NCBI GenBank assembly: GCA_025462735.1 | Contig: JAOAPC010000024.1 | Coordinates: 372,001 to 436,000, forward strand | Length of the DNA stretch: 64,000 nucleotides | Origin: Acidobacteriaceae bacterium | GTDB taxonomy: Bacteria; Acidobacteriota; Terriglobia; Terriglobales; Acidobacteriaceae | Direction of reading: 5' to 3' | In this document: piece by piece, positions 1 through 64,000 of the stretch | Position numbering within the stretch: position 1 is the first letter of the stretch | How the letters are laid out: every line of letters starts with the position of its first letter | The notes under the pieces: model-generated | What the model saw: the letters and a program-made list of their open reading frames with translations, nothing else | What the model was told of the DNA's origin: nothing | Databases searched by the model: none | Program-made: the position numbers and the translations under genes

Positions 1-1
1 G

Positions 2-256
2 CAACCCTTCGGCGCCCCTGCTCCAGCCCCGATCGGTGGCGGCGGCGGCGGATCCAGATCAGCCCCACGTAAGCCAGCTAAGAAAAAAGCAGCGCGGAAG
101 GCTCCGAAGAAAGCCGCAAAAAAGAAATCTGCAAAAAAGAAATCCGCGAAGAAATCTCCGCGGAAAGCTACCAAGAAAAAATCAGCTAAGAAGAAATCCT
201 CGAAGAAGTCATCAAAGAAGAGCGCAAAGAAAAAGGGCGGGCGTCGTCGCCGCTAG
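2..256 (+). CDS. C-terminal end of a lysine/alanine-rich, histone H1-like basic protein (5' end outside window)
   Basis: An open frame runs in from the window edge and stops at TAG 254-256. The visible 84 residues begin with a Gln-Pro-Ala and Gly-rich hinge (G-A-P-A-P-A-P-I then six Gly), followed by about 60 residues made almost only of K, A, S and R in A-K-K-K / S-A-K-K-K type repeats, ending in G-G-R-R-R-R. Tails like this occur on bacterial histone H1-like, HU-like and other nucleic-acid-binding proteins and bind DNA or RNA through charge alone. The globular part lies outside the window, so the identity of the protein cannot be given. A different frame in the same DNA looks open but gives only an artefactual R/K/N-rich peptide. 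A good terminator follows directly. Confidence 0.7.
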   Translation, partial: QPFGAPAPAPIGGGGGGSRSAPRKPAKKKAARKAPKKAAKKKSAKKKSAKKSPRKATKKKSAKKKSSKKSSKKSAKKKGGRRRR

Positions 257-276
257 TTATTTCTGAATTCTTAATT

Positions 277-305
277 GGCCGCGGCGCAATGCTGCGGCCT
301 TTTTG
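277..305 (+). terminator. Rho-independent terminator
   Basis: GGCCGC (277-282) pairs with GCGGCC (294-299) and is followed by a run of five T. It lies 20 bases after the stop codon of the lysine-rich protein. Confidence 0.8.
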
Positions 306-329
306 TTTCATCCGTCGGCTAAGACGGCA

Positions 330-2438
330 TCAATGAACAGTGATGTTCACCGTCGATTGGAAGTAGCGGCCGGAAGAGTCTTTGGCTTGCACCGTGACCC
401 GGTGAGTGCCGACTGACATCGCGATAGATGTATTCAGGCTCCCTCCTGAAGCAGTCCATTGCTTCACCCCGTCTACCCACACGAACGTATTGGTCACTGT
501 GGCGGCGGAATCGGTAGTGCCCGCAACAATCTTCACAGGTGACGTGACCGTAGAATTTGGCGCGGGAGTGCAGATCGTTACCGAAGGATCGGTGGAGCTA
601 AGCGTGCATGACGAAGTTCCAATCGTCACGAAAATCGTCTGCTTGGTGAGAACACCGGTCGTGTCTACAGACTGCACCGTGAGCCGATGGCTCCCTGCTG
701 CCGTAGTAACTGAGGTGTTCACGTTCGCGCCGCTTACCTGATAGACCTTCACACCATCCAACCAGATTTGAGAGTTGTTGACGGGATTTGCCATATGTGC
801 GGCGGCCTGCACCGTAAAAGGCGAACTCACGGTCGCGTTATTGGCAGGAGCACAGATATTTACTGATGGAACCGTTGCTGAAGGTTGGCAACCCGTGGTC
901 GATCCCGCGGTCACGTTGATGGTCTGGCCGAAGACTCGTTTGTCCCCGTTCATCGCTTGCACAATCAGTTGATGGCCGCCCGCTGACATGGTCACATTCG
1001 TATTCAGCGTCACGCCGGAAGTACTGTAAACCTTGATTCCATCCATCCAGATGGAAAATGAATTTATCGGAGACGACGAGTTCACCCCAGCAACAATGTT
1101 TGCCGGCGAAGTTACAGTCGAATTGTTGAGCGGCTTGCAAACGGTCAGCGAAGGATCAGTTGTGCTCTGTTGGCACGGCGGTACAGGGAACAGAAAGAAA
1201 TCCAGCTCATTCGGAAAATAATCGTTCAGACTGACGCTCTTAGTGCCAGCTTGGTAGCCGGCTGCACTCGCACTTGCAGCGACCTGGCCCGGCGGGAGCG
1301 TAAGTGAGTACCGGCCAGTGCTGTCAGTCGTAGCGGTCGCCCCACCTACGTTAACCGTTGCCCCGGCTATTGAATTGCAACCAAGTCCATATGAAGCTGT
1401 CCGCACACGGCCGTTCACAACAGCAGTTCCGCTCCCGGCAGCGCCATCGTTATGCCACTTCAGAGTAAATTGATTACCGGAGTCCGAGAGGGACAGTCCT
1501 GTGTACGGCGAATAAGTTTTGACGTTAATAGTGTTGTTCGAAGGTGAAAATTGCATAATCCGGAGATAGCCGTTTCCGCCGTTCGTCCAGTCCTGCCAGT
1601 TCGCGAATATCTGGTGGACAAAGTTCCCTGCCACGCCCAGGTCGGACCGTCGCGCATTGAACTTGTTGGTGATGTGTCCGCTTAACACGACGCTGATGTT
1701 CGAATATTGGCTGATGAGCTTCGACCATTGACGCGAACCATCGTTGTCGCCGATCATGTCGGCGGTATCGCATTCGTCGACCTGGGTACTGTCGGAATAA
1801 AGATAGCTGTGCGTGACCACTATCACTTCTTTGTTTGTATTGGCGTCCAAGATGGATTTGGCCCACGCCAGCGCTGAGTCTCGTGGCACATATTCCAAGA
1901 CCAAGATCAGATAGCTCTTCCCGCCCCACGTGAAGGTCGCGTAGAAATTTTCGTTGCTACCAGGCGGATAGTTTGACGAACCGTAGTAGGCCTTGTTGGC
2001 ATATCGAGATGGACCCAGGTATTGATTGAAAGTGGTCGCGGCACGGCTGGTCGGCGGCAGCGTCTCGTAGTCATGGTTGCCGATCGCGAAGACGTACGGC
2101 ACGCCGGCCTGATCCAGAATACTTATGGAATGGTTTGCGTTGCTTGTCTGTGTCGCATCTTTGCCAATGTTCACGACGTCGCCCACGCCGATTACCAGTG
2201 CGATGTTCTGTCCGGCCGCGTTGTTTGCGACCCACTGGGCTTGAGAATCGAAAATCTGTGGATAGAACTGCGAGTAGTTCTGGGTATCAGGGAGCACTAC
2301 TATGGTGAAATCTCCGGCAGTTTGCGCCTGAAGAAGTGATGTCCCGAGGAGAGTTGCTACCAGCAGAGCGATCGAAAGGGCGGCAATTCTAGATGTAAGA
2401 AGAGACCAACGAGGGCGACACATAAAGCTGTAATCCAT
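330..2438 (-). CDS. Secreted calcineurin-like metallophosphoesterase with C-terminal Ig-like repeats
   Basis: 702 residues. An N-terminal hydrophobic segment (about 16-38, ending L-Q-A-Q) is a signal peptide. The metallophosphoesterase core follows: D-T-Q near 51, G-D-V-V-N at 86-90, G-N-H-D-Y at 120-124, T-H at 209-210 and S-G-H at 253-255, which is the usual set of metal-binding and catalytic residues of calcineurin-type enzymes. Then comes a carboxypeptidase-regulatory-like domain (about 345-415) with a T-D-S-T-G-R-Y-S motif, and three tandem copies of a 90-residue Ig-like module, each with D-P-S-(L/V)-T-(V/I)-C, (I/V)-W-(M/L/V)-D-G-(I/V)-K and S-x-G-x-H-(Q/R) motifs. The enzyme is probably exported and acts on an extracellular phosphoester; substrate unknown. 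The first Met is used; Met6 is an alternative start. It stands alone and converges with the upstream terminator. Confidence 0.9.
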   Translation of the reverse strand: MDYSFMCRPRWSLLTSRIAALSIALLVATLLGTSLLQAQTAGDFTIVVLPDTQNYSQFYPQIFDSQAQWVANNAAGQNIALVIGVGDVVNIGKDATQTSNANHSISILDQAGVPYVFAIGNHDYETLPPTSRAATTFNQYLGPSRYANKAYYGSSNYPPGSNENFYATFTWGGKSYLILVLEYVPRDSALAWAKSILDANTNKEVIVVTHSYLYSDSTQVDECDTADMIGDNDGSRQWSKLISQYSNISVVLSGHITNKFNARRSDLGVAGNFVHQIFANWQDWTNGGNGYLRIMQFSPSNNTINVKTYSPYTGLSLSDSGNQFTLKWHNDGAAGSGTAVVNGRVRTASYGLGCNSIAGATVNVGGATATTDSTGRYSLTLPPGQVAASASAAGYQAGTKSVSLNDYFPNELDFFLFPVPPCQQSTTDPSLTVCKPLNNSTVTSPANIVAGVNSSSPINSFSIWMDGIKVYSTSGVTLNTNVTMSAGGHQLIVQAMNGDKRVFGQTINVTAGSTTGCQPSATVPSVNICAPANNATVSSPFTVQAAAHMANPVNNSQIWLDGVKVYQVSGANVNTSVTTAAGSHRLTVQSVDTTGVLTKQTIFVTIGTSSCTLSSTDPSVTICTPAPNSTVTSPVKIVAGTTDSAATVTNTFVWVDGVKQWTASGGSLNTSIAMSVGTHRVTVQAKDSSGRYFQSTVNITVH

Positions 2439-2777
2439 ATTTACGCACGATTCTTGAAACTCCTGTTGCGTAGAGTAGACGTATTGATCGCGCTTCGACT
2501 GGCATTCGCGACTTTGACCCCCGTTGAGCTACTGAGACCGGATGAGCCGAAAAGTTTGCTATTTGCTGCCAAGCCCCTTAGGGCCTCAGTTTCCTTTTGT
2601 GGGTTTGTGCATCAGGATTCTACTCCGGTCAGGTTCGATGCAGAATTTCGGATCGTGAGGCCTCACAAAATGAAATTTGGACAATTCCAAGGCTCTTTGA
2701 GGCCGGAGGCGCATTGAAAATCAGCAAACCTCCCAAGGGCAAACCACTCTGGAGGACCAGCATCTTACGCTCCGAGC
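2439..2777. other. Intergenic region between divergent phosphoesterase and antiporter genes
   Basis: 339 bases between two divergently transcribed genes, so it must carry both promoters. An open frame on the plus strand (2454-2717) lacks a ribosome binding site and has no recognisable protein features, so I do not call it. The last 60 bases are purine-rich and contain GGAGG about 22 bases before the antiporter ATG, too far for a normal ribosome binding site. No riboswitch that I know was recognised. Confidence 0.5.
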
Positions 2778-4073
2778 ATGTCAGACTCCGCGTTGGCTTC
2801 AGTTCTCCTCGTGCTTTTGTTCCTCGTTGGGTTCGCCCAATTGCTTGGTTATCTGTTCGTTAGGCTACGGCAACCTAAGGTTGTCGGGGAAATCCTGGCC
2901 GGCATAGTGCTGGGGCCCGCTTTGCTGGGTAGGCTGCCATTCGTCGCCCAGTTGATCGACAACGCCAAGCATCAGGGAAATATTCTGGATTTCGTATATT
3001 GGCTTGGCCTGCTGCTGCTGATGTTTCTATCCGGGGCGGAAACCCAACGACTGTTCAGCCGCGAAGAGCGGCGCGAAGTCGGATGGCTAGCCATCGTTGG
3101 TACCGGAATACCTTTTGTACTCGGGTTGATCCTCGGTCCATGGCTGATTCGGCCGGCGCTGGCAGGGCCGAACGGCAACCGTATTTCTTTGATCATCATT
3201 CTCGCGGTCGGAGTGGCGGTCACCTCCGTCCCGGTTGTCTCAAAGATTTTCGCTGACTTAAAAATACTCCACACGCGATTCGCTCGGCTTGTTCTGGGTG
3301 TTGCCGTGCTCGAGGACATCGTTCTGTGGCTGGCGCTGGCGGTGGCAACGGCAATGGCGGGAAGCACAGTGCTCCATCTCCGAGCAATCGCCTATCATTT
3401 GCTCGCGACCATCGCATTCTTCTTACTAGGCCTCACCATCGTTCCCCGGCTGGTCAAGCGGATCAATAAAGCTCGATTTAATGTTTTGGCCAAGCACTCC
3501 CCAATCGGGTACGCAATTGCAGTTCTGTTTGCGTATTGTGCGGTTGCGGGCGCGCTGAATGTCAGCCTGGTGTTCGCGGCCTTTCTCGCCGGTTTCGCAG
3601 TGGTGCACAAGAAGAGGAGATTGTTCTCCGAAGCGCTCGATTCCATCGGAAAAGTGGCTTTCGCGTTCTTCGTGCCAGTTTATTTTGCGCTAGTCGGTTT
3701 GAAGTTGGACCTGATTCGGGGCGTGTCGCTGTGGATGATTGTCGCGTTCTTTGTCGGGACTTGTGTGGTGAAGATTCTCTCCGTGTCACTGGCCGGCCGA
3801 TTCGCCGGATTTCGTGGATTGGACTTGGTCAATCTCGCGATCACCACCAACGCACGAGGCGGCCCGGGAATCGTCCTGGCTAGCGTGGCCTTCGACGCCG
3901 GAATTATCAGTGCAAAGTTCTACACGACTTTGGTCATAGCGGCGGTACTGACCTCGCAAGTGGCTGGGGCATGGCTGGAGTTCGTGCTGCGAAAAGGGTG
4001 GCCGCTACTTTCGGGCGCAACTGCTTCGCCGAAGCAGGCGTCGGAAACCGAGACTCGGCTGCAGACGGCCTGA
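2778..4073 (+). CDS. CPA2-type cation:proton antiporter (Kef/NapA-like)
   Basis: 431 residues, almost wholly hydrophobic, with about 12 membrane segments. The N-terminal pattern F-A-Q-L-L-G-Y-L-F-V-R-L-R-Q-P-x-V-V-G-E-I-L-A-G-I-V-L-G-P is the signature of the Na_H_Exchanger (CPA2) family. Other marks are G-L-L-L-L-M-F-L-S-G-A-E and L-V-N-L-A-I-T-T-N-A-R-G-G-P-G-I-V-L near the end. Unlike KefB/KefC it has no C-terminal TrkA-N nucleotide-binding domain, so it is the short, membrane-only form. It should exchange K+ or Na+ for protons across the inner membrane. The ATG lacks an obvious ribosome binding site. The gene is monocistronic and converges on a small minus-strand gene. Confidence 0.92.
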   Translation: MSDSALASVLLVLLFLVGFAQLLGYLFVRLRQPKVVGEILAGIVLGPALLGRLPFVAQLIDNAKHQGNILDFVYWLGLLLLMFLSGAETQRLFSREERREVGWLAIVGTGIPFVLGLILGPWLIRPALAGPNGNRISLIIILAVGVAVTSVPVVSKIFADLKILHTRFARLVLGVAVLEDIVLWLALAVATAMAGSTVLHLRAIAYHLLATIAFFLLGLTIVPRLVKRINKARFNVLAKHSPIGYAIAVLFAYCAVAGALNVSLVFAAFLAGFAVVHKKRRLFSEALDSIGKVAFAFFVPVYFALVGLKLDLIRGVSLWMIVAFFVGTCVVKILSVSLAGRFAGFRGLDLVNLAITTNARGGPGIVLASVAFDAGIISAKFYTTLVIAAVLTSQVAGAWLEFVLRKGWPLLSGATASPKQASETETRLQTA

Positions 4074-4079
4074 TTCGGC

Positions 4080-4295
4080 TTATTTCTTACCCACTGCCTG
4101 AAGGCATTTTCCGTAAAGTTCAAGCAGGTGCGCCGCGTATTCCTCCGGTTTCGCTGCCGCGCCCGTTCCCTGAAAACCGACGCCGGTGGAACTCGTGCGT
4201 CCATAACCGGTGGTCATGGCTACAAATTTCATGAGATCGAGAGCAATATCTTCATTGCGGCGCGAGCCTGCCGTGATGCTGGGTACCTCATCCAT
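4080..4295 (-). CDS. Small conserved-looking hypothetical protein (71 aa)
   Basis: Not a family I can name. Support for it being real: GGAG lies 7 bases before the ATG, the frame has gene-like composition, and the peptide has a plausible amphipathic C-terminal helix (K-P-E-E-Y-A-A-H-L-L-E-L-Y-G-K-C-L-Q-A-V). The middle is Gly/Thr-rich (T-T-G-Y-G-R...G-V-G-F-Q-G-T-G). No signal peptide or membrane segment. It ends 7 bases from the end of the convergent antiporter gene. Confidence 0.6.
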   Translation of the reverse strand: MDEVPSITAGSRRNEDIALDLMKFVAMTTGYGRTSSTGVGFQGTGAAAKPEEYAAHLLELYGKCLQAVGKK

Positions 4296-4483
4296 GGGAT
4301 GTCTCCGTCCTGGTAAGTATGAAACTCGATGATAGCAAGAACAGCTATCAGCTTTCAGCCGTCAGCTTTCATCTTTCAGGAAAGCGATTCCGCTTGCGCG
4401 CCACACGGAAAATGGAGGTACGGGCGTCCCCGCCTGTACCCAATCAACATTCGACTACAATGATTCCGCTCTATGGAGGTCGA

Positions 4484-5947
4484 ATGCTCCCAAGTCGTCT
4501 CCTCATCAGCTCAATTTTTCTTCTCACATCTCTGCTGTGTCAGGCTCAGCAACCGTCACTTTCGCCAGAGGTACAGAAGTACGTACGCGTGCATGCGGAG
4601 AGAGTCGTCCTTGAGCACGTGCGAGTGATTGACGGTACGGGCAAACCGGCAGTCGAGGACCGGAACGTTGTAATCCAAGGCGGCAAAATCAGTGCGATAC
4701 AAATTGGTGCCGACGTTCCTGCAGCCGTCGGAACGACCGTTCTCGATCTGCGCGGATACTCCGTGATGCCCGGAATTGTGGGCATGCACAATCATCTCTT
4801 TTATGTCGGCCGCCCGAACCTCAACGCGAATTGGGATTCCGAACCGCCTGTGGTTGTGCCGCAGATGAGTTTTTCCGCTCCGCGGCTTTACCTGGCTGGT
4901 GGAGTTACTACCATGCGCACCACCGGAAGCGTGGAAACCTACAGCGACCTTAACCTGAAGCGCAACATTGATGAAGGCAAGCTGCCGGGGCCGCATCTTG
5001 ACGTGACTGGACCATATCTGGAGGGGCCCGGTAGCTACTTCATCCAGATGCACGAGCTGACCGGGCCCGATGACGCGCGGCAAACGGTGAATTACTGGGC
5101 TGACCGCGGGGTGACCTCGTTCAAGGCGTACATGAACATTACGCGTGCCGAATTGGGTGCAGCGATTGAGGAAGCGCATAAGCGCCGAATAAAGGTGACT
5201 GGGCATTTGTGCTCGGTGACATATAAGGAAGCCGCCGAGTTGGGAATCGACGACCTGGAGCATGGCTTCTTCGTGAATACACAACTCGATCTCGACAAAA
5301 AGCCAGATCAGTGCAGCGAAAGCGCGGGCGACTACACGCTCCAACATATGGACCCGAGCGGGTCGGAAGCAGAAGATTTGGTCAACCTACTGGTGAAGCA
5401 TCATGTAGCGATTACCTCGACTCTGCCGGTATTCGAAGATAGCGTTCCAGGACGCCCGCCGCTTAGAGAGGCCGTGATGGAAGCGATGTCGCCGCAGGCG
5501 CGCGAGGCATATCTTTACCGTCGCAACCGCCCGGCGAGCAAGCCTCTACACGGCGATCCGGCGATGCTCTTCAAACGTGACATGCAGTTGGAGCGTGAGT
5601 TTGCGCTTGCCGGAGGTTTGTTGCTGGCCGGACCTGATCCAACTGGCGATGGCGGGGTGGTGCCGGGATTCGGCGATCAGCGCGAGATTGAGTTGCTTGT
5701 CGAGGCTGGATTCTCCCCGGTCGAGGCGATAAAGATTGCCACGATGAATGGCGCAACTTACCTGGGCAGGCAGGAGCAGACTGGATCAATTGTTGCCGGA
5801 AAAAATGCCGACCTGGTGGTGATCAAAGGCGATCCCACAACTCACATTGAAGATGTGGAAAAAGTCGAAATCGTTTTCAAAGATGGCCTCGGCTACGACT
5901 CACAGAAGCTGCTCGATTCAGTGAAGGGTCGCTACGGGGAATACTGA
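4484..5947 (+). CDS. Secreted amidohydrolase (imidazolonepropionase/prolidase-like metal-dependent hydrolase)
   Basis: 487 residues from the chosen ATG, which follows GGAGG by 4 bases and starts a clear signal peptide (M-L-P-S-R-L-L-I-S-S-I-F-L-L-T-S-L-L-C-Q-A-Q). The frame is open back to 4319, but that part is repeat-derived leader. Amidohydrolase marks: an N-terminal beta-sandwich half with V-I-D-G-T-G and V-V-I-Q-G-G-K-I, then metal ligands in G-M-H-N-H-L (usual form H-x-H), an active-site Lys in T-S-F-K-A-Y-M, His in V-T-G-H-L and D-L-E-H-G, the late Asp in A-G-P-D-P-T-G-D-G, and a C-terminal sandwich with G-S-I-V-A-G-K-N-A-D-L-V-V-I-K-G-D-P. Members cleave C-N bonds of cyclic amides or dipeptides; the substrate cannot be set from sequence. 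It probably works in the periplasm or outside the cell. Confidence 0.9.
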   Translation: MLPSRLLISSIFLLTSLLCQAQQPSLSPEVQKYVRVHAERVVLEHVRVIDGTGKPAVEDRNVVIQGGKISAIQIGADVPAAVGTTVLDLRGYSVMPGIVGMHNHLFYVGRPNLNANWDSEPPVVVPQMSFSAPRLYLAGGVTTMRTTGSVETYSDLNLKRNIDEGKLPGPHLDVTGPYLEGPGSYFIQMHELTGPDDARQTVNYWADRGVTSFKAYMNITRAELGAAIEEAHKRRIKVTGHLCSVTYKEAAELGIDDLEHGFFVNTQLDLDKKPDQCSESAGDYTLQHMDPSGSEAEDLVNLLVKHHVAITSTLPVFEDSVPGRPPLREAVMEAMSPQAREAYLYRRNRPASKPLHGDPAMLFKRDMQLEREFALAGGLLLAGPDPTGDGGVVPGFGDQREIELLVEAGFSPVEAIKIATMNGATYLGRQEQTGSIVAGKNADLVVIKGDPTTHIEDVEKVEIVFKDGLGYDSQKLLDSVKGRYGEY

Positions 5948-5984
5948 CGCCAACGAGAATTCCGATCTGCTTGGATCCATCGAA

Positions 5985-5990
5985 TATAAT
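5985..5990 (+). promoter_or_regulatory. -10 element of the rnpB promoter
   Basis: A perfect TATAAT ends 9 bases before the first base of the RNase P RNA P1 helix. No convincing -35 hexamer was seen at 16-18 bases upstream; TTCCGA at 5960-5965 is weak and 19 bases away. Confidence 0.6.
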
Positions 5991-5999
5991 GACAACGTA

Positions 6000-6451
6000 G
6001 GCAGCTGGACCGGACGGCCGCTCGTGTTTCGTCAAGAAGTACGGGAGGAAAGTCCGAACTCCACAGAGCAGTGTGCCGGATAACGTCCGGGAAGCCGATC
6101 TCAAAGTCGGTTGACGGCAAGTGCCACAGAAAACATACCGCCCTGCCGTTCCGCTGAGCCTTCGCTACATTCAGCGAGGTCTGAGAGGAACGGCGAGGTA
6201 AGGGTGAAAAGGTGCGGTAAGAGCGCACCGCCGCTCCAGTAATGGAGCGGGCAGGGCAAACCCCACACGGAGCAAGACCAAATAGGGAGGGAGCAGGTTC
6301 GGAGCGTAAGCTTCGACAGGCGCGTGCCGGCTCGGCGCGCTACAACCTCCGGGTAGGTCGCTTGAGCCGCGCAGTAATGCGCGGCCCAGAGGAATGGCCG
6401 TCCTGCGGGAGCAATCCCGCAGACAGAATTCGGCTTACAGGTCCAGCTGCC
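6000..6451 (+). ncRNA. rnpB: RNase P RNA, bacterial type A
   Basis: The 5' end GGCAGCTGGACC (6000-6011) pairs perfectly with GGTCCAGCTGCC (6440-6451), forming helix P1. Universal elements appear in order: GAGGAAAGTCCGAACTCC near 6045-6062, the downstream ACAGAG, GGCAAACCCC near 6256, AGAGGAATGGCC near 6390-6401, and ACAGAATTCGGCTTACAG near 6423-6440. The length (452 nt) is in the upper range for type A. The RNA is the catalytic part of RNase P, which trims tRNA 5' leaders. The stretch after P1 is T-rich and may serve as its terminator. Confidence 0.97.
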
Positions 6452-6768
6452 TCGATGTATTTTGTTTTCTACCTTTTATTGAATCCGCTTCGTTGATTGG
6501 GACGCTGGCTTGACGTCGGCAAGAGATGCTCGATCACCAACCCGTGCTTAATCTGCATGCACAGCGCAAGCTCAAGGCTTCTTCCCCCTGGTTTTAAACA
6601 TTGTTTCTTATCGCTCTAAATTGAGCCACAATGACTCGGAAGAACCGCAAACGCCATAACAAAAGGCATACCCAAAATAAACCCGCGTCGGTTGGTAGTG
6701 CCATCCGATGGAAAGATGACATCGAGAACCCCACAGTTCACAATGCGGGAAAATGGGAGGAGTTAAAA
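6452..6768. other. Spacer after rnpB and leader of the next gene
   Basis: 317 bases. The first 40 are T-rich. The frame of the following gene is open back to an ATG at 6631 that lacks a ribosome binding site, giving a possible basic N-terminal extension of 46 residues (M-T-R-K-N-R-K-R-H-N-K-R-H). Nothing else was recognised. Confidence 0.45.
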
Positions 6769-7455
6769 ATGACGCCGACCGCAGCAGGATTGGGATGGTG
6801 GAAGCGATTGATAACTGCCGATCCGTCCGATCACATAATGGCACTTTTCACATTTGTGATTGCTGCCGCGGGTATCCTCCAACTCTGTGTCTTCGCCGCC
6901 CAACTTGATGAAATGCGAATAGATCAACGAGCCTGGCTCTCAGTCAAATGTGATCTGAAGCAGCCCCAGGTCAATGGCACCATTATGGCACCCGCCGTAC
7001 TTCTCAACACGGGGAAGACGCCGGCCAAAGATGTCAATGGTGTGATTTTCATCCAGCGTGTGCCAAGAAACAACCTCGTAGATTTTAGCAACCCGGTTTT
7101 TAATGGCTCACCGAGGGGCAACTCGCTCGACCGCTGGCCCGCAAGTGTCAATCTAAATCTAGGTGTTCTATTCCCGAATGAGCCTATTCCGTTCAGTGAA
7201 GCAATCATGCGGAAACAGGATTCATTCGGAGGCCCCTTCGTCTCGGTCATTTGGACAGAGACGATGCAACAGCAATACAGCAATGGTGATTTCTACCTCA
7301 ATGTTCGTGCGCGATTTACGTATGACGACGCGGCTGGTAATCCACATTGGACTCAATTGTGCCGTATCGCGACGGCGGCGGGACAAGAAGATATTGTTCC
7401 GAATGCAACTAACGAAGAATGCATGAGAGGGACTAGCGTTGACAGAAATAAATAG
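6769..7455 (+). CDS. Hypothetical membrane-anchored protein
   Basis: Not recognised as a characterised family. The chosen ATG is 6 bases after GGGAGGAG; an ATG at 6631 in the same frame would add 46 residues but has no ribosome binding site. It has one membrane segment (about residues 24-46, H-I-M-A-L-F-T-F-V-I-A-A-A-G-I-L-Q-L) followed by D-Q-R-A-W-L. This arrangement, a short N-terminal anchor then D-Q-R-A-W and a roughly 150-residue soluble beta-rich domain, is common among uncharacterised proteins of environmental bacteria. The soluble part (A-V-L-L-N-T-G-K-T-P-A-K-D-V) is probably outside the membrane. No operon partner. Confidence 0.75.
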   Translation: MTPTAAGLGWWKRLITADPSDHIMALFTFVIAAAGILQLCVFAAQLDEMRIDQRAWLSVKCDLKQPQVNGTIMAPAVLLNTGKTPAKDVNGVIFIQRVPRNNLVDFSNPVFNGSPRGNSLDRWPASVNLNLGVLFPNEPIPFSEAIMRKQDSFGGPFVSVIWTETMQQQYSNGDFYLNVRARFTYDDAAGNPHWTQLCRIATAAGQEDIVPNATNEECMRGTSVDRNK

Positions 7456-7840
7456 CTCTGCTACCCACGGCCTAGTATCGTGCTCAACTGCTCAGCATGG
7501 CACGTGCCCACTTATAGCCTGCTTTCGCTTGAGTCGGGACGTTGGTAGCTCTACCGCCGAGCGGAGCCTTTTGACCGTTCGTTCACGCTTCCGCGTACTC
7601 AGCGGTGCGAGTTGACTGCTGAGAGTCCCACTTAAAGCCAAAACAGACTTAATGGGCCACCCGTCTTCTGTGACGCTCTTCAACAGATTCTCTCCCAGAT
7701 TTGACAACTCTAGATTTGACAACGGCCCCAAAAGGTACATAATTGCGCTGCTTTTCTAAACCATGGTGGTAGCGAGCTGTAGCGCACGCCATTTTCGAAC
7801 GGCGTCGCGCACAGGCATCCAAAAGCCAAAAGGAGGATCT
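7456..7840. other. Intergenic region with tandem TTGACA motifs
   Basis: 385 bases. It contains two copies of AGATTTGACAAC (7697-7708 and 7712-7723), the second forming the -35 of a promoter for the next gene. Open frames on the minus strand (7492-7740, 7649-7849) have no ribosome binding site or recognisable features. Nothing else seen. Confidence 0.4.
7716..7743 (+). promoter_or_regulatory. Putative sigma-70-type promoter
   Basis: TTGACA (7716-7721), a 16-base spacer and CATAAT (7738-7743), about 97 bases before the GTG start of the small membrane protein. A second TTGACA lies 15 bases upstream in a direct repeat. Confidence 0.5.
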
Positions 7841-8293
7841 GTGGCACATACGAATCGGGTCCGAGTTGTGTTGGGAGGTTTGCTGGCTGGAGTAGTAATC
7901 AATATCGTCGAGTACGTCACTAACGGCGTCGTTCTAAAGGCAGACTGGGCTCAGGCGATGCAGGCGCTGGGGAAGTCAGAAGTTAGTGGCAGCGCCATCG
8001 CGATGTTCATCGTTTGGGGCTTCCTGCTCGGCATTGCTGCGGTCTGGATCTATGCGGCAATTCGTCCGCGCTACGGTGCAGGGGTGGGTACCGCGGTCCG
8101 CGCGGGGCTGGTCGCTTGGGGACTTTCCGTTTTCCTCTCGAATCTTGCAAACTATCCGCTGGGGCTTTTTCCAACACGACTGCTCGTAATTACCTCTGTG
8201 GTATCGCTGTTTGAAATTGTGATTGCTACTACAGTGGGTGCCTGGCCCTACAAAGAAGTGGATGCGCCGGCGGTTCGCCGTGCGGCCGCCTGA
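7841..8293 (+). CDS. Small four-helix integral membrane protein, unknown function
   Basis: 150 residues from the GTG start, which is preceded by AAAGGAGG (4-base spacing); the frame is open further upstream but without a start signal. Four hydrophobic segments: V-V-L-G-G-L-L-A-G-V-V-I-N-I (near 10-25), A-M-F-I-V-W-G-F-L-L-G-I-A-A-V-W-I-Y, a third around G-L-V-A-W-G-L-S-V-F-L, and L-L-V-I-T-S-V-V-S-L-F-E-I-V. The N-I-V-E-Y-V-T-N-G-V-V-L turn after helix 1 looks conserved in type, but I cannot name the family. Its own promoter and terminator make it monocistronic. Confidence 0.8.
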   Translation: MAHTNRVRVVLGGLLAGVVINIVEYVTNGVVLKADWAQAMQALGKSEVSGSAIAMFIVWGFLLGIAAVWIYAAIRPRYGAGVGTAVRAGLVAWGLSVFLSNLANYPLGLFPTRLLVITSVVSLFEIVIATTVGAWPYKEVDAPAVRRAAA

Positions 8294-8309
8294 TCATTGA
8301 GAAGCAAAC

Positions 8310-8331
8310 GGCGCGCTCCGGCGCGCCTTTT
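8310..8331 (+). terminator. Rho-independent terminator
   Basis: GGCGCG (8310-8315) pairs with CGCGCC (8322-8327), loop CTCCGG, then TTTT. It lies 16 bases after the membrane protein stop. Confidence 0.75.
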
Positions 8332-8381
8332 CGCTATTCGCACAAACTTGGCCGGAACGAGAATCGCCATTGGAGGATCTT

Positions 8382-8813
8382 ATGGCAAAAAACAACAGTG
8401 CTCGCCGCATATTCGAAGAAGTCTGGAATGAAAAGGAACTCGGCGCGATCGATGAACTTATCACCGCCGATTACGTTCACCATGACCCGCAATCGCCAAA
8501 GGTTCAGAGGGGAATAGAGGGCTATAAACAATTCGTGAATTTTTACCTCAGTGCGTTCCCCGACCTTCGCTTCACCATCGACGATGAGATCGAGGGAAAA
8601 AACTCAGTCGTAACTCGCTGGACGGTCACCGGAACTCACCATGGAGATATGCCAGGACTGCCGCGCACCGGAAAGCCTATTTCACTGACCGGTATCACGA
8701 TAGCGCAACTGAGTGACGGGAAAGTGGTCGAAAGCTGGAACAACTGGGATGCGCTCGGAATGATGCAACAGTTGGGCGCGATCCCAGCTGACGCACGTGG
8801 TCGAGCTGCTTAG
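8382..8813 (+). CDS. SnoaL-like ester cyclase / NTF2-fold protein
   Basis: 143 residues. The ATG follows GGAGG by 5 bases. The sequence has the typical SnoaL/ester-cyclase layout: F-E-E-V-W-N-E-K-E-L-G-A-I-D-E-L at the start, D-Y-V-H-H-D-P, G-x-E-G-Y-K-Q-F-V-N-F-Y-L-S-A-F-P-D-L, R-W-T-V-T-G-T-H-H-G, and G-I-T-I-A-Q-L-S-D-G-K-V-V-E-S-W-N-N-W-D. These are small NTF2-fold proteins. Some cyclise polyketides, but most members in soil bacteria have no known substrate, so the biochemical role is open. Cytoplasmic; monocistronic between two terminators. Confidence 0.88.
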   Translation: MAKNNSARRIFEEVWNEKELGAIDELITADYVHHDPQSPKVQRGIEGYKQFVNFYLSAFPDLRFTIDDEIEGKNSVVTRWTVTGTHHGDMPGLPRTGKPISLTGITIAQLSDGKVVESWNNWDALGMMQQLGAIPADARGRAA

Positions 8814-8830
8814 TAGTGCGTTCGACTTCC

Positions 8831-8862
8831 AGATGGCCGGAATATCCGGCCATCTTTCTTTC
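8831..8862 (+). terminator. Terminator hairpin between convergent genes
   Basis: An 11-bp perfect stem, AGATGGCCGGA (8831-8841) with TCCGGCCATCT (8845-8855), followed by TTCTTTC. It sits between the convergent ester-cyclase and cNMP-domain genes. Confidence 0.75.
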
Positions 8863-8876
8863 ATATCCTAAGTTCT

Positions 8877-9332
8877 TCAGCGTTTTTTTAGGACGATTTG
8901 CTCCCGAAGTCTGCGCGAAAGGTTCACCGCCAACGAGCGATAAAACCGCGAGCCCAAATGCGGGAACAATTCGAATAACTCAATCAGTTTCGGCCACTCG
9001 ATACGAAACGCCTGCACTTCCTCTTCGGCCGTAGCCGTTGCACTGGGACGACTATCTTCTAGAAATGCCATCTCGCCACAAATCTCTCCGGGGCCGATTT
9101 GCGCGAAAGCTATACCCGAGATGCTGACGTTCACCTTTCCCGCCGCAATTACGTACAACATCTTTGACTGCGAGCCTTGTTGAATGAGAACGTCACCTTT
9201 TTTGAATGTAACCTGCTTGGCATGATCCACAAGGAGCGTCCAGTCATTGTGCGAGAGATACTGTAATCGGTTCTTCGCAGTTTGCAATGACGCAAGCAAC
9301 TGTTCCTGGCTTGGCCGCGTGCCTATCGACAT
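8877..9332 (-). CDS. Stand-alone cyclic-nucleotide-binding domain protein
   Basis: 151 residues with a single Crp/Fnr-type cNMP-binding domain (about 20-135): F-K-K-G-D-V-L-I-Q-Q-G, M-L-Y-V-I-A-A-G-K-V-N-V, and the phosphate-binding cassette region G-P-G-E-I-C-G-E-M-A-F-L-E-D-S-R-P-S-A-T-A-T-A. The cassette carries the Glu and Arg used to hold cAMP or cGMP. There is no DNA-binding helix-turn-helix and no membrane or kinase domain, so it is not a Crp regulator by itself and more likely senses a nucleotide for a partner protein. G-G-G-G-T lies about 10 bases upstream as a weak ribosome binding site. Confidence 0.85.
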   Translation of the reverse strand: MSIGTRPSQEQLLASLQTAKNRLQYLSHNDWTLLVDHAKQVTFKKGDVLIQQGSQSKMLYVIAAGKVNVSISGIAFAQIGPGEICGEMAFLEDSRPSATATAEEEVQAFRIEWPKLIELFELFPHLGSRFYRSLAVNLSRRLREQIVLKKR

Positions 9333-9727
9333 GCCGTCTTCACCCCAACTTGAGGGGAGAGCATATCAGAGGCAAGTCTTTCATGCATAGGGAACGTTCA
9401 TAGAGTCTGATTGCTGCCTCCCGAGCGTCGGAGGGATTTGCGACGGCTGATTCGGTCCCGCAAGACTGCTGGTTACTGATGTAATTCTCCTTCGTAACGA
9501 ATCGGGAAATTCCCCCTGCAACCCACTGTAAAATCAGCACACACTTCGTCAGCAACAAATTTCCGGAACTGGCGTTTATATACACAACGGAACGGCCGAA
9601 CAGCAGCTCTGATTCCGTTGAGAAGTTAGACGCAAAGTTCAAGCTTCAGTCGGCCAGCGACGGCGATTGAGCAAGTGGGTCCCCGAACACGCACGGTTTC
9701 CGCGCGTGAGGTTCGAAAGGAGACATG
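9333..9727. other. Intergenic region between divergent genes
   Basis: 395 bases. A minus-strand open frame (9340-9642, 100 codons) has no ribosome binding site and no recognisable motif, so I leave it out. The last 30 bases carry the AAAGGAG ribosome binding site of the next gene. Otherwise nothing recognised. Confidence 0.4.
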
Positions 9728-10930
9728 ATGCAAGTCACACGCTTTGTTCGCTGCCTAGTTGTGGCGCTCGTTTTAGCGCTGGCGGTGCTGGCGATTCCAG
9801 CTTCATCTTTCGCGGGCGTTTTTGTGTCCGTGAACATTGCGCCTCCGGTGCTGCCGGTTTACGCGCAACCAGCTTGCCCGGGCGACGGATACATTTGGAC
9901 GCCTGGCTACTGGGCTTACGGCGATGACGGCTACTTCTGGGTCCCCGGGACGTGGGTGGTTGCGCCGGAGCCTGGCTTTCTCTGGACCCCCGGCTACTGG
10001 GGCTGGAACGGCGGCGCATATCTATGGCATGCCGGTTATTGGGGCCCGCACATTGGCTTCTACGGCGGCGTTAATTATGGTTTCGGATATTTCGGCGAAG
10101 GCTACCAAGGCGGCTATTGGCGCGGCCGGACTTTTTTCTACAACCGCAACGTCAACAACGTGACCATCACCAACGTCCACATCTATAACCGCACGGTCAT
10201 CAACAATGTAACGGTGAATCGCGTGGCTTACAACGGTGGTCCCGGTGGGCTCGACAGGCGGCCATCGCATGAACAAGAAAGATTCATGCACGAGCGCCAC
10301 TTTGAAGCGACGCACATACAAATCGAACACGAGCATGGCGCGCGGGGCAACCGCGAGTTACTCGCTTCCGTAAACCATGGCCGTCCGGCCATTGCGGCTA
10401 CGGCGCGGCCTGGTGAATTCCGCGGCCGTAACGTAGTTGCGGCTCGCGCTGCGGAAGATCGCCACATGGATAATCGTGCCACGGATCGCCACGCGGACAA
10501 TCGAGCCATGGATCGCCGTTTGGATAATCGCGCCATGGACCGACGCATGGATAATCGAGCCGTCGATCGGCACATGGATAATCGAGCCATCGACAGGCAC
10601 GTGGACAATCGTGCGATGAACCGCGACGTTCCTAATCCACGCGGTAATGCCCGGAATATGGACCGTCCGCAAAACTCCGCGCGAAACATGGATCGTCTGC
10701 AGAACCAGGGCCGAAACTCAGCCTCCGAGCGGAACGTCACTCGGCCAAACATGGACCGGCCAATGCCTCACGACAACAGTTTCAACAACCGACACGAACA
10801 ACCACGCAGCAATGCGCGTCCGGAAAATCGGCCTGCGCCGCATCCGGCAGCGTATCATGCGGAAAATAATCGTCCGCACGAGAGCGCTCCGCGTGCTCAG
10901 AAAGATAACAAAGGACCAAAGGGCCGTTAA
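9728..10930 (+). CDS. Secreted YXWGXW-repeat protein with basic DRHMDNRA-type repeats
   Basis: 400 residues. Of two tandem ATGs the second (9728) has the better spacing from AAGGAG (5 bases). A signal peptide (about 1-30, ending S-S-F-A-G) is followed by V-S-V-N-I-A-P-P-x-L-P-V-Y and repeated W-T-P-G-Y-W / F-W-V-P-G-T-W / L-W-T-P-G-Y-W-G-W / L-W-H-A-G-Y-W-G, the YXWGXW (WXXGXW) repeat of exported bacterial proteins, then G-Y-F-G-E-G-Y-x-G-G-Y-W-R-G-R. The second half is low complexity: six 9-residue repeats of D-R-H-M-D-N-R-A-x (about 244-297), then N-M-D-R-P-Q-N-type repeats and a basic His/Asn/Pro-rich end. The function is not known; an envelope structural role is an inference. Confidence 0.85.
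   Translation: MQVTRFVRCLVVALVLALAVLAIPASSFAGVFVSVNIAPPVLPVYAQPACPGDGYIWTPGYWAYGDDGYFWVPGTWVVAPEPGFLWTPGYWGWNGGAYLWHAGYWGPHIGFYGGVNYGFGYFGEGYQGGYWRGRTFFYNRNVNNVTITNVHIYNRTVINNVTVNRVAYNGGPGGLDRRPSHEQERFMHERHFEATHIQIEHEHGARGNRELLASVNHGRPAIAATARPGEFRGRNVVAARAAEDRHMDNRATDRHADNRAMDRRLDNRAMDRRMDNRAVDRHMDNRAIDRHVDNRAMNRDVPNPRGNARNMDRPQNSARNMDRLQNQGRNSASERNVTRPNMDRPMPHDNSFNNRHEQPRSNARPENRPAPHPAAYHAENNRPHESAPRAQKDNKGPKGR
10457..10618 (+). repeat. Coding minisatellite, six 27-bp units
   Basis: Six consecutive 27-base units of the form GATCGCCACATGGATAATCG + 7 bases, each encoding a 9-residue D-R-(H/R)-x-D-N-R-A-x unit within the YXWGXW protein. Units differ by several bases, largely keeping the amino-acid pattern. 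Confidence 0.9.
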
Positions 10931-10956
10931 GCTTTCTCAGCGCGAACATGTGACTT

Positions 10957-10986
10957 GGGCTGGCAAAAATGCCGGCCCTTTTTTTT
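10957..10986 (+). terminator. Rho-independent terminator
   Basis: GGGCTGGC (10957-10964) pairs with GCCGGCCC (10971-10978), with one G-T pair, followed by eight T. It lies 27 bases after the YXWGXW protein stop. Confidence 0.85.
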
Positions 10987-11128
10987 GCCATTTCGCAGAA
11001 CTTCGTTTCGCAGAACTGCGTGGGCTGACGTAAAATGAACTCAGATTCCAATAACTCTTTTGCGCCTGCATCGAAGGCCTCAGTTGGCGATTCAGCTTGC
11101 GCGCATGCTTGGAACCAAGGAGCACCAC

Positions 11129-11311
11129 ATGTCCGCACCTAGCCGCAGGCCTGAGATTCGCCGCCGCCGCGTCCGTAAAGAAAAAGTCACCAAGTTGCGC
11201 AAGCGCATTGCCGCAACTTCCTCTGAAGCCGAACGTTCGCGATTGATCGCGAAACTCGCTCTGCTCGCCCGCAAGTCTCCCGGTCAACCGCTCGTAAAAG
11301 CCGTGAGCTGA
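11129..11311 (+). CDS. Small highly basic protein (60 aa), DUF6800-like
   Basis: The ATG at 11129 follows AAGGAG by 6 bases; an upstream ATG at 11060 in frame has no such signal. The product M-S-A-P-S-R-R-P-E-I-R-R-R-R-V-R-K-E-K-V-T-K-L-R-K-R-... is a strongly basic, helix-forming peptide with a C-terminal R-K-S-P-G-Q-P-L. The R-P-E-I-R-R-R-R start resembles small uncharacterised proteins (from memory, DUF6800). The charge suggests nucleic-acid or ribosome binding, but this is only inferred. It converges with the glycosyltransferase gene. Confidence 0.7.
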   Translation: MSAPSRRPEIRRRRVRKEKVTKLRKRIAATSSEAERSRLIAKLALLARKSPGQPLVKAVS

Positions 11312-11329
11312 GTTGGGCTTCGCTGTTAT

Positions 11330-12505
11330 TTAGGAGTTCGCCACTCGGCGTTGCTTCGCGGTGGTGGAAGAGCCTACTCCTGCAACCTGCTCGTATGCTG
11401 CGATGATTGATTCCGCCGAGTTGTTCCAGGAGAACTTCTTGACTTGCTCGTACCCGCGCTGCCGCATTTTTTCCCGCAAGGTCTGATCGAGTAGCACCCG
11501 CTCCAGCGCGCGCATCATCTCAAAAACATTTTCCGGATTCACCATTACCGCCGCATTACCCACGACCTCGGGAATCGATGAGGTATTGGAAGTCAGTACC
11601 GGCGTTCCATGCGCCATGGCCTCAAGCGGTGGCAGCCCGAAGCCTTCATATAGGGACGGGAAGACAAAGACCTTCGCTAGATCGTAAAAAATCCGGAGGA
11701 CTTCAATAGGTACAAAACCCATGAAGCGGACATCGTTCTGCACGCCGCCGCGCACCACCGTGCGGCGCAAATCGGGGTGCTTTGAAAGCTCGTCGCCAAT
11801 AATGATGAGCTTCAGGTCCGGATAAAGCTCCTGCTTCACCAAGTCTGCCTTGAGCGCGGAAAAGGCCTCAATAATCCGCACCAGGTTCTTGTGCGGGCTG
11901 ATCCGCCCTGCATAGAGCACAAATGGGTACGTGACCTGATATCTCTCTGCCAGGAACAGCCGGTCTGCATCCGTGGCGTGCCCGGTGAGAAACCTTTTAT
12001 CGATTGCGTTGTAAACAACCTCTATCTTGCCGGGATCGATTCCAAATAACTTCTCGATTTCGCTCTTGGTAAATTTAGATACCGCGAAGATACGGGCCGC
12101 GTTTTTCAGAACTCTTCGCGTGAAGTGAAAATGGAGAAAGCGCTTGACCTCGGATCCGCCGCGGGCGCGATAAAGGTGATCAAGCAGGTCGTGCGCGGTC
12201 AATACATAAGGACACGGCAGCCGGCGCGGGAACCAGTACAAGTGAGGAATGTGGGTCAAGTCGCAATTGAGCCTCTTGACCACCGTGCGGTACTGCATTT
12301 CTCCACGCAAGGTGTCAGTGGGCAATATTGGGACAGACTTGAAATTGTCCGGAAGCTTGCCGATCTCGGTCACTTTCTGGGGAGGGCCGAGTAGAAAATA
12401 TTTATTCTGCCGGTCAAGCTGCGCCAAGGCGCGGATAATATTTCGGGTATAGGTGCCCACACCGAACTCGTTCATCCGCCGGATATCGATGGCAATCTTC
12501 ACCAA
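11330..12505 (-). CDS. Glycosyltransferase family 4 (GT-B fold)
   Basis: 391 residues. The N-terminal acceptor half includes M-N-E-F-G-V-G-T-Y-T-R-N-I and A-H-D-L-L-D-H-L; the C-terminal nucleotide-sugar half includes F-V-L-Y-A-G-R-I-S-P-H-K-N-L-V-R-I-I-E-A-F, V-R-F-M-G-F-V, and E-G-F-G-L-P-P-L-E-A-M-A-H-G-T-P-V-L-T-S with the conserved E-x7-E pair. This is a retaining GT4 enzyme that moves a sugar from a nucleotide donor to a lipid or growing polysaccharide at the inner membrane. Donor and acceptor cannot be read from sequence. No neighbouring polysaccharide genes, so it is an orphan; it lies downstream of glyA on the same strand but is separated by 78 bases. Confidence 0.92.
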   Translation of the reverse strand: MVKIAIDIRRMNEFGVGTYTRNIIRALAQLDRQNKYFLLGPPQKVTEIGKLPDNFKSVPILPTDTLRGEMQYRTVVKRLNCDLTHIPHLYWFPRRLPCPYVLTAHDLLDHLYRARGGSEVKRFLHFHFTRRVLKNAARIFAVSKFTKSEIEKLFGIDPGKIEVVYNAIDKRFLTGHATDADRLFLAERYQVTYPFVLYAGRISPHKNLVRIIEAFSALKADLVKQELYPDLKLIIIGDELSKHPDLRRTVVRGGVQNDVRFMGFVPIEVLRIFYDLAKVFVFPSLYEGFGLPPLEAMAHGTPVLTSNTSSIPEVVGNAAVMVNPENVFEMMRALERVLLDQTLREKMRQRGYEQVKKFSWNNSAESIIAAYEQVAGVGSSTTAKQRRVANS

Positions 12506-12583
12506 GGAATTTAAGCATAAATTCCTGCCATGCGGCCAAAATCAATTCCTGACATGTGGGAGTTTTAGCCGGGAGGTCGCAGG

Positions 12584-13867
12584 CTACGCTTCCGCCTGAG
12601 CCTTGGTTCTTCTCTCTATGTAGAGCGGGAACTCATCCGCAAGCTGCAGGACTTGGCGTCGGATTTTGCTGAGTATGGCAGCGTCGGAGCGATTGTTAAG
12701 AACTTCGGCAATCCACTTTCCGACCTGCCGCATCTCGCGTTCCTTCATACCTCGCGTGGTCAGCGCTGGCGTCCCGATGCGAATGCCGCTTGGCTTCATC
12801 GGAGGATTTGTATCGAACGGGATTGCATTTTTGTTCACGGTAATGCCAGCTTCGCCAAGCGCCTTTTCCGCCTCGCTGCCCAGCATGCCTTTCGAAAACA
12901 CATCTACCAGCATCAGATGGGTATCAGTTCCGCCGGAAATTATGCGGAAGCCTTCAGCAGCCAAAGTTTCTGCAAGGACCTTTGCATTGGCGACGATCTG
13001 GCGGGCATAGTCGCGAAACTCCGGCTGCAGCGCCTCGCGGAAGCAGACCGCCTTCGCGGCAATGATGTGCACCAGCGGGCCGCCTTGCATCCCCGGAAAA
13101 ACCACCTTGTCGATTGCCGCTGCGAATTCCTGTCGCGACAGAATCATTCCAGCTCGCGGACCGCGCAAGGTCTTGTGTGTAGTCGAGGTGACGATGTGTG
13201 CATGGGGAACCGGCGAAGGATGTGCTCCTCCTGCAACCAATCCCGCGAAGTGCGCCATGTCCACGAGATACAGCGCTCCGACTTTGTCCGCGATCTGCCG
13301 CATGCGCGCGAAGTCGATAATTCTCGGATACGCGCTCCCGCCGCCGATAATCAGCTTCGGACGCTCTTTTTCGGCCAGCTTCTCCAAATCGTCATAATCG
13401 ATGGTTTCCGTCTCTTTGGTCACCCCGTAGGGAACGATCTTGTAAGTCTTGCCGGAAAAATTCAGATGATGGCCATGCGTGAGATGCCCGCCATGCGCAA
13501 GATTCAAACCAAGAATCGTGTCTCCGGGCTGCAACACCGCGGAGTAGGCCTCCATGTTGGCGGATGATCCCGAGTGCGATTGCACATTCGCATGCTCTGC
13601 AGCGAAGAGTTGCTTGGCCCGGTCTCGAGCCAGGTTTTCTACGACGTCCGCGTACTCGCATCCGCCGTAGTACCGCTTTCCGGGATAACCTTCCGCATAC
13701 TTGTTCGTAAAGACCGAGCCTGCCGCCTCGAGCACGGCTTCGCTGACGAAGTTTTCCGAGGCGATCAGTTCCAGGCCTTCATGTTGGCGGCGGGTTTCGT
13801 TGTCAATCGCGGCCGCAATCTCGGGGTCTACTTCGTAGAGCGATTTCTGCATCGCTGAAATGTTCAT
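12584..13867 (-). CDS. glyA: Serine hydroxymethyltransferase
   Basis: 427 residues from the chosen ATG (AGGA lies 8 bases upstream); the frame is open to an earlier ATG at 13915, which would add 16 non-homologous residues. Typical SHMT motifs: [43 protein letters not shown], and the PLP lysine site [12 protein letters not shown]. It converts serine and tetrahydrofolate to glycine and 5,10-methylene-tetrahydrofolate in the cytoplasm, feeding one-carbon metabolism. Length is normal for bacteria. Confidence 0.98.
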
Positions 13868-13915
13868 CAACACCATCCTAAACGCCGCACCCCTGAATTC
13901 GCTACATGTGTGCAA

Positions 13916-14368
13916 CTATGCCGCTGAACGGCCATTGGGCTGTTTTTTCTCCACGTTTCCGGGGTCTTCATATGCGTCCAATATTCGACCCGGCAAAATT
14001 TCTCGCAACGCCCAATTGATCCGCTTGACCGAATTTTGGATTTCAGCAAGCTGCTGCGCATGCCCATGCAGGTAAACCGAGTCAACAATGACCTGGAGCG
14101 CGTTGCGAACGTGGTGATTCATTAACTCAATGGTTTTTAACTTCTCGGCCAGGTATCTCGAACGGGTGTATTCGTACCGATAGACTAGCAAGCCTGCAAT
14201 GATGGCGCCGCAGAAGTCATCGAGTACGCGTTGCCACTCTCCTAATCCATAATGGACGGAGAGTTCGTCGGCCAGGAGCAGAAATGCGAGAACGACTACG
14301 CCATACGCGATTGCTATTATTCCCGGGCGAAAAAAAGCCTTCTGGGTCGGCGGTGAACTCTGGTTCAT
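13916..14368 (-). CDS. Membrane protein with a histidine-kinase-like H-box segment
   Basis: 150 residues from an ATG 5 bases after GGAG (an earlier in-frame Met at 14401 lacks one). Two hydrophobic segments (P-G-I-I-A-I-A-Y-G-V-V-V-L-A-F-L-L-L-A and D-D-F-C-G-A-I-I-A-G-L-L-V-Y-R-Y) are followed by a charged helix with I-E-L-M-N-H-H-V-R-N-A-L-Q-V-I. That segment resembles the dimerisation/phosphoacceptor H-box of sensor kinases (H-x-x-R-N-x-L), but there is no ATP-binding domain. It may be a kinase remnant or a partner of a separate catalytic domain. It lies 48 bases upstream of glyA on the same strand and may be co-transcribed with it. Confidence 0.75.
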   Translation of the reverse strand: MNQSSPPTQKAFFRPGIIAIAYGVVVLAFLLLADELSVHYGLGEWQRVLDDFCGAIIAGLLVYRYEYTRSRYLAEKLKTIELMNHHVRNALQVIVDSVYLHGHAQQLAEIQNSVKRINWALREILPGRILDAYEDPGNVEKKQPNGRSAA

Positions 14369-14453
14369 ATGCACTCCATCCACTCTGCGATCGAGGCGCA
14401 AGCAACAGATCCGGAGGACTTAATCAGCAACTTTAGCAACTCGTAAAACACAT

Positions 14454-15578
14454 TCAATCTAAACTTTTAAACGCCTTCCCCAAGAAAGACGCCAAATGCC
14501 AGCCATCCAAATATTTGTAGGGCGTTTCCCCCATCGAATAATGACCGCAGGGCAGCACCGCGACCTTGTGGTCAAGATTGTAACGCTCAAACTCCGCCAC
14601 GACTTGGCGCGAAAATACCGGCAGGAAGGTCAGATCATATTTCGCATACACAATTAGCGACTTCCTCGGCCAGCGTGCGAATTGTTTGAAGTATGACATC
14701 GGGCTGACCGCTGTCCAGAGCGAGCGCAACGTGTCAATGTCCATGTGCGGCTCCAGGCCCTGGCGTATGTGCCGCGTGGACTGTCCGTGCCAGACCACGT
14801 CCGCGACGTAGGTGGACGCGTGATTGAATGCCGCGACCTGCACTCGAGAATCGTGCGCGGCGGCCAGGAATGCGTAGCACGAACCCAGGCTGGTGCCAAC
14901 CGTACCCAGGCGCTCGTAGCCCTGCTGCTCCAGCCAGTCAAGACAGCAGCGGATATCGAGGACTGCCTGGCGGCATGCATCCATGGTGCGGCCGATATTG
15001 GCGGAAACCGCGTAGTCGGCGCGGCGAATTTCCGCGGGGCGACGGATGTCGTGATAAGGCATGCTCAGCCGCAGCACAGAAATGCCCAGCCGGTTGAAGA
15101 TCCGGGCCAGCGAGTTGTAATGCAGTGCGTCAGAGTTCCAGTGCGGCAGCAGTACGACAGCACTCTTTCCCTTGGCCGGAAACCAGCGGGCGTTCGCCAG
15201 ATTATTTTCCGGGTACGGCGTGCGTACCGGAGACGTGAAACGAAGAAACTCCGCGTAGGTTCCTCCAACTTTTTTCTCCAGGTGTGGTTCGGGAATCTCT
15301 CTCGTGCTGAACACCTGCACTTCACGTTTTTCCAGCCGGAAATCGGATGGGGTCCTATGCGCAAAGAACTCGTCGCTGGCGGCAACCGCCCGCAAGTTGT
15401 ACTCGCGGATATAGCGCTCACACTGCTCGTCCGTCTGATGCGGCAGGAAGCCGTTACGGCACGGCCACTCGCGCGTCCACTCAATGCCCCATTCGAGCGG
15501 ACGCACCACGCGGTTGTTGTCCACCGACGTGAGCCGGGTTTCCCAGTCGTGCATCCAGCGAGCATAGAGAGAAGGCAT
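14454..15578 (-). CDS. Alpha/beta hydrolase fold protein
   Basis: 374 residues. The core of an alpha/beta hydrolase is visible: oxyanion region V-V-L-L-P-H-W-N-S-D (about 143-152), nucleophile elbow G-T-S-L-G-S with Ser as nucleophile, an acid candidate in V-Y-A-K-Y-D-L-T-F-L, and the catalytic His in L-P-C-G-H-Y-S-M-G-E. About 130 residues precede the hydrolase core and contain many Trp and Arg (R-P-L-E-W-G-I-E-W-T-R-E-W-P). No signal peptide, so probably cytoplasmic. The family resembles the DUF2048-like hydrolases, but no substrate is known. Monocistronic. Confidence 0.85.
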   Translation of the reverse strand: MPSLYARWMHDWETRLTSVDNNRVVRPLEWGIEWTREWPCRNGFLPHQTDEQCERYIREYNLRAVAASDEFFAHRTPSDFRLEKREVQVFSTREIPEPHLEKKVGGTYAEFLRFTSPVRTPYPENNLANARWFPAKGKSAVVLLPHWNSDALHYNSLARIFNRLGISVLRLSMPYHDIRRPAEIRRADYAVSANIGRTMDACRQAVLDIRCCLDWLEQQGYERLGTVGTSLGSCYAFLAAAHDSRVQVAAFNHASTYVADVVWHGQSTRHIRQGLEPHMDIDTLRSLWTAVSPMSYFKQFARWPRKSLIVYAKYDLTFLPVFSRQVVAEFERYNLDHKVAVLPCGHYSMGETPYKYLDGWHLASFLGKAFKSLD

Positions 15579-15824
15579 GCAGTTTTAGGATAGCAAAGGG
15601 AGCATCGAGCGCTCAGCAATCAGCATTCAGTGGGAGCAATTGGCGGTTGACAGCTGGGATTCGTCATCGGGCGCTCGCAAGATTTGACTCAAGCCGTCGC
15701 AGTCTGCCCACGCCGCCAAGGGGCTATTCACATGGGCTGGGCAAATTGTTGGTGTAATGGCTATCTTGCAACAACTACTCGGCAGAGGCGGAACTATTCC
15801 CCTGTCATTCTGGTCTAATTGGAT

Positions 15825-16436
15825 ATGCAACGCAGTCGCTACACCAAAAATGCCCTTCGTACGGCTACGGTCGTCGTCGCACTGCTGGCGGGTATTGCCG
15901 TGCTTTTCATCCTTGAGCAGCGGCGAACGCAGGGAGAAGTTGGCGTGGTTCTATCTGCTTACCTCTCCGACGAGGTACTGAACAATGCCCACGACTGGGG
16001 CGCCGGACGTGGCATTCAGATAATCTTGCAGCGCGAGGCACAGCAGCCGGGAACGTGGAGATGGAGATGGAGTCTGCTTTTCGATCGACGACTTCGATTC
16101 CCACAAGCGTCGTTCGTGACCCGAACAAGCTTTGTCGTGAGCAATGCATTTATCTCAGATATCCGAGCGGAACTGCATCTGCCGAGAGGGGTGGATTCTG
16201 TCGTCGTAAGCCGCAGCGAGCTGAAGCAGAGCCAGTCGAGCGACTTTCAACGACGCTTCCCAAACAACTTGGGATACATCGCCGTTTCTCAACCCGGATT
16301 CGATTTCAGTAAAACCGAAGCGATCTTATACATCGACCACTTCTGCGGGCTATGTGGCGGTGGAGGTTACATCCTGATGCGGAAGGGGAATGGCGTTTGG
16401 CACGTTGTGGATCAGCACAGCACTTGGGTGTCGTAG
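15825..16436 (+). CDS. Hypothetical membrane-anchored protein with C-G-L-C-G motif
   Basis: 203 residues; the ATG at 15825 is used, with no strong ribosome binding site. An N-terminal anchor (T-A-T-V-V-V-A-L-L-A-G-I-A-V-L-F-I-L-E, about 13-31) precedes a soluble domain with no enzyme signature. Near the C-terminus H-F-C-G-L-C-G-G-G-G-Y-I-L-M followed by G-N-G-V-W-H-V-V...W-V-S is a motif I recognise from other uncharacterised exported proteins; the two Cys could form a disulfide or bind a metal. The gene stands alone between two minus-strand genes. Confidence 0.7.
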   Translation: MQRSRYTKNALRTATVVVALLAGIAVLFILEQRRTQGEVGVVLSAYLSDEVLNNAHDWGAGRGIQIILQREAQQPGTWRWRWSLLFDRRLRFPQASFVTRTSFVVSNAFISDIRAELHLPRGVDSVVVSRSELKQSQSSDFQRRFPNNLGYIAVSQPGFDFSKTEAILYIDHFCGLCGGGGYILMRKGNGVWHVVDQHSTWVS

Positions 16437-16542
16437 TCGCGGTAATTAGGCGATTTCACCATTTATCGAAGGCTGCACGATACCGGACCACTTACGAGGA
16501 TTGGTTCCTACGAGTCGAGGTCTAAGTGCTAATTGTCAACTG

Positions 16543-17715
16543 CTAACTGCAATACTTCCTTGGCACCCTCTTCGAAATTGCGCACAAGATTTCGTAAGGG
16601 ATGGTATGTGCCAGCTCAGCATGTTCGCGCGCATCGACGCTGAGACCATCACTTGAGCCCAGCAGAATCACTTCATCAGCAACTTCGACAGCCGGTATCC
16701 CAGTCACATCAACCATCGTCAGATCCATCGAAATTCTGCCGACGATGGGTGCGTAGTGCTCGCGCACGATGACGCGTCCGCCAGATGAAAGCCCGCGGTT
16801 CAATCCATCTGCATATCCCACCGGAAGGATAGCGATCCGCGACGGCGCCTTTGTAACATATGTGCCCCCGTATCCGAGTGCCTGCCCGGCCCGCATTTCG
16901 CGAAGCGATAGGATTCGGGTCTTCCAAGTGAGCACCGGTTTGACCGGCAGTTTGAGTGCTCGTCCGCTCACGGCGCGGCCGGCACGTTCAAAAGGCAAAT
17001 GGTATCCATAAAGGGCGAGCCCGGGCCGCACCATTGAGTTCCAGCTCTCATGGTGCGAGATCACGGCGGATGTATTCGCGGCATGAATGAGCGGAGGATC
17101 GAAGCCGCATCCGGCAAGCGTTTTTTTCGCGGCTTCGAAAGATTTCAACTGTTCTCCGACTGAAGGAGCATCAAGAACTTCCGAAGATGCAATGTGCGTG
17201 GAAAGTCCTTCGACCTTCAAGTGCGGCGATGACTTGAGCACTGCGCAAATGCTTGGCAGATCTTCAGGCGCCGCGCCCAGTCGCCCCATGCCGGTATCAA
17301 CCTTGAGATGAATCGGCTGCTGCGACGCATCCAGCCGAGCCGCAGCCCGCTCCAGCAGCTCGATCTGATCGATCTGCCAGACCGTTGGCGTCAGGCCCAG
17401 CCTGACGATCTCTGCTTCCTCGCCGCGCCAGAAGCCGGTCATCAGCAGAATTCGTGTCGCGATGCCTTCCTCGCGGAGCGGAATAGCCTCATCCAGAGAG
17501 GTCACGCCCAGCCAGGTTGCGCCCTCTTGCTCCAGCGCTAAGGCGCATTCGATCGCGCCATGCCCGTAAGCGTCCGCCTTCACCACCGCACAAACCGTCA
17601 CGCCGGCGCCCACGTATTCCGCGACCGTGCGATAGTTCTCTCGTAAGGCGGAAAGCGAAACTTCTGCCCAGGTTGGCCGCGTCGCCGCGCGTTTCGCGAT
17701 TTCAATAGTGGCCAC
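16543..17715 (-). CDS. alr: Alanine racemase
   Basis: 390 residues, GTG start. PLP-binding motif A-V-V-K-A-D-A-Y-G-H-G with the catalytic lysine at about residue 46; H-L-K-V-D-T-G-M-G-R-L-G; the second catalytic residue in A-L-G-Y-G-G-T-Y; then P-V-G-Y-A-D-G-L-N-R and G-R-I-S-M-D-L-T-M-V-D-V. The enzyme interconverts L- and D-alanine for peptidoglycan. Length and both domains (TIM barrel and C-terminal beta domain) are complete. It is followed on the other side by a TonB gene on the same strand 58 bases upstream, without an obvious functional link. Confidence 0.97.
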   Translation of the reverse strand: MATIEIAKRAATRPTWAEVSLSALRENYRTVAEYVGAGVTVCAVVKADAYGHGAIECALALEQEGATWLGVTSLDEAIPLREEGIATRILLMTGFWRGEEAEIVRLGLTPTVWQIDQIELLERAAARLDASQQPIHLKVDTGMGRLGAAPEDLPSICAVLKSSPHLKVEGLSTHIASSEVLDAPSVGEQLKSFEAAKKTLAGCGFDPPLIHAANTSAVISHHESWNSMVRPGLALYGYHLPFERAGRAVSGRALKLPVKPVLTWKTRILSLREMRAGQALGYGGTYVTKAPSRIAILPVGYADGLNRGLSSGGRVIVREHYAPIVGRISMDLTMVDVTGIPAVEVADEVILLGSSDGLSVDAREHAELAHTIPYEILCAISKRVPRKYCS

Positions 17716-17773
17716 TCTCGCGATTATAGTTGGCGCACGCCGGAGCCATAGGTTACCGCTGTGCTACTCCGTA

Positions 17774-18469
17774 TCACCGCTGGAGCACAAAGTTCACGGT
17801 GATTTCGGTTTCAACCTCGATTGGCTCATGACTGAGATAGTAAGGGCGATATCGCCACTGCCGCACCGCTTCGAGCGCAGCCTTTGCGAGCCAGGCCTGA
17901 CCGCGCTCCGCCTCCGCGCGGGTGATTACTCCCTCCCGGCTGATGATCGCTCTCACGATCACCGTCCCCTCAATGTGAAGCTGCTTCGCGATGGCTGGGT
18001 ATTGCGGCTCAACCTTGTGGATGAGATTTCCTTCCATCATTACTGACTGGCGGAAGGGTTTCGTCTGAACCGGAGCCGTCGGCATTGGCCGGACGTAGTC
18101 GCTCATGATCGAGTGCGCGACTCCCGGACCGGGGTCTCCAATCACGTCGGAAATGTCCGGTGCTTGCGCCGGGCCAGTGTCGTCAGGCCGACTGTTTGAT
18201 TGCGTGAACGACCATCTTCGGTTATTGACCACAATCGGGTGTCGAACCGCGGAGCCGCGTGCGTGAGCAATATCTCTCTGGGGCTGAACCGGAGCTTCTG
18301 GGTTTGAGGCCGGCAGAAATAGAGATCGCATGACCGGCGGCAACGATTGCGGGGAGAGCAAGGGGTAGACCATTCCCACGGCAACAAACGTTGCCTGCAA
18401 TGTGAACGAGACTATTGCAGTCCAGCGCCGGACGGGAACTTCCTGAACTTCAGGCAGACCGGAAAACAT
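17774..18469 (-). CDS. TonB family energy-transducing protein
   Basis: 231 residues; GAGGAG lies 8 bases before the ATG. One N-terminal membrane segment (about 15-38), a proline-rich middle, and a C-terminal TonB domain: V-E-P-Q-Y-P-A-I-A-K-Q-L-H-I-E-G-T-V-I-V-R-A-I-I-S-R-E-G-V-I and A-L-E-A-V-R-Q-W-R-Y-R-P-Y-Y-L. TonB proteins pass inner-membrane energy to outer-membrane receptors. No ExbB, ExbD or receptor gene is nearby. Acidobacteria often carry many such TonB-domain proteins, so the partner is not identifiable. Confidence 0.88.
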   Translation of the reverse strand: MFSGLPEVQEVPVRRWTAIVSFTLQATFVAVGMVYPLLSPQSLPPVMRSLFLPASNPEAPVQPQRDIAHARGSAVRHPIVVNNRRWSFTQSNSRPDDTGPAQAPDISDVIGDPGPGVAHSIMSDYVRPMPTAPVQTKPFRQSVMMEGNLIHKVEPQYPAIAKQLHIEGTVIVRAIISREGVITRAEAERGQAWLAKAALEAVRQWRYRPYYLSHEPIEVETEITVNFVLQR

Positions 18470-18604
18470 GGCGTTTTCTCCTCAAACGAATTTGCTGCCA
18501 TCCCAAGGAGCGAACCGCATCCTCGGAGTCACAGCTTTTGTCTATCGCTGGGAGTAAAGACACCGGAAAATCAGATTTCAGGTCGCGTCTGAAAAACATT
18601 ACCC

Positions 18605-18635
18605 AAAAATAAAAAGACCGCGATCTCTCGCGGTC
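18605..18635 (-). terminator. Rho-independent terminator of the skp-like gene
   Basis: On the minus strand GACCGCGA pairs perfectly with TCGCGGTC around a 4-base loop (18616-18635), followed by TTTTTATTTTT. It lies 33 bases after the OmpH-like stop codon. Confidence 0.9.
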
Positions 18636-18668
18636 TCGGGAACTGACGCTCTGTTACTGGTGTCGAGC

Positions 18669-19436
18669 TTATTTTGGGGGTGTGGTCGTACTCGGCGTCT
18701 TAGTCGCGCCTGGCGTAGTGCTTGGCGTCTTGGTGCCGGAGGAGCCTGTCGATCTCGTACCGGAGCCAAGGCCGCTGCCGGGCTTCGAACCGGAGCTGCC
18801 GCTCGCCTTGGGTTGAGCTGCCACTCCAGATTGCACGTTGTAAGCCTCCACAATCGGCTTAGTGATATCCACCGAGGGCGCTGCCCAAACTACTTGCCCT
18901 TGCGGCCATGGATTCGAAGTGTCCATGATCACGCCTAGCCCGTTGTCATTGGCATACTTCAGAAGGATCGGGGCCATCTTCTGCAAAATGCGCTGGCCGA
19001 TCTCGTTCTGCTGGTTCTGGAAATCCTCGCGGGCGTCTTGGGCCTCGCGATCCAGCGCCTTCTGTTTTTGTTCAATCTGGCGCTGCAGATCGGCCTTCGA
19101 TGTTTCGTTCAGCTTGTCGCCCTGCGTGGTCAGCTGTTTCTTTAGGCCGTCGATTTCGTCGTTCTTGCCTTTGAGTTCGTTGCTTTTGGGCTCGAACTTT
19201 TTCTGCAATGCTTCCATATCGCGCTGGCCTTCATTGCTGGCAAAAATCGCGCCTTCAATATTGATGGCTGCAATTTTCGATCCCCCGCCAGTCGTGGTGA
19301 CTGCGGCAGGATCGTTGGCTGTGCCGGGCGCCGCAGGTAGAGCGGCTGGGGAAGACGCGCCACCGGCCTGCGCCAGCGCCATCGCCGAGGCCAGGACGAC
19401 CGCAGTCGCTAGAGAACACACAAACTTGAGTTTCAT
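18669..19436 (-). CDS. OmpH/Skp-like periplasmic chaperone
   Basis: 255 residues from M-K-L-K-F-V-C-S-L, which begins a signal peptide (ends A-L-A-Q-A-G-G). AAGGAG is 14 bases upstream, so an earlier Met (19505) cannot be excluded. The central part (about 70-170) is a long, highly charged coiled coil: G-Q-R-D-M-E-A-L-Q-K-K-F-E-P-K-S-N-E-L-K and Q-R-Q-I-E-Q-K-Q-K-A-L, with the Skp-family end L-K-Y-A-N-D-N-G-L-G-V-I-M-D-T-S-N. Skp guides unfolded outer-membrane proteins to the BAM complex. The C-terminal 60 residues are a low-complexity Gly/Ser/Thr/Pro/Lys tail not usual for Skp. It lies directly downstream of bamA, which supports the role. Confidence 0.87.
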   Translation of the reverse strand: MKLKFVCSLATAVVLASAMALAQAGGASSPAALPAAPGTANDPAAVTTTGGGSKIAAINIEGAIFASNEGQRDMEALQKKFEPKSNELKGKNDEIDGLKKQLTTQGDKLNETSKADLQRQIEQKQKALDREAQDAREDFQNQQNEIGQRILQKMAPILLKYANDNGLGVIMDTSNPWPQGQVVWAAPSVDITKPIVEAYNVQSGVAAQPKASGSSGSKPGSGLGSGTRSTGSSGTKTPSTTPGATKTPSTTTPPK

Positions 19437-19697
19437 GAGATTGGCTTTGACTCCTTGGGATACCACCATGGGTTTTCGAACTCGATGTTTAGCTTGAATT
19501 TTCAAATGGACTTACTCAGAAACGTACTCGCGCCACACCCGCACATTTCCGTAAAAAAATCAGTAGGCCTGGCCGGTCTTCAGTTTTCAGCTCGGATCTT
19601 CGGTCCGCGCATCCAAATTGCGCGTTCATCGCCGCGCATGACCGGCCACTTTGGTGTGGATGCCCCATTATAGAAATAGTCAATGCCAGCGTCAAAC

Positions 19698-22622
19698 CTA
19701 GAACGTAGTACCTACGGTGAACCGGAACGTTTTTCGCGGCTCGCGAAGTTGGTATCGGGTGGCGAATGTGTTCTTCGCCAACTGGTACGTGTACTGACCG
19801 GCATCGGTGTTCGGGAACATGCTCCGCGACAATTGAGACGGCGATGGCGCCACTTCATTTAAGCGTACTGGATTGTATGCCCAATAGATTCGGAAGGGCG
19901 CGTTTACAACCGGAAGGAAGACCTGCAGCTCAATCCCCGTGGACGCCCGCGGTTTCCAGTTGGCGCTGCTCAAAACACTGAGGTTTTGGTTGAATAGAAC
20001 TGTTTGAGTGCCTGTGCAGTTGAGCGTGACCAAGTCTTGCGTCGGGCAACCAAATTGGGTCTGCCGGAGCGTGTCGAACTGCGCGTTATTAATTCGCAAC
20101 TGCGACTGTCTCAGGATCGGGTCGAAGCCAACATCGAAAAATGGCGCAATCGCTACCGGGCCGGCGATGGTAATCCGGTATTCGGCATTTCCAACCAAGC
20201 TCAAGTCTCCGCCCGGGAAAGTAATCTGCTCAAAGGGGATTTGGACGGTGTAAGGTCCGCGAGCCGGATTGTTCGGGTCCTTGGGAACCACTGACCCGTC
20301 GGGGTTTCTCAAATTAATGGTCGTCGCGCTCGGAATGAAAGCAATGGGCGAAACCGAGCGAATATCAAAGCCACGGAGGTCGTTCTCTCCACCCATATAA
20401 AAGCGCTGGAATGGGGGCGCCACCAGTCCGCCATAGCCGGTCATGTAAGAAGCCTGCGCGTGCAAACCAACTGCGTTGCGCCGTTTCTGCACCGGAATGT
20501 AGTGCTTCCACTCCGCGATGGGACGAATGCTTCGTACTGTGCCGCCAAGTCCGGAGAACTCAGCCCCGAGAAAATATTCCGTGCCCGAATGAGGATAAAG
20601 GGCGGCGTCCAGACCGTTCTTGGTGTAATTGAGCAGCAGCTTGCTGGTGATGATGCCGTTCAGAGCGCTGGGCCCACTCAGACCGCTGAAATCAAGGAAG
20701 CTAAAGAGTTGCTTGGAAGCGGTGGTCGTAGCAACCAGCGATGAAACATCAAACGAGTATGTCGCTCCTATGCGCTTGAATGAGCGATGTAGGGGGTGCG
20801 AAGCGGTCAGCGTGAATCCCTGGCTCGATTGGGTATAGTTTTGCAGACTCTGCAATTCGGCCTGCGAAAGACTCAGCGACTGGCCGGCAATAAGCGCCGA
20901 CTGCCGTGCCTGGTCGTATATCAGCTTCTGCCCGTAAACGCTAAAGCCGACCGTGATTTCGCGATCGAGAAAGTACGGCTCGGTGAAGCCGAACATAATA
21001 TTTCGTTGCAGGGTCCCCACGTTGGCCTGGACCGTCAGGGTCTCGCCTAGCCCCAGGAAGTTGTTGGTGGTGTAGCTCAAGCCGATGAATGATCCCGCTA
21101 ACCCGCTCACGCCGCCGGACAGTCCAATCTGGTTCTTGCCTTTTTCTTTGACCTTCAAAGTCAGATCGACCAATCCTTCTTTCTCGTCCAAATGGCGCTC
21201 GGTAACGTTGGGATCCTCAGGCTTCAACTGCTCAAAAAATCCCAGCTGGTTCAAGCGCTGCAAGCTCAGCTTCCAGAGTTGCTCGTTGTACACCTGTCCT
21301 TCTTCGAGCACCAGTTCGCGCCGTATGACTTTGTCGCGAGTAGTCGTGTTCCCTTGAAATTCAATGCGGCGCACCGAAAACGCCTTGCCTTCATCCACGT
21401 CGATATCGAAGTAGACCAGTTTCTTGTCTTCCTCAATGCGAGGTTGCGGAACTGATGTGAAGTTGATAAATCCCTGCGTGCCGTAGGCGTTCTTCAGGCT
21501 TTCCAGGCCCTTCGCGATCTTCTCGCGATTGAAAACATCGCCATCCTTGATAGCGAAAAGTGACCGCAGGGCGGCAGTGTTCGTAATCGCCTTGTTCCCC
21601 TTGAACGTGATCCCGCCCAGTTTGTAACGCTCGCCTTCATCGATTGGAATCGTAATGTCCATTGCTTTGCCCGGCCCTGGCCGAATAAGAGGGAAATGAA
21701 GGTTCGCGTGGCCGGTATCGCGGATTTTAGTTTGCGTATCGCCCACATTCCCCTTGAAGAAGCCTCGGTTTTGCAGAGCTTCGCGCACCAGCTCCATGTC
21801 GTCATCGAGCTTAGTGGCGTCATAAGTCTTCGCAAAAAGATTTTCGAGGAAGATCGAGTGGGGCACGCCGATGGGCTTCAGGAAATGCATCGCCTGGCGA
21901 AGTTCCCGGCTCTTCACGTTCTTATTGCCGACGAACGTGATGCGCCCAACCTTCACCTTCGGCCCTTCGCGCACTACAAACGTTAGCCCCACCGATGCCG
22001 GCGGTATCGGCCTGACTTCGGTTCGGATGGTAGCGAATTGGTGGCCGTGCTCGGCTTCTAGATTCTTGATTACGACTTCGGCTTTTTTTACTTTTGTGGG
22101 GTCGTACTGCGATTCCGGTGAAAGCGTGACCTTGTCCTGCTTAAAGCGATCGAGAATATCGCTTTTGGAGATCGCGTTGATTCCCAGATAATTGATCTCC
22201 CGCACGCGCGGCTTCTCTTTGACGTAGATGTGCAGTATCCAGCCCTTGGGAGTGGCCTCGCGCTCAAAGCGGATGTCTTCGAAATAACCCGTGTTCCACA
22301 GTGAGTTGAAGTCACGTTCGATCGCCGCTTGGTCGTATACATCGCCGGGGCGGGTGAAAATGTGGGCCCGGACGGTTTCCGCGGGAACGGTGCGGTTACC
22401 GTGGACTTCAATCGCGCTGACCACGTCCGGCTGCTGCTGCGCAAATAACGTCGACGTGAGCGCGAAAATCAGGACTACAAGCGCGGCTTGGCTTAGGAAG
22501 AATCTCAATGAAATCTTTCGGAATGAAAAACATGCACATCCGGAGGCGATTTCTTCCGGACGCCGGCAGCCACTCCTCCCCGAAGTCGCAGGGCTATCCT
22601 GATGAATGCAGAAAATCGGCAC
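19698..22622 (-). CDS. bamA: Outer membrane protein assembly factor BamA
   Basis: 974 residues. After a hydrophobic export signal (F-F-L-S-Q-A-A-L-V-V-L-I-F-A-L-T, ending F-A-Q-Q-Q, near residues 42-63) come five POTRA domains (about 65-480), visible as repeats of I-(E/T)-x-x-G-N-(R/K) such as I-E-V-H-G-N-R-T-V, I-T-F-V-G-N-K-N-V, I-T-F-K-G-N-K-A-I and I-E-F-Q-G-N-T-T-T. The rest is a 16-strand Omp85 barrel with the lid-loop motif L-R-G-F-D and a C-terminal F. BamA inserts beta-barrel proteins in the outer membrane. The first 40 residues look unlike a signal peptide, so the true start may be a later TTG. It is followed by the skp-like gene. Confidence 0.97.
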   Translation of the reverse strand: MPIFCIHQDSPATSGRSGCRRPEEIASGCACFSFRKISLRFFLSQAALVVLIFALTSTLFAQQQPDVVSAIEVHGNRTVPAETVRAHIFTRPGDVYDQAAIERDFNSLWNTGYFEDIRFEREATPKGWILHIYVKEKPRVREINYLGINAISKSDILDRFKQDKVTLSPESQYDPTKVKKAEVVIKNLEAEHGHQFATIRTEVRPIPPASVGLTFVVREGPKVKVGRITFVGNKNVKSRELRQAMHFLKPIGVPHSIFLENLFAKTYDATKLDDDMELVREALQNRGFFKGNVGDTQTKIRDTGHANLHFPLIRPGPGKAMDITIPIDEGERYKLGGITFKGNKAITNTAALRSLFAIKDGDVFNREKIAKGLESLKNAYGTQGFINFTSVPQPRIEEDKKLVYFDIDVDEGKAFSVRRIEFQGNTTTRDKVIRRELVLEEGQVYNEQLWKLSLQRLNQLGFFEQLKPEDPNVTERHLDEKEGLVDLTLKVKEKGKNQIGLSGGVSGLAGSFIGLSYTTNNFLGLGETLTVQANVGTLQRNIMFGFTEPYFLDREITVGFSVYGQKLIYDQARQSALIAGQSLSLSQAELQSLQNYTQSSQGFTLTASHPLHRSFKRIGATYSFDVSSLVATTTASKQLFSFLDFSGLSGPSALNGIITSKLLLNYTKNGLDAALYPHSGTEYFLGAEFSGLGGTVRSIRPIAEWKHYIPVQKRRNAVGLHAQASYMTGYGGLVAPPFQRFYMGGENDLRGFDIRSVSPIAFIPSATTINLRNPDGSVVPKDPNNPARGPYTVQIPFEQITFPGGDLSLVGNAEYRITIAGPVAIAPFFDVGFDPILRQSQLRINNAQFDTLRQTQFGCPTQDLVTLNCTGTQTVLFNQNLSVLSSANWKPRASTGIELQVFLPVVNAPFRIYWAYNPVRLNEVAPSPSQLSRSMFPNTDAGQYTYQLAKNTFATRYQLREPRKTFRFTVGTTF

Positions 22623-22691
22623 TTACCTCAAAAATCGCTGTATTAATGGAAAACCGCAATTATACGGTAGAGCTGTGGAGAGCGTCCAAGA

Positions 22692-24863
22692 TCACCGTCG
22701 CACGCCAACGCTGGTTGCAGCCTGCGATCGCGCATCCGGGGAACCTCGAAAAAGCTCCACCTCAACCAAGACGGAATAAAACGTGGCAGAGTTGCCCATG
22801 TCGGATAGTTTTTCCGAAGTAAGCACATTAATGTTCAGATTACCGGGTGTAAGTTTTGCCCAATTCAGTTTCGCCGCCACTACTCCGGACGAAACTCGCC
22901 CGTCCACGCGCGCCTTTAGCTGGATTTCGCCGCGGCCATTGAATACCCGGACTGTGTCGCCGTCGCGAATGCCTCGGGCCTTCGCATCCTTTCGGCTCAT
23001 CTCCAGCAGCCCGGTGTCTTCCATTGGTTGAAGGCTGGGCAGATTCGAGAAAGTCGAATTGAGAAAATTGTCAGCCTTGCGCGCGAGCAACTCCAGAGGG
23101 AACGCCTTCGCGGAGGCGTCATGTCTCGATTCCGTTGGAGGAACAAACGCGGCCACCGGATCGAGCCCTTCCGCCTTGAGACGCTCATTATAGAGTTCAG
23201 CCTTGCCGCTCGCTGTCCGGAAATTTCCTTCGGCATAAGGCAGGAAGGGTTTCGACGAAGGTGTCCCATTCCCCTCAAAATTTAGCCGGATGTGTCCTTT
23301 TTTCTCCAGCCGCTCCCGGCTCATTCCCTTCAGCCACGGATTCGCTGAGTTCAGCGCCTGGTCGATCATGTCATCGACCGAGTCCCGGAAGCAGTTGTCT
23401 TCAAATCCCATGCGCTCAGCCAACTCGCGAAACAGATCAACATTTGATCGGCACTCGCCCAGGGGTTCCAGCGCCTGATCGGAAATTTGCAAGTAGTAAT
23501 GTCCGTACGCCGTCTGCAGTTCTTTGTGCTCAAAGAACGTCGTGGCAGGCAGCACGATGTCTGCATAATCAGTGGTGTCGGTAAAAAACTGCTCATGCAC
23601 CACGGTGAACAGGTCAGGACGAAGCAGGCCGCGAACCACATCATTGTGGTTGGGGCAAATCGCCGCTGGATTGGAGTTGTAAACAAACAACGCCTTCACC
23701 GGCGGATCGTTGGTCTCGTTGAGCTGCTTACCCAGTTCGACCATATTAAGCATTCGCGCGGGACGACCGAGCGCCTTCTGCATCAGATCGGGCCGCTCCA
23801 GGGCGACGTCATTCATTTTGAACGCGCCGCTTGTCGAGAGCTGGAACCCTCCGCCAACTTCCTTCCACGAACCGGTAACGATCGGCAACATTGAAATCGC
23901 ACGCGACGCCATGCCGCCGTTTTCCGAACGCTGCACGCCGTAGTTCATGCGAATCACGGCCGGGCGAACCGTCGCATACTCGCGCGCCAGTTTCTGAATA
24001 TCAGCGGTCGAAAGTCCCGTCCACCGCGCCACTTTTTCCGGCGGGTACTCCTTAACCTTTGCGCGAAGGTCGTCGAATCCCAGCGCGTGCCGTGAGACGT
24101 AATCGGCGTCGTGCAGATTTTCCTTGATAATCACGTGCATCATGCCAAGCGCCAGCGCGACATCGGTGCCCGGATTTACCGGCAAATGCCAATCGGCACA
24201 CGCGGCGGTGCGCGTGCGATACGGATCAATGACGATCAGCTTTGCCCCATCGCGGCGAGCCTCTTCAATAAACGGCCAGAGATGCACATTGTTGCCGTGA
24301 ATGTTGGCTGCCCAGGCGATGATGTATTTGGACTGGCGAAACTGCTCCGGCTCGGTGCCGATGTTTGCACCATAGACGGACTTTACGCCGGCGCTACCCG
24401 CCTCCGAGCAAATATTCCGGTCAAGTTGTGATGCCCCTAAGCGATGGAAAAAGCGCCGGTCCATCGAAGCGTAGCCCAGCTTGCCCAGTGTGCCCCCATA
24501 GGAGAAAGGAAGGATAGCCTCGCTGCCGAACTCCGCGGCGATATTTTTCAGCCTTGCCGTAATTTCATCGAGCGCCTCATCCCACGTAATGCGCTCGAAC
24601 TCGGACCGTGTGGCGCGGACATTCTTGTCCGCGGATTGGGGGGCGATCCCCTTCGCCGCAACTCTTCTCATCGGGTAGAGCACCCGATCCGGCGAATAAA
24701 CTCGGTCCAGATACTTTGTGACCTTGGCGCACAAAAAACCGCGGGTAACCGGGTGCGCCGGATCCCCCTGGATCTTTACCGCCCGGCCATTGTCCACCGT
24801 GATCAGCACCCCACAGGCGTCGGGGCAGTCGTGCGGGCACGCGGCATGGACGACCTGCTTCAT
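22692..24863 (-). CDS. Molybdopterin-dependent oxidoreductase with N-terminal [4Fe-4S] site
   Basis: 723 residues. The N-terminus has C-P-H-D-C-P-D-A-C and C45 (C9-x3-C13-x3-C17-x27-C45), the iron-sulfur site of the DMSO-reductase superfamily. The molybdopterin domains follow with A-G-S-A-G, I-A-W-A-A-N, L-I-V-I-D-P-Y-R-T-R-T-A, R-M-N-Y-G-V-Q-R, and a C-terminal guanine-dinucleotide domain with N-S-N-P-A-A-I-C-P-N and A-K-A-R-G-I-R-D-G-D-T-V-R-V-F-N-G-R-G. No twin-arginine signal, so it is cytoplasmic. No electron-transfer partner subunit or cofactor gene is adjacent. Closest by memory to the biotin-sulfoxide/formate-dehydrogenase-like orphan enzymes; substrate unknown. Only 69 bases separate it from bamA on the same strand. 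Confidence 0.92.
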   Translation of the reverse strand: MKQVVHAACPHDCPDACGVLITVDNGRAVKIQGDPAHPVTRGFLCAKVTKYLDRVYSPDRVLYPMRRVAAKGIAPQSADKNVRATRSEFERITWDEALDEITARLKNIAAEFGSEAILPFSYGGTLGKLGYASMDRRFFHRLGASQLDRNICSEAGSAGVKSVYGANIGTEPEQFRQSKYIIAWAANIHGNNVHLWPFIEEARRDGAKLIVIDPYRTRTAACADWHLPVNPGTDVALALGMMHVIIKENLHDADYVSRHALGFDDLRAKVKEYPPEKVARWTGLSTADIQKLAREYATVRPAVIRMNYGVQRSENGGMASRAISMLPIVTGSWKEVGGGFQLSTSGAFKMNDVALERPDLMQKALGRPARMLNMVELGKQLNETNDPPVKALFVYNSNPAAICPNHNDVVRGLLRPDLFTVVHEQFFTDTTDYADIVLPATTFFEHKELQTAYGHYYLQISDQALEPLGECRSNVDLFRELAERMGFEDNCFRDSVDDMIDQALNSANPWLKGMSRERLEKKGHIRLNFEGNGTPSSKPFLPYAEGNFRTASGKAELYNERLKAEGLDPVAAFVPPTESRHDASAKAFPLELLARKADNFLNSTFSNLPSLQPMEDTGLLEMSRKDAKARGIRDGDTVRVFNGRGEIQLKARVDGRVSSGVVAAKLNWAKLTPGNLNINVLTSEKLSDMGNSATFYSVLVEVELFRGSPDARSQAATSVGVRR

Positions 24864-24956
24864 GATTTCTGATTATATGGTGGGCTTCAGATTACCGAAA
24901 TAGAGCGCCTGGCGGGGTCAGCAATCACCTCTGACGACGTGAAGTAGCAGAGCACC

Positions 24957-25403
24957 CTAAAGTTCACCGATTGGAGAAGTGGGGAAACTGCCTAAGATCT
25001 TTTTTACTCGCACCACAGTCTGTACCGATTGCGCTGTTATCAATAAATTCAGAACCAAGCCTATTAGCAATGCCAATAGAGGGAAGTCCCTACTCTGAGT
25101 CAATCCCAGGACGAGCGCGACGCCCATGATGGCAATCCTAATTTTTGCCATCCGAATCTGCCACAATAATTGCTTGCGTGTAACGGCGTTCACCGAGGTT
25201 CCAGGCGGTACCGCGAACTCTTTCGCTGACTTCTTAATGAGGAACGCTGCCGCGGTGCCAATAGCAGCACACACTATCAGGAGCGCAATTCCCAGCCCAC
25301 GGGGAGAAAGATTCCTATGGCTGAATTCGTAGCTCAACAGAATTATCACGGTTACCGAACAACCGGACAATAGCAGCATCCTTTTGATAACGGTCTGTAT
25401 CAT
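24957..25403 (-). CDS. Four-helix membrane protein, unknown function
   Basis: 148 residues with four hydrophobic stretches (about 9-24, 36-57, 88-103, 108-126). The short polar loops and final basic stretch (V-R-V-K-K-I-L-G) recall ATP synthase subunit I (AtpI)-type proteins, but no atp genes are nearby and I would not assign that name. It lies between ffh and the oxidoreductase on the same strand. Confidence 0.65.
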   Translation of the reverse strand: MIQTVIKRMLLLSGCSVTVIILLSYEFSHRNLSPRGLGIALLIVCAAIGTAAAFLIKKSAKEFAVPPGTSVNAVTRKQLLWQIRMAKIRIAIMGVALVLGLTQSRDFPLLALLIGLVLNLLITAQSVQTVVRVKKILGSFPTSPIGEL

Positions 25404-25443
25404 GAGGTCTCTCTTTTTCGTGTCAGGCAGGGCAAGCTAATGC

Positions 25444-26796
25444 TTAACCCATCTTCATACCGGCCAGCTTGCGCATCATGTTGCCTTTGCCCATCTGCTT
25501 GAACATTTTTCGCATTTGCGCGTATTGGCGGAGAAGATTATTCACTTCCTGCACCGTTCTTCCGGAACCGCGGGCGATGCGTTTGCGCCGGCTGCCGTTG
25601 ATTACGTCGTGGTGGGTGCGCTCGTAAGCCGTCATCGAGTTGATGATCGCTTCCACGTGGTTGATCTGGTTCTCATCAATTTTGTCGGCATGTTTTTGCA
25701 ATCCGGCAAAGGGGCCGATGCTGGGCAGCATGCCCATTAGGCTTTGGATCGACCCCATCTTTCGCACCTGCCGCAACTGATCGCGAAAATCCTCCAAGGA
25801 AAAGCCATCGCCGGAGAGCGCGCGGGCGGCGATGTCCTGGGCCTTTTTCTTGTCGACTGTCTGCTCGGCACGCTCTATGAGCGAAAGAATGTCGCCCATG
25901 CCAAGAATGCGCGACACGATGCGGTCAGGGTGAAACGGCTCCAGCGCATCATACTTTTCACCGACACCGATGAACTTGATCGGCGCTCCCGTCACCTGCC
26001 GGATGGAAAGCGCAGCGCCACCTCGCGCATCGCCGTCCATTTTTGTGAGCACCACGCCGGTGAGCGTCAGCTTTTTATGAAATTCGTTGGCAGAGCGGAC
26101 GGCGTCCTGGCCGGTCATTGCGTCGGCAACGAACAAAATCTCCGACGGATTGAGCAGCCGCTTGAGTGACTGCATCTCTTCCATGAGCTGGTCGTCAATA
26201 TGCAGGCGGCCAGCGGTATCAACAATCAGCACATCGCAGCCGGAGTTGATCGCCTCGCGCCGGGCTTCCTTGGCGAGTCGTTCTACGGTGGCAGTGTTCC
26301 CTTCGGTAACCTGGCCTTCGTAAATTTGCGCTTTGATTGCCTGCGCGACAACTTTCAACTGCTCGCGCGCCGCGGGACGATAGACGTCCACCGAAACCAG
26401 CAACGGACGATGGCCGCCATTTTTGAACCAGTGCGCCAGCTTGCCCGAAGTTGTGGTTTTGCCGGAACCTTGCAAGCCGGCCATGAGCACGACCGTCGGC
26501 GGCTGCGACGCGAACTTCACCCGCGCCGTGTCTTTGCCCAGAATCTCAATCAATTCGTCGCGGACAATCTTGATGACCTGCTCGCCCGGCGAGAGCGCAG
26601 TCGCGACCTGCTGGCCTACAGCCTTGGCCTGCACCTGGTCGATGAACTGCTTTACAACTTTGAAATTGACGTCGGCCTCAAGCAGCGCAAGACGCAGCTC
26701 ACGCAGCGTCTCCTGCATGTTCTCTTCATTGAGGACAGCCTGCCCGCGCAGCGATTTGAATGTCCGTTGAAGCCGTTCCTGAAGGTTCTCAAACAT
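25444..26796 (-). CDS. ffh: Signal recognition particle GTPase Ffh
   Basis: 450 residues, full length. N domain (1-90), then the G domain with P-loop G-L-Q-G-S-G-K-T-T (107-115), D-T-A-G-R-L-H-I-D, T-K-M-D-G-D-A-R-G-G-A-A-L-S and G-V-G-E-K-Y-D-A-L-E-P-F. The Met-rich M domain ends with R-K-M-F-K-Q-M-G-K-G-N-M-M-R-K-L-A-G-M-K-M-G, which binds signal peptides and 4.5S RNA. Ffh targets membrane proteins to FtsY/SecYEG during translation. No SRP RNA was found nearby, and rpsP lies 32 kb away rather than next to it. Confidence 0.98.
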   Translation of the reverse strand: MFENLQERLQRTFKSLRGQAVLNEENMQETLRELRLALLEADVNFKVVKQFIDQVQAKAVGQQVATALSPGEQVIKIVRDELIEILGKDTARVKFASQPPTVVLMAGLQGSGKTTTSGKLAHWFKNGGHRPLLVSVDVYRPAAREQLKVVAQAIKAQIYEGQVTEGNTATVERLAKEARREAINSGCDVLIVDTAGRLHIDDQLMEEMQSLKRLLNPSEILFVADAMTGQDAVRSANEFHKKLTLTGVVLTKMDGDARGGAALSIRQVTGAPIKFIGVGEKYDALEPFHPDRIVSRILGMGDILSLIERAEQTVDKKKAQDIAARALSGDGFSLEDFRDQLRQVRKMGSIQSLMGMLPSIGPFAGLQKHADKIDENQINHVEAIINSMTAYERTHHDVINGSRRKRIARGSGRTVQEVNNLLRQYAQMRKMFKQMGKGNMMRKLAGMKMG

Positions 26797-26870
26797 AGAG
26801 TTGTTGAAATTTTATCAGCTTCCGCGAGTTCCACGGCTGGGAGTAAAATTGCGAGGCTCGCGAGATCCGC

Positions 26871-27473
26871 ATGCTTAAATTCACCTCGAAGTATGGGAAG
26901 TTTTGGAAGTGGTTTCAGGCGCATGAAGATGAGATTTTTCATTTTGATGCCAATCGTGAGAAGGTCTTCGATAAATTGGCGTCTCATCTGCACCGCGTGC
27001 ACGCCGACCTCACATTTGAATTCTCGAGTGTTTACCACGGCCGACGGGAGTTTATCGTGAGCGCCGGAGGCATTAGAAACGCCTTTTCCGAAGTGATGGC
27101 GCTGGTCCGGAGAGCTCCAGCACTTCCACGGTGGCAAATCATGGCTTTTCGTCAAAGAAAGGACATACCGAGAATCCAGTGTGGTGACAGATCAATCGAG
27201 CGAGATTCGGTTTTCGTCGACTACGTTTTGGTGGGAGATAAGATGGACCTCACAATCTTTATAGAAGGACTGGTGAACGGTTCGTCCAAGGACATCAATA
27301 GTCTGAAGACCGTCGGCTATTTACTTCTGGACGCCACGGTAGGCGAATACGATGTTGAAACCAAAATCGCAGGAATACAATTTGTGGACGCATTAGCATT
27401 TCCGGAAAGACGCCGAATTCCTTTGCGAGACTTACCGAATGTTGTTGACGGATTGCCGACAAGCATTCAGTGA
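26871..27473 (+). CDS. Hypothetical soluble protein (200 aa)
   Basis: No family name recognised with confidence. The N-terminus F-W-K-W-F-Q-A-H-E-D-E-I-F...F-D-K-L-A-S-H-L-H-R-V-H-A-D-L-T-F-E-F and the R-E-F-I-V-S-A-G-G core, then A-P-A-L-P-R-W-Q-I-M-A-F-R-Q, recall a small group of uncharacterised cytoplasmic proteins of similar length from soil bacteria. No signal peptide or membrane segment. It diverges from ffh with a 74-base gap. Confidence 0.72.
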   Translation: MLKFTSKYGKFWKWFQAHEDEIFHFDANREKVFDKLASHLHRVHADLTFEFSSVYHGRREFIVSAGGIRNAFSEVMALVRRAPALPRWQIMAFRQRKDIPRIQCGDRSIERDSVFVDYVLVGDKMDLTIFIEGLVNGSSKDINSLKTVGYLLLDATVGEYDVETKIAGIQFVDALAFPERRRIPLRDLPNVVDGLPTSIQ

Positions 27474-27519
27474 GCTTTGCCAGCGGTACCGTCCCTGCGG
27501 GACTCTTGTTCTACCGCAA

Positions 27520-27539
27520 CCCGGCACTGCCGTGCCGGG
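27520..27539 (+). terminator. Hairpin downstream of the hypothetical gene
   Basis: CCCGGCA pairs with TGCCGGG around a 6-base loop, followed by CTTTCCC rather than a clean T run, so it may be a weak terminator or a palindromic repeat. The 270 bases up to the F420 operon also contain other short palindromes (GCGGCCATTTATGGCCGC at 27656-27673; GAGCTTCAGCTC near 27700). Confidence 0.45.
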
Positions 27540-27744
27540 CTTTCCCGTTCCGTGCCTTCGGCACTGGGCAAATGCCGTGTGGCGCGGGCGCCCTCGCCTG
27601 CGCCGGTCTCTTCAGACCAAGGCAGGCTCGATAATGTTAAGACTACCGTGGAAGAGCGGCCATTTATGGCCGCGTTCAATTGAGGATCGCACGCGAGCGA
27701 GCTTCAGCTCGACAGGGGTTAGGGGGCAAACGGCGAGACACTCA

Positions 27745-28428
27745 TCACTTCTCGTACGCCTCCGCCGGCAACCCCGTTATTCTCAGGCCCGAGTGCCCCT
27801 TGTGCCGGATGTTGAGGCCGATGAGCACGGCCGTGATCTGCTCGACGATGCGGGCATTTTCCAGCTTGCCACCGTCCAGCGCGCGCACCCCGGGAATTTT
27901 GCGTGCGAGATCGCGAACGCGCTTTCCGGCTTCCTTGTCATCACTGCAAACGATCACGTCACAATCGACCGGACCGTCGAGTTGTAGCAAATCCGCCGCG
28001 AGATTGTGGAACGCCGCAACGACAGCCACACCCTCCGGCACAAGCTCCGCCGCTTGCTGCGCCGCCGAACCTTGCCACACGCCAAGAGTACGCGTTGGTT
28101 TCCCGCCGACGCTGGCCGCCAGAGGTACAGTTGTGTCCACAAGAATTTGCCCGGGACGCAGTGCCGGTTTGATGTGCTTTAACGTCTCAGCCTGCGCTTC
28201 AAAAGGGACGGTGAGTACGACGACCTCGGCGCCAGCGCAGGCAGCTTTGTTCTCCGCGCCGGATACGCGACTACTTTTTCCACCAATCTTTTCTGCTAAC
28301 TTCACGGCCGTGTCCGCGGCCCGTTGCGCATCGCGCGAACCGATGATGATGATTTCGCCAGCTCGGGCCCAGCGCAGCGCCAGGCCAGAACCTTCCGGTC
28401 CAGTTCCCCCAACGATGGCAATGGTCAC
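27745..28428 (-). CDS. npdG: NADPH-dependent F420 reductase
   Basis: 227 residues from GTG 28428, chosen because the start overlaps the cofH stop (GTGA) and the protein then begins with its Rossmann motif, V-T-I-A-I-V-G-G-T-G-P-E-G-S-G-L-A-L-R-W-A. Upstream codons belong to cofH in another frame. Next come I-I-I-G-S-R-D-A-Q-R-A, the NADPH-phosphate-binding S-R, then V-V-V-L-T-V-P-F and A-A-F-H-N-L-A-A, typical of F420-dependent NADP oxidoreductases. It transfers hydride between NADPH and F420, so it supplies reduced F420 or uses it to make NADPH. It is the last gene of the F420 operon, where it links cofactor synthesis to use. Confidence 0.9.
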   Translation of the reverse strand: MTIAIVGGTGPEGSGLALRWARAGEIIIIGSRDAQRAADTAVKLAEKIGGKSSRVSGAENKAACAGAEVVVLTVPFEAQAETLKHIKPALRPGQILVDTTVPLAASVGGKPTRTLGVWQGSAAQQAAELVPEGVAVVAAFHNLAADLLQLDGPVDCDVIVCSDDKEAGKRVRDLARKIPGVRALDGGKLENARIVEQITAVLIGLNIRHKGHSGLRITGLPAEAYEK

Positions 28429-29654
28429 GCGAACTCCGCTTCGAGCAGGGGCTCGGCGGGGAAACTCTCGAAAATTTCCTTGATTTGAATTCGCGAATAG
28501 ATAGTGTTTCGTTCCGCCGGAATTCGCCCGATTTGCCGAATCAGCGATTGAAATTCCTCTGGGCTGGTGTACTGGCCTGCGGTGGCGCCGGCTTCGCGCG
28601 AGATGTTTTCTTCCATCAAAGTCCCGCCGTAATCGTTCGCGCCGGCCTGCAAGCAAAGTTGCGAAAGTTTGCTGTTCAGCTTCACCCATGAAACCTGAAT
28701 GTTGTTGATGGATCCTGCCAGCATAAAGCGCGCGAGCGCATGGATCTTGAGGTGCTCAGCCAGGGTCGGCCCCGGGCGAGAGAGTCCCTGATGGTAGAGC
28801 AAGGTGTTGTTATGAATGAAACCGAGTGGCACAAATTCTGTGAAGCCGCCGGTTTCATTCTGAAGCTCGCGCAAGAGCAGCAACTGATTCACCCAGTGCT
28901 CCGGCGTCTCCACGTGCCCGTACATTAATGTTGAGGTAGTGCGAATGCCGCAGGTGTGGGCTGTGCCTATGACCTCTTTCCACTGCGCCGTCGACAGCTT
29001 GTTGCGCGAGAGCACGTGGCGGACCTCATCATCCAGAATCTCAGCTGCGGTTCCCGGCAATGTCCCCAATCCGTTGTCCCGCAACATGCAAAGATAATCG
29101 CGCAGGTTCATTCCCGTGAGCTCGACGCCGTACACGATCTCCATCGGCGAGAAAGCGTGAATGTGCATGCCCGGAACGGCTGCTTTCACCGCCCGCAGAA
29201 TGTCGCGATAGTAAAGAGCCGGCAGCCCGCGCGGAAGGCCACCCTGAATGCAGACTTCCGTCGCACCGATCTCCCAGGCCTGAATCGCTTTCTCTGCGAC
29301 TTGCTGCGGATCGAGGAAATAAGTGTCGGATTCGCGGGGGCCGCGGCTGAAGGCACAAAACTTGCAACCCACGAAGCAGATATTCGTGAAATTGATATTG
29401 CGATTGACTACATAGGTGACGATATTGCCCGCAAGATCGTTGCGAAGCAGATCAGCGGCAACCAGCAGCCCGAGAAGGTCGTCTCCGTCGGCATTGGCGA
29501 GAAGCAAACATTCATCGCGCGTGAGTGCGGAGCCATCTGCCAATTCAAGCATCCGCTCGACTGCACGCCGGATACCAGACTGCATCCGCGGAGCTATGTC
29601 CAGCCAATCTAGTTGAGGGAAGTTCTCGAGTTCGGCGTTTGTGCAGGTCCGCAT
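28425..29654 (-). CDS. cofH: FO synthase subunit 2 (5-amino-6-ribitylaminouracil:tyrosine 4-hydroxyphenyltransferase)
   Basis: 409 residues. Radical SAM enzyme with the cluster motif N-I-C-F-V-G-C-K-F-C-A-F (C93-x3-C97-x2-C100). E-V-C-I-Q-G-G-L-P, F-S-P-M-E-I-V-Y-G, L-G-T-L-P-G-T-A-A-E-I-L and the end N-D-Y-G-G-T-L-M-E-E-N-I-S distinguish it as CofH rather than CofG or MqnC/MqnE. It joins tyrosine-derived 4-hydroxybenzyl to the flavin precursor; CofG then closes the deazaflavin ring of Fo. Its GTGA overlap with npdG and the 22-base gap from cofE place it in the operon. Confidence 0.93.
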   Translation of the reverse strand: MRTCTNAELENFPQLDWLDIAPRMQSGIRRAVERMLELADGSALTRDECLLLANADGDDLLGLLVAADLLRNDLAGNIVTYVVNRNINFTNICFVGCKFCAFSRGPRESDTYFLDPQQVAEKAIQAWEIGATEVCIQGGLPRGLPALYYRDILRAVKAAVPGMHIHAFSPMEIVYGVELTGMNLRDYLCMLRDNGLGTLPGTAAEILDDEVRHVLSRNKLSTAQWKEVIGTAHTCGIRTTSTLMYGHVETPEHWVNQLLLLRELQNETGGFTEFVPLGFIHNNTLLYHQGLSRPGPTLAEHLKIHALARFMLAGSINNIQVSWVKLNSKLSQLCLQAGANDYGGTLMEENISREAGATAGQYTSPEEFQSLIRQIGRIPAERNTIYSRIQIKEIFESFPAEPLLEAEFA

Positions 29655-29676
29655 GCGGCCTTCTTTCTTTTTAGGC

Positions 29677-30438
29677 TCACCGGAACAGATCGTTCTTTGC
29701 CGGCCGGATCAGCTCACGCGCACTTCCGAGCCCGCTCTGAAATGCGAGGCCGCGCACGATGCAAACCGGCGTACGGTTAAGCTTGCCGCAGACCAGGCCC
29801 GCCGCGCAAGCAACTTCGTCCGCGACCGCCTCGACGGTGGCGTGAAGCGCATATCCATGCGGGTCGCGCCCGCCTACATAGTTTGTTAGCGGCTTCATCC
29901 CAGCAACTCCGATTGCAACTTCGGTCAGGCCTTCGCGCCAGGGACGTCCGAAGGAATCGGAGATGATGACGGCGATCTTCGACCCAAACAGCCGGTTGAG
30001 CCGCGACCTAAGATTTGCGGCAGCACCGTCCGGATTTTTTGGTAGCAGCACCGCGCTCTTGCCGCCGTCAACATTCGACACATCTACTCCGCTGTTTGCA
30101 CACACCAAGCCATGCCGCGTCTCTGTGATCAGGACGCCTTTTTTTTTGCGAACAATCCGTCTGCTTTCCGATAGCGCCAGCTCGATTACCTGAGCGTCGG
30201 ATCCGCTCCGGCGCGACCATGATTTCGCCGCGGCGGACGGCTTAACGCTGCTGAGTCGCACCACCTGGCCTTCCGCTTTGGAAACGATCTTGTGCTTCAC
30301 CACCAAAACGTCACCAGTTTGCAATTTAAGCTTCTGATGCTTCAGCGCAGCGGCAAGTTTCTCCGCAAGATCGTCGCCGGGCAGGATCTCACCCTCGAAC
30401 GAGACCGGGATCACGCGAATCTCGCAGCTCGGATCCAT
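29677..30438 (-). CDS. cofE: Coenzyme F420-0:L-glutamate ligase
   Basis: 253 residues. Motifs: I-R-V-I-P-V-x-F-x-G-E-I-L-P-G-D-D-L, D-V-L-V-V-K-H-K-I-V-S-K-A-E-G, R-H-G-L-V-C-A-N-S-G-V-D-x-S-N-V, I-I-S-D-S-F-G-R-P-W-R-E-G, and G-V-A-G-M. It adds glutamate residues to F420-0 using GTP and a divalent metal. It is the single-domain CofE form and lacks the C-terminal nitroreductase-like domain of actinobacterial FbiB. The ATG overlaps the cofC stop (TGATG). Confidence 0.95.
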   Translation of the reverse strand: MDPSCEIRVIPVSFEGEILPGDDLAEKLAAALKHQKLKLQTGDVLVVKHKIVSKAEGQVVRLSSVKPSAAAKSWSRRSGSDAQVIELALSESRRIVRKKKGVLITETRHGLVCANSGVDVSNVDGGKSAVLLPKNPDGAAANLRSRLNRLFGSKIAVIISDSFGRPWREGLTEVAIGVAGMKPLTNYVGGRDPHGYALHATVEAVADEVACAAGLVCGKLNRTPVCIVRGLAFQSGLGSARELIRPAKNDLFR

Positions 30439-31187
30439 CAGGATTTCGCCGCGAGAAAGCCGCTGGCTTTTTTCGGAGCCTCGGAAGCTTTCAAAGTATT
30501 GGAGGCTTTCAGACCCTCGGAAGCTTTGAGACTATCGGAAGCGGGCGAGGCACTCAGTGCTTCGCCGAATCCAAACTTACGCGCCAGAAGCTGTGATCGT
30601 TTTTCTCCAGGGGCTTGTGCGAGCTCACGCAGGTCCTCCGGAGTATCTATATCTAGAGCGATTCTAGGCAGAGAGAGCACGACGCAAGACTTGTCGGTGC
30701 CAATTGCCGCTGCAAGGTGCGGCATGAAGCTGTCATTGCCAAAGCGCAGCGGAAATAGCGCCGCCGGCCTTCGTAGTACCCCGTTTGTGCCCCGCTTGTC
30801 TTCCGAAGGAACAAGCACAGATCCCGTCTCCGGACTGCTGTCGTAAATTGCGCGAATGTCGGAAGGTTCAATCAGAGGAATATCGCCAGGAATAACCAGT
30901 GTGCTCTCGACTCCCCGGGAATCGCATACACGCATCGCCATTTCGATTGCGTCTGTTTCGCTTAAGTTCGATTCATCCCGAATGATCTCGAATCCATATT
31001 GGTGCGCAAGCTCTATCGCAAAAGGATCGCTAGTCGCTAGCGACACTCCATCCCCGGCATACGCCGCAAGCGCCTCCACCACGTCCCACAGCATCGCCTG
31101 CGCGAGTTCAGTTCGCGCCTGCTGCGCCAGCACCGACGCCAGGCGCTGCTTGGCATTCGCGAGATTTTTAACGGGAAGAAGGATCAC
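30438..31187 (-). CDS. cofC: 2-phospho-L-lactate (or phosphoenolpyruvate/3-phosphoglycerate) guanylyltransferase
   Basis: 249 residues. The N-terminal 205 residues form the nucleotidyltransferase: I-L-L-P-V-K-N-L-A-N-A-K-Q-R-L-A, F-E-I-I-R-D-E-S-N-L-S-E-T-D-A-I, L-V-I-P-G-D-I-P-L-I, G-T-N-G-V-L-R-R-P and F-G-N-D-S-F. It activates a three-carbon phospho-acid with GTP for CofD; which acid it uses cannot be told from sequence. After the enzyme core is a tail of S-(E/D/N)-x-L-K-A hexapeptide repeats, unusual for CofC. It overlaps cofD by ATGA. Confidence 0.9.
   Translation of the reverse strand: MILLPVKNLANAKQRLASVLAQQARTELAQAMLWDVVEALAAYAGDGVSLATSDPFAIELAHQYGFEIIRDESNLSETDAIEMAMRVCDSRGVESTLVIPGDIPLIEPSDIRAIYDSSPETGSVLVPSEDKRGTNGVLRRPAALFPLRFGNDSFMPHLAAAIGTDKSCVVLSLPRIALDIDTPEDLRELAQAPGEKRSQLLARKFGFGEALSASPASDSLKASEGLKASNTLKASEAPKKASGFLAAKS
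30481..30542 (-). repeat. 18-bp tandem repeat inside the 3' end of cofC
   Basis: Three and a half units of an 18-base repeat (plus strand form TCGGAAGCTTTCAAAGTA, with variation) encode S-D-S-L-K-A / S-E-G-L-K-A / S-N-T-L-K-A / S-E-A-P-K-K at the C-terminus of CofC. The block lies outside the catalytic domain and within the last 110 bases of the gene. Confidence 0.85.
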
Positions 31188-32143
31188 TGGTTCCCCATCG
31201 CCGACTCGGCCAGAATTTCAGGGCAGGCAAGTGTCAGGGCCGCGCGCGCGATTCGCGTCTTGTCGTCCGAACTGCGCATCAGAATATTCGTGCAGTGTAC
31301 CTGAAGGCCACCGCTGCTCAGTGACTGCGCGCTTGCAGAATCGGAATCGTCGGCTATCAATACGTCGAGAAAATCTCTGTAAGCCTCCGCAATGCCAGCA
31401 ATCGAGACTTGCAATCCCTGCGCGATCATGAGATTCGCCGCCGGCCCGGAAACAGCAGCGTTGCCGATGATCGGGCTGACCGCGACCACCTTCGCTTGAG
31501 TCGTTTCTAAAGCTCCGCAAATTCCTGGGACTGCGAGAATCGGGCCAATGCTGGTTACGGGATTGCTGGGCGCAATCAGCACAGCCTGCGCGGAGGCGAT
31601 AGCCTCCAGCACTTCCGGTGCAGGCTCAGCTTCGGAGGCGCCTGCGAAGCGCACGGAGTTAACTGGATCCTGGTACCAGCGTTTCACAAAATATTCCTCA
31701 AAGCTGAGATCGCCGGCGGGCGTGTCGATCCTGGTCTCGACTCGCATCTCGCTCATGGGCAGAATGCGCGACCGGACGCCCAATTTCTCTGCGATATAAG
31801 ACGTCGCGTCTGAGAGCGTTTGCCCTTTCGACAGCAATTTCGTCCGGAGCAGATGCGTAGCCAGATCTCGATCGCCAACGCTGAACCACGCAGGTTCGCC
31901 CAAATCCTTCATTGCTTGCAGGCAATGAAAGGTATCTCCGCGAACTCCCCATCCGCGCTCGCTACTCAAGATGTCGGCAAGGACATAAGTAATGGAGTCT
32001 ACGTCAGGAGAAACATATAAGCCCCACCATTCATGATCGTCGCCAGTGTTCACGATAACCGTGAGTTCTTCAGGCGGAACCAGGCGGCGGAGGCCGTCCA
32101 CAAACTTAGCGCCACCTGTGCCGCCGGTAAGGACGACGATCAT
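31184..32143 (-). CDS. cofD: 2-phospho-L-lactate transferase (Fo to F420-0)
   Basis: 319 residues. CofD hallmarks: V-L-T-G-G-T-G-G-A-K-F-V-D-G-L, I-V-N-T-G-D-D-H-E-W-W-G-L-Y-V-S-P-D-V-D-S, W-F-x-V-G-D-R-D-L-A-T-H-L-L-R, and A-P-S-N-P-V-T-S-I-G-P-I-L. It transfers the phospho-acid from the GDP-activated intermediate made by CofC to Fo, giving F420-0 (or its dehydro form). Start and stop overlap cofG and cofC by ATGA, so translation is probably coupled. Confidence 0.96.
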   Translation of the reverse strand: MIVVLTGGTGGAKFVDGLRRLVPPEELTVIVNTGDDHEWWGLYVSPDVDSITYVLADILSSERGWGVRGDTFHCLQAMKDLGEPAWFSVGDRDLATHLLRTKLLSKGQTLSDATSYIAEKLGVRSRILPMSEMRVETRIDTPAGDLSFEEYFVKRWYQDPVNSVRFAGASEAEPAPEVLEAIASAQAVLIAPSNPVTSIGPILAVPGICGALETTQAKVVAVSPIIGNAAVSGPAANLMIAQGLQVSIAGIAEAYRDFLDVLIADDSDSASAQSLSSGGLQVHCTNILMRSSDDKTRIARAALTLACPEILAESAMGNQ

Positions 32144-33342
32144 GCCACCCTTCGTGCATAGCGCTCAGCGTCGGAAACCTGCATTAGCTTTTGTGACAGA
32201 AGGCCTGGCTTCAATGCCACACGTTCCATGAACTCTGGATAAACCGGCAGGCGCTGCCGTAATTCGAAACCTTTTGCTCGTGTTCGTCGCTCGAGATCAT
32301 CAACATGAGGCCAGGGCCGTTCAGGATTAATGAAATCCGGAGTGAGGGGAGAAACTCCGCCCCAGTCGTTGATGCCAGCATCCAGCAGTTGCTCATAATC
32401 CGGATCGGAGAGATTCGGCGGAGCCTGGAGATTCACCTCGGGCATGAGTAAACGCGCGACCGCAATCGTTCTCAGCATCTCGCCGCGACTTGGCTCAGGC
32501 CAGTTCCGCATAGGAATTCCAGGTTTAACCCGGAAATTCTGGATGATCACTTCTTGTATATGAGCGTAGCGGCGATGTAGATCGTGGATTGCGATCAGCG
32601 CATCCACGCGGTCTTCCGGCGATTCGCCAATGCCGATCAATATCCCCGTCGTAAACGGTACGCCTCGTTTGCCGGCCTCTTCGATTGTGCGCAAGCGTTT
32701 GGTGGGAAGTTTGTCTGGGGCGTTGTCGTGAGCCGCCCCTGCGGCGAGAAGCGCGGGGTTTATGGTCTCCAGCATAAGGCCCATGCTCGGCGATACCGCC
32801 GAAAGCCGCGCGATCCACTCGGCACTCATCAGCCCGGGATTCGGATGTGGCAACAAGCTGGTCTCGCGAAGCACCAGCTCACACATAGCCTCCAGATAAT
32901 GCAGCGTAGAGCGGAACCCACGTTTGCGCAATGTATCGCGCATCTCGGGAAAAATAAGTTCCGGCTTATCACCCAAAGAAAAAAGAGCTTCTGTGCATCC
33001 AAGTTTTTCGCTCGCACGAGCCACGTGCAGAACTTCGTCAGGTGTCATGGTATGCGCGCCCGGCTGTCCGGGGTCACGCCGGAATGTGCAGTAGCCACAG
33101 TAGTCGCGGCAAAGATTGGTCAGCGGAATAAAGACTTTGCGGGAGTGAGTGATCACGCCGGGCTTAAAGCGATCACGTGCTGCGCGAGCGTTCGCGAGTA
33201 GCTCTGGCAATTCGTCGTCAGATGCGCGAATCCAGCGGCAAGCCTCTTCGCGCGCAAGCGAAGACACCGAAGGCAGCTCAGTTGCGACCGCACTTCGGTC
33301 CGAAAAAACCGAGGAACCATCGCTTTGAGCTTGCCGGAGCAT
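32140..33342 (-). CDS. cofG: FO synthase subunit 1 (7,8-didemethyl-8-hydroxy-5-deazariboflavin synthase)
   Basis: 400 residues. Radical SAM site C78-R-D-Y-C82-G-Y-C85 in I-P-L-T-N-L-C; then A-L-F-S-L-G-D-K-P-E, H-P-N-P-G-L-M, and S-P-L-T-P-D-F-I-N-P-E-R-P-W-P near the end, all typical of CofG. It is the first gene of the operon cofG-cofD-cofC-cofE-cofH-npdG; most junctions overlap. Only about 140 bases separate it from a divergent flavin-reductase gene, so the promoters may share control. The first 35 residues before E-E-A-C-R-W are low in conservation, and a later start is possible. Confidence 0.95.
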   Translation of the reverse strand: MLRQAQSDGSSVFSDRSAVATELPSVSSLAREEACRWIRASDDELPELLANARAARDRFKPGVITHSRKVFIPLTNLCRDYCGYCTFRRDPGQPGAHTMTPDEVLHVARASEKLGCTEALFSLGDKPELIFPEMRDTLRKRGFRSTLHYLEAMCELVLRETSLLPHPNPGLMSAEWIARLSAVSPSMGLMLETINPALLAAGAAHDNAPDKLPTKRLRTIEEAGKRGVPFTTGILIGIGESPEDRVDALIAIHDLHRRYAHIQEVIIQNFRVKPGIPMRNWPEPSRGEMLRTIAVARLLMPEVNLQAPPNLSDPDYEQLLDAGINDWGGVSPLTPDFINPERPWPHVDDLERRTRAKGFELRQRLPVYPEFMERVALKPGLLSQKLMQVSDAERYARRVA

Positions 33343-33480
33343 TGAGATTCCGCCTTCCGCAAATCGCCAAAGAGCATCCTGATGCGAAGCCGAAGGATGG
33401 AACAGCCAACATCAAGAATCATAACGGAAGCGGCACCACGCCGGAAATCCAGTGTTCGTGGTACAAATCTGATTCGAGCC

Positions 33481-33978
33481 ATGAGTGCTACTCAGGAAGA
33501 GTTCCGTCGTGCGATGGGCTGCTTCGCAACCGGAGTCACGGTAATTACCGTTGACGACGAAGGCAAAGTGGAAGGAATGACTGCCAATGCCTTCACTTCG
33601 GTTTCGCTGTATCCGCTTCTGGTACTAGTTTGCGTCAGTCAAAAGGCCCGCACTCACGCGCACATTCACGCGCGCAAGCGGTTTGGCGTCAATGTGCTGT
33701 CAGAACATCAGCGAAGGATTTCAGAGTACTATGCGCTGGTCGATCACGATCCCGCCCGCGCTGAGCAGGAAGCGGGAGCAAGATTCGACCGGACAAAACA
33801 TGGCACACCCGTCTTATATGGCGCGCTTGCATACCTGGAATGCCGGTTGCAAAGCACGCAAGACGCGGGTGACCATACGATCTTCATCGCAGAAGTCGAA
33901 GACGTTGTTGCGCACGAAGGCAGACCTCTTCTTTATTTTCAATCTGCGTATCACGCCATCGGGCCCGAGCTGAAATAG
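33481..33978 (+). CDS. Flavin reductase-domain (FMN-binding split-barrel) protein
   Basis: 165 residues from ATG 33481; no clear ribosome binding site, and the frame is open further upstream. The Flavin_Reduct fold is visible in F-R-R-A-M-G-C-F-A-T-G-V-T-V-I-T-V, G-M-T-A-N-A-F-T-S-V-S-L-Y-P-L-L-V-L-V-C-V, F-G-V-N-V-L-S-E-H-Q, G-A-L-A-Y-L-E-C-R-L and G-D-H-T-I-F-I-A-E-V-E-D-V. Such proteins reduce free flavin with NAD(P)H or serve as the reductase of two-component monooxygenases. Divergent placement from cofG makes a role in deazaflavin metabolism possible, but that is inference only. Confidence 0.88.
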   Translation: MSATQEEFRRAMGCFATGVTVITVDDEGKVEGMTANAFTSVSLYPLLVLVCVSQKARTHAHIHARKRFGVNVLSEHQRRISEYYALVDHDPARAEQEAGARFDRTKHGTPVLYGALAYLECRLQSTQDAGDHTIFIAEVEDVVAHEGRPLLYFQSAYHAIGPELK

Positions 33979-33981
33979 TCT

Positions 33982-35442
33982 TTACTCAACCCGCAGGCTG
34001 TCCACCATTCTCTGGTATGTCGGCCTGATCGCTGTGAAATCTCTCTCTGGCGCGATGAAGACCAGAGACAAGTACGAACTGCTCGATTGCGGCACCACGA
34101 CCAGCCAATCATGCTCGGGGAGTGGCCTCCCGTCCTGCTGAATGGGCGAGTCGCTAGTCAGATCGGCCGTGCGCCCTCGGACTCCATTGACGTCAATGAC
34201 CCTTATCTCGCTTTCCTGACGCATGCCTGGATTTGTTCTAACCAAATTCCGGATCAGGTCCTGGGTAACTTGATCCAGCGAAGTGGCATTTGGATCGTCG
34301 AAGGTGTTAATGACCGCGCCATAGGCAATCGCGTTCTGGCTGACCGCGGCTTTCGGCGCGATTGTTAGCGAATTCTGCCCCTTTGCTGTGCTCCAGTTAG
34401 AAGGATAGGAAATGCTGAAGCCGTCCTGGTGCACTTCTGTAAATTGTCCATTCGGTCTTATCTGATCCAGACTGATATCCGAAACAGTCGCTGAATTGGC
34501 ATCTGCGGCAACACTTTCCTGAGCGCTTGCAGGCACTGCTCCGGTGCGAACATTTTGCGTTGCCCAGAGGCCCCGCCTTGCGCCATCGGCAATTTCCTGG
34601 GCGGTATAGGCTTTCACTGTACTCGCCTGTTTTTTCGCGCTCAGGAACTCCTGGCTGTCGCCCAGGTAGTTTTTTGGAGGCCAGTTCCGAATCTCTTTTG
34701 CGATGGCCTCCGAGCGGTTGCCAGGATTGGGGTGGTCGCTGAGAAACTGCGGTCCGCCGCCGCCCTCTTTGGCCAGTGCCTCAAAAAAATGAGCGAGTTC
34801 CATGGGATTGAATCCGGCCTTGTACATGATGATGGCGCCTACGGAATCCGCTTGCGCTTCGTCTTCACGCGAATATTTCATGAGCAAAGTCCCGGCCCCG
34901 AACTGGATTCCCATGCGGGCGAGGCTTCCAACGGCGCTGCCTCCAAAGATTCCGCCCACCGCGCCAAGGATCTCAGCGATCGTTCGTTTGCTGGAAGTAG
35001 CCTGCTTCGCTGAGTGCTGCATATACACGTGTGACATCTCGTGGGCCATCACGCCGGCAAGCTGGGCTTCAGTTGCCGCGGCATTGATTGTGCCGACATT
35101 GATGAATATTGGACCCCCCGGCAAGGCAAATGCATTGATCTCTTTTTGTTGTACGACGTGAAACTGGTAAGGCCATGCACGCTCGGGCGGGATCTGTTTT
35201 TGAAGTCTCCTGCCGAGTTGCTGTACGTACTGTGCAATCGGGCTCGAATCCGGCAGCACTGGCATTTGTTTGTACACTTCTGCCATTGCTTTCAGGCCGA
35301 GTTTTTCCTGGTCCGCTCGCGACATTCTTGGATTACCAGGATCTGGAAGTTGCGGCGTGGCGGGTGCAATAGCCCAAGCGGCAGTGGCAAGCAAAATCAG
35401 TGCTAGTGCGGTCGCGCGTCGCAGCGGCGAAGCTGTAGTCAT
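33982..35442 (-). CDS. Secreted M48-family zinc metallopeptidase with C-terminal domain (BepA-like)
   Basis: 486 residues from M-T-T-A-S-P-L-R-R, chosen because it begins a signal peptide (ends A-W-A-I-A); the frame starts at 35487. Catalytic zinc motif H134-E-M-S-H138 and third ligand Glu in S-R-E-D-E-A-Q-A-D-S-V-G. Between them lies a Gly-rich hydrophobic stretch (I-L-G-A-V-G-G-I-F-G-G). The last 190 residues have no protease motif and form a separate domain (D-G-F-S-I-S-Y-P-S-N-W). M48 proteases of this layout degrade misfolded envelope proteins. The stop is 3 bases from the stop of the convergent flavin-reductase gene. Confidence 0.92.
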   Translation of the reverse strand: MTTASPLRRATALALILLATAAWAIAPATPQLPDPGNPRMSRADQEKLGLKAMAEVYKQMPVLPDSSPIAQYVQQLGRRLQKQIPPERAWPYQFHVVQQKEINAFALPGGPIFINVGTINAAATEAQLAGVMAHEMSHVYMQHSAKQATSSKRTIAEILGAVGGIFGGSAVGSLARMGIQFGAGTLLMKYSREDEAQADSVGAIIMYKAGFNPMELAHFFEALAKEGGGGPQFLSDHPNPGNRSEAIAKEIRNWPPKNYLGDSQEFLSAKKQASTVKAYTAQEIADGARRGLWATQNVRTGAVPASAQESVAADANSATVSDISLDQIRPNGQFTEVHQDGFSISYPSNWSTAKGQNSLTIAPKAAVSQNAIAYGAVINTFDDPNATSLDQVTQDLIRNLVRTNPGMRQESEIRVIDVNGVRGRTADLTSDSPIQQDGRPLPEHDWLVVVPQSSSSYLSLVFIAPERDFTAIRPTYQRMVDSLRVE

Positions 35443-35516
35443 AGGATCAGTCCAACTAATTTTGATGACAGCATATCTTGGCGACACATAGGATGCGGCA
35501 GACTAGAATCTGGTAT

Positions 35517-35963
35517 ATGGCGGGACAGCCGGATTTTCGTGTACCGACGGCGCGTGAACGCGTATTCAACCGCGCTTACGGATTCCTGGTTGGTATGGGA
35601 CTCGGTTTTCCTTACAACTATCTGCTGCAGGTGCGGGGCAGAAAGTCTGGCAAACTTTATTCGACGCCCATCGACCTACTTGAGCTCGATGGCAAGAAGT
35701 TTCTGGTTGCGCCTCGAGGTCGAGCGCAATGGGTACGCAACGCAGAAGTGGCTGGCGAAATTGCTTTAAAGAAGGGACGAGGCGTTCAAAAATTCCGCTT
35801 GCGCCCATTGTCTGGGCCCGAGAAAATGGACGTCCTGAAAACATACCTGGACCGATTCCGACGTGAGGTGCAGACCTATTTCCCGATTCCGGCTGGTTCG
35901 CCAGTCGCACAGTTCGCGGGTATCGCGGACAAGTATCCGGCCTTCGAATTGATCCGGGCATAA
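35517..35963 (+). CDS. Deazaflavin (F420)-dependent nitroreductase/quinone reductase family (Ddn-like)
   Basis: 148 residues from ATG 35517 (in-frame ATG at 35493 also possible). The DUF385/Ddn split-barrel pattern is clear: R-V-F-N-R-A-Y-G-F-L-V-G-M-G-L-G-F-P-Y-N-Y-L-L-Q-V-R-G-R-K-S-G-K, Y-S-T-P-I-D-L-L-E-L-D-G-K-K-F-L-V-A-P-R-G and Q-W-V-R-N-A-E-V-A-G-E-I-A-L. R-G-R-K-S-G-K...T-P is the signature that holds the F420 phosphate/glutamate tail. Family members use F420H2 to reduce quinones, nitro compounds or enones. It lies 2.2 kb from the cofG start, which fits an F420-using organism. Substrate unknown. Confidence 0.87.
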   Translation: MAGQPDFRVPTARERVFNRAYGFLVGMGLGFPYNYLLQVRGRKSGKLYSTPIDLLELDGKKFLVAPRGRAQWVRNAEVAGEIALKKGRGVQKFRLRPLSGPEKMDVLKTYLDRFRREVQTYFPIPAGSPVAQFAGIADKYPAFELIRA

Positions 35964-36084
35964 AGGGAAGGCATGGACTTACTCTGTGGCATTACTCTGT
36001 GGACCTCTTGTTCTCTGTGGTTAAAGATCCCTCACCACAGAGGGCACAGAGTTTCACAGGGGAGAAACACAGAGGAGCAAATTT

Positions 36085-36855
36085 TCACTCCAGCACTCCA
36101 TCTTCCGCCTTCTCTGTTTTCCACTTCGCTGCCGCACGCAGAAATTCGACAACAATCGGATGGGGCTTGCCTGGTTTCGACGAGAGCTGCGGCTGAAACA
36201 ATGTTGCGATGAAGAACTTGTGTTTGGGCGCTTCGATGGCGCGGATCTCACCGTTCTCTCCGCGGGCCGCTATGGCAAATCCGGCCTCAATGAGCGGGCC
36301 CTCAAAATCGGGATTCACTTCGTAATTGCAGAAGAACTCTTCCGTGACCACATCCTTTTTATAGAAAGCATGCAGGTACGATCCTGGGCGAATGCGAATT
36401 TCTGGAATCTTCCCCGAAAGCTTTGGCGCGTTTGCCCCGCGATTGGGGACTGCACAGCTGACGGGAGAAATAACAATGTTCTTTGAGCCGGAGTTGTTCT
36501 CGGCCGAATCGGCATCCTTGATGCCCAACACATTGCGCGCACACTCTACCAGAGTGTATTGAAAGCCCCCTCAGGTGCCGACGAACGGCCAATCGCGACG
36601 CCGGGCAAACTCAATCCCGCGGAGCATTCCGTCAAAGCTCTTGTAAGGGCTTCCCGGACCCGCCCACACGGCGTCGAAAGCTCCGAGTTTTTTCTCAAGT
36701 TCGAGATCGAGCAACGAGTCGGTGGGCAGCCATTGCGCCTTCGCAGAGATTTTCAGCTTGTCGGCTGCATGCTGAATGGATTCCTCGACCGCAGGAAGAG
36801 TGGGCGAAGCGGAATCGTAGTCTCCGAGAATGCCGATCTCTACGGGCTCTGGCAC
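36085..36855 (-). CDS. CTP-synthase-like glutamine amidotransferase with in-frame TGA at the nucleophile: candidate selenoprotein
   Basis: Read through one TGA (36573-36571) the frame gives 256 residues. Start: I-G-I-L-G-D-Y-D-S-A-S-P-T; then L-G-A-F-D-A-V-W-A-G-P-G-S-P-Y-K-S-F-D-G; then W-P-F-V-G-T-[TGA]-G-G-F-Q-Y-T-L-V-E-C-A-R-N-V-L-G; then I-R-I-R-P-G-S-Y-L-H and F-F-I-A-T-L-F-Q-P-Q. This is the class I amidotransferase group related to the CTP synthase C-terminus; in that family the residue at TGA is the nucleophilic Cys (G-T-C-G-G-F-Q). No frameshift or other stop is present on either side. A GGU-loop hairpin begins 13 bases after the TGA. Selenocysteine is the favoured reading; a nonsense mutation is the alternative. 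The usual H-x-E of class I enzymes reads F-Q-P-Q here, so glutaminase activity is doubtful. Upstream neighbour lemA lies 41 bases away. Confidence 0.72.
36541..36557 (-). promoter_or_regulatory. Candidate bacterial SECIS hairpin
   Basis: Minus strand: ACACTCT, loop GGT, AGAGTGT, a perfect 7-bp stem (36557-36541) that a further T-G pair can extend. The loop begins after 20 bases following the TGA. Bacterial SECIS elements are hairpins right after the UGA with a small loop starting with G, and the E. coli fdhF element also presents GGU in its loop at a similar distance (known from the literature). The codons forming the 3' arm specify V-E-C, while relatives usually have an aromatic residue in place of C; this is what a structural constraint on the RNA could cause. 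Confidence 0.6.
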
Positions 36856-36895
36856 CGAGTCATTCTAAAGCACGGCACAGAACGGAGTGGCAATC

Positions 36896-37465
36896 CTATT
36901 TTCCCGAGGCGAACGACATTGCCACATCAGCCTTGTCTGCTTCGTCCACTTTCAGCATGGTGCGAGGAGTGAGGCGCATGAACGCGGCCACAAAGGTGTC
37001 AGGGACCTGCTGGATGCGAATGTTAAACGTATTGACTGAGTCGTTGTAGAACTCGCGGCGGTCAGCGATCTGGTTTTCCAGCGATGTGATGCGTTGCTGC
37101 AGTAGCTGGAAGTTGCTGTTCGCCTTCAGATCGGGATAATTCTCGGCCACGGCAAAAAATCCGCGTAGCGCAGAGGTCATGCTCTGGTCGGCCTGTGCTT
37201 TCTGGTCGAACGTCACTGCCTGCTGATACTGGTTACGGGCCTGCGTGACCTTCGTCATGGTGTCGCGCTCAAAGTTGGCGTAGCCCTTGGTGACGTCGAG
37301 CAACTTACTCAATTCGTCGTGCCGCTGTTTGAGCAGAACGTCGATGTTTGCCCAGGCTTTGTCGATGTCATTCTTGATCGCGACCAGTCCGTTGTAAATC
37401 GTGGTCAGATAAATCATGACTCCAGCAATCGCGAACAAAAAACCAAGCAGGATAATGGTGTTCAT
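36896..37465 (-). CDS. LemA family protein
   Basis: 189 residues from M-N-T-I-I-L-L-G, whose ATG follows GGAG by 6 bases. One N-terminal membrane helix (about 3-24) is followed by the LemA helical bundle: I-Y-N-G-L-V-A-I-K-N-D-I-D-K-A-W-A-N-I-D-V-L-L-K-Q-R-H-D-E-L and Y-P-D-L-K-A-N-S-N-F-Q-L-L-Q-Q-R-I-T-S-L-E-N-Q-I-A-D-R-R-E-F-Y-N. The C-terminus is outside the cytoplasmic membrane in the usual model. Role unknown. LemA genes often sit beside GIDE-type membrane proteins, as here, where it follows by 18 bases. Confidence 0.95.
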   Translation of the reverse strand: MNTIILLGFLFAIAGVMIYLTTIYNGLVAIKNDIDKAWANIDVLLKQRHDELSKLLDVTKGYANFERDTMTKVTQARNQYQQAVTFDQKAQADQSMTSALRGFFAVAENYPDLKANSNFQLLQQRITSLENQIADRREFYNDSVNTFNIRIQQVPDTFVAAFMRLTPRTMLKVDEADKADVAMSFASGK

Positions 37466-37483
37466 TGTTTTCTCCAGCAAAAT

Positions 37484-38623
37484 TTATAGCCAATTGAAGT
37501 GTGCAAGTAAGACATAAACGCTCACAAGTGTCAGGGCTGGCCCTCCCCAAATCATCAGGGTGGACTTCAAGCCGAGCGCCAGCACCAAGTCGCGCTGGCT
37601 TCTCCACGAAATGAAAAATGTTGCCTCGTGAGTTCCCTTCATCAAAACAACCGTAGGATGCAAATCGAAAGTTTCATTTGCTTCCAGGTTCTTTTCTGCT
37701 GTCCCTGTTTTCGCGGGCGCTGACGTAGCCACCGCGGACGGCGAAGAATAAGATCCGACCTGAGTTGCTACCTGAGGGCTCACACCGGCAGCCGCCCATG
37801 CTAAGGGACTGGTTATCCCAGCTTTCAGTAGAGCTGCAGCAATTTTTTGCTGCTGCGTCATTTCTGTAGCCGGCACCGCTGCGGAATCTCCAGATAGGCG
37901 CACGATCTGCTGCGACCCATTGCCGTTGCCGTCGCCAGCAACCTTCACCGAAGCCAGACCTGGCGCCACAACCGAAGCTCCCACCGCAGCGGCTTGTGGG
38001 GAACTGTGCCCGGCCCAGGTCGGCATGACGCTCGTATTCAAGCCAGGATTTTGCGACAGTGTTCCCAGCACAAATAGATCATCCTTCGGCCTGATGCAGT
38101 ACTCTTCCACCTTTATCCGCTTGCTAGAATCCACGCCGTGACGTGACAGAAAACTGAACACGCTGCCCGGCATTTCTGGGCCGCTCAACAAAATCGAACC
38201 GTTGTACTCTTGGTGCAAGGCGCACTGCAGATCTATTTCCGCACCGCTGGGATCTACCAACAGTCTGCCGGAACCATCATCCACATAGAAAGGGACATGA
38301 AGGCTTTCCTCGGCCGCCTTCACCCATTCACTGTCTTTGCCGCGCTGTTTCCACTGCCAGGCGATGCTGCGGTAGTAATAACAAGTCGTCTGCTTAAGGG
38401 GTGAGTTGACCACGTACGGCCCGGTCGCTAGTCCGTTGATTTCAACCAGTCCCATGGACGCGCTGCGGATTTTCGACGCCGGCGTATTCAGGATGAGCCG
38501 CTTGCGCTGTAGCAGACGAAAGCCACGATAGAACAAGTACATGCCGGCTACCCCGCCCGCGGCTGCCATGGCGAGCAAATTCACCGGTGTGGAATCGAAA
38601 AAGATGGCCGCAAATTGCGTCAT
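37484..38623 (-). CDS. GIDE (MUL1-like) domain membrane protein
   Basis: 379 residues from M-T-Q-F-A-A-I-F-F (an in-frame ATG at 38650 is also possible; neither has a good ribosome binding site). An N-terminal helix (N-L-L-A-M-A-A-A-G-G-V-A-G-M-Y-L-F), then the GIDE domain (about 40-190): I-R-S-A-S-M-G-L-V-E-I-N-G-L-A, C-Y-Y-Y-R-S-I-A-W-Q-W, P-F-Y-V-D-D-G-S-G-R-L-L-V-D-P. A poorly conserved Ala/Ser/Val-rich middle (about 210-310) and a final pair of hydrophobic segments follow. In eukaryotes this domain belongs to mitochondrial E3 ligases, but bacterial proteins lack the RING finger and their task is unknown. Pairs with lemA as a likely operon. Confidence 0.85.
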   Translation of the reverse strand: MTQFAAIFFDSTPVNLLAMAAAGGVAGMYLFYRGFRLLQRKRLILNTPASKIRSASMGLVEINGLATGPYVVNSPLKQTTCYYYRSIAWQWKQRGKDSEWVKAAEESLHVPFYVDDGSGRLLVDPSGAEIDLQCALHQEYNGSILLSGPEMPGSVFSFLSRHGVDSSKRIKVEEYCIRPKDDLFVLGTLSQNPGLNTSVMPTWAGHSSPQAAAVGASVVAPGLASVKVAGDGNGNGSQQIVRLSGDSAAVPATEMTQQQKIAAALLKAGITSPLAWAAAGVSPQVATQVGSYSSPSAVATSAPAKTGTAEKNLEANETFDLHPTVVLMKGTHEATFFISWRSQRDLVLALGLKSTLMIWGGPALTLVSVYVLLAHFNWL

Positions 38624-38891
38624 GAAATAGGCGCTGCTGGAGGAACACACTTTCCAGTCTCACGCAGTGTAGCCGAGCCGCAAAGCACATGGCCGTTAAA
38701 AGAGGTGGAATTCGCTTACCGGAGTAACCCTCCGAGGCAACAAGTTCCCGCCGTGTGACCTTCGTAATTGCGGCTCCCCGTTACCGCATTTTCGAGTCTC
38801 GCGATGCCGCCTAGAATCTTGAAGTGGACGACTCCGCGCAGGCTGGAGGTCCGCAAACGCCTGACTTTGTCGTCTGGCGAGAAACCTTCCG

Positions 38892-41459
38892 ATGGCTGAA
38901 ACTCCAAGACGGGCAGACCGGCAAGAAATCGCACGACGGGTTGAGCGCGGCGAAAAGCTTCTGCAAAAGGGAAAGCCTGCCGAGGCTTTAGAAGAATTCC
39001 TGCAGATCCTTGCGCTTGATCCGACCAACGACACCGTGCGACAAATGGCGTCTGATTTGTGCCTGTCGCTGCAACGAATACCCGATGCCGTGCACCTCTT
39101 GGGTGAACTTTTCGAGCGCCAAACGGCTGCGGGCGATGCCATTCGCGCCAGCCTCACTTACAAGAAGTTGGCACGGTTCACCGCCCCCACCTGTGATCAG
39201 AAAATCCGCTTCGGACAGCTACTTGAGCCCTCGAATCGCAAGCTGGCGGTGGAAACCTACGAAAGCGCATTCGAGGAATTGACCAAAGCCGGACGCAAAA
39301 CCGACGCGCTCGCGGCGCTCAAAAGAATTGTCGCGCTCGACGCCGCGGAAAAAAACATTGTGAGGCTGGCAGAGGCTTCCTCTGAAGCGGGCGAGCGCAA
39401 AGCGGCAGGGGCGGCTTTTCTGAAGCTTGCACAACAAGCAGAGAGTCAGAGCGGCGATGCCAGCCAGTGGTTTGAGCGTGCCTACTCCGAAGACCCCGCA
39501 GAACAGTCGATTGCGCTCGGCTACGCGAAATGCCTCATGCACCAGCAGCAGATCGGGGCTGCCATTTTTGTCTTGGAACCGCTGGCCAGCACCGGGCACA
39601 ACTCGCCGGAATTCCGGGAGTTGTACGCTCGCGCATTGCTGAGCGCCAATCGTCTCACCGAAGCGTTGCCATTGGTGTGGCAAATCTTCGAGCAGAACCC
39701 GTCACGCATCGAGCAGGTGCGCGATTTAATCGGCGCTTTTCTCGATTCGCAATTGGACCGCGAAGCCGTCATGCTCGCAGAGAAGTTGGACCACTTCCAG
39801 CGCCGCAAAGGCGAGCGCCGTGCATTTCTCGCCATGATGCAGGACATTGCCGCAGGCCACAGACCCTCGGCCGAAATGCTGGAGTTCCTCGCCGATCAAT
39901 TCAACACTGCCAATCGCGAGACTGACTATTCCGCGACATTGCTACGGCTGTTCGATGTCTATTGTGAGCAACAAAATTTCGCGAAAGCTGGGGACGCACT
40001 CGACCGGGCGGCAGAAATTGATCCGTATGAGCCGGGGCACCAGAAACGGTTGGAAATGCTGAAGGGAAAGATTGAGCAAAACCGCTACGACCTGATCGCT
40101 TCCCGCTTCACCGGGACTGCTGGGACCCAACCAACACGCAACAGCTCTGAGGAAAAGTCTCTAGGCTCCGGCACCTTGCAAGACCTGATGCTACAGGCGG
40201 AAATTCTCGTGCAGTACGGCATGCGCAACAAAGCTCTCGAGCGCCTGCAACGGATTCAGCAGCTTTTCCCGCACGAAGAAGACCGCAATGCAGATCTGCG
40301 CCAGCTGTATGTGACCGCGGGAATGACCCCGCAATACGCTGCTGGGGCGGCAACTCCGGTTGTTCCTGCGCCGAGTTCAGGATCGGCGGGGGCCTCCGCA
40401 GCCGCCGCGGCTTCCGAAAATCTGGACATGGCAAACTTCGCGCGAGTTCCGGATATCACTCGCAAGCTGAACCAGCAAAACACCGCTAACGGCGTATTGA
40501 CTACAGCGGCAACCGAAATTGGCACGCAATGGAAGCTTGCGGGCTGTATGGTCGCGTTGAGAAAACCTGGCCTGGTGACCAGCGCCGCGAAGCAATTCGC
40601 TGGCCCGGGCATACAGGCCGCGGATTCCGAGATTGTCGAGCAAGTGGTTTCTACTTTGCACGATCTTGCGATCAGTCGTGGGACGCTGGTTTGTCCCGAC
40701 ATCTCTGCCGCACCCGAATTGCAAGGTCTCGCTTCGCAGCTTTCGGCTCTGAGCGCGCGTTCGCTTCTGGCCTTACCTTTGATGGACGGAAACGATCATT
40801 TGGGAGTAATGCTGCTGATTGAGAACGCGTCACGCGCCTGGCCGCCAAACGATGTCATTCTCTTTAAGATGATTGCAGAACAGGTAGCCATTGCTCTTAA
40901 CAACGCCGGCCTTCGGCGGCTGGTCAAGAATCTCTCGGTTACGGACGAAAACTCGGGTCTACTGAAGCGCGCTTCCTATATCGATCTTTTAATGGGCGAG
41001 GTGCGGCGTGCAACGCAGCAAGCGACTCCAGTTACTGTGCTATTGATGCGTTTCGCCGAGCGAGCCACCATTGCCAAGGAGCAGGGCGAAGCTGCTGCAG
41101 ACAATCTGATGCAGCGTTTGGGACAGCTAGTCGCGGCTAATGTCCGGCAGAACGACCTCGCCTTCCGCTACGCTGCCAACGCTATTGCAATTGTGCTGGG
41201 CGAGACCGGTGAGAATGAAGCCCTTCGCGTTGTAGACAAAATGCGCCGTCTAATTGGGACTGCCATTGGGGAGAAGCAGATTGCCAGTTCGTTCAATGCG
41301 GGCATTGCCGGGGCAGTGCTGCGCCAGCAGTTCGATCCGGTTGACATCGTCACCGAAGTCATCAACCGTGTGGAGCGGGCGCTCGAAAAATCGGTTGCCG
41401 AAGGTCCCGGAAAGAGCGTGGTGATGACGAGCATGCTTTCTGCGGCCGCCGTGGCGTAA
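38892..41459 (+). CDS. TPR protein with GAF and degenerate GGDEF-like domains
   Basis: 855 residues, no signal peptide. Residues 1-400 are TPR-type helical repeats (A-R-R-V-E-R-G-E-K-L-L-Q-K-G-K-P-A-E-A-L-E-E-F-L). A Pro/Ser/Ala linker (about 487-510) leads to a GAF-like domain (about 540-685: L-L-A-L-P-L-M-D-G-N-D-H-L-G-V-M-L-L-I-E-N) and a diguanylate-cyclase-shaped domain (about 690-845: S-V-T-D-E-N-S-G-L-L-K-R-A-S-Y). The catalytic G-G-D-E-F is absent: R-Y-A-A-N-A-I-A-I-V-L stands in its place, so it should not make c-di-GMP. Probably a cytoplasmic sensor or scaffold. Partners unknown. Confidence 0.85.
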   Translation: MAETPRRADRQEIARRVERGEKLLQKGKPAEALEEFLQILALDPTNDTVRQMASDLCLSLQRIPDAVHLLGELFERQTAAGDAIRASLTYKKLARFTAPTCDQKIRFGQLLEPSNRKLAVETYESAFEELTKAGRKTDALAALKRIVALDAAEKNIVRLAEASSEAGERKAAGAAFLKLAQQAESQSGDASQWFERAYSEDPAEQSIALGYAKCLMHQQQIGAAIFVLEPLASTGHNSPEFRELYARALLSANRLTEALPLVWQIFEQNPSRIEQVRDLIGAFLDSQLDREAVMLAEKLDHFQRRKGERRAFLAMMQDIAAGHRPSAEMLEFLADQFNTANRETDYSATLLRLFDVYCEQQNFAKAGDALDRAAEIDPYEPGHQKRLEMLKGKIEQNRYDLIASRFTGTAGTQPTRNSSEEKSLGSGTLQDLMLQAEILVQYGMRNKALERLQRIQQLFPHEEDRNADLRQLYVTAGMTPQYAAGAATPVVPAPSSGSAGASAAAAASENLDMANFARVPDITRKLNQQNTANGVLTTAATEIGTQWKLAGCMVALRKPGLVTSAAKQFAGPGIQAADSEIVEQVVSTLHDLAISRGTLVCPDISAAPELQGLASQLSALSARSLLALPLMDGNDHLGVMLLIENASRAWPPNDVILFKMIAEQVAIALNNAGLRRLVKNLSVTDENSGLLKRASYIDLLMGEVRRATQQATPVTVLLMRFAERATIAKEQGEAAADNLMQRLGQLVAANVRQNDLAFRYAANAIAIVLGETGENEALRVVDKMRRLIGTAIGEKQIASSFNAGIAGAVLRQQFDPVDIVTEVINRVERALEKSVAEGPGKSVVMTSMLSAAAVA

Positions 41460-41757
41460 GCTCGTAACAAGACGAGCAGTCCGGATATAATTGAAGTTTG
41501 AGCCTCTGATGCATTTTCAGAATGCCAATTCGCACCTGCCTGCTTGCTGGTTGCAGATGCTCGTGTGTCCGCGACGATATCTTGCCGTGCTGCCTTCGCA
41601 GAGCCGGCCCAGCCTCTTCGGTAGCGACTAATAAACCTTCCTGCGTGATACGAGGCCGCGGTTCGCCCAAGAGCGATTCGGGCCGTTTTTAGCCTGCCCC
41701 GAGCGAAGCCGAGGGGACCAACGACGAACAGCCAACGACGATTTTCAGGAGGATTCC
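41460..41757. other. Leader region of the aminotransferase gene
   Basis: 298 bases. TATAAT occurs at about 41484-41489. Near 41693 is a copy of the dispersed repeat built on CCC(T/C)GAGCGAAG(T/C)CGA(A/G)GGG, also seen near 54618 and inside trmD. AGGAGG at 41748 serves the next gene. A small RNA between 41495 and 41690 is possible but not supported enough to call. Confidence 0.4.
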
Positions 41758-43095
41758 ATGTCAACCAAGACTACGTCCATAATCGATGGACCAAAGATTA
41801 AGACCGCTCTGCCAGGACCGAACGCCAAGCGCGTGCTGCAAGGCGACGAGCGTTACGTTTCCCCGTCTTACACGCGGTCCTATCCGCTGGTGGCTAAACA
41901 GGGGCGAGGCCTTGTCATCACCGATGTGGACGGCAACGAGTTTTTTGATTTTTCATCCGGCATCGCGGTGACCTCAACCGGCCACTGCCATCCCGATGTG
42001 GTTGCCGCCATCCAGAAACAAGCGGGCGAGCTGATCCACATGTCAGGCACGGATTTTTACTACGAGAGCCTGGTCACGCTGGCGGAACGGCTATCGAAAA
42101 TCGCGCCCATGCCTGGGCCGCATCGCGTTTATTACGGCAACTCCGGCGCGGAGGCGGTCGAGTGTGCGCTCAAACTGGCGCGCTATCACAGCGGCCGGCA
42201 GAACATCATCGCATTCTTCGGCGCGTTCCACGGTCGTACGATGGGAGCTCTCTCGCTGACTGCATCGAAGCCGCAACAGCGCCGGCGGTTCGCTCCGCTG
42301 GTTCCTGGAGTGACGCACGTTCCGTATCCAGACGTCTACCGCAAAGGCGAGCAGGGCGCGTTGGCCTGCGCCCGCTTCATCGAGGAGAAGTTATTCAAGA
42401 CCACGCTTCCGCCGGAGGAAGTGGCGGCTATTTTCGTCGAACCGGTGCAGGGCGAAGGCGGATATGTCCAAGCGCCAAAGATCTTCATGGAAGAGTTGCG
42501 GCGGATTTGCGACCGGCACGGAATTCTGCTGGTCGCGGATGAAATCCAGAGCGGCGTCGGACGCACCGGAAAATGGTGGGCCATCGAGCACACCGGCGTA
42601 CAGCCAGACATTATTTGCATGGCTAAAGGCATCGCGTCTGGTATGCCACTCTCAATCACGCTCACCAAAGCCGACATCATGAACTGGGTACCGGGGTCGC
42701 ACGCGTCAACTTTTGGCGGAAACCCGGTTTGTATTGCCGCAGCGCTAGCCACGCTCGACGTCATCGAGCGCGAAGGACTGTTGCGCAATACAGAAGAAGT
42801 CGGCAGCCACATGCAGCGGCGCATGGCGGACTGGCCTAAGAAACACAAACTGGTAGGTGATGTGCGGGGTCGCGGCCTAATGATTGGAGTAGAGCTGGTT
42901 AAGAATAAGGACACGAAAGAGCAGGCGCCGGCCGAGCGCGACCGTGTGGTCGAGCTGGCATTCGAGCGCGGCGTGCTGTTCCTCGGCTGCGGTCCCAGCA
43001 CGATCCGCATCGCTCCACCGCTGATCACAACTAAAGATCAGGCGGATGTAGCGATGGATGTGCTGGAAGAGTGCATTGAGCTCGCGGCAAAATAG
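41758..43095 (+). CDS. Class III (PLP) aminotransferase, 4-aminobutyrate/acetylornithine type
   Basis: 445 residues; AGGAGG 5 bases before the ATG. Marks of the subgroup: D-V-D-G-N-E-F-F-D-F-S-S-G-I-A-V-T-S-T-G-H, N-S-G-A-E-A-V-E-C-A-L-K-L-A-R, F-H-G-R-T-M-G-A-L-S-L-T-A-S-K, E-P-V-Q-G-E-G-G-Y, L-V-A-D-E-I-Q-S-G-V-G-R-T-G-K and the PLP lysine K290 in C-M-A-K-G-I-A-S-G-M-P-L. It is longer than ArgD and closest to GabT-like enzymes, which move amino groups of omega-amino acids to 2-oxoglutarate. No arginine or GABA genes are adjacent, so the substrate is open. Confidence 0.92.
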   Translation: MSTKTTSIIDGPKIKTALPGPNAKRVLQGDERYVSPSYTRSYPLVAKQGRGLVITDVDGNEFFDFSSGIAVTSTGHCHPDVVAAIQKQAGELIHMSGTDFYYESLVTLAERLSKIAPMPGPHRVYYGNSGAEAVECALKLARYHSGRQNIIAFFGAFHGRTMGALSLTASKPQQRRRFAPLVPGVTHVPYPDVYRKGEQGALACARFIEEKLFKTTLPPEEVAAIFVEPVQGEGGYVQAPKIFMEELRRICDRHGILLVADEIQSGVGRTGKWWAIEHTGVQPDIICMAKGIASGMPLSITLTKADIMNWVPGSHASTFGGNPVCIAAALATLDVIEREGLLRNTEEVGSHMQRRMADWPKKHKLVGDVRGRGLMIGVELVKNKDTKEQAPAERDRVVELAFERGVLFLGCGPSTIRIAPPLITTKDQADVAMDVLEECIELAAK

Positions 43096-43109
43096 AGGCT
43101 TTGTGGAAT

Positions 43110-43134
43110 CCCACCCTTTATACAGAAGGGTGGG
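43110..43134 (+). terminator. Strong hairpin after the aminotransferase gene
   Basis: CCCACCCTT pairs with AAGGGTGGG around a 7-base loop, 15 bases after the stop. No T run follows, so factor-independent termination is uncertain; it could also be a palindromic repeat. Confidence 0.5.
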
Positions 43135-43195
43135 AAGGCTCCATCGGCTGCATAGTCCCGAAACTTCCAGTAAAACTTCGCTTCATTAACAACAA

Positions 43196-43224
43196 TTGAC
43201 ATTAATAACTCTTGACGTTATTAA
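43196..43224 (+). promoter_or_regulatory. higBA promoter with embedded palindromic operator
   Basis: TTGACA (43196-43201), a 17-base spacer and TATTAA (43219-43224) form a near-consensus promoter. Exactly between and over the -10 lies a perfect inverted repeat, TTAATAAC-7-GTTATTAA (43202-43224), a likely binding site for the HigA antitoxin. The expected transcription start is near 43231. Confidence 0.7.
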
Positions 43225-43246
43225 CGACATGCGTTATTATGTCAGA

Positions 43247-43522
43247 GTGATCAAGAGCTTCGCCGACGCTGAAACTGAGCGTATCTGGCGAACCGGTAAA
43301 ACACGGGGTTCCCCGCCGCCAAGTGTTACAAGACGAAAGCTGGCGATGCTCGATGTCGCCGCAAGGCTCGAAGACATGCGAGTACCGCCAGGCAACCGTC
43401 TCGAAAAGTTAAAGGGCGATCGCCAAGGACAGCACAGCATTCGGATTAATGATCAATATCGTATTTGCTTTACCTGGGACGATGGCAACGCGTACGAAGT
43501 TGAAATTGCCGACTATCATTGA
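43247..43522 (+). CDS. higB: HigB-like toxin (RelE/ParE superfamily mRNA interferase)
   Basis: 91 residues from GTG 43247, which gives the family-typical start M-I-K-S-F-A-D-A-E-T-E-R-I-W; ATG 43229 in the same frame would add 6 residues and would be nearly leaderless. The body has the HigB pattern: R-K-L-A-M-L-D-V-A-A-R-L-E-D-M-R-V-P-P-G-N-R-L-E-K-L-K-G-D-R-x-G-Q-H-S-I-R-I-N-D-Q-Y-R-I-C-F-T-W and the end V-E-I-A-D-Y-H. HigB cuts mRNA on translating ribosomes. Toxin-first order and an 11-base gap to higA are standard for this type. Confidence 0.93.
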   Translation: MIKSFADAETERIWRTGKTRGSPPPSVTRRKLAMLDVAARLEDMRVPPGNRLEKLKGDRQGQHSIRINDQYRICFTWDDGNAYEVEIADYH

Positions 43523-43533
43523 GGGGTTTAGAG

Positions 43534-43860
43534 ATGAGCATCAAGCGAAAGGGTACGCCCGACTGGCGAGTTCATCCAGGAGAAATCCTGCGCGAGGAAT
43601 TTCTCAAGCCCATGAAGTTAAGCGTTTATCAGCTCGCGAAAGAGCTACACGTCCCTGCGCCGCGCGTGAACGACGTTGTGCTGCAAAAACGCGGGGTCAG
43701 TGCTGATACTGCCATCCGACTGGCAAAGTTCTTCGGAACGTCCGAGCAGTTCTGGCTTGGATTACAGGCCGCGTATGAAGTCAGCTTGGCCAAAGAAGAG
43801 CTGCGGGATGAGATTGCTCAGATCAAGCCATGGCAAGCCGCGGACGCTCACGGCAGCTGA
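43534..43860 (+). CDS. higA: HigA-like antitoxin (XRE family, HTH)
   Basis: 108 residues. ATG 43534; GAGGGG lies at the toxin stop, 9 bases upstream. Family signature H-P-G-E-I-L-R-E-E-F-L-K-P-M-K-L-S-V-Y-Q-L-A-K-E-L-H-V-P-A-P-R-V-N-D-V-V and A-D-T-A-I-R-L-A-K-F-F-G-T-S-E-Q-F-W-L-G-L-Q. It binds HigB to block it and represses the operon through the palindrome in the promoter. The last 10 residues (Q-A-A-D-A-H-G-S) are variable. Confidence 0.95.
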   Translation: MSIKRKGTPDWRVHPGEILREEFLKPMKLSVYQLAKELHVPAPRVNDVVLQKRGVSADTAIRLAKFFGTSEQFWLGLQAAYEVSLAKEELRDEIAQIKPWQAADAHGS

Positions 43861-44034
43861 GCGCAGCGTCAAACTTTCCGGCACTTACTTCCGCACAAAA
43901 TTTCACAATTTTTTCTTGCATCTGTGGAAATTTTCCGTACATTAATCTCTGCGAACTAACTTCAGCGCGATTCCTGGAAATCGAAAGCACCAGGATGCTC
44001 GCAAGCGATCCAGCCCCGCTGGGAGCAGCTGAGA

Positions 44035-45456
44035 GTGAGTCGCTTACGGAGGAAGCCATCGGAATTGGCAACAGCTAGCGCCACCCATCACCCAGTCTCG
44101 CCTACTCTCCTTTCCCCTTCAAAAAAGAAATCCGCTCGCCTGACGCTCTGGCCGCTGGTCGCTGCCACCTTCTTTATGGTCTCGGGCGGCACCTACGGCA
44201 TTGAAGATATAGTTCATGGCGCCGGATACGGCCGGGCGATTCTCTTCCTTGTTCTGACCCCACTGCTCTGGAGCCTGCCAACGGCCTTCATGATCGGCGA
44301 ACTTTCGAGCGCGCTGCCGTTCGAAGGCGGCTACTACGCCTGGGTCCGGCGTGCCATGGGCAACTTCTGGGGATTTCAGGAGGCCTGGCTCTCGCTCACT
44401 GCTTCGATTTTCGACATGGCGATCTACCCGACGCTATTTGTGGCTTACCTAACGCGCCTATTTCCATGGTTTGCGGTCAATCATCGCGGGTTGATGGTCG
44501 GCCTCGGCGTCGTCATCGTTTGCTCGTTGCTGAATATCGCTGGCGTGAAGGTAGTCTCGACGACGTCTCTGTGGCTGTTTTTCGCCCTGTCGTCGCCGTT
44601 TGCGCTCGTGGTGCTGCTTTCGCCTTTGAAGTACGGTGCGCTTTTCCACGCTGTGACCACGCCCACAACCTCCAAGGTTGATCTGATCGGCGGACTGCTG
44701 ATTTGCATGTGGAATTACATGGGCTGGGACAACGCTTCAACCATAGCGACCGAGGTTGAGCGCCCGCAGCGCACGTATCCTCGGGCCATGCTCGCTGCCG
44801 TCGCCATCATTGCGTTGAGCTACATCATTCCAGTCGCCGCAGTTTGGATGACCCACCTTCCTGCCGGTGTCTGGGAAACCGGTTCGTGGGCAGACATCGC
44901 CGGCCTGCTCGGCGGTCCAGCTTTGCGCATCGCCCTGGTTGTCGGAGGCATGTTCAGCGCCTTCGGCATGTTCAACGCGCTGGTGATGAGCTACTCGCGC
45001 CTGCCGTTGGCGATGGCGCAGGATGGCATGTTGCCGCGCGTCTTCGGAAAACTGAATCGCCGGCGCGCTCCATGGGTTGCCATTATTGCTTTGGCGATTG
45101 GCTGGGCCGCTTGCCTGAATCTTGGATTCGAGCGGCTGGTCACCATTGACATCCTTATCTATGGCCTCAGCCTCGCGCTCGAGTTCGTGGCGTTGGTAGT
45201 TCTGCGAATCCGCGAACCGCGTTTGAGGCGTCCCTTCCGCGTCCCCGGAGGAATGTTCGGCGCGATTGCCGTTGGCATCGCTCCCGTGCTGCTGCTCGGC
45301 TTCGACTTGGTCCGCAGCGAAAGCGAACAAGTCGCAGGGATGAGTTCATTCGCCTTTGGCGCGATCATCATTGGGGCGGGTGTGCTCGCATATGTCCTCA
45401 AACAGGCGCTCAAACCCGCGGGATGGGCTGTTCCGCAGGAGCAATCGGCTCGTTAG
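44035..45456 (+). CDS. APC-superfamily amino acid/polyamine permease
   Basis: 473 residues with about 12 membrane helices. L-W-P-L-V-A-A-T-F-F-M-V-S-G-G-T-Y-G-I-E-D is the helix 1 substrate-binding stretch; G-E-L-S-S-A-L-P-F-E-G-G-Y-Y-A-W-V-R-R-A-M-G-N-F-W-G-F-Q-E-A-W-L and W-N-Y-M-G-W-D-N-A-S-T-I-A-T-E-V are typical of the family. The GTG start at 44035 is the beginning of the open frame; the real start may be a few codons later, because the first 30 residues are polar. Substrate not determinable. A palindromic repeat begins 5 bases after the stop. Confidence 0.88.
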   Translation: MSRLRRKPSELATASATHHPVSPTLLSPSKKKSARLTLWPLVAATFFMVSGGTYGIEDIVHGAGYGRAILFLVLTPLLWSLPTAFMIGELSSALPFEGGYYAWVRRAMGNFWGFQEAWLSLTASIFDMAIYPTLFVAYLTRLFPWFAVNHRGLMVGLGVVIVCSLLNIAGVKVVSTTSLWLFFALSSPFALVVLLSPLKYGALFHAVTTPTTSKVDLIGGLLICMWNYMGWDNASTIATEVERPQRTYPRAMLAAVAIIALSYIIPVAAVWMTHLPAGVWETGSWADIAGLLGGPALRIALVVGGMFSAFGMFNALVMSYSRLPLAMAQDGMLPRVFGKLNRRRAPWVAIIALAIGWAACLNLGFERLVTIDILIYGLSLALEFVALVVLRIREPRLRRPFRVPGGMFGAIAVGIAPVLLLGFDLVRSESEQVAGMSSFAFGAIIIGAGVLAYVLKQALKPAGWAVPQEQSAR

Positions 45457-45460
45457 ATCG

Positions 45461-45524
45461 GCCACGGATTTCACGGGATTCGATCGGATTTTCGAATCCG
45501 TGATGATCCGCGCGAATCCGTGGC
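45461..45524. repeat. 64-bp palindromic element, CCACGGATT family
   Basis: Ends GCCACGGATT / AATCCGTGGC are perfect inverted repeats; inside, further copies of GGATT and AATCCG alternate. Related sequences lie at 59050-59090 and 59526-59638. Confidence 0.85.
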
Positions 45525-45555
45525 TTTCTTGTTTGCTGTTGTAGTATGTCTTGCA

Positions 45556-45951
45556 GTGACGAAACGCCGCTCCAAAGGCGCGTACATGATCTCGGCGGTT
45601 GCCGAGATGTATGGAATCCATCCGCAAACGTTGCGCCTTTATGAACGCGAAGGCCTGTTGAAACCGTCGCGCACCGAAGGCAACACCCGCCTCTACACCG
45701 ACGAAGACTTGCAGCGGCTGGAGTTCATTCTGAATCTCGCCCGCGACCTCGGAGTAAACATCAGCGGAATGGCAATCATTCTGCAAATGCGCGAGCGCAT
45801 GGAAGAGATGCAGCGCCAGATCCAGGATTTCGTGAAGTACATTCAGGAAGAAGTACTCTCTCGGGCGAACGCCGCCGCTGATCCTTCGCGGGGAGCAATC
45901 GTCCCTATCCGGCGACCGTTCCCGCCTGTGCCAACTGTTCGCAAAAAGTAA
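45556..45951 (+). CDS. MerR-family regulator, HspR-like
   Basis: 131 residues from GTG 45556. V-T-K-R-R-S-K-G-A-Y-M-I-S-A-V-A-E-M-Y-G-I-H-P-Q-T-L-R-L-Y-E-R-E-G-L-L-K-P matches the winged-helix region of HspR, repressor of dnaK/clpB heat-shock genes in actinobacteria and others; F-I-L-N-L-A-R-D-L-G-V-N-I-S-G-M-A-I-I-L-Q-M follows and a long dimer helix ends the fold. No chaperone gene is nearby, so the target set is unknown. No obvious ribosome binding site precedes the GTG and the mRNA may be nearly leaderless. Confidence 0.85.
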   Translation: MTKRRSKGAYMISAVAEMYGIHPQTLRLYEREGLLKPSRTEGNTRLYTDEDLQRLEFILNLARDLGVNISGMAIILQMRERMEEMQRQIQDFVKYIQEEVLSRANAAADPSRGAIVPIRRPFPPVPTVRKK

Positions 45952-45979
45952 CCTCCCATGCCGCCCCCGCCCCGCAGAT

Positions 45980-46165
45980 GTCATCCCGAACGGACGCGCC
46001 CATGCGCGCACGGGAGGGATCGTACGATGCGACTGGATCAACTGCGGCGTTGACGGGGCTGCAATAGCTGTCTCAGTCATACGGATCTGCCCTGATGACG
46101 GCATCCACGATGCGCTCTTGACGTAAGATCTCTCTCTCGCCCTGAGCGGACGAGTTCGGGATGAC
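45980..46165. repeat. 186-bp MITE-like element with 12-bp terminal inverted repeats
   Basis: GTCATCCCGAAC (45980-45991) and GTTCGGGATGAC (46154-46165) are perfect inverted repeats. The inside has no open frame of note and several smaller palindromes. It lies 52 bases before the deacetylase-like gene. Confidence 0.8.
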
Positions 46166-46217
46166 ACATTTAGGAGTTCTGAAATCTCGGACGAAGACTT
46201 CGGTATGATCGGTTCGG

Positions 46218-47216
46218 ATGCTTCCCTTCAAGCTCATTTACAGCGACGGATACTACTTGCCCATTGGGCAGCATGTTTTCCCGGCGCAGAAATACCGACT
46301 CGTTCACGACCGATTGATCGAAACCGGCTTGGCCGGCCCGGAGGACTTCGCGACTCCTCAGCCTGCTTCTGATCAGGACATTCTGCTTGTCCACACTGCG
46401 GAGTATATCGATAAACTAAAGACCGGAACACTTTCCGCCAGGGAGCAATTGGAGCTCGAGGTCCCGTACTCGCCGGAACTGGTGAAAGCGTTCTGGCTCT
46501 CGGCCGGTGGTTCCATTCTCGCTGCTCAGCATGCGCTGAATGATGGAATTGCCATCAACATCGGGGGCGGATTCCATCATGCCTTTCCCGATCACGGTGA
46601 GGGCTTCTGCATGATTCACGATGTGGCGGTCGCGATCCGCCGCATGCAAAGTGACAACAAAATCAAAACCGCAATGACCGTCGATTGCGATGTTCACCAC
46701 GGGAACGGCACCGCCGCAATTTTCGCCGGAGCGCGCACTGTTAGTGAGCCATTGCCATCCAGCGCCCCTGCGGTCATGGACCAGCGGCCACTTATGCGCG
46801 GTGCCCATGCCGGAGATGTCTTCACCATCTCGCTGCATCAGGAGAACAACTACCCACCGTTGAAGCCGCCATCTTCGATCGATGTGGACCTGCCGGACGG
46901 CATTACCGATGACGACTATCTCGCCTGGCTCGATAACGCGCTCAGCTCCGGCCTGCGCCAGTTCACGCCGGATTTAATCTGTTATATCGCTGGCGCCGAT
47001 CCCTACCGTGAAGACCAGCTCGGCGGCCTAGCTCTGACCATCGAAGGTTTGAAGAAGCGAGATGAATTAGCCTTCCGCGTGGCCAAGACGCGCGGGATTC
47101 CCGTGATGGTGACGTACGCCGGCGGCTACGCTCGCAACGTTGCAGATACCGTGACCATCCATTGCAATACGGTAGTGGCGGCAAAAGAAGTGTTTCAGAG
47201 TATCAAGCTGGACTAG
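46218..47216 (+). CDS. Histone deacetylase-like (arginase/deacetylase fold) amidohydrolase
   Basis: 332 residues. The zinc-site motif D-C-D-V-H-H-G-N-G-T (156-165), catalytic His pair in G-G-G-F-H-H-A, and A-G-A-D-P-Y-R-E-D-Q-L-G-G-L-x-L-T show a class I HDAC-type fold. Bacterial members deacetylate acetoin-utilisation proteins, polyamines or other small amines; the substrate is not clear. Residues 171-198 (A-R-T-V-S-E-P-L-P-S-S-A-P...) are an insertion relative to the usual A-A-I-F-x-x-D-x-x-V-F-T-x-S layout. It stands alone. Confidence 0.9.
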   Translation: MLPFKLIYSDGYYLPIGQHVFPAQKYRLVHDRLIETGLAGPEDFATPQPASDQDILLVHTAEYIDKLKTGTLSAREQLELEVPYSPELVKAFWLSAGGSILAAQHALNDGIAINIGGGFHHAFPDHGEGFCMIHDVAVAIRRMQSDNKIKTAMTVDCDVHHGNGTAAIFAGARTVSEPLPSSAPAVMDQRPLMRGAHAGDVFTISLHQENNYPPLKPPSSIDVDLPDGITDDDYLAWLDNALSSGLRQFTPDLICYIAGADPYREDQLGGLALTIEGLKKRDELAFRVAKTRGIPVMVTYAGGYARNVADTVTIHCNTVVAAKEVFQSIKLD

Positions 47217-47259
47217 AATCAGCTGCCCGCGAAAGAGAATGGCACTCCAGGAGGAGAAC

Positions 47260-47598
47260 ATGCCGACACAGCGTGTGACCGTGATCTATCCAAACAAAGA
47301 CGGCTCGAAATTCGATTTCGACTATTACACACAAAAACATGTTCCATGGGTCGCGAGATTGGTGGGCAAGAGCATCGAGGTTCGTCGGGGGATCTCGTCG
47401 GCAGCCGGTTCGCCGGCACCCTATGTTTGTATAGCGACCATTGCAGCCAACATCGCGGAATTTCAGGCTGTGTTCGCCCGGCATGGTGCGGAGATTCTCG
47501 CGGATGTTCCGAACTACACGAACATTGAGCCGACAGTGCAGTTCGACGAAATATTAGCGGAATGTGAATCGCTAAAGATGGAGACGGCGCGGCCTTAG
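47260..47598 (+). CDS. EthD family small dimeric ferredoxin-fold protein
   Basis: 112 residues. ATG 47260 lies 3 bases after GGAGGAG, so the earlier Met at 47239 is unlikely. V-T-V-I-Y-P-N-K-D-G-S-K-F-D-F-D-Y-Y-T-Q-K-H-V-P-W-V, then F-A-R-H-G-A-E-I-L-A-D-V-P-N-Y-T-N-I-E-P matches EthD proteins. EthD was named in an ether-degrading cluster, but most members have no defined role. Confidence 0.88.
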   Translation: MPTQRVTVIYPNKDGSKFDFDYYTQKHVPWVARLVGKSIEVRRGISSAAGSPAPYVCIATIAANIAEFQAVFARHGAEILADVPNYTNIEPTVQFDEILAECESLKMETARP

Positions 47599-47663
47599 AG
47601 CTCTCGCTGAAAGGAGATATTGCTCGCCTAATTCGAGCCCGCCGCGAAAGACAACTTCGCCCC

Positions 47664-48446
47664 ATGACTACGGCTGCACAAAATCAGAACTCGACTGACC
47701 CGCTCATCGAATTCCGTGACGTTGAATACCAGTCGAGTGGCCGGGAAGTCTTGCGCGGGCTGAATCTCGCGATTCATCGCGGAGAGGTACTTGTTCTGCT
47801 CGGACGCAGCGGCTCCGGAAAAACGACCGCGCTGAAACTCGTGAACCGGCTGCTAAGACTTTCTCGAGGCGAAGTTCGAGTGGAAGGCCGCGACGTCAGA
47901 GAGTGGGATGTAATTGAACTCCGGCGCCACATTGGATACGCAATCCAGGAGGTCGGGCTTTTTCCACATTACACGGTAGAGCGTAATGTGGGGCTGGTTC
48001 TTTCGCTTGAACGCTGGAGCAAAGAAAAGAATCGTGCGCGCGTTCAGGAGCTTCTCCATTTAGTAGGACTGAGTCCCGAGATTTCCTCGCGCTACCCGCA
48101 CCAACTCTCTGGAGGCCAGCGCCAGCGCGTCGGCGTGGCCCGCGCGCTTGCAGCCGATCCGCCGATTCTCCTGATGGACGAGCCTTTCGGCGCGCTCGAT
48201 CCACTCACTCGTTCTGATCTTCAGCGCGAATTTTTATCTCTGCAGCGGAAATTGGGGAAAACCGTCCTCTTCGTCACCCATGACCTTCACGAAGCATTAT
48301 TTCTGGGGACCAGAATAGCGTTGCTCGAAGCCGGCCGGCTCGTCTTTGTAGGTTCTCCCCAAGAGTTTCTGAGCTCATCTGAACCTCTGGTAATGAAGTA
48401 TGTGGAAGCATTCGGATCGGTTGAGAATGTGCGGGGGCACAAATGA
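47664..48446 (+). CDS. Osmoprotectant/glycine-betaine-type ABC transporter, ATP-binding protein
   Basis: 260 residues. Walker A G-R-S-G-S-G-K-T-T, Q-loop A-I-Q-E-V-G-L-F-P, signature L-S-G-G-Q-R-Q-R-V-G-V-A-R-A-L, Walker B I-L-L-M-D-E-P-F-G-A-L-D and the H-loop V-T-H-D. With the next two genes it forms an OpuC/ProU-like importer. The CBS domains common in OpuCA are absent; the protein ends soon after the ATPase domain. Stop overlaps the permease start (ATGA). Confidence 0.95.
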   Translation: MTTAAQNQNSTDPLIEFRDVEYQSSGREVLRGLNLAIHRGEVLVLLGRSGSGKTTALKLVNRLLRLSRGEVRVEGRDVREWDVIELRRHIGYAIQEVGLFPHYTVERNVGLVLSLERWSKEKNRARVQELLHLVGLSPEISSRYPHQLSGGQRQRVGVARALAADPPILLMDEPFGALDPLTRSDLQREFLSLQRKLGKTVLFVTHDLHEALFLGTRIALLEAGRLVFVGSPQEFLSSSEPLVMKYVEAFGSVENVRGHK

Positions 48447-49084
48447 ATTTCTGGAATTTCGTAACCCAGAACCGGGCGGAAATCGCCGACCTCACCTGGG
48501 AGCACTTATGGATGGTGGGTATCTCGACTTTGCTGGCGCTGGCAGTCGGCATCCCGCTCGGCATCCTTATTAGTCGCCGCCCGGCGCTGCGCAAGCCGGT
48601 GATTGCAACCGCGAATATCATCCAGACTATCCCTAGCCTCGCGCTGTTTGGATTTTTGCTGCCTGCGCCGTGGATCGGTGAACGCGCACCACGACTCGCC
48701 ATTCTGGCGCTGATGCTTTACGCGCTGCTGCCGCTCATTCGCAACACTTACGCCGGGATCACGGGCGTGGACCGCGGTGTAATCATGGCTGCGCGTGGCA
48801 TGGGACTGACCGAATCCCAGCTACTGTTCAAAGTTGAGCTGCCGCTCGCTGCCAGTGTCATCCTTGCTGGAGTCCGGATCGCCATCGTGATCTCGATCGG
48901 CTTGGCAACAATAGCTGCCGCGATCGGCGCCGGCGGCCTCGGCGAACTAATCTTCCGCGGTCTGGCGATGGTCAATAATGCGGTGATTCTAGCGGGAGCA
49001 ATTCCGGCTGCGCTAATGGCATTGGCGGCTGACACGCTGCTGGGCTGGCTGGAAAAACGGCTCTCGCCACCTCGGGTGGCTTGA
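48443..49084 (+). CDS. Osmoprotectant ABC transporter, permease
   Basis: 213 residues with five to six membrane helices. T-W-E-H-L-W-M-V-G-I-S-T-L-L-A-L-A-V-G-I-P-L-G, T-I-P-S-L-A-L-F-G-F-L-L and the coupling loop motif A-A-R-G-M-G-L-T-E-S-Q-L-L-F-K-V-E-L-P-L-A match the OpuCB/OpuCD family. ATGA overlap with the ATPase gene implies coupled translation. Confidence 0.95.
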   Translation: MNFWNFVTQNRAEIADLTWEHLWMVGISTLLALAVGIPLGILISRRPALRKPVIATANIIQTIPSLALFGFLLPAPWIGERAPRLAILALMLYALLPLIRNTYAGITGVDRGVIMAARGMGLTESQLLFKVELPLAASVILAGVRIAIVISIGLATIAAAIGAGGLGELIFRGLAMVNNAVILAGAIPAALMALAADTLLGWLEKRLSPPRVA

Positions 49085-49146
49085 TGCGCCTATAGCGCTT
49101 GTATCAGGGCACGACTTCAGTCGTGCCGTGAAAGACCAAATTACGA

Positions 49147-49244
49147 TGTCATTCCGAGGCGTCGAACATAGTGAGACAACGAGGAACCTGCTTCATCACT
49201 CAGAAAAGCAGGTTCCTCACCGCTGGAAGCGGTTCGGAATGACA
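49147..49244. repeat. 98-bp palindromic element, TGTCATTCCGA family
   Basis: Ends TGTCATTCCGA (49147-49157) and TCGGAATGACA (49234-49244) are perfect inverted repeats, and the inside has GAGGAACCTGCTT...AAGCAGGTTCCTC. A second copy of the family lies at 61187-61274. The start codon of the substrate-binding gene is inside the right end. Confidence 0.9.
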
Positions 49245-50120
49245 GCAATAAAAAAGGTATTTCGACCACTGGCGTGCCTCGTCCTCACTCTCCTGCTTCC
49301 CGCTTGCTCCCACCACGACCGCATGGTCGTCGGCTGCAAGAACTTCACTGAGCAAATCATCCTCGGCGAACTCATTGCACAGCAGATCGAAAACAAGACT
49401 CATCTCCCTGTCGAGCGTCGCTTTTATCTCGGCGGGACTTACATCGCGCACCAGAGCATTCTCGCGGGACGCATCGACGTGTACCCCGAATACACCGGCA
49501 CCTCGGTGACCGCGGTCCTGAAAGAAACGACCAGTTCCAATCCAAAGGCGGTCTACGATCGCGTCAAGTCGGAATACGAGCGACGGTTCCACCTGACGCT
49601 CGGCCCCCCGCTTGGCTTCAACGACACTTTTGCTATTGAAATTCGAGGCGAAGACGCACGCCGCCTGCACTTGCAAACGCTCTCCCAATCCGCGCAGTAC
49701 ACCCCGCAATGGCGCGCCGGATTCGGTTACGAGTTCATGGAGCGCCCGGACGGCTACAAGGGCCTGGTTGCGACCTATGGCCTGCGCTTCGCCGCACCGC
49801 CGCGCATCATGGACCTCGGCCTTCTGACTCGCGCTCTCAAAGATCATCAGGTTGACCTGATCGCGGGCAACATGACCGACGGCCTCATTCCTGCTCTCGA
49901 TCTCTTCGTCCTCGAAGATGACAAACACTACTTCCCGCCCTATGAAGCGGTTCCTATTGTTCGCCAGCAGACACTCGTGCAGTATCCCGAACTGAAAGCG
50001 GCGCTCGACGCCCTGACAAGCAAAATCTCCGACGCAGAAATGCGCCAACTCAACTACGAAGTCGATGGCCACAAGCGGGACGTAAAGGAGGTAGTCAGAG
50101 AGTTCCTGAGGAAGAAATAA
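49239..50120 (+). CDS. Osmoprotectant-binding lipoprotein (OpuC/ProX-like)
   Basis: 293 residues from M-T-A-I-K-K-V-F-R-P, chosen because it starts a lipoprotein signal (L-L-L-P-A-C with Cys23); the frame is open back to 49128. The mature part has V-G-C-K-N-F-T-E-Q-I-I-L-G-E-L-I-A-Q-Q-I-E, R-R-F-Y-L-G-G-T-Y-I-A-H-Q-S-I-L-A-G-R-I-D-V-Y-P-E-Y-T-G-T, and N-M-T-D-G-L-I-P-A-L-D-L-F-V-L-E-D, all OpuAC/OpuCC-family traits. It is held on the outer face of the inner membrane and delivers quaternary amines such as glycine betaine or choline to the transporter. No good ribosome binding site: GGAAG at about 49224. Confidence 0.93.
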   Translation: MTAIKKVFRPLACLVLTLLLPACSHHDRMVVGCKNFTEQIILGELIAQQIENKTHLPVERRFYLGGTYIAHQSILAGRIDVYPEYTGTSVTAVLKETTSSNPKAVYDRVKSEYERRFHLTLGPPLGFNDTFAIEIRGEDARRLHLQTLSQSAQYTPQWRAGFGYEFMERPDGYKGLVATYGLRFAAPPRIMDLGLLTRALKDHQVDLIAGNMTDGLIPALDLFVLEDDKHYFPPYEAVPIVRQQTLVQYPELKAALDALTSKISDAEMRQLNYEVDGHKRDVKEVVREFLRKK

Positions 50121-50130
50121 CTCTAGTCAA

Positions 50131-50172
50131 GCCTCCAAAACTGCCCCCGGATGGCGTTTTGAGGCCCTTTCT
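50131..50172 (+). terminator. Terminator of the osmoprotectant transporter operon
   Basis: GCCTC-C-AAAAC (50131-50141) pairs with GTTTTGAGGC (50156-50165) with one bulged C, followed by CCTTTCT. It lies 10 bases after the last stop codon. Confidence 0.7.
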
Positions 50173-50353
50173 CTCCTAGTGCCGATCTGCTCAAGCGACG
50201 CATTTTTCATTGGCGCGGAGGCTACCTTTGGGCTATTATCATTTGCTGTTAACGCTTTAGTTTACTGGCCACCCTCCCCCAGTTGTTCCTGTACCTTGCA
50301 AGGCTGTTTTTGCCTTCGCACGGCTGATCGCGTTCGGGCAACCATTAACGCTT

Positions 50354-51520
50354 ATGGCTACTGTGAGTGAGACCTCTGGTCTTCGCGTGCCTTCTGCTCT
50401 GTCTGACGGCTTCTCCCAAAAAAAGATCCCTTCGCTTGACGGCCTCAGGGCCGTCTCTGTGCTCCTTGTAATTCTGAACCACCTGCAAGTCGCCTACGTT
50501 CCTGACGGACGCGGAGTGTTGACCTTCTTCGTTCTTAGCGGATTCCTGATCACCTGGATCTTGCTGAATGAGTCCAGTCGTTACGGCGACATATCCATCA
50601 AGAATTTCTACATCCGGCGCGTACTGCGGATCTTCCCCGCCTTTTATGTCTTCTGGTTCTTGCATCTGGTAGCGTTTTTAGCTGTCCAGCGCGCATTCCC
50701 CAAGTTCGCCGTCGTCGATTACGTGACCTCTTTTTTTTATGTCAGCAATTATCATCTGGCCTTATCGCATGTCGCACACCACTCCATAGCGCACACTTGG
50801 GCGCTTTCCATCGAGGAGCAGTTCTATCTCATCTGGCCGTTGCTGTTTGCGTTTTTTCAACCCGACTTCCGCCGGTTCTCTCGTTTTCTGATCGCGGCCA
50901 TTGCCGCGATTGATCTCTACCGCATCGTGCTATTTTTCGGCTTGCACGTGACGGATGCCTGGCTCAACGTCACGTTCGACAGCCGTGCCGACCATCTGCT
51001 GGTTGGATGTTTGCTTGCCATATCGCTGAAGCGCGGCACGCTGCCATGGTTTTGGGCTTTCATAACCTCGCGGCTGTGGTTCTCAGCCGTCACTTTCGGC
51101 CTGATCATCGCTTCGATTGCACTGAATGAGCACTATCACATGCGCTACAAGTACGGCGTGGGCTTCGTCGTGGATCCATGGTTGACTGCGATTTTCATGG
51201 TGCAAGTGATTGCGTTCGGAGGTTCGAGGCTTTGGGGATGGCTGAATTGGCGCGTGACCAGCTACCTGGGGCGCATCTCTTATTCCATTTTCCTATATCA
51301 CGGCTTCACCAACCGGCTGGCCGTATATCTCCTCAAGGGTAGTCCCAAATTGCTGGTCGTAATCATGGCCATTTGTCTGGCTACGGTCTGCGGGACCATT
51401 TCCTACTACGCAATCGAGCTACGCTTTCTGCGTCTAAAATCAAAATTCCCCGGTCGACGAGGTGCTCTCGTCCCGCCGCAAACCGCAACCCAGCCAGCGT
51501 CACTACTCGTCTCTCGGTAA
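50354..51520 (+). CDS. Acyltransferase family 3 membrane protein (OafA/YrhL-like)
   Basis: 388 residues with about 10 membrane helices. Starts with I-P-S-L-D-G-L-R-A-V-S-V-L-L-V-I-L-N-H and G-V-L-T-F-F-V-L-S-G-F-L-I-T, then R-R-V-L-R-I-F-P-A-F-Y, T-W-A-L-S-I-E-E-Q-F-Y-L-I-W-P, and a late Y-L-G-R-I-S-Y-S-I-F-L-Y-H-G-F. Such enzymes O-acylate surface sugars or peptidoglycan. The usual catalytic His is seen in L-N-H near residue 43. No C-terminal SGNH domain. Monocistronic, about 230 bases after the transporter terminator. Confidence 0.92.
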   Translation: MATVSETSGLRVPSALSDGFSQKKIPSLDGLRAVSVLLVILNHLQVAYVPDGRGVLTFFVLSGFLITWILLNESSRYGDISIKNFYIRRVLRIFPAFYVFWFLHLVAFLAVQRAFPKFAVVDYVTSFFYVSNYHLALSHVAHHSIAHTWALSIEEQFYLIWPLLFAFFQPDFRRFSRFLIAAIAAIDLYRIVLFFGLHVTDAWLNVTFDSRADHLLVGCLLAISLKRGTLPWFWAFITSRLWFSAVTFGLIIASIALNEHYHMRYKYGVGFVVDPWLTAIFMVQVIAFGGSRLWGWLNWRVTSYLGRISYSIFLYHGFTNRLAVYLLKGSPKLLVVIMAICLATVCGTISYYAIELRFLRLKSKFPGRRGALVPPQTATQPASLLVSR

Positions 51521-51653
51521 AATGCTCCGCCCTGCGTGAAGGGCTGTATTTCTTGAGTTCTGTGCGAGGAGTGGAACTATGACTGTCTTCAAAGAGGGGA
51601 GTGCAGCTATCCCGATCTTGAACGGTTCTCGATTAAGTGTGGATCCAGAGCCC

Positions 51654-51884
51654 TCAGATTTTGAGAGTAAGCCTCTCGGACTCGTCCGGCTTCGCGTGCC
51701 TGAACTGCAGCACGGCAGCGATCACAAGGCCTACTACCAGCGCACCAGCCACAACGTACCAAAGCGCCGGGATCGCCAGTAGAAAGATCAGCGAGCTTCC
51801 GACCGCAAAAACCAACCCAGGAAAATTGCCCTCGACTGGAAGCCGGTGCATCGTAATGCCACGATGTGGAGATTTGCTTTCCAT
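51654..51884 (-). CDS. Small two-helix membrane protein, unknown function
   Basis: 76 residues; GAGGAG lies 7 bases before the ATG. Two closely spaced helices (P-G-L-V-F-A-V-G-S-S-L-I-F-L-L-A-I-P-A-L and V-V-A-G-A-L-V-V-G-L-V-I-A-A-V-L) with polar ends. No family recognised. It diverges from the MOSC gene with about 150 bases between. Confidence 0.75.
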   Translation of the reverse strand: MESKSPHRGITMHRLPVEGNFPGLVFAVGSSLIFLLAIPALWYVVAGALVVGLVIAAVLQFRHAKPDESERLTLKI

Positions 51885-52038
51885 GGCCGTTCTCCTCTAC
51901 CACTATTATGCTCCCGGTTGGCCCAAGTTACACAGGTTAATGGCCGGTCCTCACTTTCCCGTCTCCTGTGCCCGCGCGCTTCAAAATAAAGTTCGCGGCC
52001 TTGGCTGCCAGCGCATCTTCTATCAAGGATCGACGAAG

Positions 52039-52758
52039 ATGAAGTTAGTGTCCCTAAACACCGGCCTACCTCGGGAAGTTGTCTGGCACGGCATAAACGT
52101 CACTACCGGAATCTTCAAGCAACCGGTCGAGGGCCGCGTCGCGTTACGTAAACTCAACCTGGACGGCGATCGCCAGGCGGATCTCACCGTCCACGGTGGA
52201 AGAGATAAGGCCGTTTATTGCTATCCGGTCATGCACTACGGCTATTGGAAAAGAGAGTTGCCAGGTCGCGATCTGCCGATGGGAATGTTCGGAGAAAACT
52301 TCACGATAGACTTTGGTCGGGAAGACATTAACGGCGCCGAGTTAAGTGAGAACGTAGGCTTGCCTGAGGACTTGGTCCACATTGGCGACAGGTTCTCTGT
52401 TGGCTCCGCCGAGGTGGTTGTAACCCAGCCCCGCCTGCCTTGCTACAAACTCGGCGTCAGATTCCAATTGGACGACATGGTGAAGCGGTTTCTCTTCAGC
52501 GGAAGATCGGGCTTCTACCTCGCGGTCACCCACGAGGGCGAAGTGGGCGCCGGGGACGAGATGAAGGCGATTCGCCAACCTCGAGATGAACACTCAAACT
52601 CGATTTCGGTTTCTGACATCACTCGGCTGTATATCGCGAAAAGATATTCCGATGATGACGCACGTGCGGTGCGGCGGGCCCTGCAAGTGGCGGCTCTGCC
52701 GGAAAGTTGGAAGGAGTACTTTCGCGAGCGGCTGCAGAGAATGAATGTTCAAGTTTGA
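52039..52758 (+). CDS. MOSC domain protein (YiiM-like)
   Basis: 239 residues from ATG 52039 with AAGGA 9 bases before. The YiiM-type layout is visible: V-S-L-N-T-G-L-P-R-E-V, V-A-L-R-K-L-N-L-D-G-D-R-Q-A-D-L-T-V-H-G-G-R-D-K-A-V-Y-C-Y-P, F-G-E-N-F-T-I, and the conserved molybdenum-binding Cys in Q-P-R-L-P-C-Y-K-L. YiiM relatives reduce N-hydroxylated compounds with a molybdenum cofactor. The C-terminal 60 residues match the 3-alpha helical extension. A REP-type repeat follows. Confidence 0.92.
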   Translation: MKLVSLNTGLPREVVWHGINVTTGIFKQPVEGRVALRKLNLDGDRQADLTVHGGRDKAVYCYPVMHYGYWKRELPGRDLPMGMFGENFTIDFGREDINGAELSENVGLPEDLVHIGDRFSVGSAEVVVTQPRLPCYKLGVRFQLDDMVKRFLFSGRSGFYLAVTHEGEVGAGDEMKAIRQPRDEHSNSISVSDITRLYIAKRYSDDDARAVRRALQVAALPESWKEYFRERLQRMNVQV

Positions 52759-52770
52759 GAACTATTCGTG

Positions 52771-52830
52771 AGGTTGCCCCCGTCCTTGTGTCTCCCGTTT
52801 TTGGAGACACAAGGCGGGGACTTTGATTTC
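52771..52830. repeat. REP-type palindrome, GTGCCCCGTCCTTGTCTC family
   Basis: A hairpin built on GTCCTTGTGTCTCC...GGAGACACAAGG followed by CGGGGACTTTGATTTC. It is the most distant of the copies whose main group surrounds the transposase gene near 56.5 kb. Confidence 0.75.
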
Positions 52831-52862
52831 ACAAACCAACGAGCCTCACCGCCGAGCAAAAC

Positions 52863-53327
52863 TTACTGCTTGTCGTACACCGACACGCTTTTGAATTTCT
52901 TTCCCTTGGAATCGGTTCCCGTAGCTGTGACCGTCCGCGTCTTTCCATCTGCCGAGAGCACAACCCGACCAGTCATTGTGACCTTACCGCCTTTCTTAAC
53001 GGCCAACTGCAACGTATGGTCATCAATCTGCTTGAGTGACCGCGCGTCTGAAGTCGGATCGCCAGTCACGGGATAATCTTTCCCATCAAATTTGCCCGTC
53101 CACTCGCTGTGGAAAGGCTTCCCGTCCGGCGTGGTGCCGTCGATCGTCACTTTCATGCTGTCACCCGCAGCTTCATAAACAACTGTGTCGTTCTTCGGCC
53201 CTCCGGGGGCCAGCTTCGACTTCGCCTCGTTCAACTTCCAGGTGCCCATCCAGGCTTCGTTAGCTGCGAAGCACATTACCGCTACCAAGCACAACCCGAG
53301 CGTCAACAAACTAGTTCTGAATTTCAT
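52863..53327 (-). CDS. Exported lipocalin-like hypothetical protein
   Basis: 154 residues from M-K-F-R-T-S-L-L-T-L-G, with GGAGG 4 bases before the ATG; the frame is open upstream to 53396. A signal peptide ends at C-F-A-A-N-E-A. The mature part starts W-M-G-T-W-K-L-N-E-A-K-S-K-L-A-P-G and consists of alternating beta strands with repeated T-x-T-x-T patterns, the usual look of small exported beta-barrel proteins in Acidobacteria. No enzyme motif. Confidence 0.8.
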   Translation of the reverse strand: MKFRTSLLTLGLCLVAVMCFAANEAWMGTWKLNEAKSKLAPGGPKNDTVVYEAAGDSMKVTIDGTTPDGKPFHSEWTGKFDGKDYPVTGDPTSDARSLKQIDDHTLQLAVKKGGKVTMTGRVVLSADGKTRTVTATGTDSKGKKFKSVSVYDKQ

Positions 53328-53408
53328 TTTGCCTCCATTGCGAACCGATTGTGGGGCTGATCTGTCGCGCGCGCATTCTATTGCTGTACGGCGCATTGTG
53401 CAACCTCG

Positions 53409-54407
53409 TCACGGAAGGACGACGATTCGCCCTTTCATACCCAAGTTGTCGTGCAACGCGCAGATGTACGGGTAAACGCCGGGCGCAGTGAAGGTGATGC
53501 GAAACCGGGTCGGCCCCAAGGGAGCCTGTGGCAATCCGATCCGTTCCTGCGGCGCGGAGATAATGAACCCCGAATGCGCACTATCGGAGGTTGACGTAAT
53601 GGTCGCATGCAGAGCTCCGTCCGCATCCACCGTGACATTGCCAGATGGAGGGATGGGATTTGCTGGCTCGGTGCCGAATGTAATTGTGTGCGGCGTAATC
53701 GGATCATGATTTGTCCACTCAACGGCACCGCCGGCATGGATCACCAGTTCCGGCTCAACAAAGCGCATGATCGATACCGTCTGATGCCCGCCGGCGTTGG
53801 CCACGACTTTGCCGATTCCTACCGCGACAGCATTCGCAGAACTGTCGTGATGATGGCCGAACGCCGTATCGTGCGTTTCCTCTGTGTCCTGTCCGTCGTG
53901 GTTCGCTGCTGCCAGCAGATCGCGCGCTTGCTCAGCGGCCTCTCTGTCGTAGAAGGACTGTCCGTGCGGAAGCGCCATAGACGAATCGAGCACGTGGATT
54001 GTGCCGGTCATATCTTCGTGCACTAGGCACACCAGTTTGTAGTTTCCGGGGGTTGGAAATAGCACACTGAATGTTCCTCCGGTGACCGTAGGCGGAGTAC
54101 TTACGCACGTAGTTCCATCAAACGTCGCGCCGCTGGCAGAAAATCCTGGGCAGCCAACAGGAAATGGTGGACGCACTTGTCCATCCGTTAAAAATGTCAC
54201 GGTGTGGATGTCATCAGCGTTGAAGGTCCAGGAAATGCTGTCTCCAGCGTGAATCCAGATTTCGTTAGGCAGAAACGCGAGCGCCTGGCGGCCTTTGTCG
54301 CGACTCTGAGCGCCCACAGTCGCGTGCCACTGAGCGCCCAAGGCCGGAGTAAGTGCCAGTAAGGCAAAACCTAGCGTGAGAATTGAAGCTGTTCCTGATC
54401 GTTTCAT
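53409..54407 (-). CDS. Exported double cupredoxin (plastocyanin-like) protein
   Basis: 332 residues with signal peptide (ends P-A-L-G-A). Two type-1 copper-like domains: the first (about 40-140) has H-T-V-T-F and Y-K-L-V-C-L-V-H-E-D-M-T-G, the second (about 205-332) H-T-I-T-F and Y-P-Y-I-C-A-L-H-D-N-L-G-M-K-G. Each has the His-Cys-His-Met ligand set that binds one copper. A His-rich linker (F-G-H-H-H-D-S-S) joins them. Such proteins transfer electrons in the periplasm or on the cell surface. A neighbouring redox partner was not found. Confidence 0.9.
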   Translation of the reverse strand: MKRSGTASILTLGFALLALTPALGAQWHATVGAQSRDKGRQALAFLPNEIWIHAGDSISWTFNADDIHTVTFLTDGQVRPPFPVGCPGFSASGATFDGTTCVSTPPTVTGGTFSVLFPTPGNYKLVCLVHEDMTGTIHVLDSSMALPHGQSFYDREAAEQARDLLAAANHDGQDTEETHDTAFGHHHDSSANAVAVGIGKVVANAGGHQTVSIMRFVEPELVIHAGGAVEWTNHDPITPHTITFGTEPANPIPPSGNVTVDADGALHATITSTSDSAHSGFIISAPQERIGLPQAPLGPTRFRITFTAPGVYPYICALHDNLGMKGRIVVLP

Positions 54408-54803
54408 GAGTCACTCCTGGGAGGTAATTCGGGTGGCCACTCGACGAAGCTAGCGGCCAGAGGTCGGAGGCAAGGTACTCCATCAGCAGGACTAATGCAA
54501 CAGGAATTCTCATAACGGATCCACGACTTTTGGCGACCCACAGGTGACTGAAAACAGTAAATTACGGTACGTTTTTATGAGACAAAGAACAACCGGAAAG
54601 GGCACGCTTTATAGCCTGCCCTGAGCGAAGTCGAAGGGTGCCGATTTATCCCACCCTATGTCATCCCGAGCGCAGCAGGATCATTTGCTGCCGAATGATC
54701 CCGCGGAGTCGAGGGATCTGCTGTCACCATGTGCAATCGAAGCAACCCTCAGCGGCTAAAGCCGTAACTGGCGCCAAACGAGAATCGGTTTTAGCCGCCG
54801 AGG
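54408..54803. other. Repeat-rich intergenic region
   Basis: 396 bases. Contains a copy of the CCCTGAGCGAAGTCGAAGGG repeat (54619-54638) and one of the GTCATCCCGAGCG repeat (54659-54767). No gene recognised. Confidence 0.6.
54659..54767. repeat. Dispersed repeat, left copy, flanking the DUF1801 gene
   Basis: About 109 bases beginning TGTCATCCCGAGCG and containing GATCCCGCGGAGTCGAGGG and AGCAACCCTCAGCGGCTAAA. A second copy in the same orientation lies at 55289-55397, on the other side of the gene. Confidence 0.85.
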
Positions 54804-55226
54804 TTAGCGCTTCTTGCCTTCCATCTCCGCAAGCCGCGCCTTCACCATCTTCGTCAGCAGAGCCGCAGGCAGCGGCTTGTCGACAGGGAAGTGGATGGTG
54901 CCTTTCGACAGCTTGTAGTCTTTGAGATCTTCTTTGAACGTCTTGATCACGGACGCGGTCGGGAACAGGCTGCAGTGGTCCGAAAACGCCGCGTACCACA
55001 CGAGCATTCCTTTATATTTGGGCCCATCTATTTTGAACGCCGGAATGCCGTAGCTGATGATCTCCGTGGTCTCCGCCGGCGTCACCGATCGTATAGTCGC
55101 GCGAATTTTGTTTAATGTGCTGCGGGCAGGTTCCGGGACGCGCGCGAGGTATTCGTCGACAGTTTTGGGAGCGGCTGTGCTCTTCGCGGATGGAGCGCGA
55201 GGGCGGCGGGACGTAGCTTTTTTCAT
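54804..55226 (-). CDS. DUF1801 domain protein (YdhG-like)
   Basis: 140 residues. The first 20 are basic and low-complexity (K-K-A-T-S-R-R-P-R-A-P-S-A-K), followed by the DUF1801 fold: T-V-D-E-Y-L-A-R-V-P-E-P-A-R-S-T-L-N-K-I-R-A-T-I-R, E-I-I-S-Y-G-I-P-A-F-K, F-S-D-H-C-S-L-F-P, L-K-D-Y-K-L-S-K-G-T-I-H-F-P-V-D-K-P-L-P. Family function is uncertain; some members have been linked to iron. Flanked by direct repeats. Confidence 0.9.
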   Translation of the reverse strand: MKKATSRRPRAPSAKSTAAPKTVDEYLARVPEPARSTLNKIRATIRSVTPAETTEIISYGIPAFKIDGPKYKGMLVWYAAFSDHCSLFPTASVIKTFKEDLKDYKLSKGTIHFPVDKPLPAALLTKMVKARLAEMEGKKR

Positions 55227-55288
55227 ACCGCAATAATAACTGGGAAGGGCACGGCTTCAGCCGTGCCGATTATGTCTTACACCCACAA

Positions 55289-55397
55289 TGTCATCCCGAG
55301 CGGAGCGGGATCACTCGCTTGCGAATGATCCCGCGGAGTCGAGGGATCTGCAGTTGCTGTCACCACATGCAATCAAAGCAACCCTCAGCGGCTAAAA
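55289..55397. repeat. Dispersed repeat, right copy, flanking the DUF1801 gene
   Basis: Same family and orientation as 54659-54767. Further, at 55237-55260 and 55423-55449 are inverted copies of a GGCACGGCTTCAGCCGTGCC-like palindrome, also seen at 49107-49127. Confidence 0.8.
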
Positions 55398-55524
55398 GCC
55401 GCAATACAAGTTGGTCGTGTTCGGCACGGCTCAAGCCGTGCCCTTCCCGTTTCTAAGCCAAACGTGTCCACACGTTGAGCTGCACGGGTTGGTCAGTCTC
55501 GCCGACTGCGAACGTACTGCGGTC

Positions 55525-56433
55525 CTAGGACGCGCCCGCAGTTTTACGCGATGACGCTTTGCGGGGTTCAGTTACCGCGCTGTCCAATCCGGCGGCGATG
55601 GCGTCAAATTCCGGCTTCGGCCCGTCCCATCGCAACTGTTCTACGTCGTCGAAGAGCGCGATGTCAGTGCGGAGCGTGGCGAGGGTTCGAAAGAGCAACG
55701 CGTTGTCCCACTCGCGGCAAAGGGTGTCGGCGAGGGCGCCAGCGCTAGTTGCGTTCACGTGCCAGTCGCGACAATCCTTGGGGATCGACTCCAGATGGCC
55801 AAACTTGGCGAGGACAGCTGCCGAGGATTTCGCGCCCCAGCCTGCCAGCCCGGGATAGCCGTCTGCCGAATCGCCCACCAGCGCCAGATAGTCTGGAATC
55901 GACAACGGCGGGACACCATATTTCTGAATGACGCCCTGCTCATCCAGGGTCACTCGCGTGCGGCGATTGAGTTGCACAACCCGCGTGCCTCTCACACATT
56001 GCGCGAGGTCTTTGTCGGGCGTGCAAATTACGACGCGGACGTCTTCCGAACCGGCGCGAGCGGTGTTTTCGTCCAACCCCACTGCGGCTGCGGCGGCGGA
56101 AGCCAGAGCGTCGTCGGCTTCGAACTCCACCATCGGCCAAACCACAATACCGGAGGCTGAGAGGACGTCCTCGAGCAGCGGAAACTGCGCCAACAGTTCA
56201 GGTTCGATGCCGGCGCTGGTCTTGTACCCCGGCCACAATTGGTTACGAAAAGATTCAATGACGTGATCGGTGGCAACCGCGATGTGCGTAGCCCCGCCCT
56301 TAATCATTCCCAGCACCGACGCCAGGACGCCACGCACCGCGCCAACTTCCCGTCCTTGCTTATCGCGCGCCGAAGGCAACGCGTAGTAATGCCGGAACAG
56401 CTCGTATGTGCCGTCAACCAGAAAAACTTCCAT
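55525..56433 (-). CDS. 5'-3' exonuclease / FEN-like nuclease (stand-alone)
   Basis: 302 residues. The PIN/FEN core is intact: V-F-L-V-D-G-T-Y-E-L-F-R, T-D-H-V-I-E-S-F-R-N...P-G-Y-K, E-F-E-A-D-D-A-L-A-S, V-I-C-T-P-D-K-D-L-A-Q and L-V-G-D-S-A-D-G-Y-P-G-L-A-G-W-G-A-K-S-S-A-A-V-L, which gives the acidic metal ligands and helix-hairpin-helix. It matches the N-terminal exonuclease domain of DNA polymerase I, but no polymerase follows. It probably removes flaps or RNA primers. Confidence 0.92.
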   Translation of the reverse strand: MEVFLVDGTYELFRHYYALPSARDKQGREVGAVRGVLASVLGMIKGGATHIAVATDHVIESFRNQLWPGYKTSAGIEPELLAQFPLLEDVLSASGIVVWPMVEFEADDALASAAAAAVGLDENTARAGSEDVRVVICTPDKDLAQCVRGTRVVQLNRRTRVTLDEQGVIQKYGVPPLSIPDYLALVGDSADGYPGLAGWGAKSSAAVLAKFGHLESIPKDCRDWHVNATSAGALADTLCREWDNALLFRTLATLRTDIALFDDVEQLRWDGPKPEFDAIAAGLDSAVTEPRKASSRKTAGAS

Positions 56434-56452
56434 GGCTCAGGTCAGAAGGATA

Positions 56453-57052
56453 CTAGTTTCGAGGGTGCCCCGTCCTTGTCTCACCGTCTTTTGGTGAGAC
56501 AGGGCGGGGATTTTGACTTTGACTTTGATTTTGACGAACGGTTGGCACAATGCCCATTCGTTCTCGTTTCCGCGCCATCCACTGTGACTCGATCTCTACT
56601 ACACCCTCAACACCAGTCGCGTAATGAAGAAAGCTGCTCCACCTCCAATCATCAGGCCGCTGAACCAATCCCCGCCTTACCGGATTCCGATGAATGTACC
56701 GCAGCTTTTCAACCCGTTTCGCTTCGCTCCATACATTGAAATCGTAGTAGCGTGGCTGCCAGAACGGACTGCCCTCTGGCAGACGCAGTTCGCGCGCCAC
56801 ATTCTGCTTCAGCATCTGCAACGCCAGTGAAAGCTGACCGCGTTCCGGCTCACTCATCAGCAGATGAACGTGCTCGGGCATCACGACATATCCGCAGACG
56901 TAGAAGTCATACCAATGTCTCACCTGTTCTAGTGTCCGCTCGAAGACATCACGAGCGTGTGGCGTTCCCAGCAACGGTTCGCGATGATGACAGCTGAAGG
57001 TGATGAAATGCAGACACTTTGCTTCTTGGAATCGCTTCAGACCCCACGGCAT
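56453..57052 (-). CDS. REP-associated tyrosine transposase (RAYT, Y1/IS200-like)
   Basis: 199 residues. Starts M-P-W-G-L-K-R-F-Q-E-A-K-C-L-H-F-I-T-F-S-C-H-H-R; the HUH motif is M-P-E-H-V-H-L-L-M-S-E-P; the tyrosine is in L-R-Y-I-H-R-N-P-V-R-R-G-L-V and is followed by D-W-R-W-S-S-F. These are single-strand DNA transposases thought to spread REP sequences. Its last 25 residues (N-Q-S-Q-S-Q-N-P-R-P-V-S-P-K-D-G-E-T-R-T-G-H-P-R-N) are encoded by the REP-type palindrome at 56463-56530, so the repeat forms its C-terminus. More REPs lie upstream. Confidence 0.93.
   Translation of the reverse strand: MPWGLKRFQEAKCLHFITFSCHHREPLLGTPHARDVFERTLEQVRHWYDFYVCGYVVMPEHVHLLMSEPERGQLSLALQMLKQNVARELRLPEGSPFWQPRYYDFNVWSEAKRVEKLRYIHRNPVRRGLVQRPDDWRWSSFLHYATGVEGVVEIESQWMARKRERMGIVPTVRQNQSQSQNPRPVSPKDGETRTGHPRN
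56463..56530. repeat. REP-type palindrome overlapping the transposase 3' end
   Basis: GGTGCCCCGTCCTTGTCTCACC, loop, GGTGAGACAGGGCGGGGA then TTTTGACTTTGAC repeats. Same family as 52771, 57138, 57206, 57359 and 57434. Confidence 0.85.
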
Positions 57053-57137
57053 GTACCAACGCTAGATCGTCTTGGGACGTTACGTCTGTGACGCGTGAAC
57101 ATCAAGAGAGTTGAAACCTGAAGATTCTCTGAATGAT

Positions 57138-57265
57138 GGGGTGCCCCACCCTTGTCCCGGCTTTTGGGACAGGGTGGGGAAGTTGACGTCCTTTTCCTAG
57201 AGTCCAAAAGTCAAAGTCCCCGCCCTGTCTCGCAAAGACCGCGAGACAAGCACGGGGCACCCTCG
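57138..57265. repeat. BIME-like pair of inverted REPs, upstream of the transposase
   Basis: One REP at 57138-57180 (GGGGTGCCCCACCCTTGTCCC...GGGACAGGGTGGGG) and one in opposite orientation at 57206-57265 (CAAAGTCCCCGCCCTGTCTCGC...GCGAGACAAGCACGGGGCACCC), about 25 bases apart. Confidence 0.85.
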
Positions 57266-57358
57266 GGTTGGAATGAACTGGAAAGGGTGGGTCAGCCCCC
57301 AAGTCTGTGACGGATGAACATCGCTTCTCGGGGCAGTTTCAGATTATCCGAACGGAGC

Positions 57359-57493
57359 GGGTGCCCCATCCTTCCCGCGTTCTTTGCGGGAGGGTGGGGA
57401 TTTTGACTTCCACTTCAATCACTATCTCGACCAAAGTCAAAGTCCCCGCCCTGTCTCGCAAAAACCACGAGACAAGGACGGGGCACCCTCGGT
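57359..57493. repeat. Second BIME-like pair of inverted REPs
   Basis: REP at 57359-57407 (GGGTGCCCCATCCTTCCCGC...GCGGGAGGGTGGGGATTTTGAC) and an inverted one at 57434-57493 (CAAAGTCCCCGCCCTGTCTCGC...GAGACAAGGACGGGGCACCC). With the previous pair it fills nearly all of 57053-57548, which carries no gene. Confidence 0.85.
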
Positions 57494-57548
57494 TGAATGA
57501 AAATGAACTGGAAAGCGTGGGCCAGCCCGCGCTACTCTCTTCTCATTC

Positions 57549-58484
57549 TCAGCGTTCCGAGAGGCGCAACATACGCATGAGATAGCTGGCAACGAATAGA
57601 AGCTCCAAAGCCTCAACCTCATCAATCTCGGGCAGCTTGTGCTTCTCGTGACTGTACGCGTTTCGAATCCAGCCTAGTCCCCCACTTAACATTGAGGTCA
57701 GCGCCTGTTCATACGCGGATTTCGCAGCTGCATTGCGGCCAAGTTTGTTGTATGGCAGTCTCAGTACCCTGCTGTTAAAGAGCTGATAAACAAGGTCCTT
57801 GCCTGCTGAGTTTCTTACCGAAACTTTGCGCGACTTGTCTCGAATCTCGTTAAGGCGATTCTCGTATCTTTCGAAAGCCGCTGCTACCGCCTCCTTCAGT
57901 TTCTCCTCATTTAAGTAATGTGCGTAATCCTTAAAATCTGGATGTAGCAACCTGAGTGCAGATATGACGGCGTGGAACGGAGCGGGATCAGGCTTGCTAG
58001 CAGCAGATGCCTTATGGTCTTCCTGAAGTCGTACTTTGTCCCTCCATACTTTCCATTCTCGCAGTACGCGATCATGTCCATGCGCGGACCCCGCCATCAG
58101 ACTTGCAGTTGCGTCGCCGCCCATCAGAGCACCGCCGCGCGACTGAATGAAGCTGCTGATAGCAGCCGCCGATTGCTTAACCTGGCGTTGCTGGAGGTCT
58201 TGGACTGCCTCCAATATCTTCGTGAACTCCTCATCGGTGGGATCCCGCTCGGACTCCGAGTACGCTGTCCTGAAGGACTCCATCCGGGCAGACATGCAAC
58301 GTTCAATGTGCTGCACGTGAAACTTGATCACGGCGCCTGTCTCGGTGCCACCCAGGGGTTGTTGGCCACTCAGCTTAGATATTCTACGGAGAAATTCAAT
58401 CCGTGCATCGTTCATAGTGCCTAACGAGCTCATCTGAGCTTGCTCATATAGTGAGTCAGCGTAGTTCTTTATCTGGATGTCCAT
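57549..58484 (-). CDS. Hypothetical protein with TIGR02391-like C-terminal domain
   Basis: 311 residues. A mostly helical N-terminal half (about 1-160) precedes a C-terminal domain ending V-Y-Q-L-F-N-S-R-V-L-R-L...G-L-G-W-I-R-N-A-Y-S-H-E-K-H-K-L-P-E-I-D-E-V-E-A-L-E-L-L-F-V-A-S-Y-L-M-R-M-L, like the TIGR02391 (Ymh) family where R-N-x-x-(A/S)-H recalls HEPN-like RNase sites. TIGR02391 proteins occur with mobile elements and restriction systems. Function unproven. It sits in the accessory stretch next to the transposase. Confidence 0.75.
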   Translation of the reverse strand: MDIQIKNYADSLYEQAQMSSLGTMNDARIEFLRRISKLSGQQPLGGTETGAVIKFHVQHIERCMSARMESFRTAYSESERDPTDEEFTKILEAVQDLQQRQVKQSAAAISSFIQSRGGALMGGDATASLMAGSAHGHDRVLREWKVWRDKVRLQEDHKASAASKPDPAPFHAVISALRLLHPDFKDYAHYLNEEKLKEAVAAAFERYENRLNEIRDKSRKVSVRNSAGKDLVYQLFNSRVLRLPYNKLGRNAAAKSAYEQALTSMLSGGLGWIRNAYSHEKHKLPEIDEVEALELLFVASYLMRMLRLSER

Positions 58485-58775
58485 TTAGGCGCCGATTGTA
58501 CTCCGCCCCTTGACACATGAAGCGGCAAGTCGCCTCCTACTTGTCCCGCTTGCCAATCCTGCTAAGCTCCAGCATAATAATTACTTGTCTTATTCCCGAT
58601 AGGTTGCGCGCCAGGCGTGCGTATTGTCGCCTCGCAAAAAGCGCGAGGCATCGCACGGCGCGCCCAAGTCCCTCGACCGCCAAAAGAAGGCGGCTCGGGA
58701 TGACATAGGGCAGGCCGAGCCACTACCTCCTTTCGGAAGAGCAGGAAACCGGAAAACAGAAAGGAAACCAGTTCA

Positions 58776-59042
58776 GTGTTAATGATTCGTCTGGCGCGTG
58801 TAGGCGCGCGCAAACAGCCGCACTACCGTGTGGTGGTGATCGAGAAGGAACGGGCGCGCAACGGGCGTCCGGTGGAGATTGTGGGGACGTACAATCCCCG
58901 CACCAACCCGGCCAGCGTGGAGCTCAAGCGCGAGCGTATTGACTACTGGCGCTCCAAGGGCGCGCAAGTGTCGGAGCGCGTCGGCAAGATTCTGGGCTTT
59001 GCGACAACAACGACTGCGCCCGCCGAACCGGTTGCGTCGTAA
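58776..59042 (+). CDS. rpsP: Ribosomal protein S16
   Basis: 88 residues. M-L-M-I-R-L-A-R-V-G-A-R-K-Q-P-H-Y-R-V-V-V-I-E-K-E-R-A-R-N-G-R-P-V-E-I-V-G-T-Y-N-P is typical S16. GTG 58776 is chosen because GGAA lies 10 bases upstream; the ATG two codons on (58782) is equally possible. First gene of rpsP-khpA-rimM-trmD-rplS, an operon conserved across bacteria. Confidence 0.97.
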   Translation: MLMIRLARVGARKQPHYRVVVIEKERARNGRPVEIVGTYNPRTNPASVELKRERIDYWRSKGAQVSERVGKILGFATTTTAPAEPVAS

Positions 59043-59268
59043 GTTCAAAGATCAGCCACGGATCACACGGATTCTCACGGATTTTCAAGCTAATTAAAAT
59101 TGGTAAAATCCATGATGGATTTGAGTGGCTCAAGATTTCTCGGCGTACTCGGCGATCTCTGCGGTTAAAAGCTTTTTGGTCCGTGGTTCCCACTTTTCGC
59201 GAAGGCGGCGAAAGGCTTGTCGTGAGCGTGGTCGAAGGATGGGGCACCCTCGTTGTTGGTAATTCAAA
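59043..59268. repeat. Spacer of rpsP-khpA holding repeat fragments
   Basis: Fragments in order: half of a CCACGGATT element (59053-59090), CTCTGCGGTTAAA (59158-59170), a GTGAGCGTGGTCGAAGG variant near 59222, and a REP end GGGGCACCC (59239-59250). Confidence 0.65.
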
Positions 59269-59520
59269 ATGACTGACCAGGCTCCCAACCCGAAGGCTTT
59301 GATCGAGCATGTCGCCAAGGCGCTGGTCGCCGCGCCCGACCAGGTGATCGTCGAGCAAGTGGACGAGGACGGCGAACTGGTGCTAGAGCTCGAAGTCGCG
59401 GAAGACGATATGGGCCGCGTCATCGGGAAGTCGGGCAAGATTGCGCGGGCAATGCGCAACCTGCTGCACGCGGCGGGCGAGAAGGCTGGCCGGCGCTACG
59501 AGTTGGAGATTCTGGAATAG
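59269..59520 (+). CDS. khpA: KH domain RNA-binding protein KhpA
   Basis: 83 residues. L-I-E-H-V-A-K-A-L-V and the KH motif V-I-G-K-S-G-K-I-A-R-A-M-R (usual form G-x-x-G) with E-V-A-E-D-D-M-G-R-V. KhpA binds structured RNA, often with KhpB, in cell growth and division control. Its place between rpsP and rimM is the standard one. Confidence 0.95.
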   Translation: MTDQAPNPKALIEHVAKALVAAPDQVIVEQVDEDGELVLELEVAEDDMGRVIGKSGKIARAMRNLLHAAGEKAGRRYELEILE

Positions 59521-59525
59521 CAAAT

Positions 59526-59638
59526 CAGCCACGGATTACGCGGATTAGGACTGATTTAAGAAAGTCTAAAACCACGTGATCTGGACGATTCAGTTTTGGT
59601 GTTTCGAATCCGTGTTGATCCGTGTGAATCTGTGGCTG
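59526..59638. repeat. 113-bp CCACGGATT-family palindromic element
   Basis: Ends CAGCCACGGATT (59526-59537) and AATCTGTGGCTG (59627-59638) pair over 12 bases with one mismatch. It occupies nearly all of the khpA-rimM gap and the right end includes the probable rimM start. Confidence 0.85.
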
Positions 59639-60207
59639 GTTTGAATTCGAACGCGTTCATCACTCTGGCGCGCGTGGTGAAGACGCAAGGGCGGCACGGG
59701 GAAGTTGCCGTCGAGTTGCACACTGATATTCCCGGACGGCTGCACGCTGGGATGCGGGTTTTTGCGTTGGCCGAAGCCGGCAGCCGGCGCGAACTGAAGA
59801 TTGAAGACACCTGGCCGCACAAAGAGTGGCTCGTTCTGAAGTTCGTCGGCGTTGATTCGATTTCGGACGCAGAAGTTTTAGTTAGAAGCGAGTTGCAGGT
59901 TCCGCAAAGTGAGCGCGCGGAGCTTGAACCTGGAACGGCTTACGTCAGCGATTTGGTCGGTTGCGTGGTCTTCGATCGTGGACGCGAAGTTGGCAGGGTG
60001 AGCGATGTCCGCTTCGGAGCCGGTGAAGCGCCGCTGCTGGTGGTCGAGTCGGGCAAGAATGAGTTAGAAATTCCTTACGCTCAGGAATTTCTGGTGAAGA
60101 CCGATCTCGAGCACAAGCGCATCGAGATGAATTTGCCCGAGGGCTTGCTGGAAGTGAACGCGCCACTGACGGTAGAAGAGAAGCAAGAACAAAAGCAAAA
60201 GCACTAG
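59632..60207 (+). CDS. rimM: Ribosome maturation factor RimM
   Basis: 191 residues from GTG 59632; no ATG is available, and TTG 59641 or other non-ATG codons are possible. I-T-L-A-R-V-V-K-T-Q-G-R-H-G-E-V-A-V-E is the N-terminal signature, then E-P-G-T-A-Y-V-S-D-L-V-G-C-V-V-F and the PRC-barrel part L-E-I-P-Y-A-Q-E-F-L-V-K-T-D-L. It helps 16S rRNA processing near the 30S head, binding S19. The start codon lies inside a palindromic repeat. Confidence 0.93.
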   Translation: MAGLNSNAFITLARVVKTQGRHGEVAVELHTDIPGRLHAGMRVFALAEAGSRRELKIEDTWPHKEWLVLKFVGVDSISDAEVLVRSELQVPQSERAELEPGTAYVSDLVGCVVFDRGREVGRVSDVRFGAGEAPLLVVESGKNELEIPYAQEFLVKTDLEHKRIEMNLPEGLLEVNAPLTVEEKQEQKQKH

Positions 60208-60216
60208 CAAGAACAA

Positions 60217-60322
60217 AAGCTTTTGACCGCAGAGGACGCAAAGTTAGCGCGGAGGTCGCAGAGAAAAACGGAATCCTCAGCGTTCTCGGCGTAAACTCTG
60301 TGATCTCTGCGGTTAAAGGCTT
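60217..60322. repeat. Palindromic element, CCGCAGAG family
   Basis: AAGCTTTTGACCGCAGAG (from 60217) and CTCTGCGGTTAAAGGCTT (to 60322) are imperfect inverted repeats. Fills the rimM-trmD gap. A related sequence is at 59158. Confidence 0.8.
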
Positions 60323-60325
60323 AAA

Positions 60326-61183
60326 GTGCAGATCGACATCATCACCATCTTTCCGGAGTTTTTTCGCGGGCCGCTGGATTTCGGAATCGTTCGCCGGGTG
60401 CGGGAAGCCGGGCTGGTGAAGATTGACATTCACGATCTGCGGGCATTTACCCGCGATCGTCATCGCACTGTGGATGACCGCCCATTTGGCGGCGGCGAGG
60501 GCATGGTGCTCAAGCCGGAACCGATCTTTGAATGTGTGGAGTCGATGAAGGTAGCACCGCGTGAGGAACGGGCCGCGGCCAGGCAATCGGTCGTGCTGCT
60601 TTCCGCGCAGGGCAGGCGTTTTGATCAGAAGCTCGCATCTGAGTTAGCAGAGCTCGAACGTCTAGTGCTGATCTGCGGCCGCTACGAAGGCGTGGATGAG
60701 CGCGTGGGAACGCATCTTGCGGATCGCGAAATTTCGATCGGCGATTACGTTTTAAGCGGCGGGGAATTGGGCGCTGCGGTGATCATTGACACCGTGACCC
60801 GGTTGATCCCAGGCGCGGTGGGAAATGAAGCGTCAACCCGGCAGGAGTCGTTTGTAGCTGGGACGGAGTCAGGCGGTGATGGATTGTCGGACAAGCTTGC
60901 CCTGAGCGAAGTCGAAGGGAATGTCCGACCCACACGAGCAGATTCAACCTGCGGTTCCGGCGGATTGCTCGATTATCCGCATTACACGCGTCCCGCGGAT
61001 TTTCACGGGATGAAGGTGCCGGAAGTGCTGCTTAACGGCAACCATGATGACATCCGGCGCTGGCGGCGGCGATCGGCGCTTGAAAAGACGTTGCACAACC
61101 GGCCCGATCTTTTGGATGAGGCGCGGTTGAGCAGAGACGATCGAGAATTGCTGGCAGACATCGCTGGCGAAGTTGGTAAATAA
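60326..61183 (+). CDS. trmD: tRNA (guanine-N1)-methyltransferase TrmD with inserted segment
   Basis: 285 residues from GTG. Catalytic SPOUT knot: L-I-C-G-R-Y-E-G-V-D-E-R-V, S-I-G-D-Y-V-L-S-G-G-E-L-G-A; later Y-P-H-Y-T-R-P-A-D-F-H-G-M-K-V-P-E-V-L-L-N-G-N-H. It makes m1G37 in tRNA. Between R-Q-E-S-F and L-L-D-Y-P-H-Y, where family members have only a few residues, about 35 extra residues (about 177-212) are present; their DNA holds a REP-like palindrome. The insertion point is the flexible linker between the two domains, so activity may be kept. Confidence 0.95.
   Translation: MQIDIITIFPEFFRGPLDFGIVRRVREAGLVKIDIHDLRAFTRDRHRTVDDRPFGGGEGMVLKPEPIFECVESMKVAPREERAAARQSVVLLSAQGRRFDQKLASELAELERLVLICGRYEGVDERVGTHLADREISIGDYVLSGGELGAAVIIDTVTRLIPGAVGNEASTRQESFVAGTESGGDGLSDKLALSEVEGNVRPTRADSTCGSGGLLDYPHYTRPADFHGMKVPEVLLNGNHDDIRRWRRRSALEKTLHNRPDLLDEARLSRDDRELLADIAGEVGK
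60886..60929. repeat. REP-like palindrome inserted in frame in trmD
   Basis: GTCGGACA (60886-60893) and TGTCCGAC (60922-60929) enclose CCCTGAGCGAAGTCGAAGGG. The central sequence also occurs near 41693 and 54619 outside genes. Confidence 0.9.
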
Positions 61184-61186
61184 GAG

Positions 61187-61274
61187 TTGTCATTCCGAAG
61201 GACTTCAGCCCTGAGGAATCTGCTGTTCTCGTCCAAAGCAGATTCCTCGCGGCGTAAGCCACTCGGAATGACAA
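61187..61274. repeat. 88-bp palindromic element, TTGTCATTCCGA family
   Basis: TTGTCATTCCGA (61187-61198) and TCGGAATGACAA (61263-61274) are perfect inverted repeats; inside, GAGGAATCTGCT pairs with AGCAGATTCCTC. Same family as 49147-49244. Confidence 0.9.
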
Positions 61275-61312
61275 TTCATGGGGTGCAAAATGGCCCTGAG
61301 AGGATCAAAACC

Positions 61313-61684
61313 ATGACGAGTTTAATCATCGAAAAACTTCTTGCCAAAACCAAGCGCACCGACCTTCCCGAGTTCGTCGCGGGCGATACCGTCCGCGTTC
61401 ACGTGAAGATCAAAGAAGGCGACAAAGAGCGCCTGCAGGCGTTTGAAGGCGTAGTGCTCGCGCGTACGCGCGGGCCGCAGGCCAGCTTCACAGTGCGAAA
61501 GATCAGCTTTGGCCAGGGCGTGGAGCGTATTTTCCCCGTGAGCTCGCGCGTCATCGACAGAATCGAGCTGGTGCGCTCTTCAAAAGTCCGTCGCGCCAAG
61601 CTTTACTATCTGCGCAACCTTCGCGGCAAAGCTGCGCGTCTCAAAGACGTGGAGCGTGAACACGCAACGGCTGCGTCGCGCTAA
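61313..61684 (+). CDS. rplS: Ribosomal protein L19
   Basis: 123 residues; GAGAGGA 8 bases before the [52 protein letters not shown] and the end [14 protein letters not shown] are diagnostic of L19. Confidence 0.98.
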
Positions 61685-61741
61685 GCCACGATTTTCGAGA
61701 GGCTCAGCAGCGGTCGCCGCGAGCAGATCCGCGGTGCCTGA

Positions 61742-62908
61742 TCAGAAGTGATCGTCGACGCTAACGCCTTGGCGTTCCTGTCTCTCGCGCGAAACCCGGC
61801 CGAGTGCTTGCGCCTGGATCATGCGGTCCCACGGGCCGGCTTCCCAGTTGTCCCTGACTTTGTCATGACGGATCCAGGGCGGAACTGAAATATATAAATT
61901 CCTCGCAATACCCAAAACGTAAGGTTCATACCTCATGCGCAGTTCGTGCAGCTTTTCTTCCACCTCAGCGCCGGCGCCCAGCTTCAATCCCTTGTCCGCA
62001 AGCCGAGTCCGGATCTGAGTCAAGTCTTCCGCCGTGAGCCTCTCCTCAAATCTTGGGTCATAGTGCGCGTTCACTACCTGTGCCAAATCCACTACCGCAT
62101 GCCGCGCCATTTTGTACGTCCATCGCGCTTGCTCGCTGCTGACGCCATCAATGCCGGCAATCACCAATGCCGTCGCATCCAGAATCACAGTTAGCGCCCC
62201 CAGCCATGATTGGTTGCTATGTTGTGAGCGGTAAAAACTCAGCACCGGATACGACAGGTGACTCTCGAGTACCTCGGCGGCCCACCGCTCCCAATCATGA
62301 AATAGCCGGTCGAGAGTTCCGCCGTCCATGCTACTCAGGGCCCTGGTCAGCAGCTCGGCCGCAGTGGGAGGCGACCCAGCCCGCGCGTCGAGCAGAGAAA
62401 TTTCAATCTCCCGGCGTGAAAAAGCGGTGTAAATGGTGGGCAGATATCCGATCACTATGGCAAGAAAACCAAATCCCATTCCTGCCTCAAAAACCGAAAG
62501 CGCCCGCGAGAAGTAGGACGCGGGAGTGACATCTCCGTAGCCGAGCGTGAAGAAAGTTTCCCCGCTGTGATACAGCAAAAGCCGGAAAGTAATTGGCTGA
62601 TTTCCGAGGGAGAGGTGCGCGCCACCTCCATACTGCAGCAGCGCGAAGGCAAATATCAGCCCGCAGGCCCAAATGAAAAGCAATGCAATCATCGAGAGCG
62701 GCCCGAAATATCCGAGAACAGTTTCGCGCCTCGTCTGGGACTTAATGTGGCTGGCTAATTTGGCGTACGGCGCCCAGGTATTGCGATAGAACAGAATCGT
62801 GATCCGGAAATGCCGCTGCACGCGCCGAGGCAGAACTACGGTTTCGAACGCGTCCAACAGGACCGTCAATATAATTACCACTCCCACAATGAGCGCCAGT
62901 ATGTGCAT
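61742..62908 (-). CDS. Potassium channel family (Ion_trans_2) membrane protein
   Basis: 388 residues. Three membrane segments in the first 80 residues, a pore loop with selectivity filter T-L-G-Y-G-D (121-126) then a helix (F-E-A-G-M-G-F-G-F-L-A-I-V-I-G-Y-L). The C-terminal 200 residues are cytoplasmic, without a RCK domain; a charged stretch with R-A-L-S-S-M-D-G-G is present. The open-frame stop is 58 bases from the convergent rplS stop. Confidence 0.9.
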   Translation of the reverse strand: MHILALIVGVVIILTVLLDAFETVVLPRRVQRHFRITILFYRNTWAPYAKLASHIKSQTRRETVLGYFGPLSMIALLFIWACGLIFAFALLQYGGGAHLSLGNQPITFRLLLYHSGETFFTLGYGDVTPASYFSRALSVFEAGMGFGFLAIVIGYLPTIYTAFSRREIEISLLDARAGSPPTAAELLTRALSSMDGGTLDRLFHDWERWAAEVLESHLSYPVLSFYRSQHSNQSWLGALTVILDATALVIAGIDGVSSEQARWTYKMARHAVVDLAQVVNAHYDPRFEERLTAEDLTQIRTRLADKGLKLGAGAEVEEKLHELRMRYEPYVLGIARNLYISVPPWIRHDKVRDNWEAGPWDRMIQAQALGRVSRERQERQGVSVDDHF

Positions 62909-62953
62909 TGGAGATGAGATGAACCGGGTGGGGGAATGGTAGCAGGATTACAA

Positions 62954-63796
62954 CTAAGGTGTAACGTGCGAGCTCGATACCGCCTTCTGCACCGCTAACA
63001 ATTCCTTCAACACACCGCGTAAATTCGTCGAGTGCAGCGCATTGGCTCCGTCCGATTTTGCTTCCTTGGGATTATCGTGCACTTCCATGAACACGCCATC
63101 CACTCCGGCTGCAACCGCTGCTCGTGCCAGCAGGGGAATGAATTCGGGCTGACCGCCGCTCACCCCATGACCTCCGTCACCTGCCGCTGAAGGCAGCTGG
63201 ACCGAATGTGTTGCGTCGAATACCACCGGCGCGAACTTACGCATGATGGCCAGCGAACGCATGTCCACTACGAGATTGTTGTAGCCAAAACTGGCGCCGC
63301 GCTCAGTCACAAATACTCGATCGTTTCCAGCCGATCGGCATTTTTCTACGATGTGTTTCATGTCCCAAGGCGACACAAACTGGCCTTTTTTTATATTGAC
63401 GGCGCGCTCGGTCATGGCAGCCGCGACTACAAGATCCGTCTGTCGGCACAAGAATGCCGGGATTTGCAACACGTCCGCTACTTCGGCGACTTTAGCGACG
63501 TCAGCGACCTCGTGCACGTCGGTTAGCACCGGCACGTGTACTTCGTCTTTCACTTTTTTCAGAATGCGAAGCCCTTCGGCGATCCCCGGCCCGCGAAAGC
63601 TGCGAATAGACGTGCGATTGGCTTTGTCGTATGAGGCTTTAAAGATGAAAGGGATATTCAGCGAGCGGGTCACGCCCTTGATCACTTCCGCCATAAAGAG
63701 CGCATGCTTTTCGCTCTCGATGACGCACGGCCCGGCGATAAGGAACAAGTTACCGGAACCGATGTTGATTCCGTCGACTTGGAAAGAGAGGCTCAT
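62954..63796 (-). CDS. kdsA: 3-deoxy-D-manno-octulosonate 8-phosphate synthase
   Basis: 280 residues. [50 protein letters not shown] and [10 protein letters not shown] are all KDO-8P synthase motifs. It condenses PEP and arabinose-5-phosphate to KDO-8P for lipopolysaccharide. It is of normal length and lies downstream of probable pyrG on the same strand. Confidence 0.97.
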
Positions 63797-63861
63797 TGAA
63801 AGTGTCGGAGTCTCAAGGTTTCAGAGTTTCCAATAGAAATGTAGGTTCGCAGAGTTCACAC

Positions 63862-63889
63862 GAAACTTTGAAACTCGAAACTTTGAAAC
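63862..63889. repeat. Tandem copy of GAAACTTTGAAAC
   Basis: Two copies of GAAACTTTGAAAC in tandem (separated by TC) in the 113-base gap between kdsA and the partial gene, with a partly complementary GGTTTCAGAGTTTC at about 63818. Confidence 0.6.
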
Positions 63890-63909
63890 CCTACTAAGAA
63901 TGCACTCTG

Positions 63910-64000
63910 CTATCTGCCCACTACTTTCACCGGTCGGTGAAACATTTCGAGTTCCGTTGCCTGTTTTCTGGCTTCGCGCTCGCGCCCGTGTTCATGGGCC
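63910..64000 (-). CDS. pyrG: C-terminal end of a probable CTP synthase
   Basis: An open minus-strand frame entering at the window edge, with stop at 63910-63912, gives the last 29 residues A-H-E-H-G-R-E-R-E-A-R-K-Q-A-T-E-L-E-M-F-H-R-P-V-K-V-V-G-R. The helical, basic end and the place just before kdsA on the same strand, the common pyrG-kdsA order, suggest CTP synthase, but the visible part has no catalytic motif. Confidence 0.45.
   Translation of the reverse strand, partial: AHEHGREREARKQATELEMFHRPVKVVGR

Follow-up and report, generated by a model that had tools for sequence, protein, structure and literature searches.

A gene that probably belongs to the NCBIfam family NF004836, found within a 64,000-nucleotide stretch of an Acidobacteriaceae genome (the window), is almost certainly a functional selenoprotein gene with selenocysteine (Sec) at residue 95. 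The minus-strand frame 36855-36085 encodes 94 residues, a TGA at 36573-36571 in the context WPFVGT-U-GGFQ, and then 161 residues up to the terminal TGA. In an alignment that includes two PyrG sequences, the column of this TGA corresponds to Cys379 in the E. coli protein. The original prediction of an in-frame TGA at the nucleophile codon of a CTP-synthase-like GATase gene, with intact codons on either side, was thus borne out, and re-reading of the frame gave a single internal stop. Standard annotation would end this gene at residue 94. The frame and its internal codon are located in the window as follows.

36085..36855, minus strand: open frame of the predicted selenoprotein, 256 residues, Sec at 95, GTG start, terminal TGA at 36085-36087
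36571..36573, minus strand: predicted Sec-UGA codon at the nucleophile position, residue 95, equivalent to Cys379 of E. coli PyrG

The read-through protein was aligned with positions 1-227 of the 228 positions of NF004836 at 259.2 bits, 0.8 bit under the curated cut-off of 260 bits (251.1 bits in the genome search). NF004836 was the top match among three NCBIfam families, with the two CTP synthase models at 138.3 and 136.1 bits, and Pfam GATase PF00117 was matched at 38 bits (cut-off 22.8). With NF004836 (PRK06186, CTP synthase C-terminal region-related (seleno)protein) the window protein shares the full-length alignment, the GxUxG / GxCxG motif, present as GTUGG, and the standalone domain. 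The N-terminal synthase domain of CTP synthase is absent from the 256-residue frame, and a separate 557-residue PyrG is encoded in the same genome.

A search of the window's genome (4.36 Mb, 97% complete) for selA, selB, selC and selD, the check proposed along with the original prediction, returned all four. The tRNA-Sec scored 69.9 bits and carries the anticodon TCA (ARAGORN), SelB scored 374.7 bits, and SelA scored 543.7 bits together with a neighbouring stretch. SelD (G000:C18:75659-76648, in L179) itself contains one in-frame TGA. Two formate dehydrogenases (G000:C17:108187-111342 and G000:C18:251930-254983) also have one in-frame TGA each, in the contexts V-U-H and I-U-H. Because the complete set of components occurs together with in-frame TGA codons in SelD and both formate dehydrogenases, the Sec system of this genome is very likely in use.

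Within the genus, the gene was matched in six of eight genomes, with no match in the remaining two (65 and 96% complete). The codon is TGA in five of the six and TGC in one. The four TGA congeners share 85, 76, 76, and 52% protein identity with the window protein, and each has one TGA and no further stop inside the match. This indicates that the TGA at this codon is more than a chance hit, as had been argued. In the Cys congener (G402; 70% identity, genome completeness 99%), no match to SelB reaches the cut-off: the top one covers positions 1-262 of 581 with 193 bits and presumably represents a different elongation factor.

The substitution rates between the window gene and its 85% congener were dN 0.055 and dS 1.354 after the UGA, and 0.125 and 1.338 before it; dS was reported as -1, presumably saturated, for several other pairs. 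The frame past the UGA is under purifying selection. The 11 codons directly after the UGA are identical in 10/11, 10/11, and 11/11 cases in the three nearest TGA congeners, and same-residue codons farther downstream are identical in 71/133, 54/113, and 60/119 cases. In the Cys congener, 4/9 codons are identical in the 11-codon stretch. The RNA stretch after the UGA is itself conserved where the TGA is present.

The stop could instead stem from a nonsense mutation, from an error in sequencing or assembly, or from pseudogene decay. In favour of this, the gene branches within Cys forms, a Cys codon is one substitution away from TGA, and the assembly has draft status, with 24 contigs. Against this explanation stand the TGA at the same codon in four congeners as distant as 52% identity, the strong purifying selection after the codon, and the hairpin stem described below, which most TGA forms share and every Cys row lacks. 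Error and decay, both named beforehand as refuting outcomes, are practically excluded by the congeners and the selection.

The Sec and Cys forms were then compared among more distant relatives. In a phylum sample of 396 genomes, 13 have a match scoring 250 bits or more, and three of these have TGA with the window's genome counted; the next listed match, at 175 bits, is in the CTP synthase range. Among 398 family genomes, 108 had a match with an E value no higher than 1e-40. In this search TGA was flagged in ten rows, nine of them at the Sec codon and one at the terminal stop, and a copy in G481 was flagged with TAA. The copy with the terminal TGA (G427) had been a candidate Sec form without SelB; this candidate was rejected, and the copy is a Cys form. 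The 25 stop-free copies that were read (L142-L166) have TGC in 17 and TGT in 8, and most other stop-free copies of the family search lie outside this count. A scan of named genomes found at least 574 relatives, and TGA stands at the codon in six of the best 80: Bryobacteraceae L091, Acidobacteria L093, Chloroflexi L094, and Rokubacteria L099, L113, and L135. The scan is biased towards Cys forms, Cys being obligatory in one of the two patterns used.

The mixture of TGA, TGC, and TGT that the original prediction proposed to look for in homologues was therefore seen, and over 99 aligned family rows the nucleophile column is Cys in 83 and Sec-UGA in 16. Such a column speaks against UGA readthrough with another amino acid or a regulatory role of the UGA, as do the complete Sec machinery and the SECIS-like hairpin; nothing specific favours this alternative, which is highly improbable. 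Insertion of Sec at the TGA is strongly supported by the machinery, the hairpin, the codon mixture, and the selection on both sides of the codon.

A quick tree of the 99 rows has at least eight Sec/Cys state changes, at least four of them forced by starred branches; it carries a long-branch warning and does not tell the direction of change. The window clade is nested inside a large Cys clade. It may have regained Sec, kept Sec while many relatives lost it, or acquired the SECIS stretch by recombination. Sec-to-Cys changes are stated to be still rare in prokaryotes in the accessible text of a recent review (PMC13188914). One genome, G633, has a Sec copy (L167, on G633:C79) and a second stop-free copy (G633:C58); one of the two may be foreign since the contamination of this genome is given as 6%.

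A hairpin follows the UGA in the window.

36540..36558, minus strand: predicted SECIS hairpin, 8-bp stem, 3-nt GGU loop at 36550-36548, 20 nt from UGA to loop

The sequence downstream of the UGA reads UACACUCU-GGU-AGAGUGUG, and the 19-nt hairpin has a folding energy of -7.7 kcal/mol. The bacterial SECIS model, as given in PMC13188914 (Fig. 2 legend), has a loop of 3-9 nt with G in the first two positions, a stem of 4-16 bp, a spacing of 16-37 nt, and an MFE of at most -7.5. The window hairpin fits all four constraints as worded in that legend. SelB and Sec-tRNA-Sec would bind this hairpin, which starts at the 13th nucleotide past the UGA, and Sec would thereby enter a class I amidotransferase fold at its nucleophile elbow; these elements are read from the sequence and the insertion is deduced from them.

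All eight pairs occur at the same place in 13 of the 16 Sec forms, from Acidobacteria, Chloroflexi, and Rokubacteria, and in none of 77 Cys rows, the best two of which have seven pairs. Nine of 102 rows were missed by the motif pattern, namely L097, which has an assembly gap at the site, and eight additional Cys forms. None of these eight has the full stem, giving 0/85 Cys rows overall, in which at least one gene is represented by two rows (L035 and L064, with zero distance between them in the tree). The 25 Cys loci L142-L166, partly the same genes again, have at most six pairs and no full stem (0/25). The common stem is missing in three Sec forms (L113, L135, and L170), where different hairpins were found; the loop of L170 lies 15 nt after the UGA, just beyond the published 16-37. 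The close Sec forms L170 and L037 have different hairpins.

The 19-nt hairpin energies are -7.7 kcal/mol in four Sec forms, the window among them, -7.4 in five, -5.8 in L141, and -3.5 in L167, and L037 and L168 reach -10.0 kcal/mol with a longer stem. With just the short hairpin counted, the -7.5 kcal/mol of the model is thus reached in only part of the Sec forms. The mean folding energy over 42 nt is -11.9 for Sec forms vs -8.5 for Cys rows. Stem pairs co-vary from UA to CG in four rows and from CG to UA in one. This covariation is modest: the score was equalled by 1/500 shuffles, the two double-change pairs by 53/500, and the further pair types by 459/500. Sliding the partners by +2 gave equally many double changes, in two pairs and five cells, with 61.7% of cells paired vs 89.1% unshifted. 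Random synonymous recoding of the window stretch gave the full eight pairs in 1.1% of draws. The protein motif eases reaching the hairpin, which is used by most TGA forms and by no Cys row.

The presence of SelB was compared with the form of the gene in 80 chosen genomes, two of which had no match in the gene search. SelB is over the cut-off in 15 of 16 genomes with a Sec form vs 40 of 62 with a stop-free copy (43 read as Cys, 19 assigned by stop-free status alone); G633, with one copy of each kind, was tallied as Sec. The 16th Sec genome, that of L091, has a SelB fragment of 182 positions at 220 bits. The one-sided Fisher p is 0.018, or 0.0024 with this fragment counted, relatedness being ignored in both. 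Cys stands in the place of Sec in many relatives, including the congener without detectable SelB.

AlphaFold modelling of the window protein, with 60 sequences and Sec modelled as Cys, gave a pLDDT of 94.9. The nearest solved folds are the glutaminase domains of CTP synthases, with E. coli 8fve 286-545 at Z 34.0 and an rmsd of 2.1 over 241 aligned residues. The 99 family rows were aligned with the two PyrG sequences for a comparison of residues. We take His515 and Glu517 of PyrG to be the catalytic His and Glu, and Arg470 and the GGFG oxyanion loop to be catalytic as well. Three further sites in the window protein are needed for this comparison.

36454..36456, minus strand: codon of invariant Cys134, Glu418 in E. 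coli PyrG
36328..36330, minus strand: codon of invariant Cys176, His469 in E. coli PyrG
36187..36198, minus strand: FQPQ, where PyrG has F-H-P-E, both the catalytic His and Glu being replaced by Gln

The window and family proteins share with the PyrG glutaminase domain the fold, the nucleophile elbow (Cys/Sec379 in 99/99 rows), Gln383 (99/99), and usually Glu403 (94/99). They differ in several other respects. The synthase domain is lacking, and Sec replaces Cys in 16/99 rows. Of the 98 rows that have a letter at the His515 equivalent, none keeps His: 78 have Gln, 13 have Val, and 7 have Leu. At the Glu517 equivalent, Gln is found in 74/98 rows and Glu in 23/98, so that Glu is absent from 75/98, the window included. 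The GGFG loop has mostly become P-G/A-S-P (mostly P-G-S-P), and the Arg470 equivalent is retained in 10/99. A Cys has been added at PyrG position 469 in 99/99 rows and at position 418 in every row with a letter; both residues, Cys176 and Cys134 of the window protein, are also invariant in a set of 60 rows. Compared with most rows of a 13-row family set, the window protein carries roughly 10 additional residues downstream of Cys134. A triad-type class I amidotransferase has a nucleophile at the elbow together with the His and Glu of an HPE motif; here the nucleophile, Cys or Sec, is in place, and the window has QPQ instead of the motif.

The claim that all family motifs are kept consequently fails relative to CTP synthase, with His in 0/98 rows and Glu lost from 75/98, and the amidotransferase identity was not borne out, the catalytic His being absent from 98/98. 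Ordinary glutamine hydrolysis is disfavoured because the catalytic His is lost, and from these residues the protein is probably not a glutaminase. Thiol or selenol chemistry is favoured because the nucleophile is retained and two invariant Cys are present. We lean towards a standalone protein, with neither a synthase domain nor the glutaminase His, in which Sec95 would carry out selenol/thiol chemistry (redox or group transfer) in place of glutamine hydrolysis; Cys134 and Cys176 are perhaps its partners. Sec could instead be inserted into an ordinary glutaminase, amidotransferase, or hydrolase as a better nucleophile, with another residue replacing His. The clear fold of a CTP synthase glutaminase domain, the retention of Gln383 in every row and of Glu403 in nearly every row, and the PF00117 match well over its cut-off agree with such an enzyme, but the absence of His515 from every row, the altered oxyanion loop, and the rarity of Arg470 make it unlikely. 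Selenol or thiol chemistry at Sec95 remains our preferred reading. A tentative, somewhat less than even evolutionary scenario is that a class I amidotransferase fold became a Sec/Cys-dependent redox or group-transfer enzyme: His was dropped, two invariant Cys were gained, one at His469, and Sec was adopted in some lineages, where the SECIS would evolve easily because the hairpin is already half encoded in the protein motif that follows the nucleophile.

The family had been presented as not an established selenoprotein family. This novelty claim fails because the family already appears in PMC12013277, in PMC13188914, and in NCBIfam, where NF004836 is named '(seleno)protein'. In the portions of these papers available to us, deep-Sep (2025, PMC12013277) reported a Sec form of a PyrG-like amidotransferase, and Table 1 of the 2026 review (PMC13188914), which covers known and predicted families, gives NF004836 with the Sec motif GxUxG and the example WP_419249736.1. 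The deep-Sep protein, a COG0504/PyrG selenoprotein of Desulfosediminicola ganghwensis, is from another organism than the window's; going by its description there, it likewise carries Sec in an amidotransferase resembling PyrG, has homologues with TGA and with Cys, and comes with a SECIS-like structure. PRK06186 was not found in print in the literature search, and NF004836 was found in one paper. The His loss, a cross-phylum SECIS, and Acidobacteriota members were not met in the available parts of the literature on NF004836, supplements and subscription papers being outside the search. Added here are members from Acidobacteriota, Rokubacteria, and Chloroflexi, a SECIS common to several phyla, a Sec/Cys switch within one genus, and the loss of His (0/98) with two invariant Cys.

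A barely studied selenoprotein family is thereby extended to these three phyla, and one genus allows Sec to be compared with Cys forms, and SelB presence with its apparent absence. Most uncharacterised selenoproteins are expected to serve redox functions, according to PMC13188914; an amidotransferase fold without the catalytic His, with selenium at the former glutaminase nucleophile, would be a test of that expectation.

Near, same-strand neighbours, 30 upstream and 21 downstream, were chosen by hand and searched with Pfam, and no recurrent partner was found among them. The commonest upstream were GNAT acetyltransferases (4/30), GIDE (3/30), and LemA (2/30), and downstream PALP and CarboxypepD_reg (2/21 each). 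The neighbourhood was rejected as a functional clue, nothing being consistent across loci. In the window, genes with LemA and GIDE domains lie directly upstream of the selenoprotein gene (36896-38650, minus). Copies in a plasmid collection from Klebsiella and Enterobacter adjoin DUF488. In the Klebsiella records L187 and L189 the homologue is annotated as CTP synthase and stands beside DUF523 and DUF488 genes. DUF523 is a TudS-type desulfidase family, and it is counted among the deep-Sep selenoprotein families in the available text of PMC12013277. A tblastn search with the Klebsiella DUF523, DUF488, and transporter proteins, at a threshold of E 1e-5, gave no match either in the window or in 100 further loci, many of which have short flanks.

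The window also contains a flavin reductase (33382-33978) and a Pfam F420H2-dependent quinone reductase-like protein. Near these reductase genes, the genes at 29677-33342 (minus) and 35478-35963 (plus) are look-alikes of CofE, CofC, CofD, and FO synthase, which we take to belong to coenzyme F420 biosynthesis. Two structured RNAs were detected on the plus strand of the window, an Acido-Lenti-1 RNA at 27520-27565 (51 bits) and a bacterial RNase P class A at 6002-6453 (300.5 bits).
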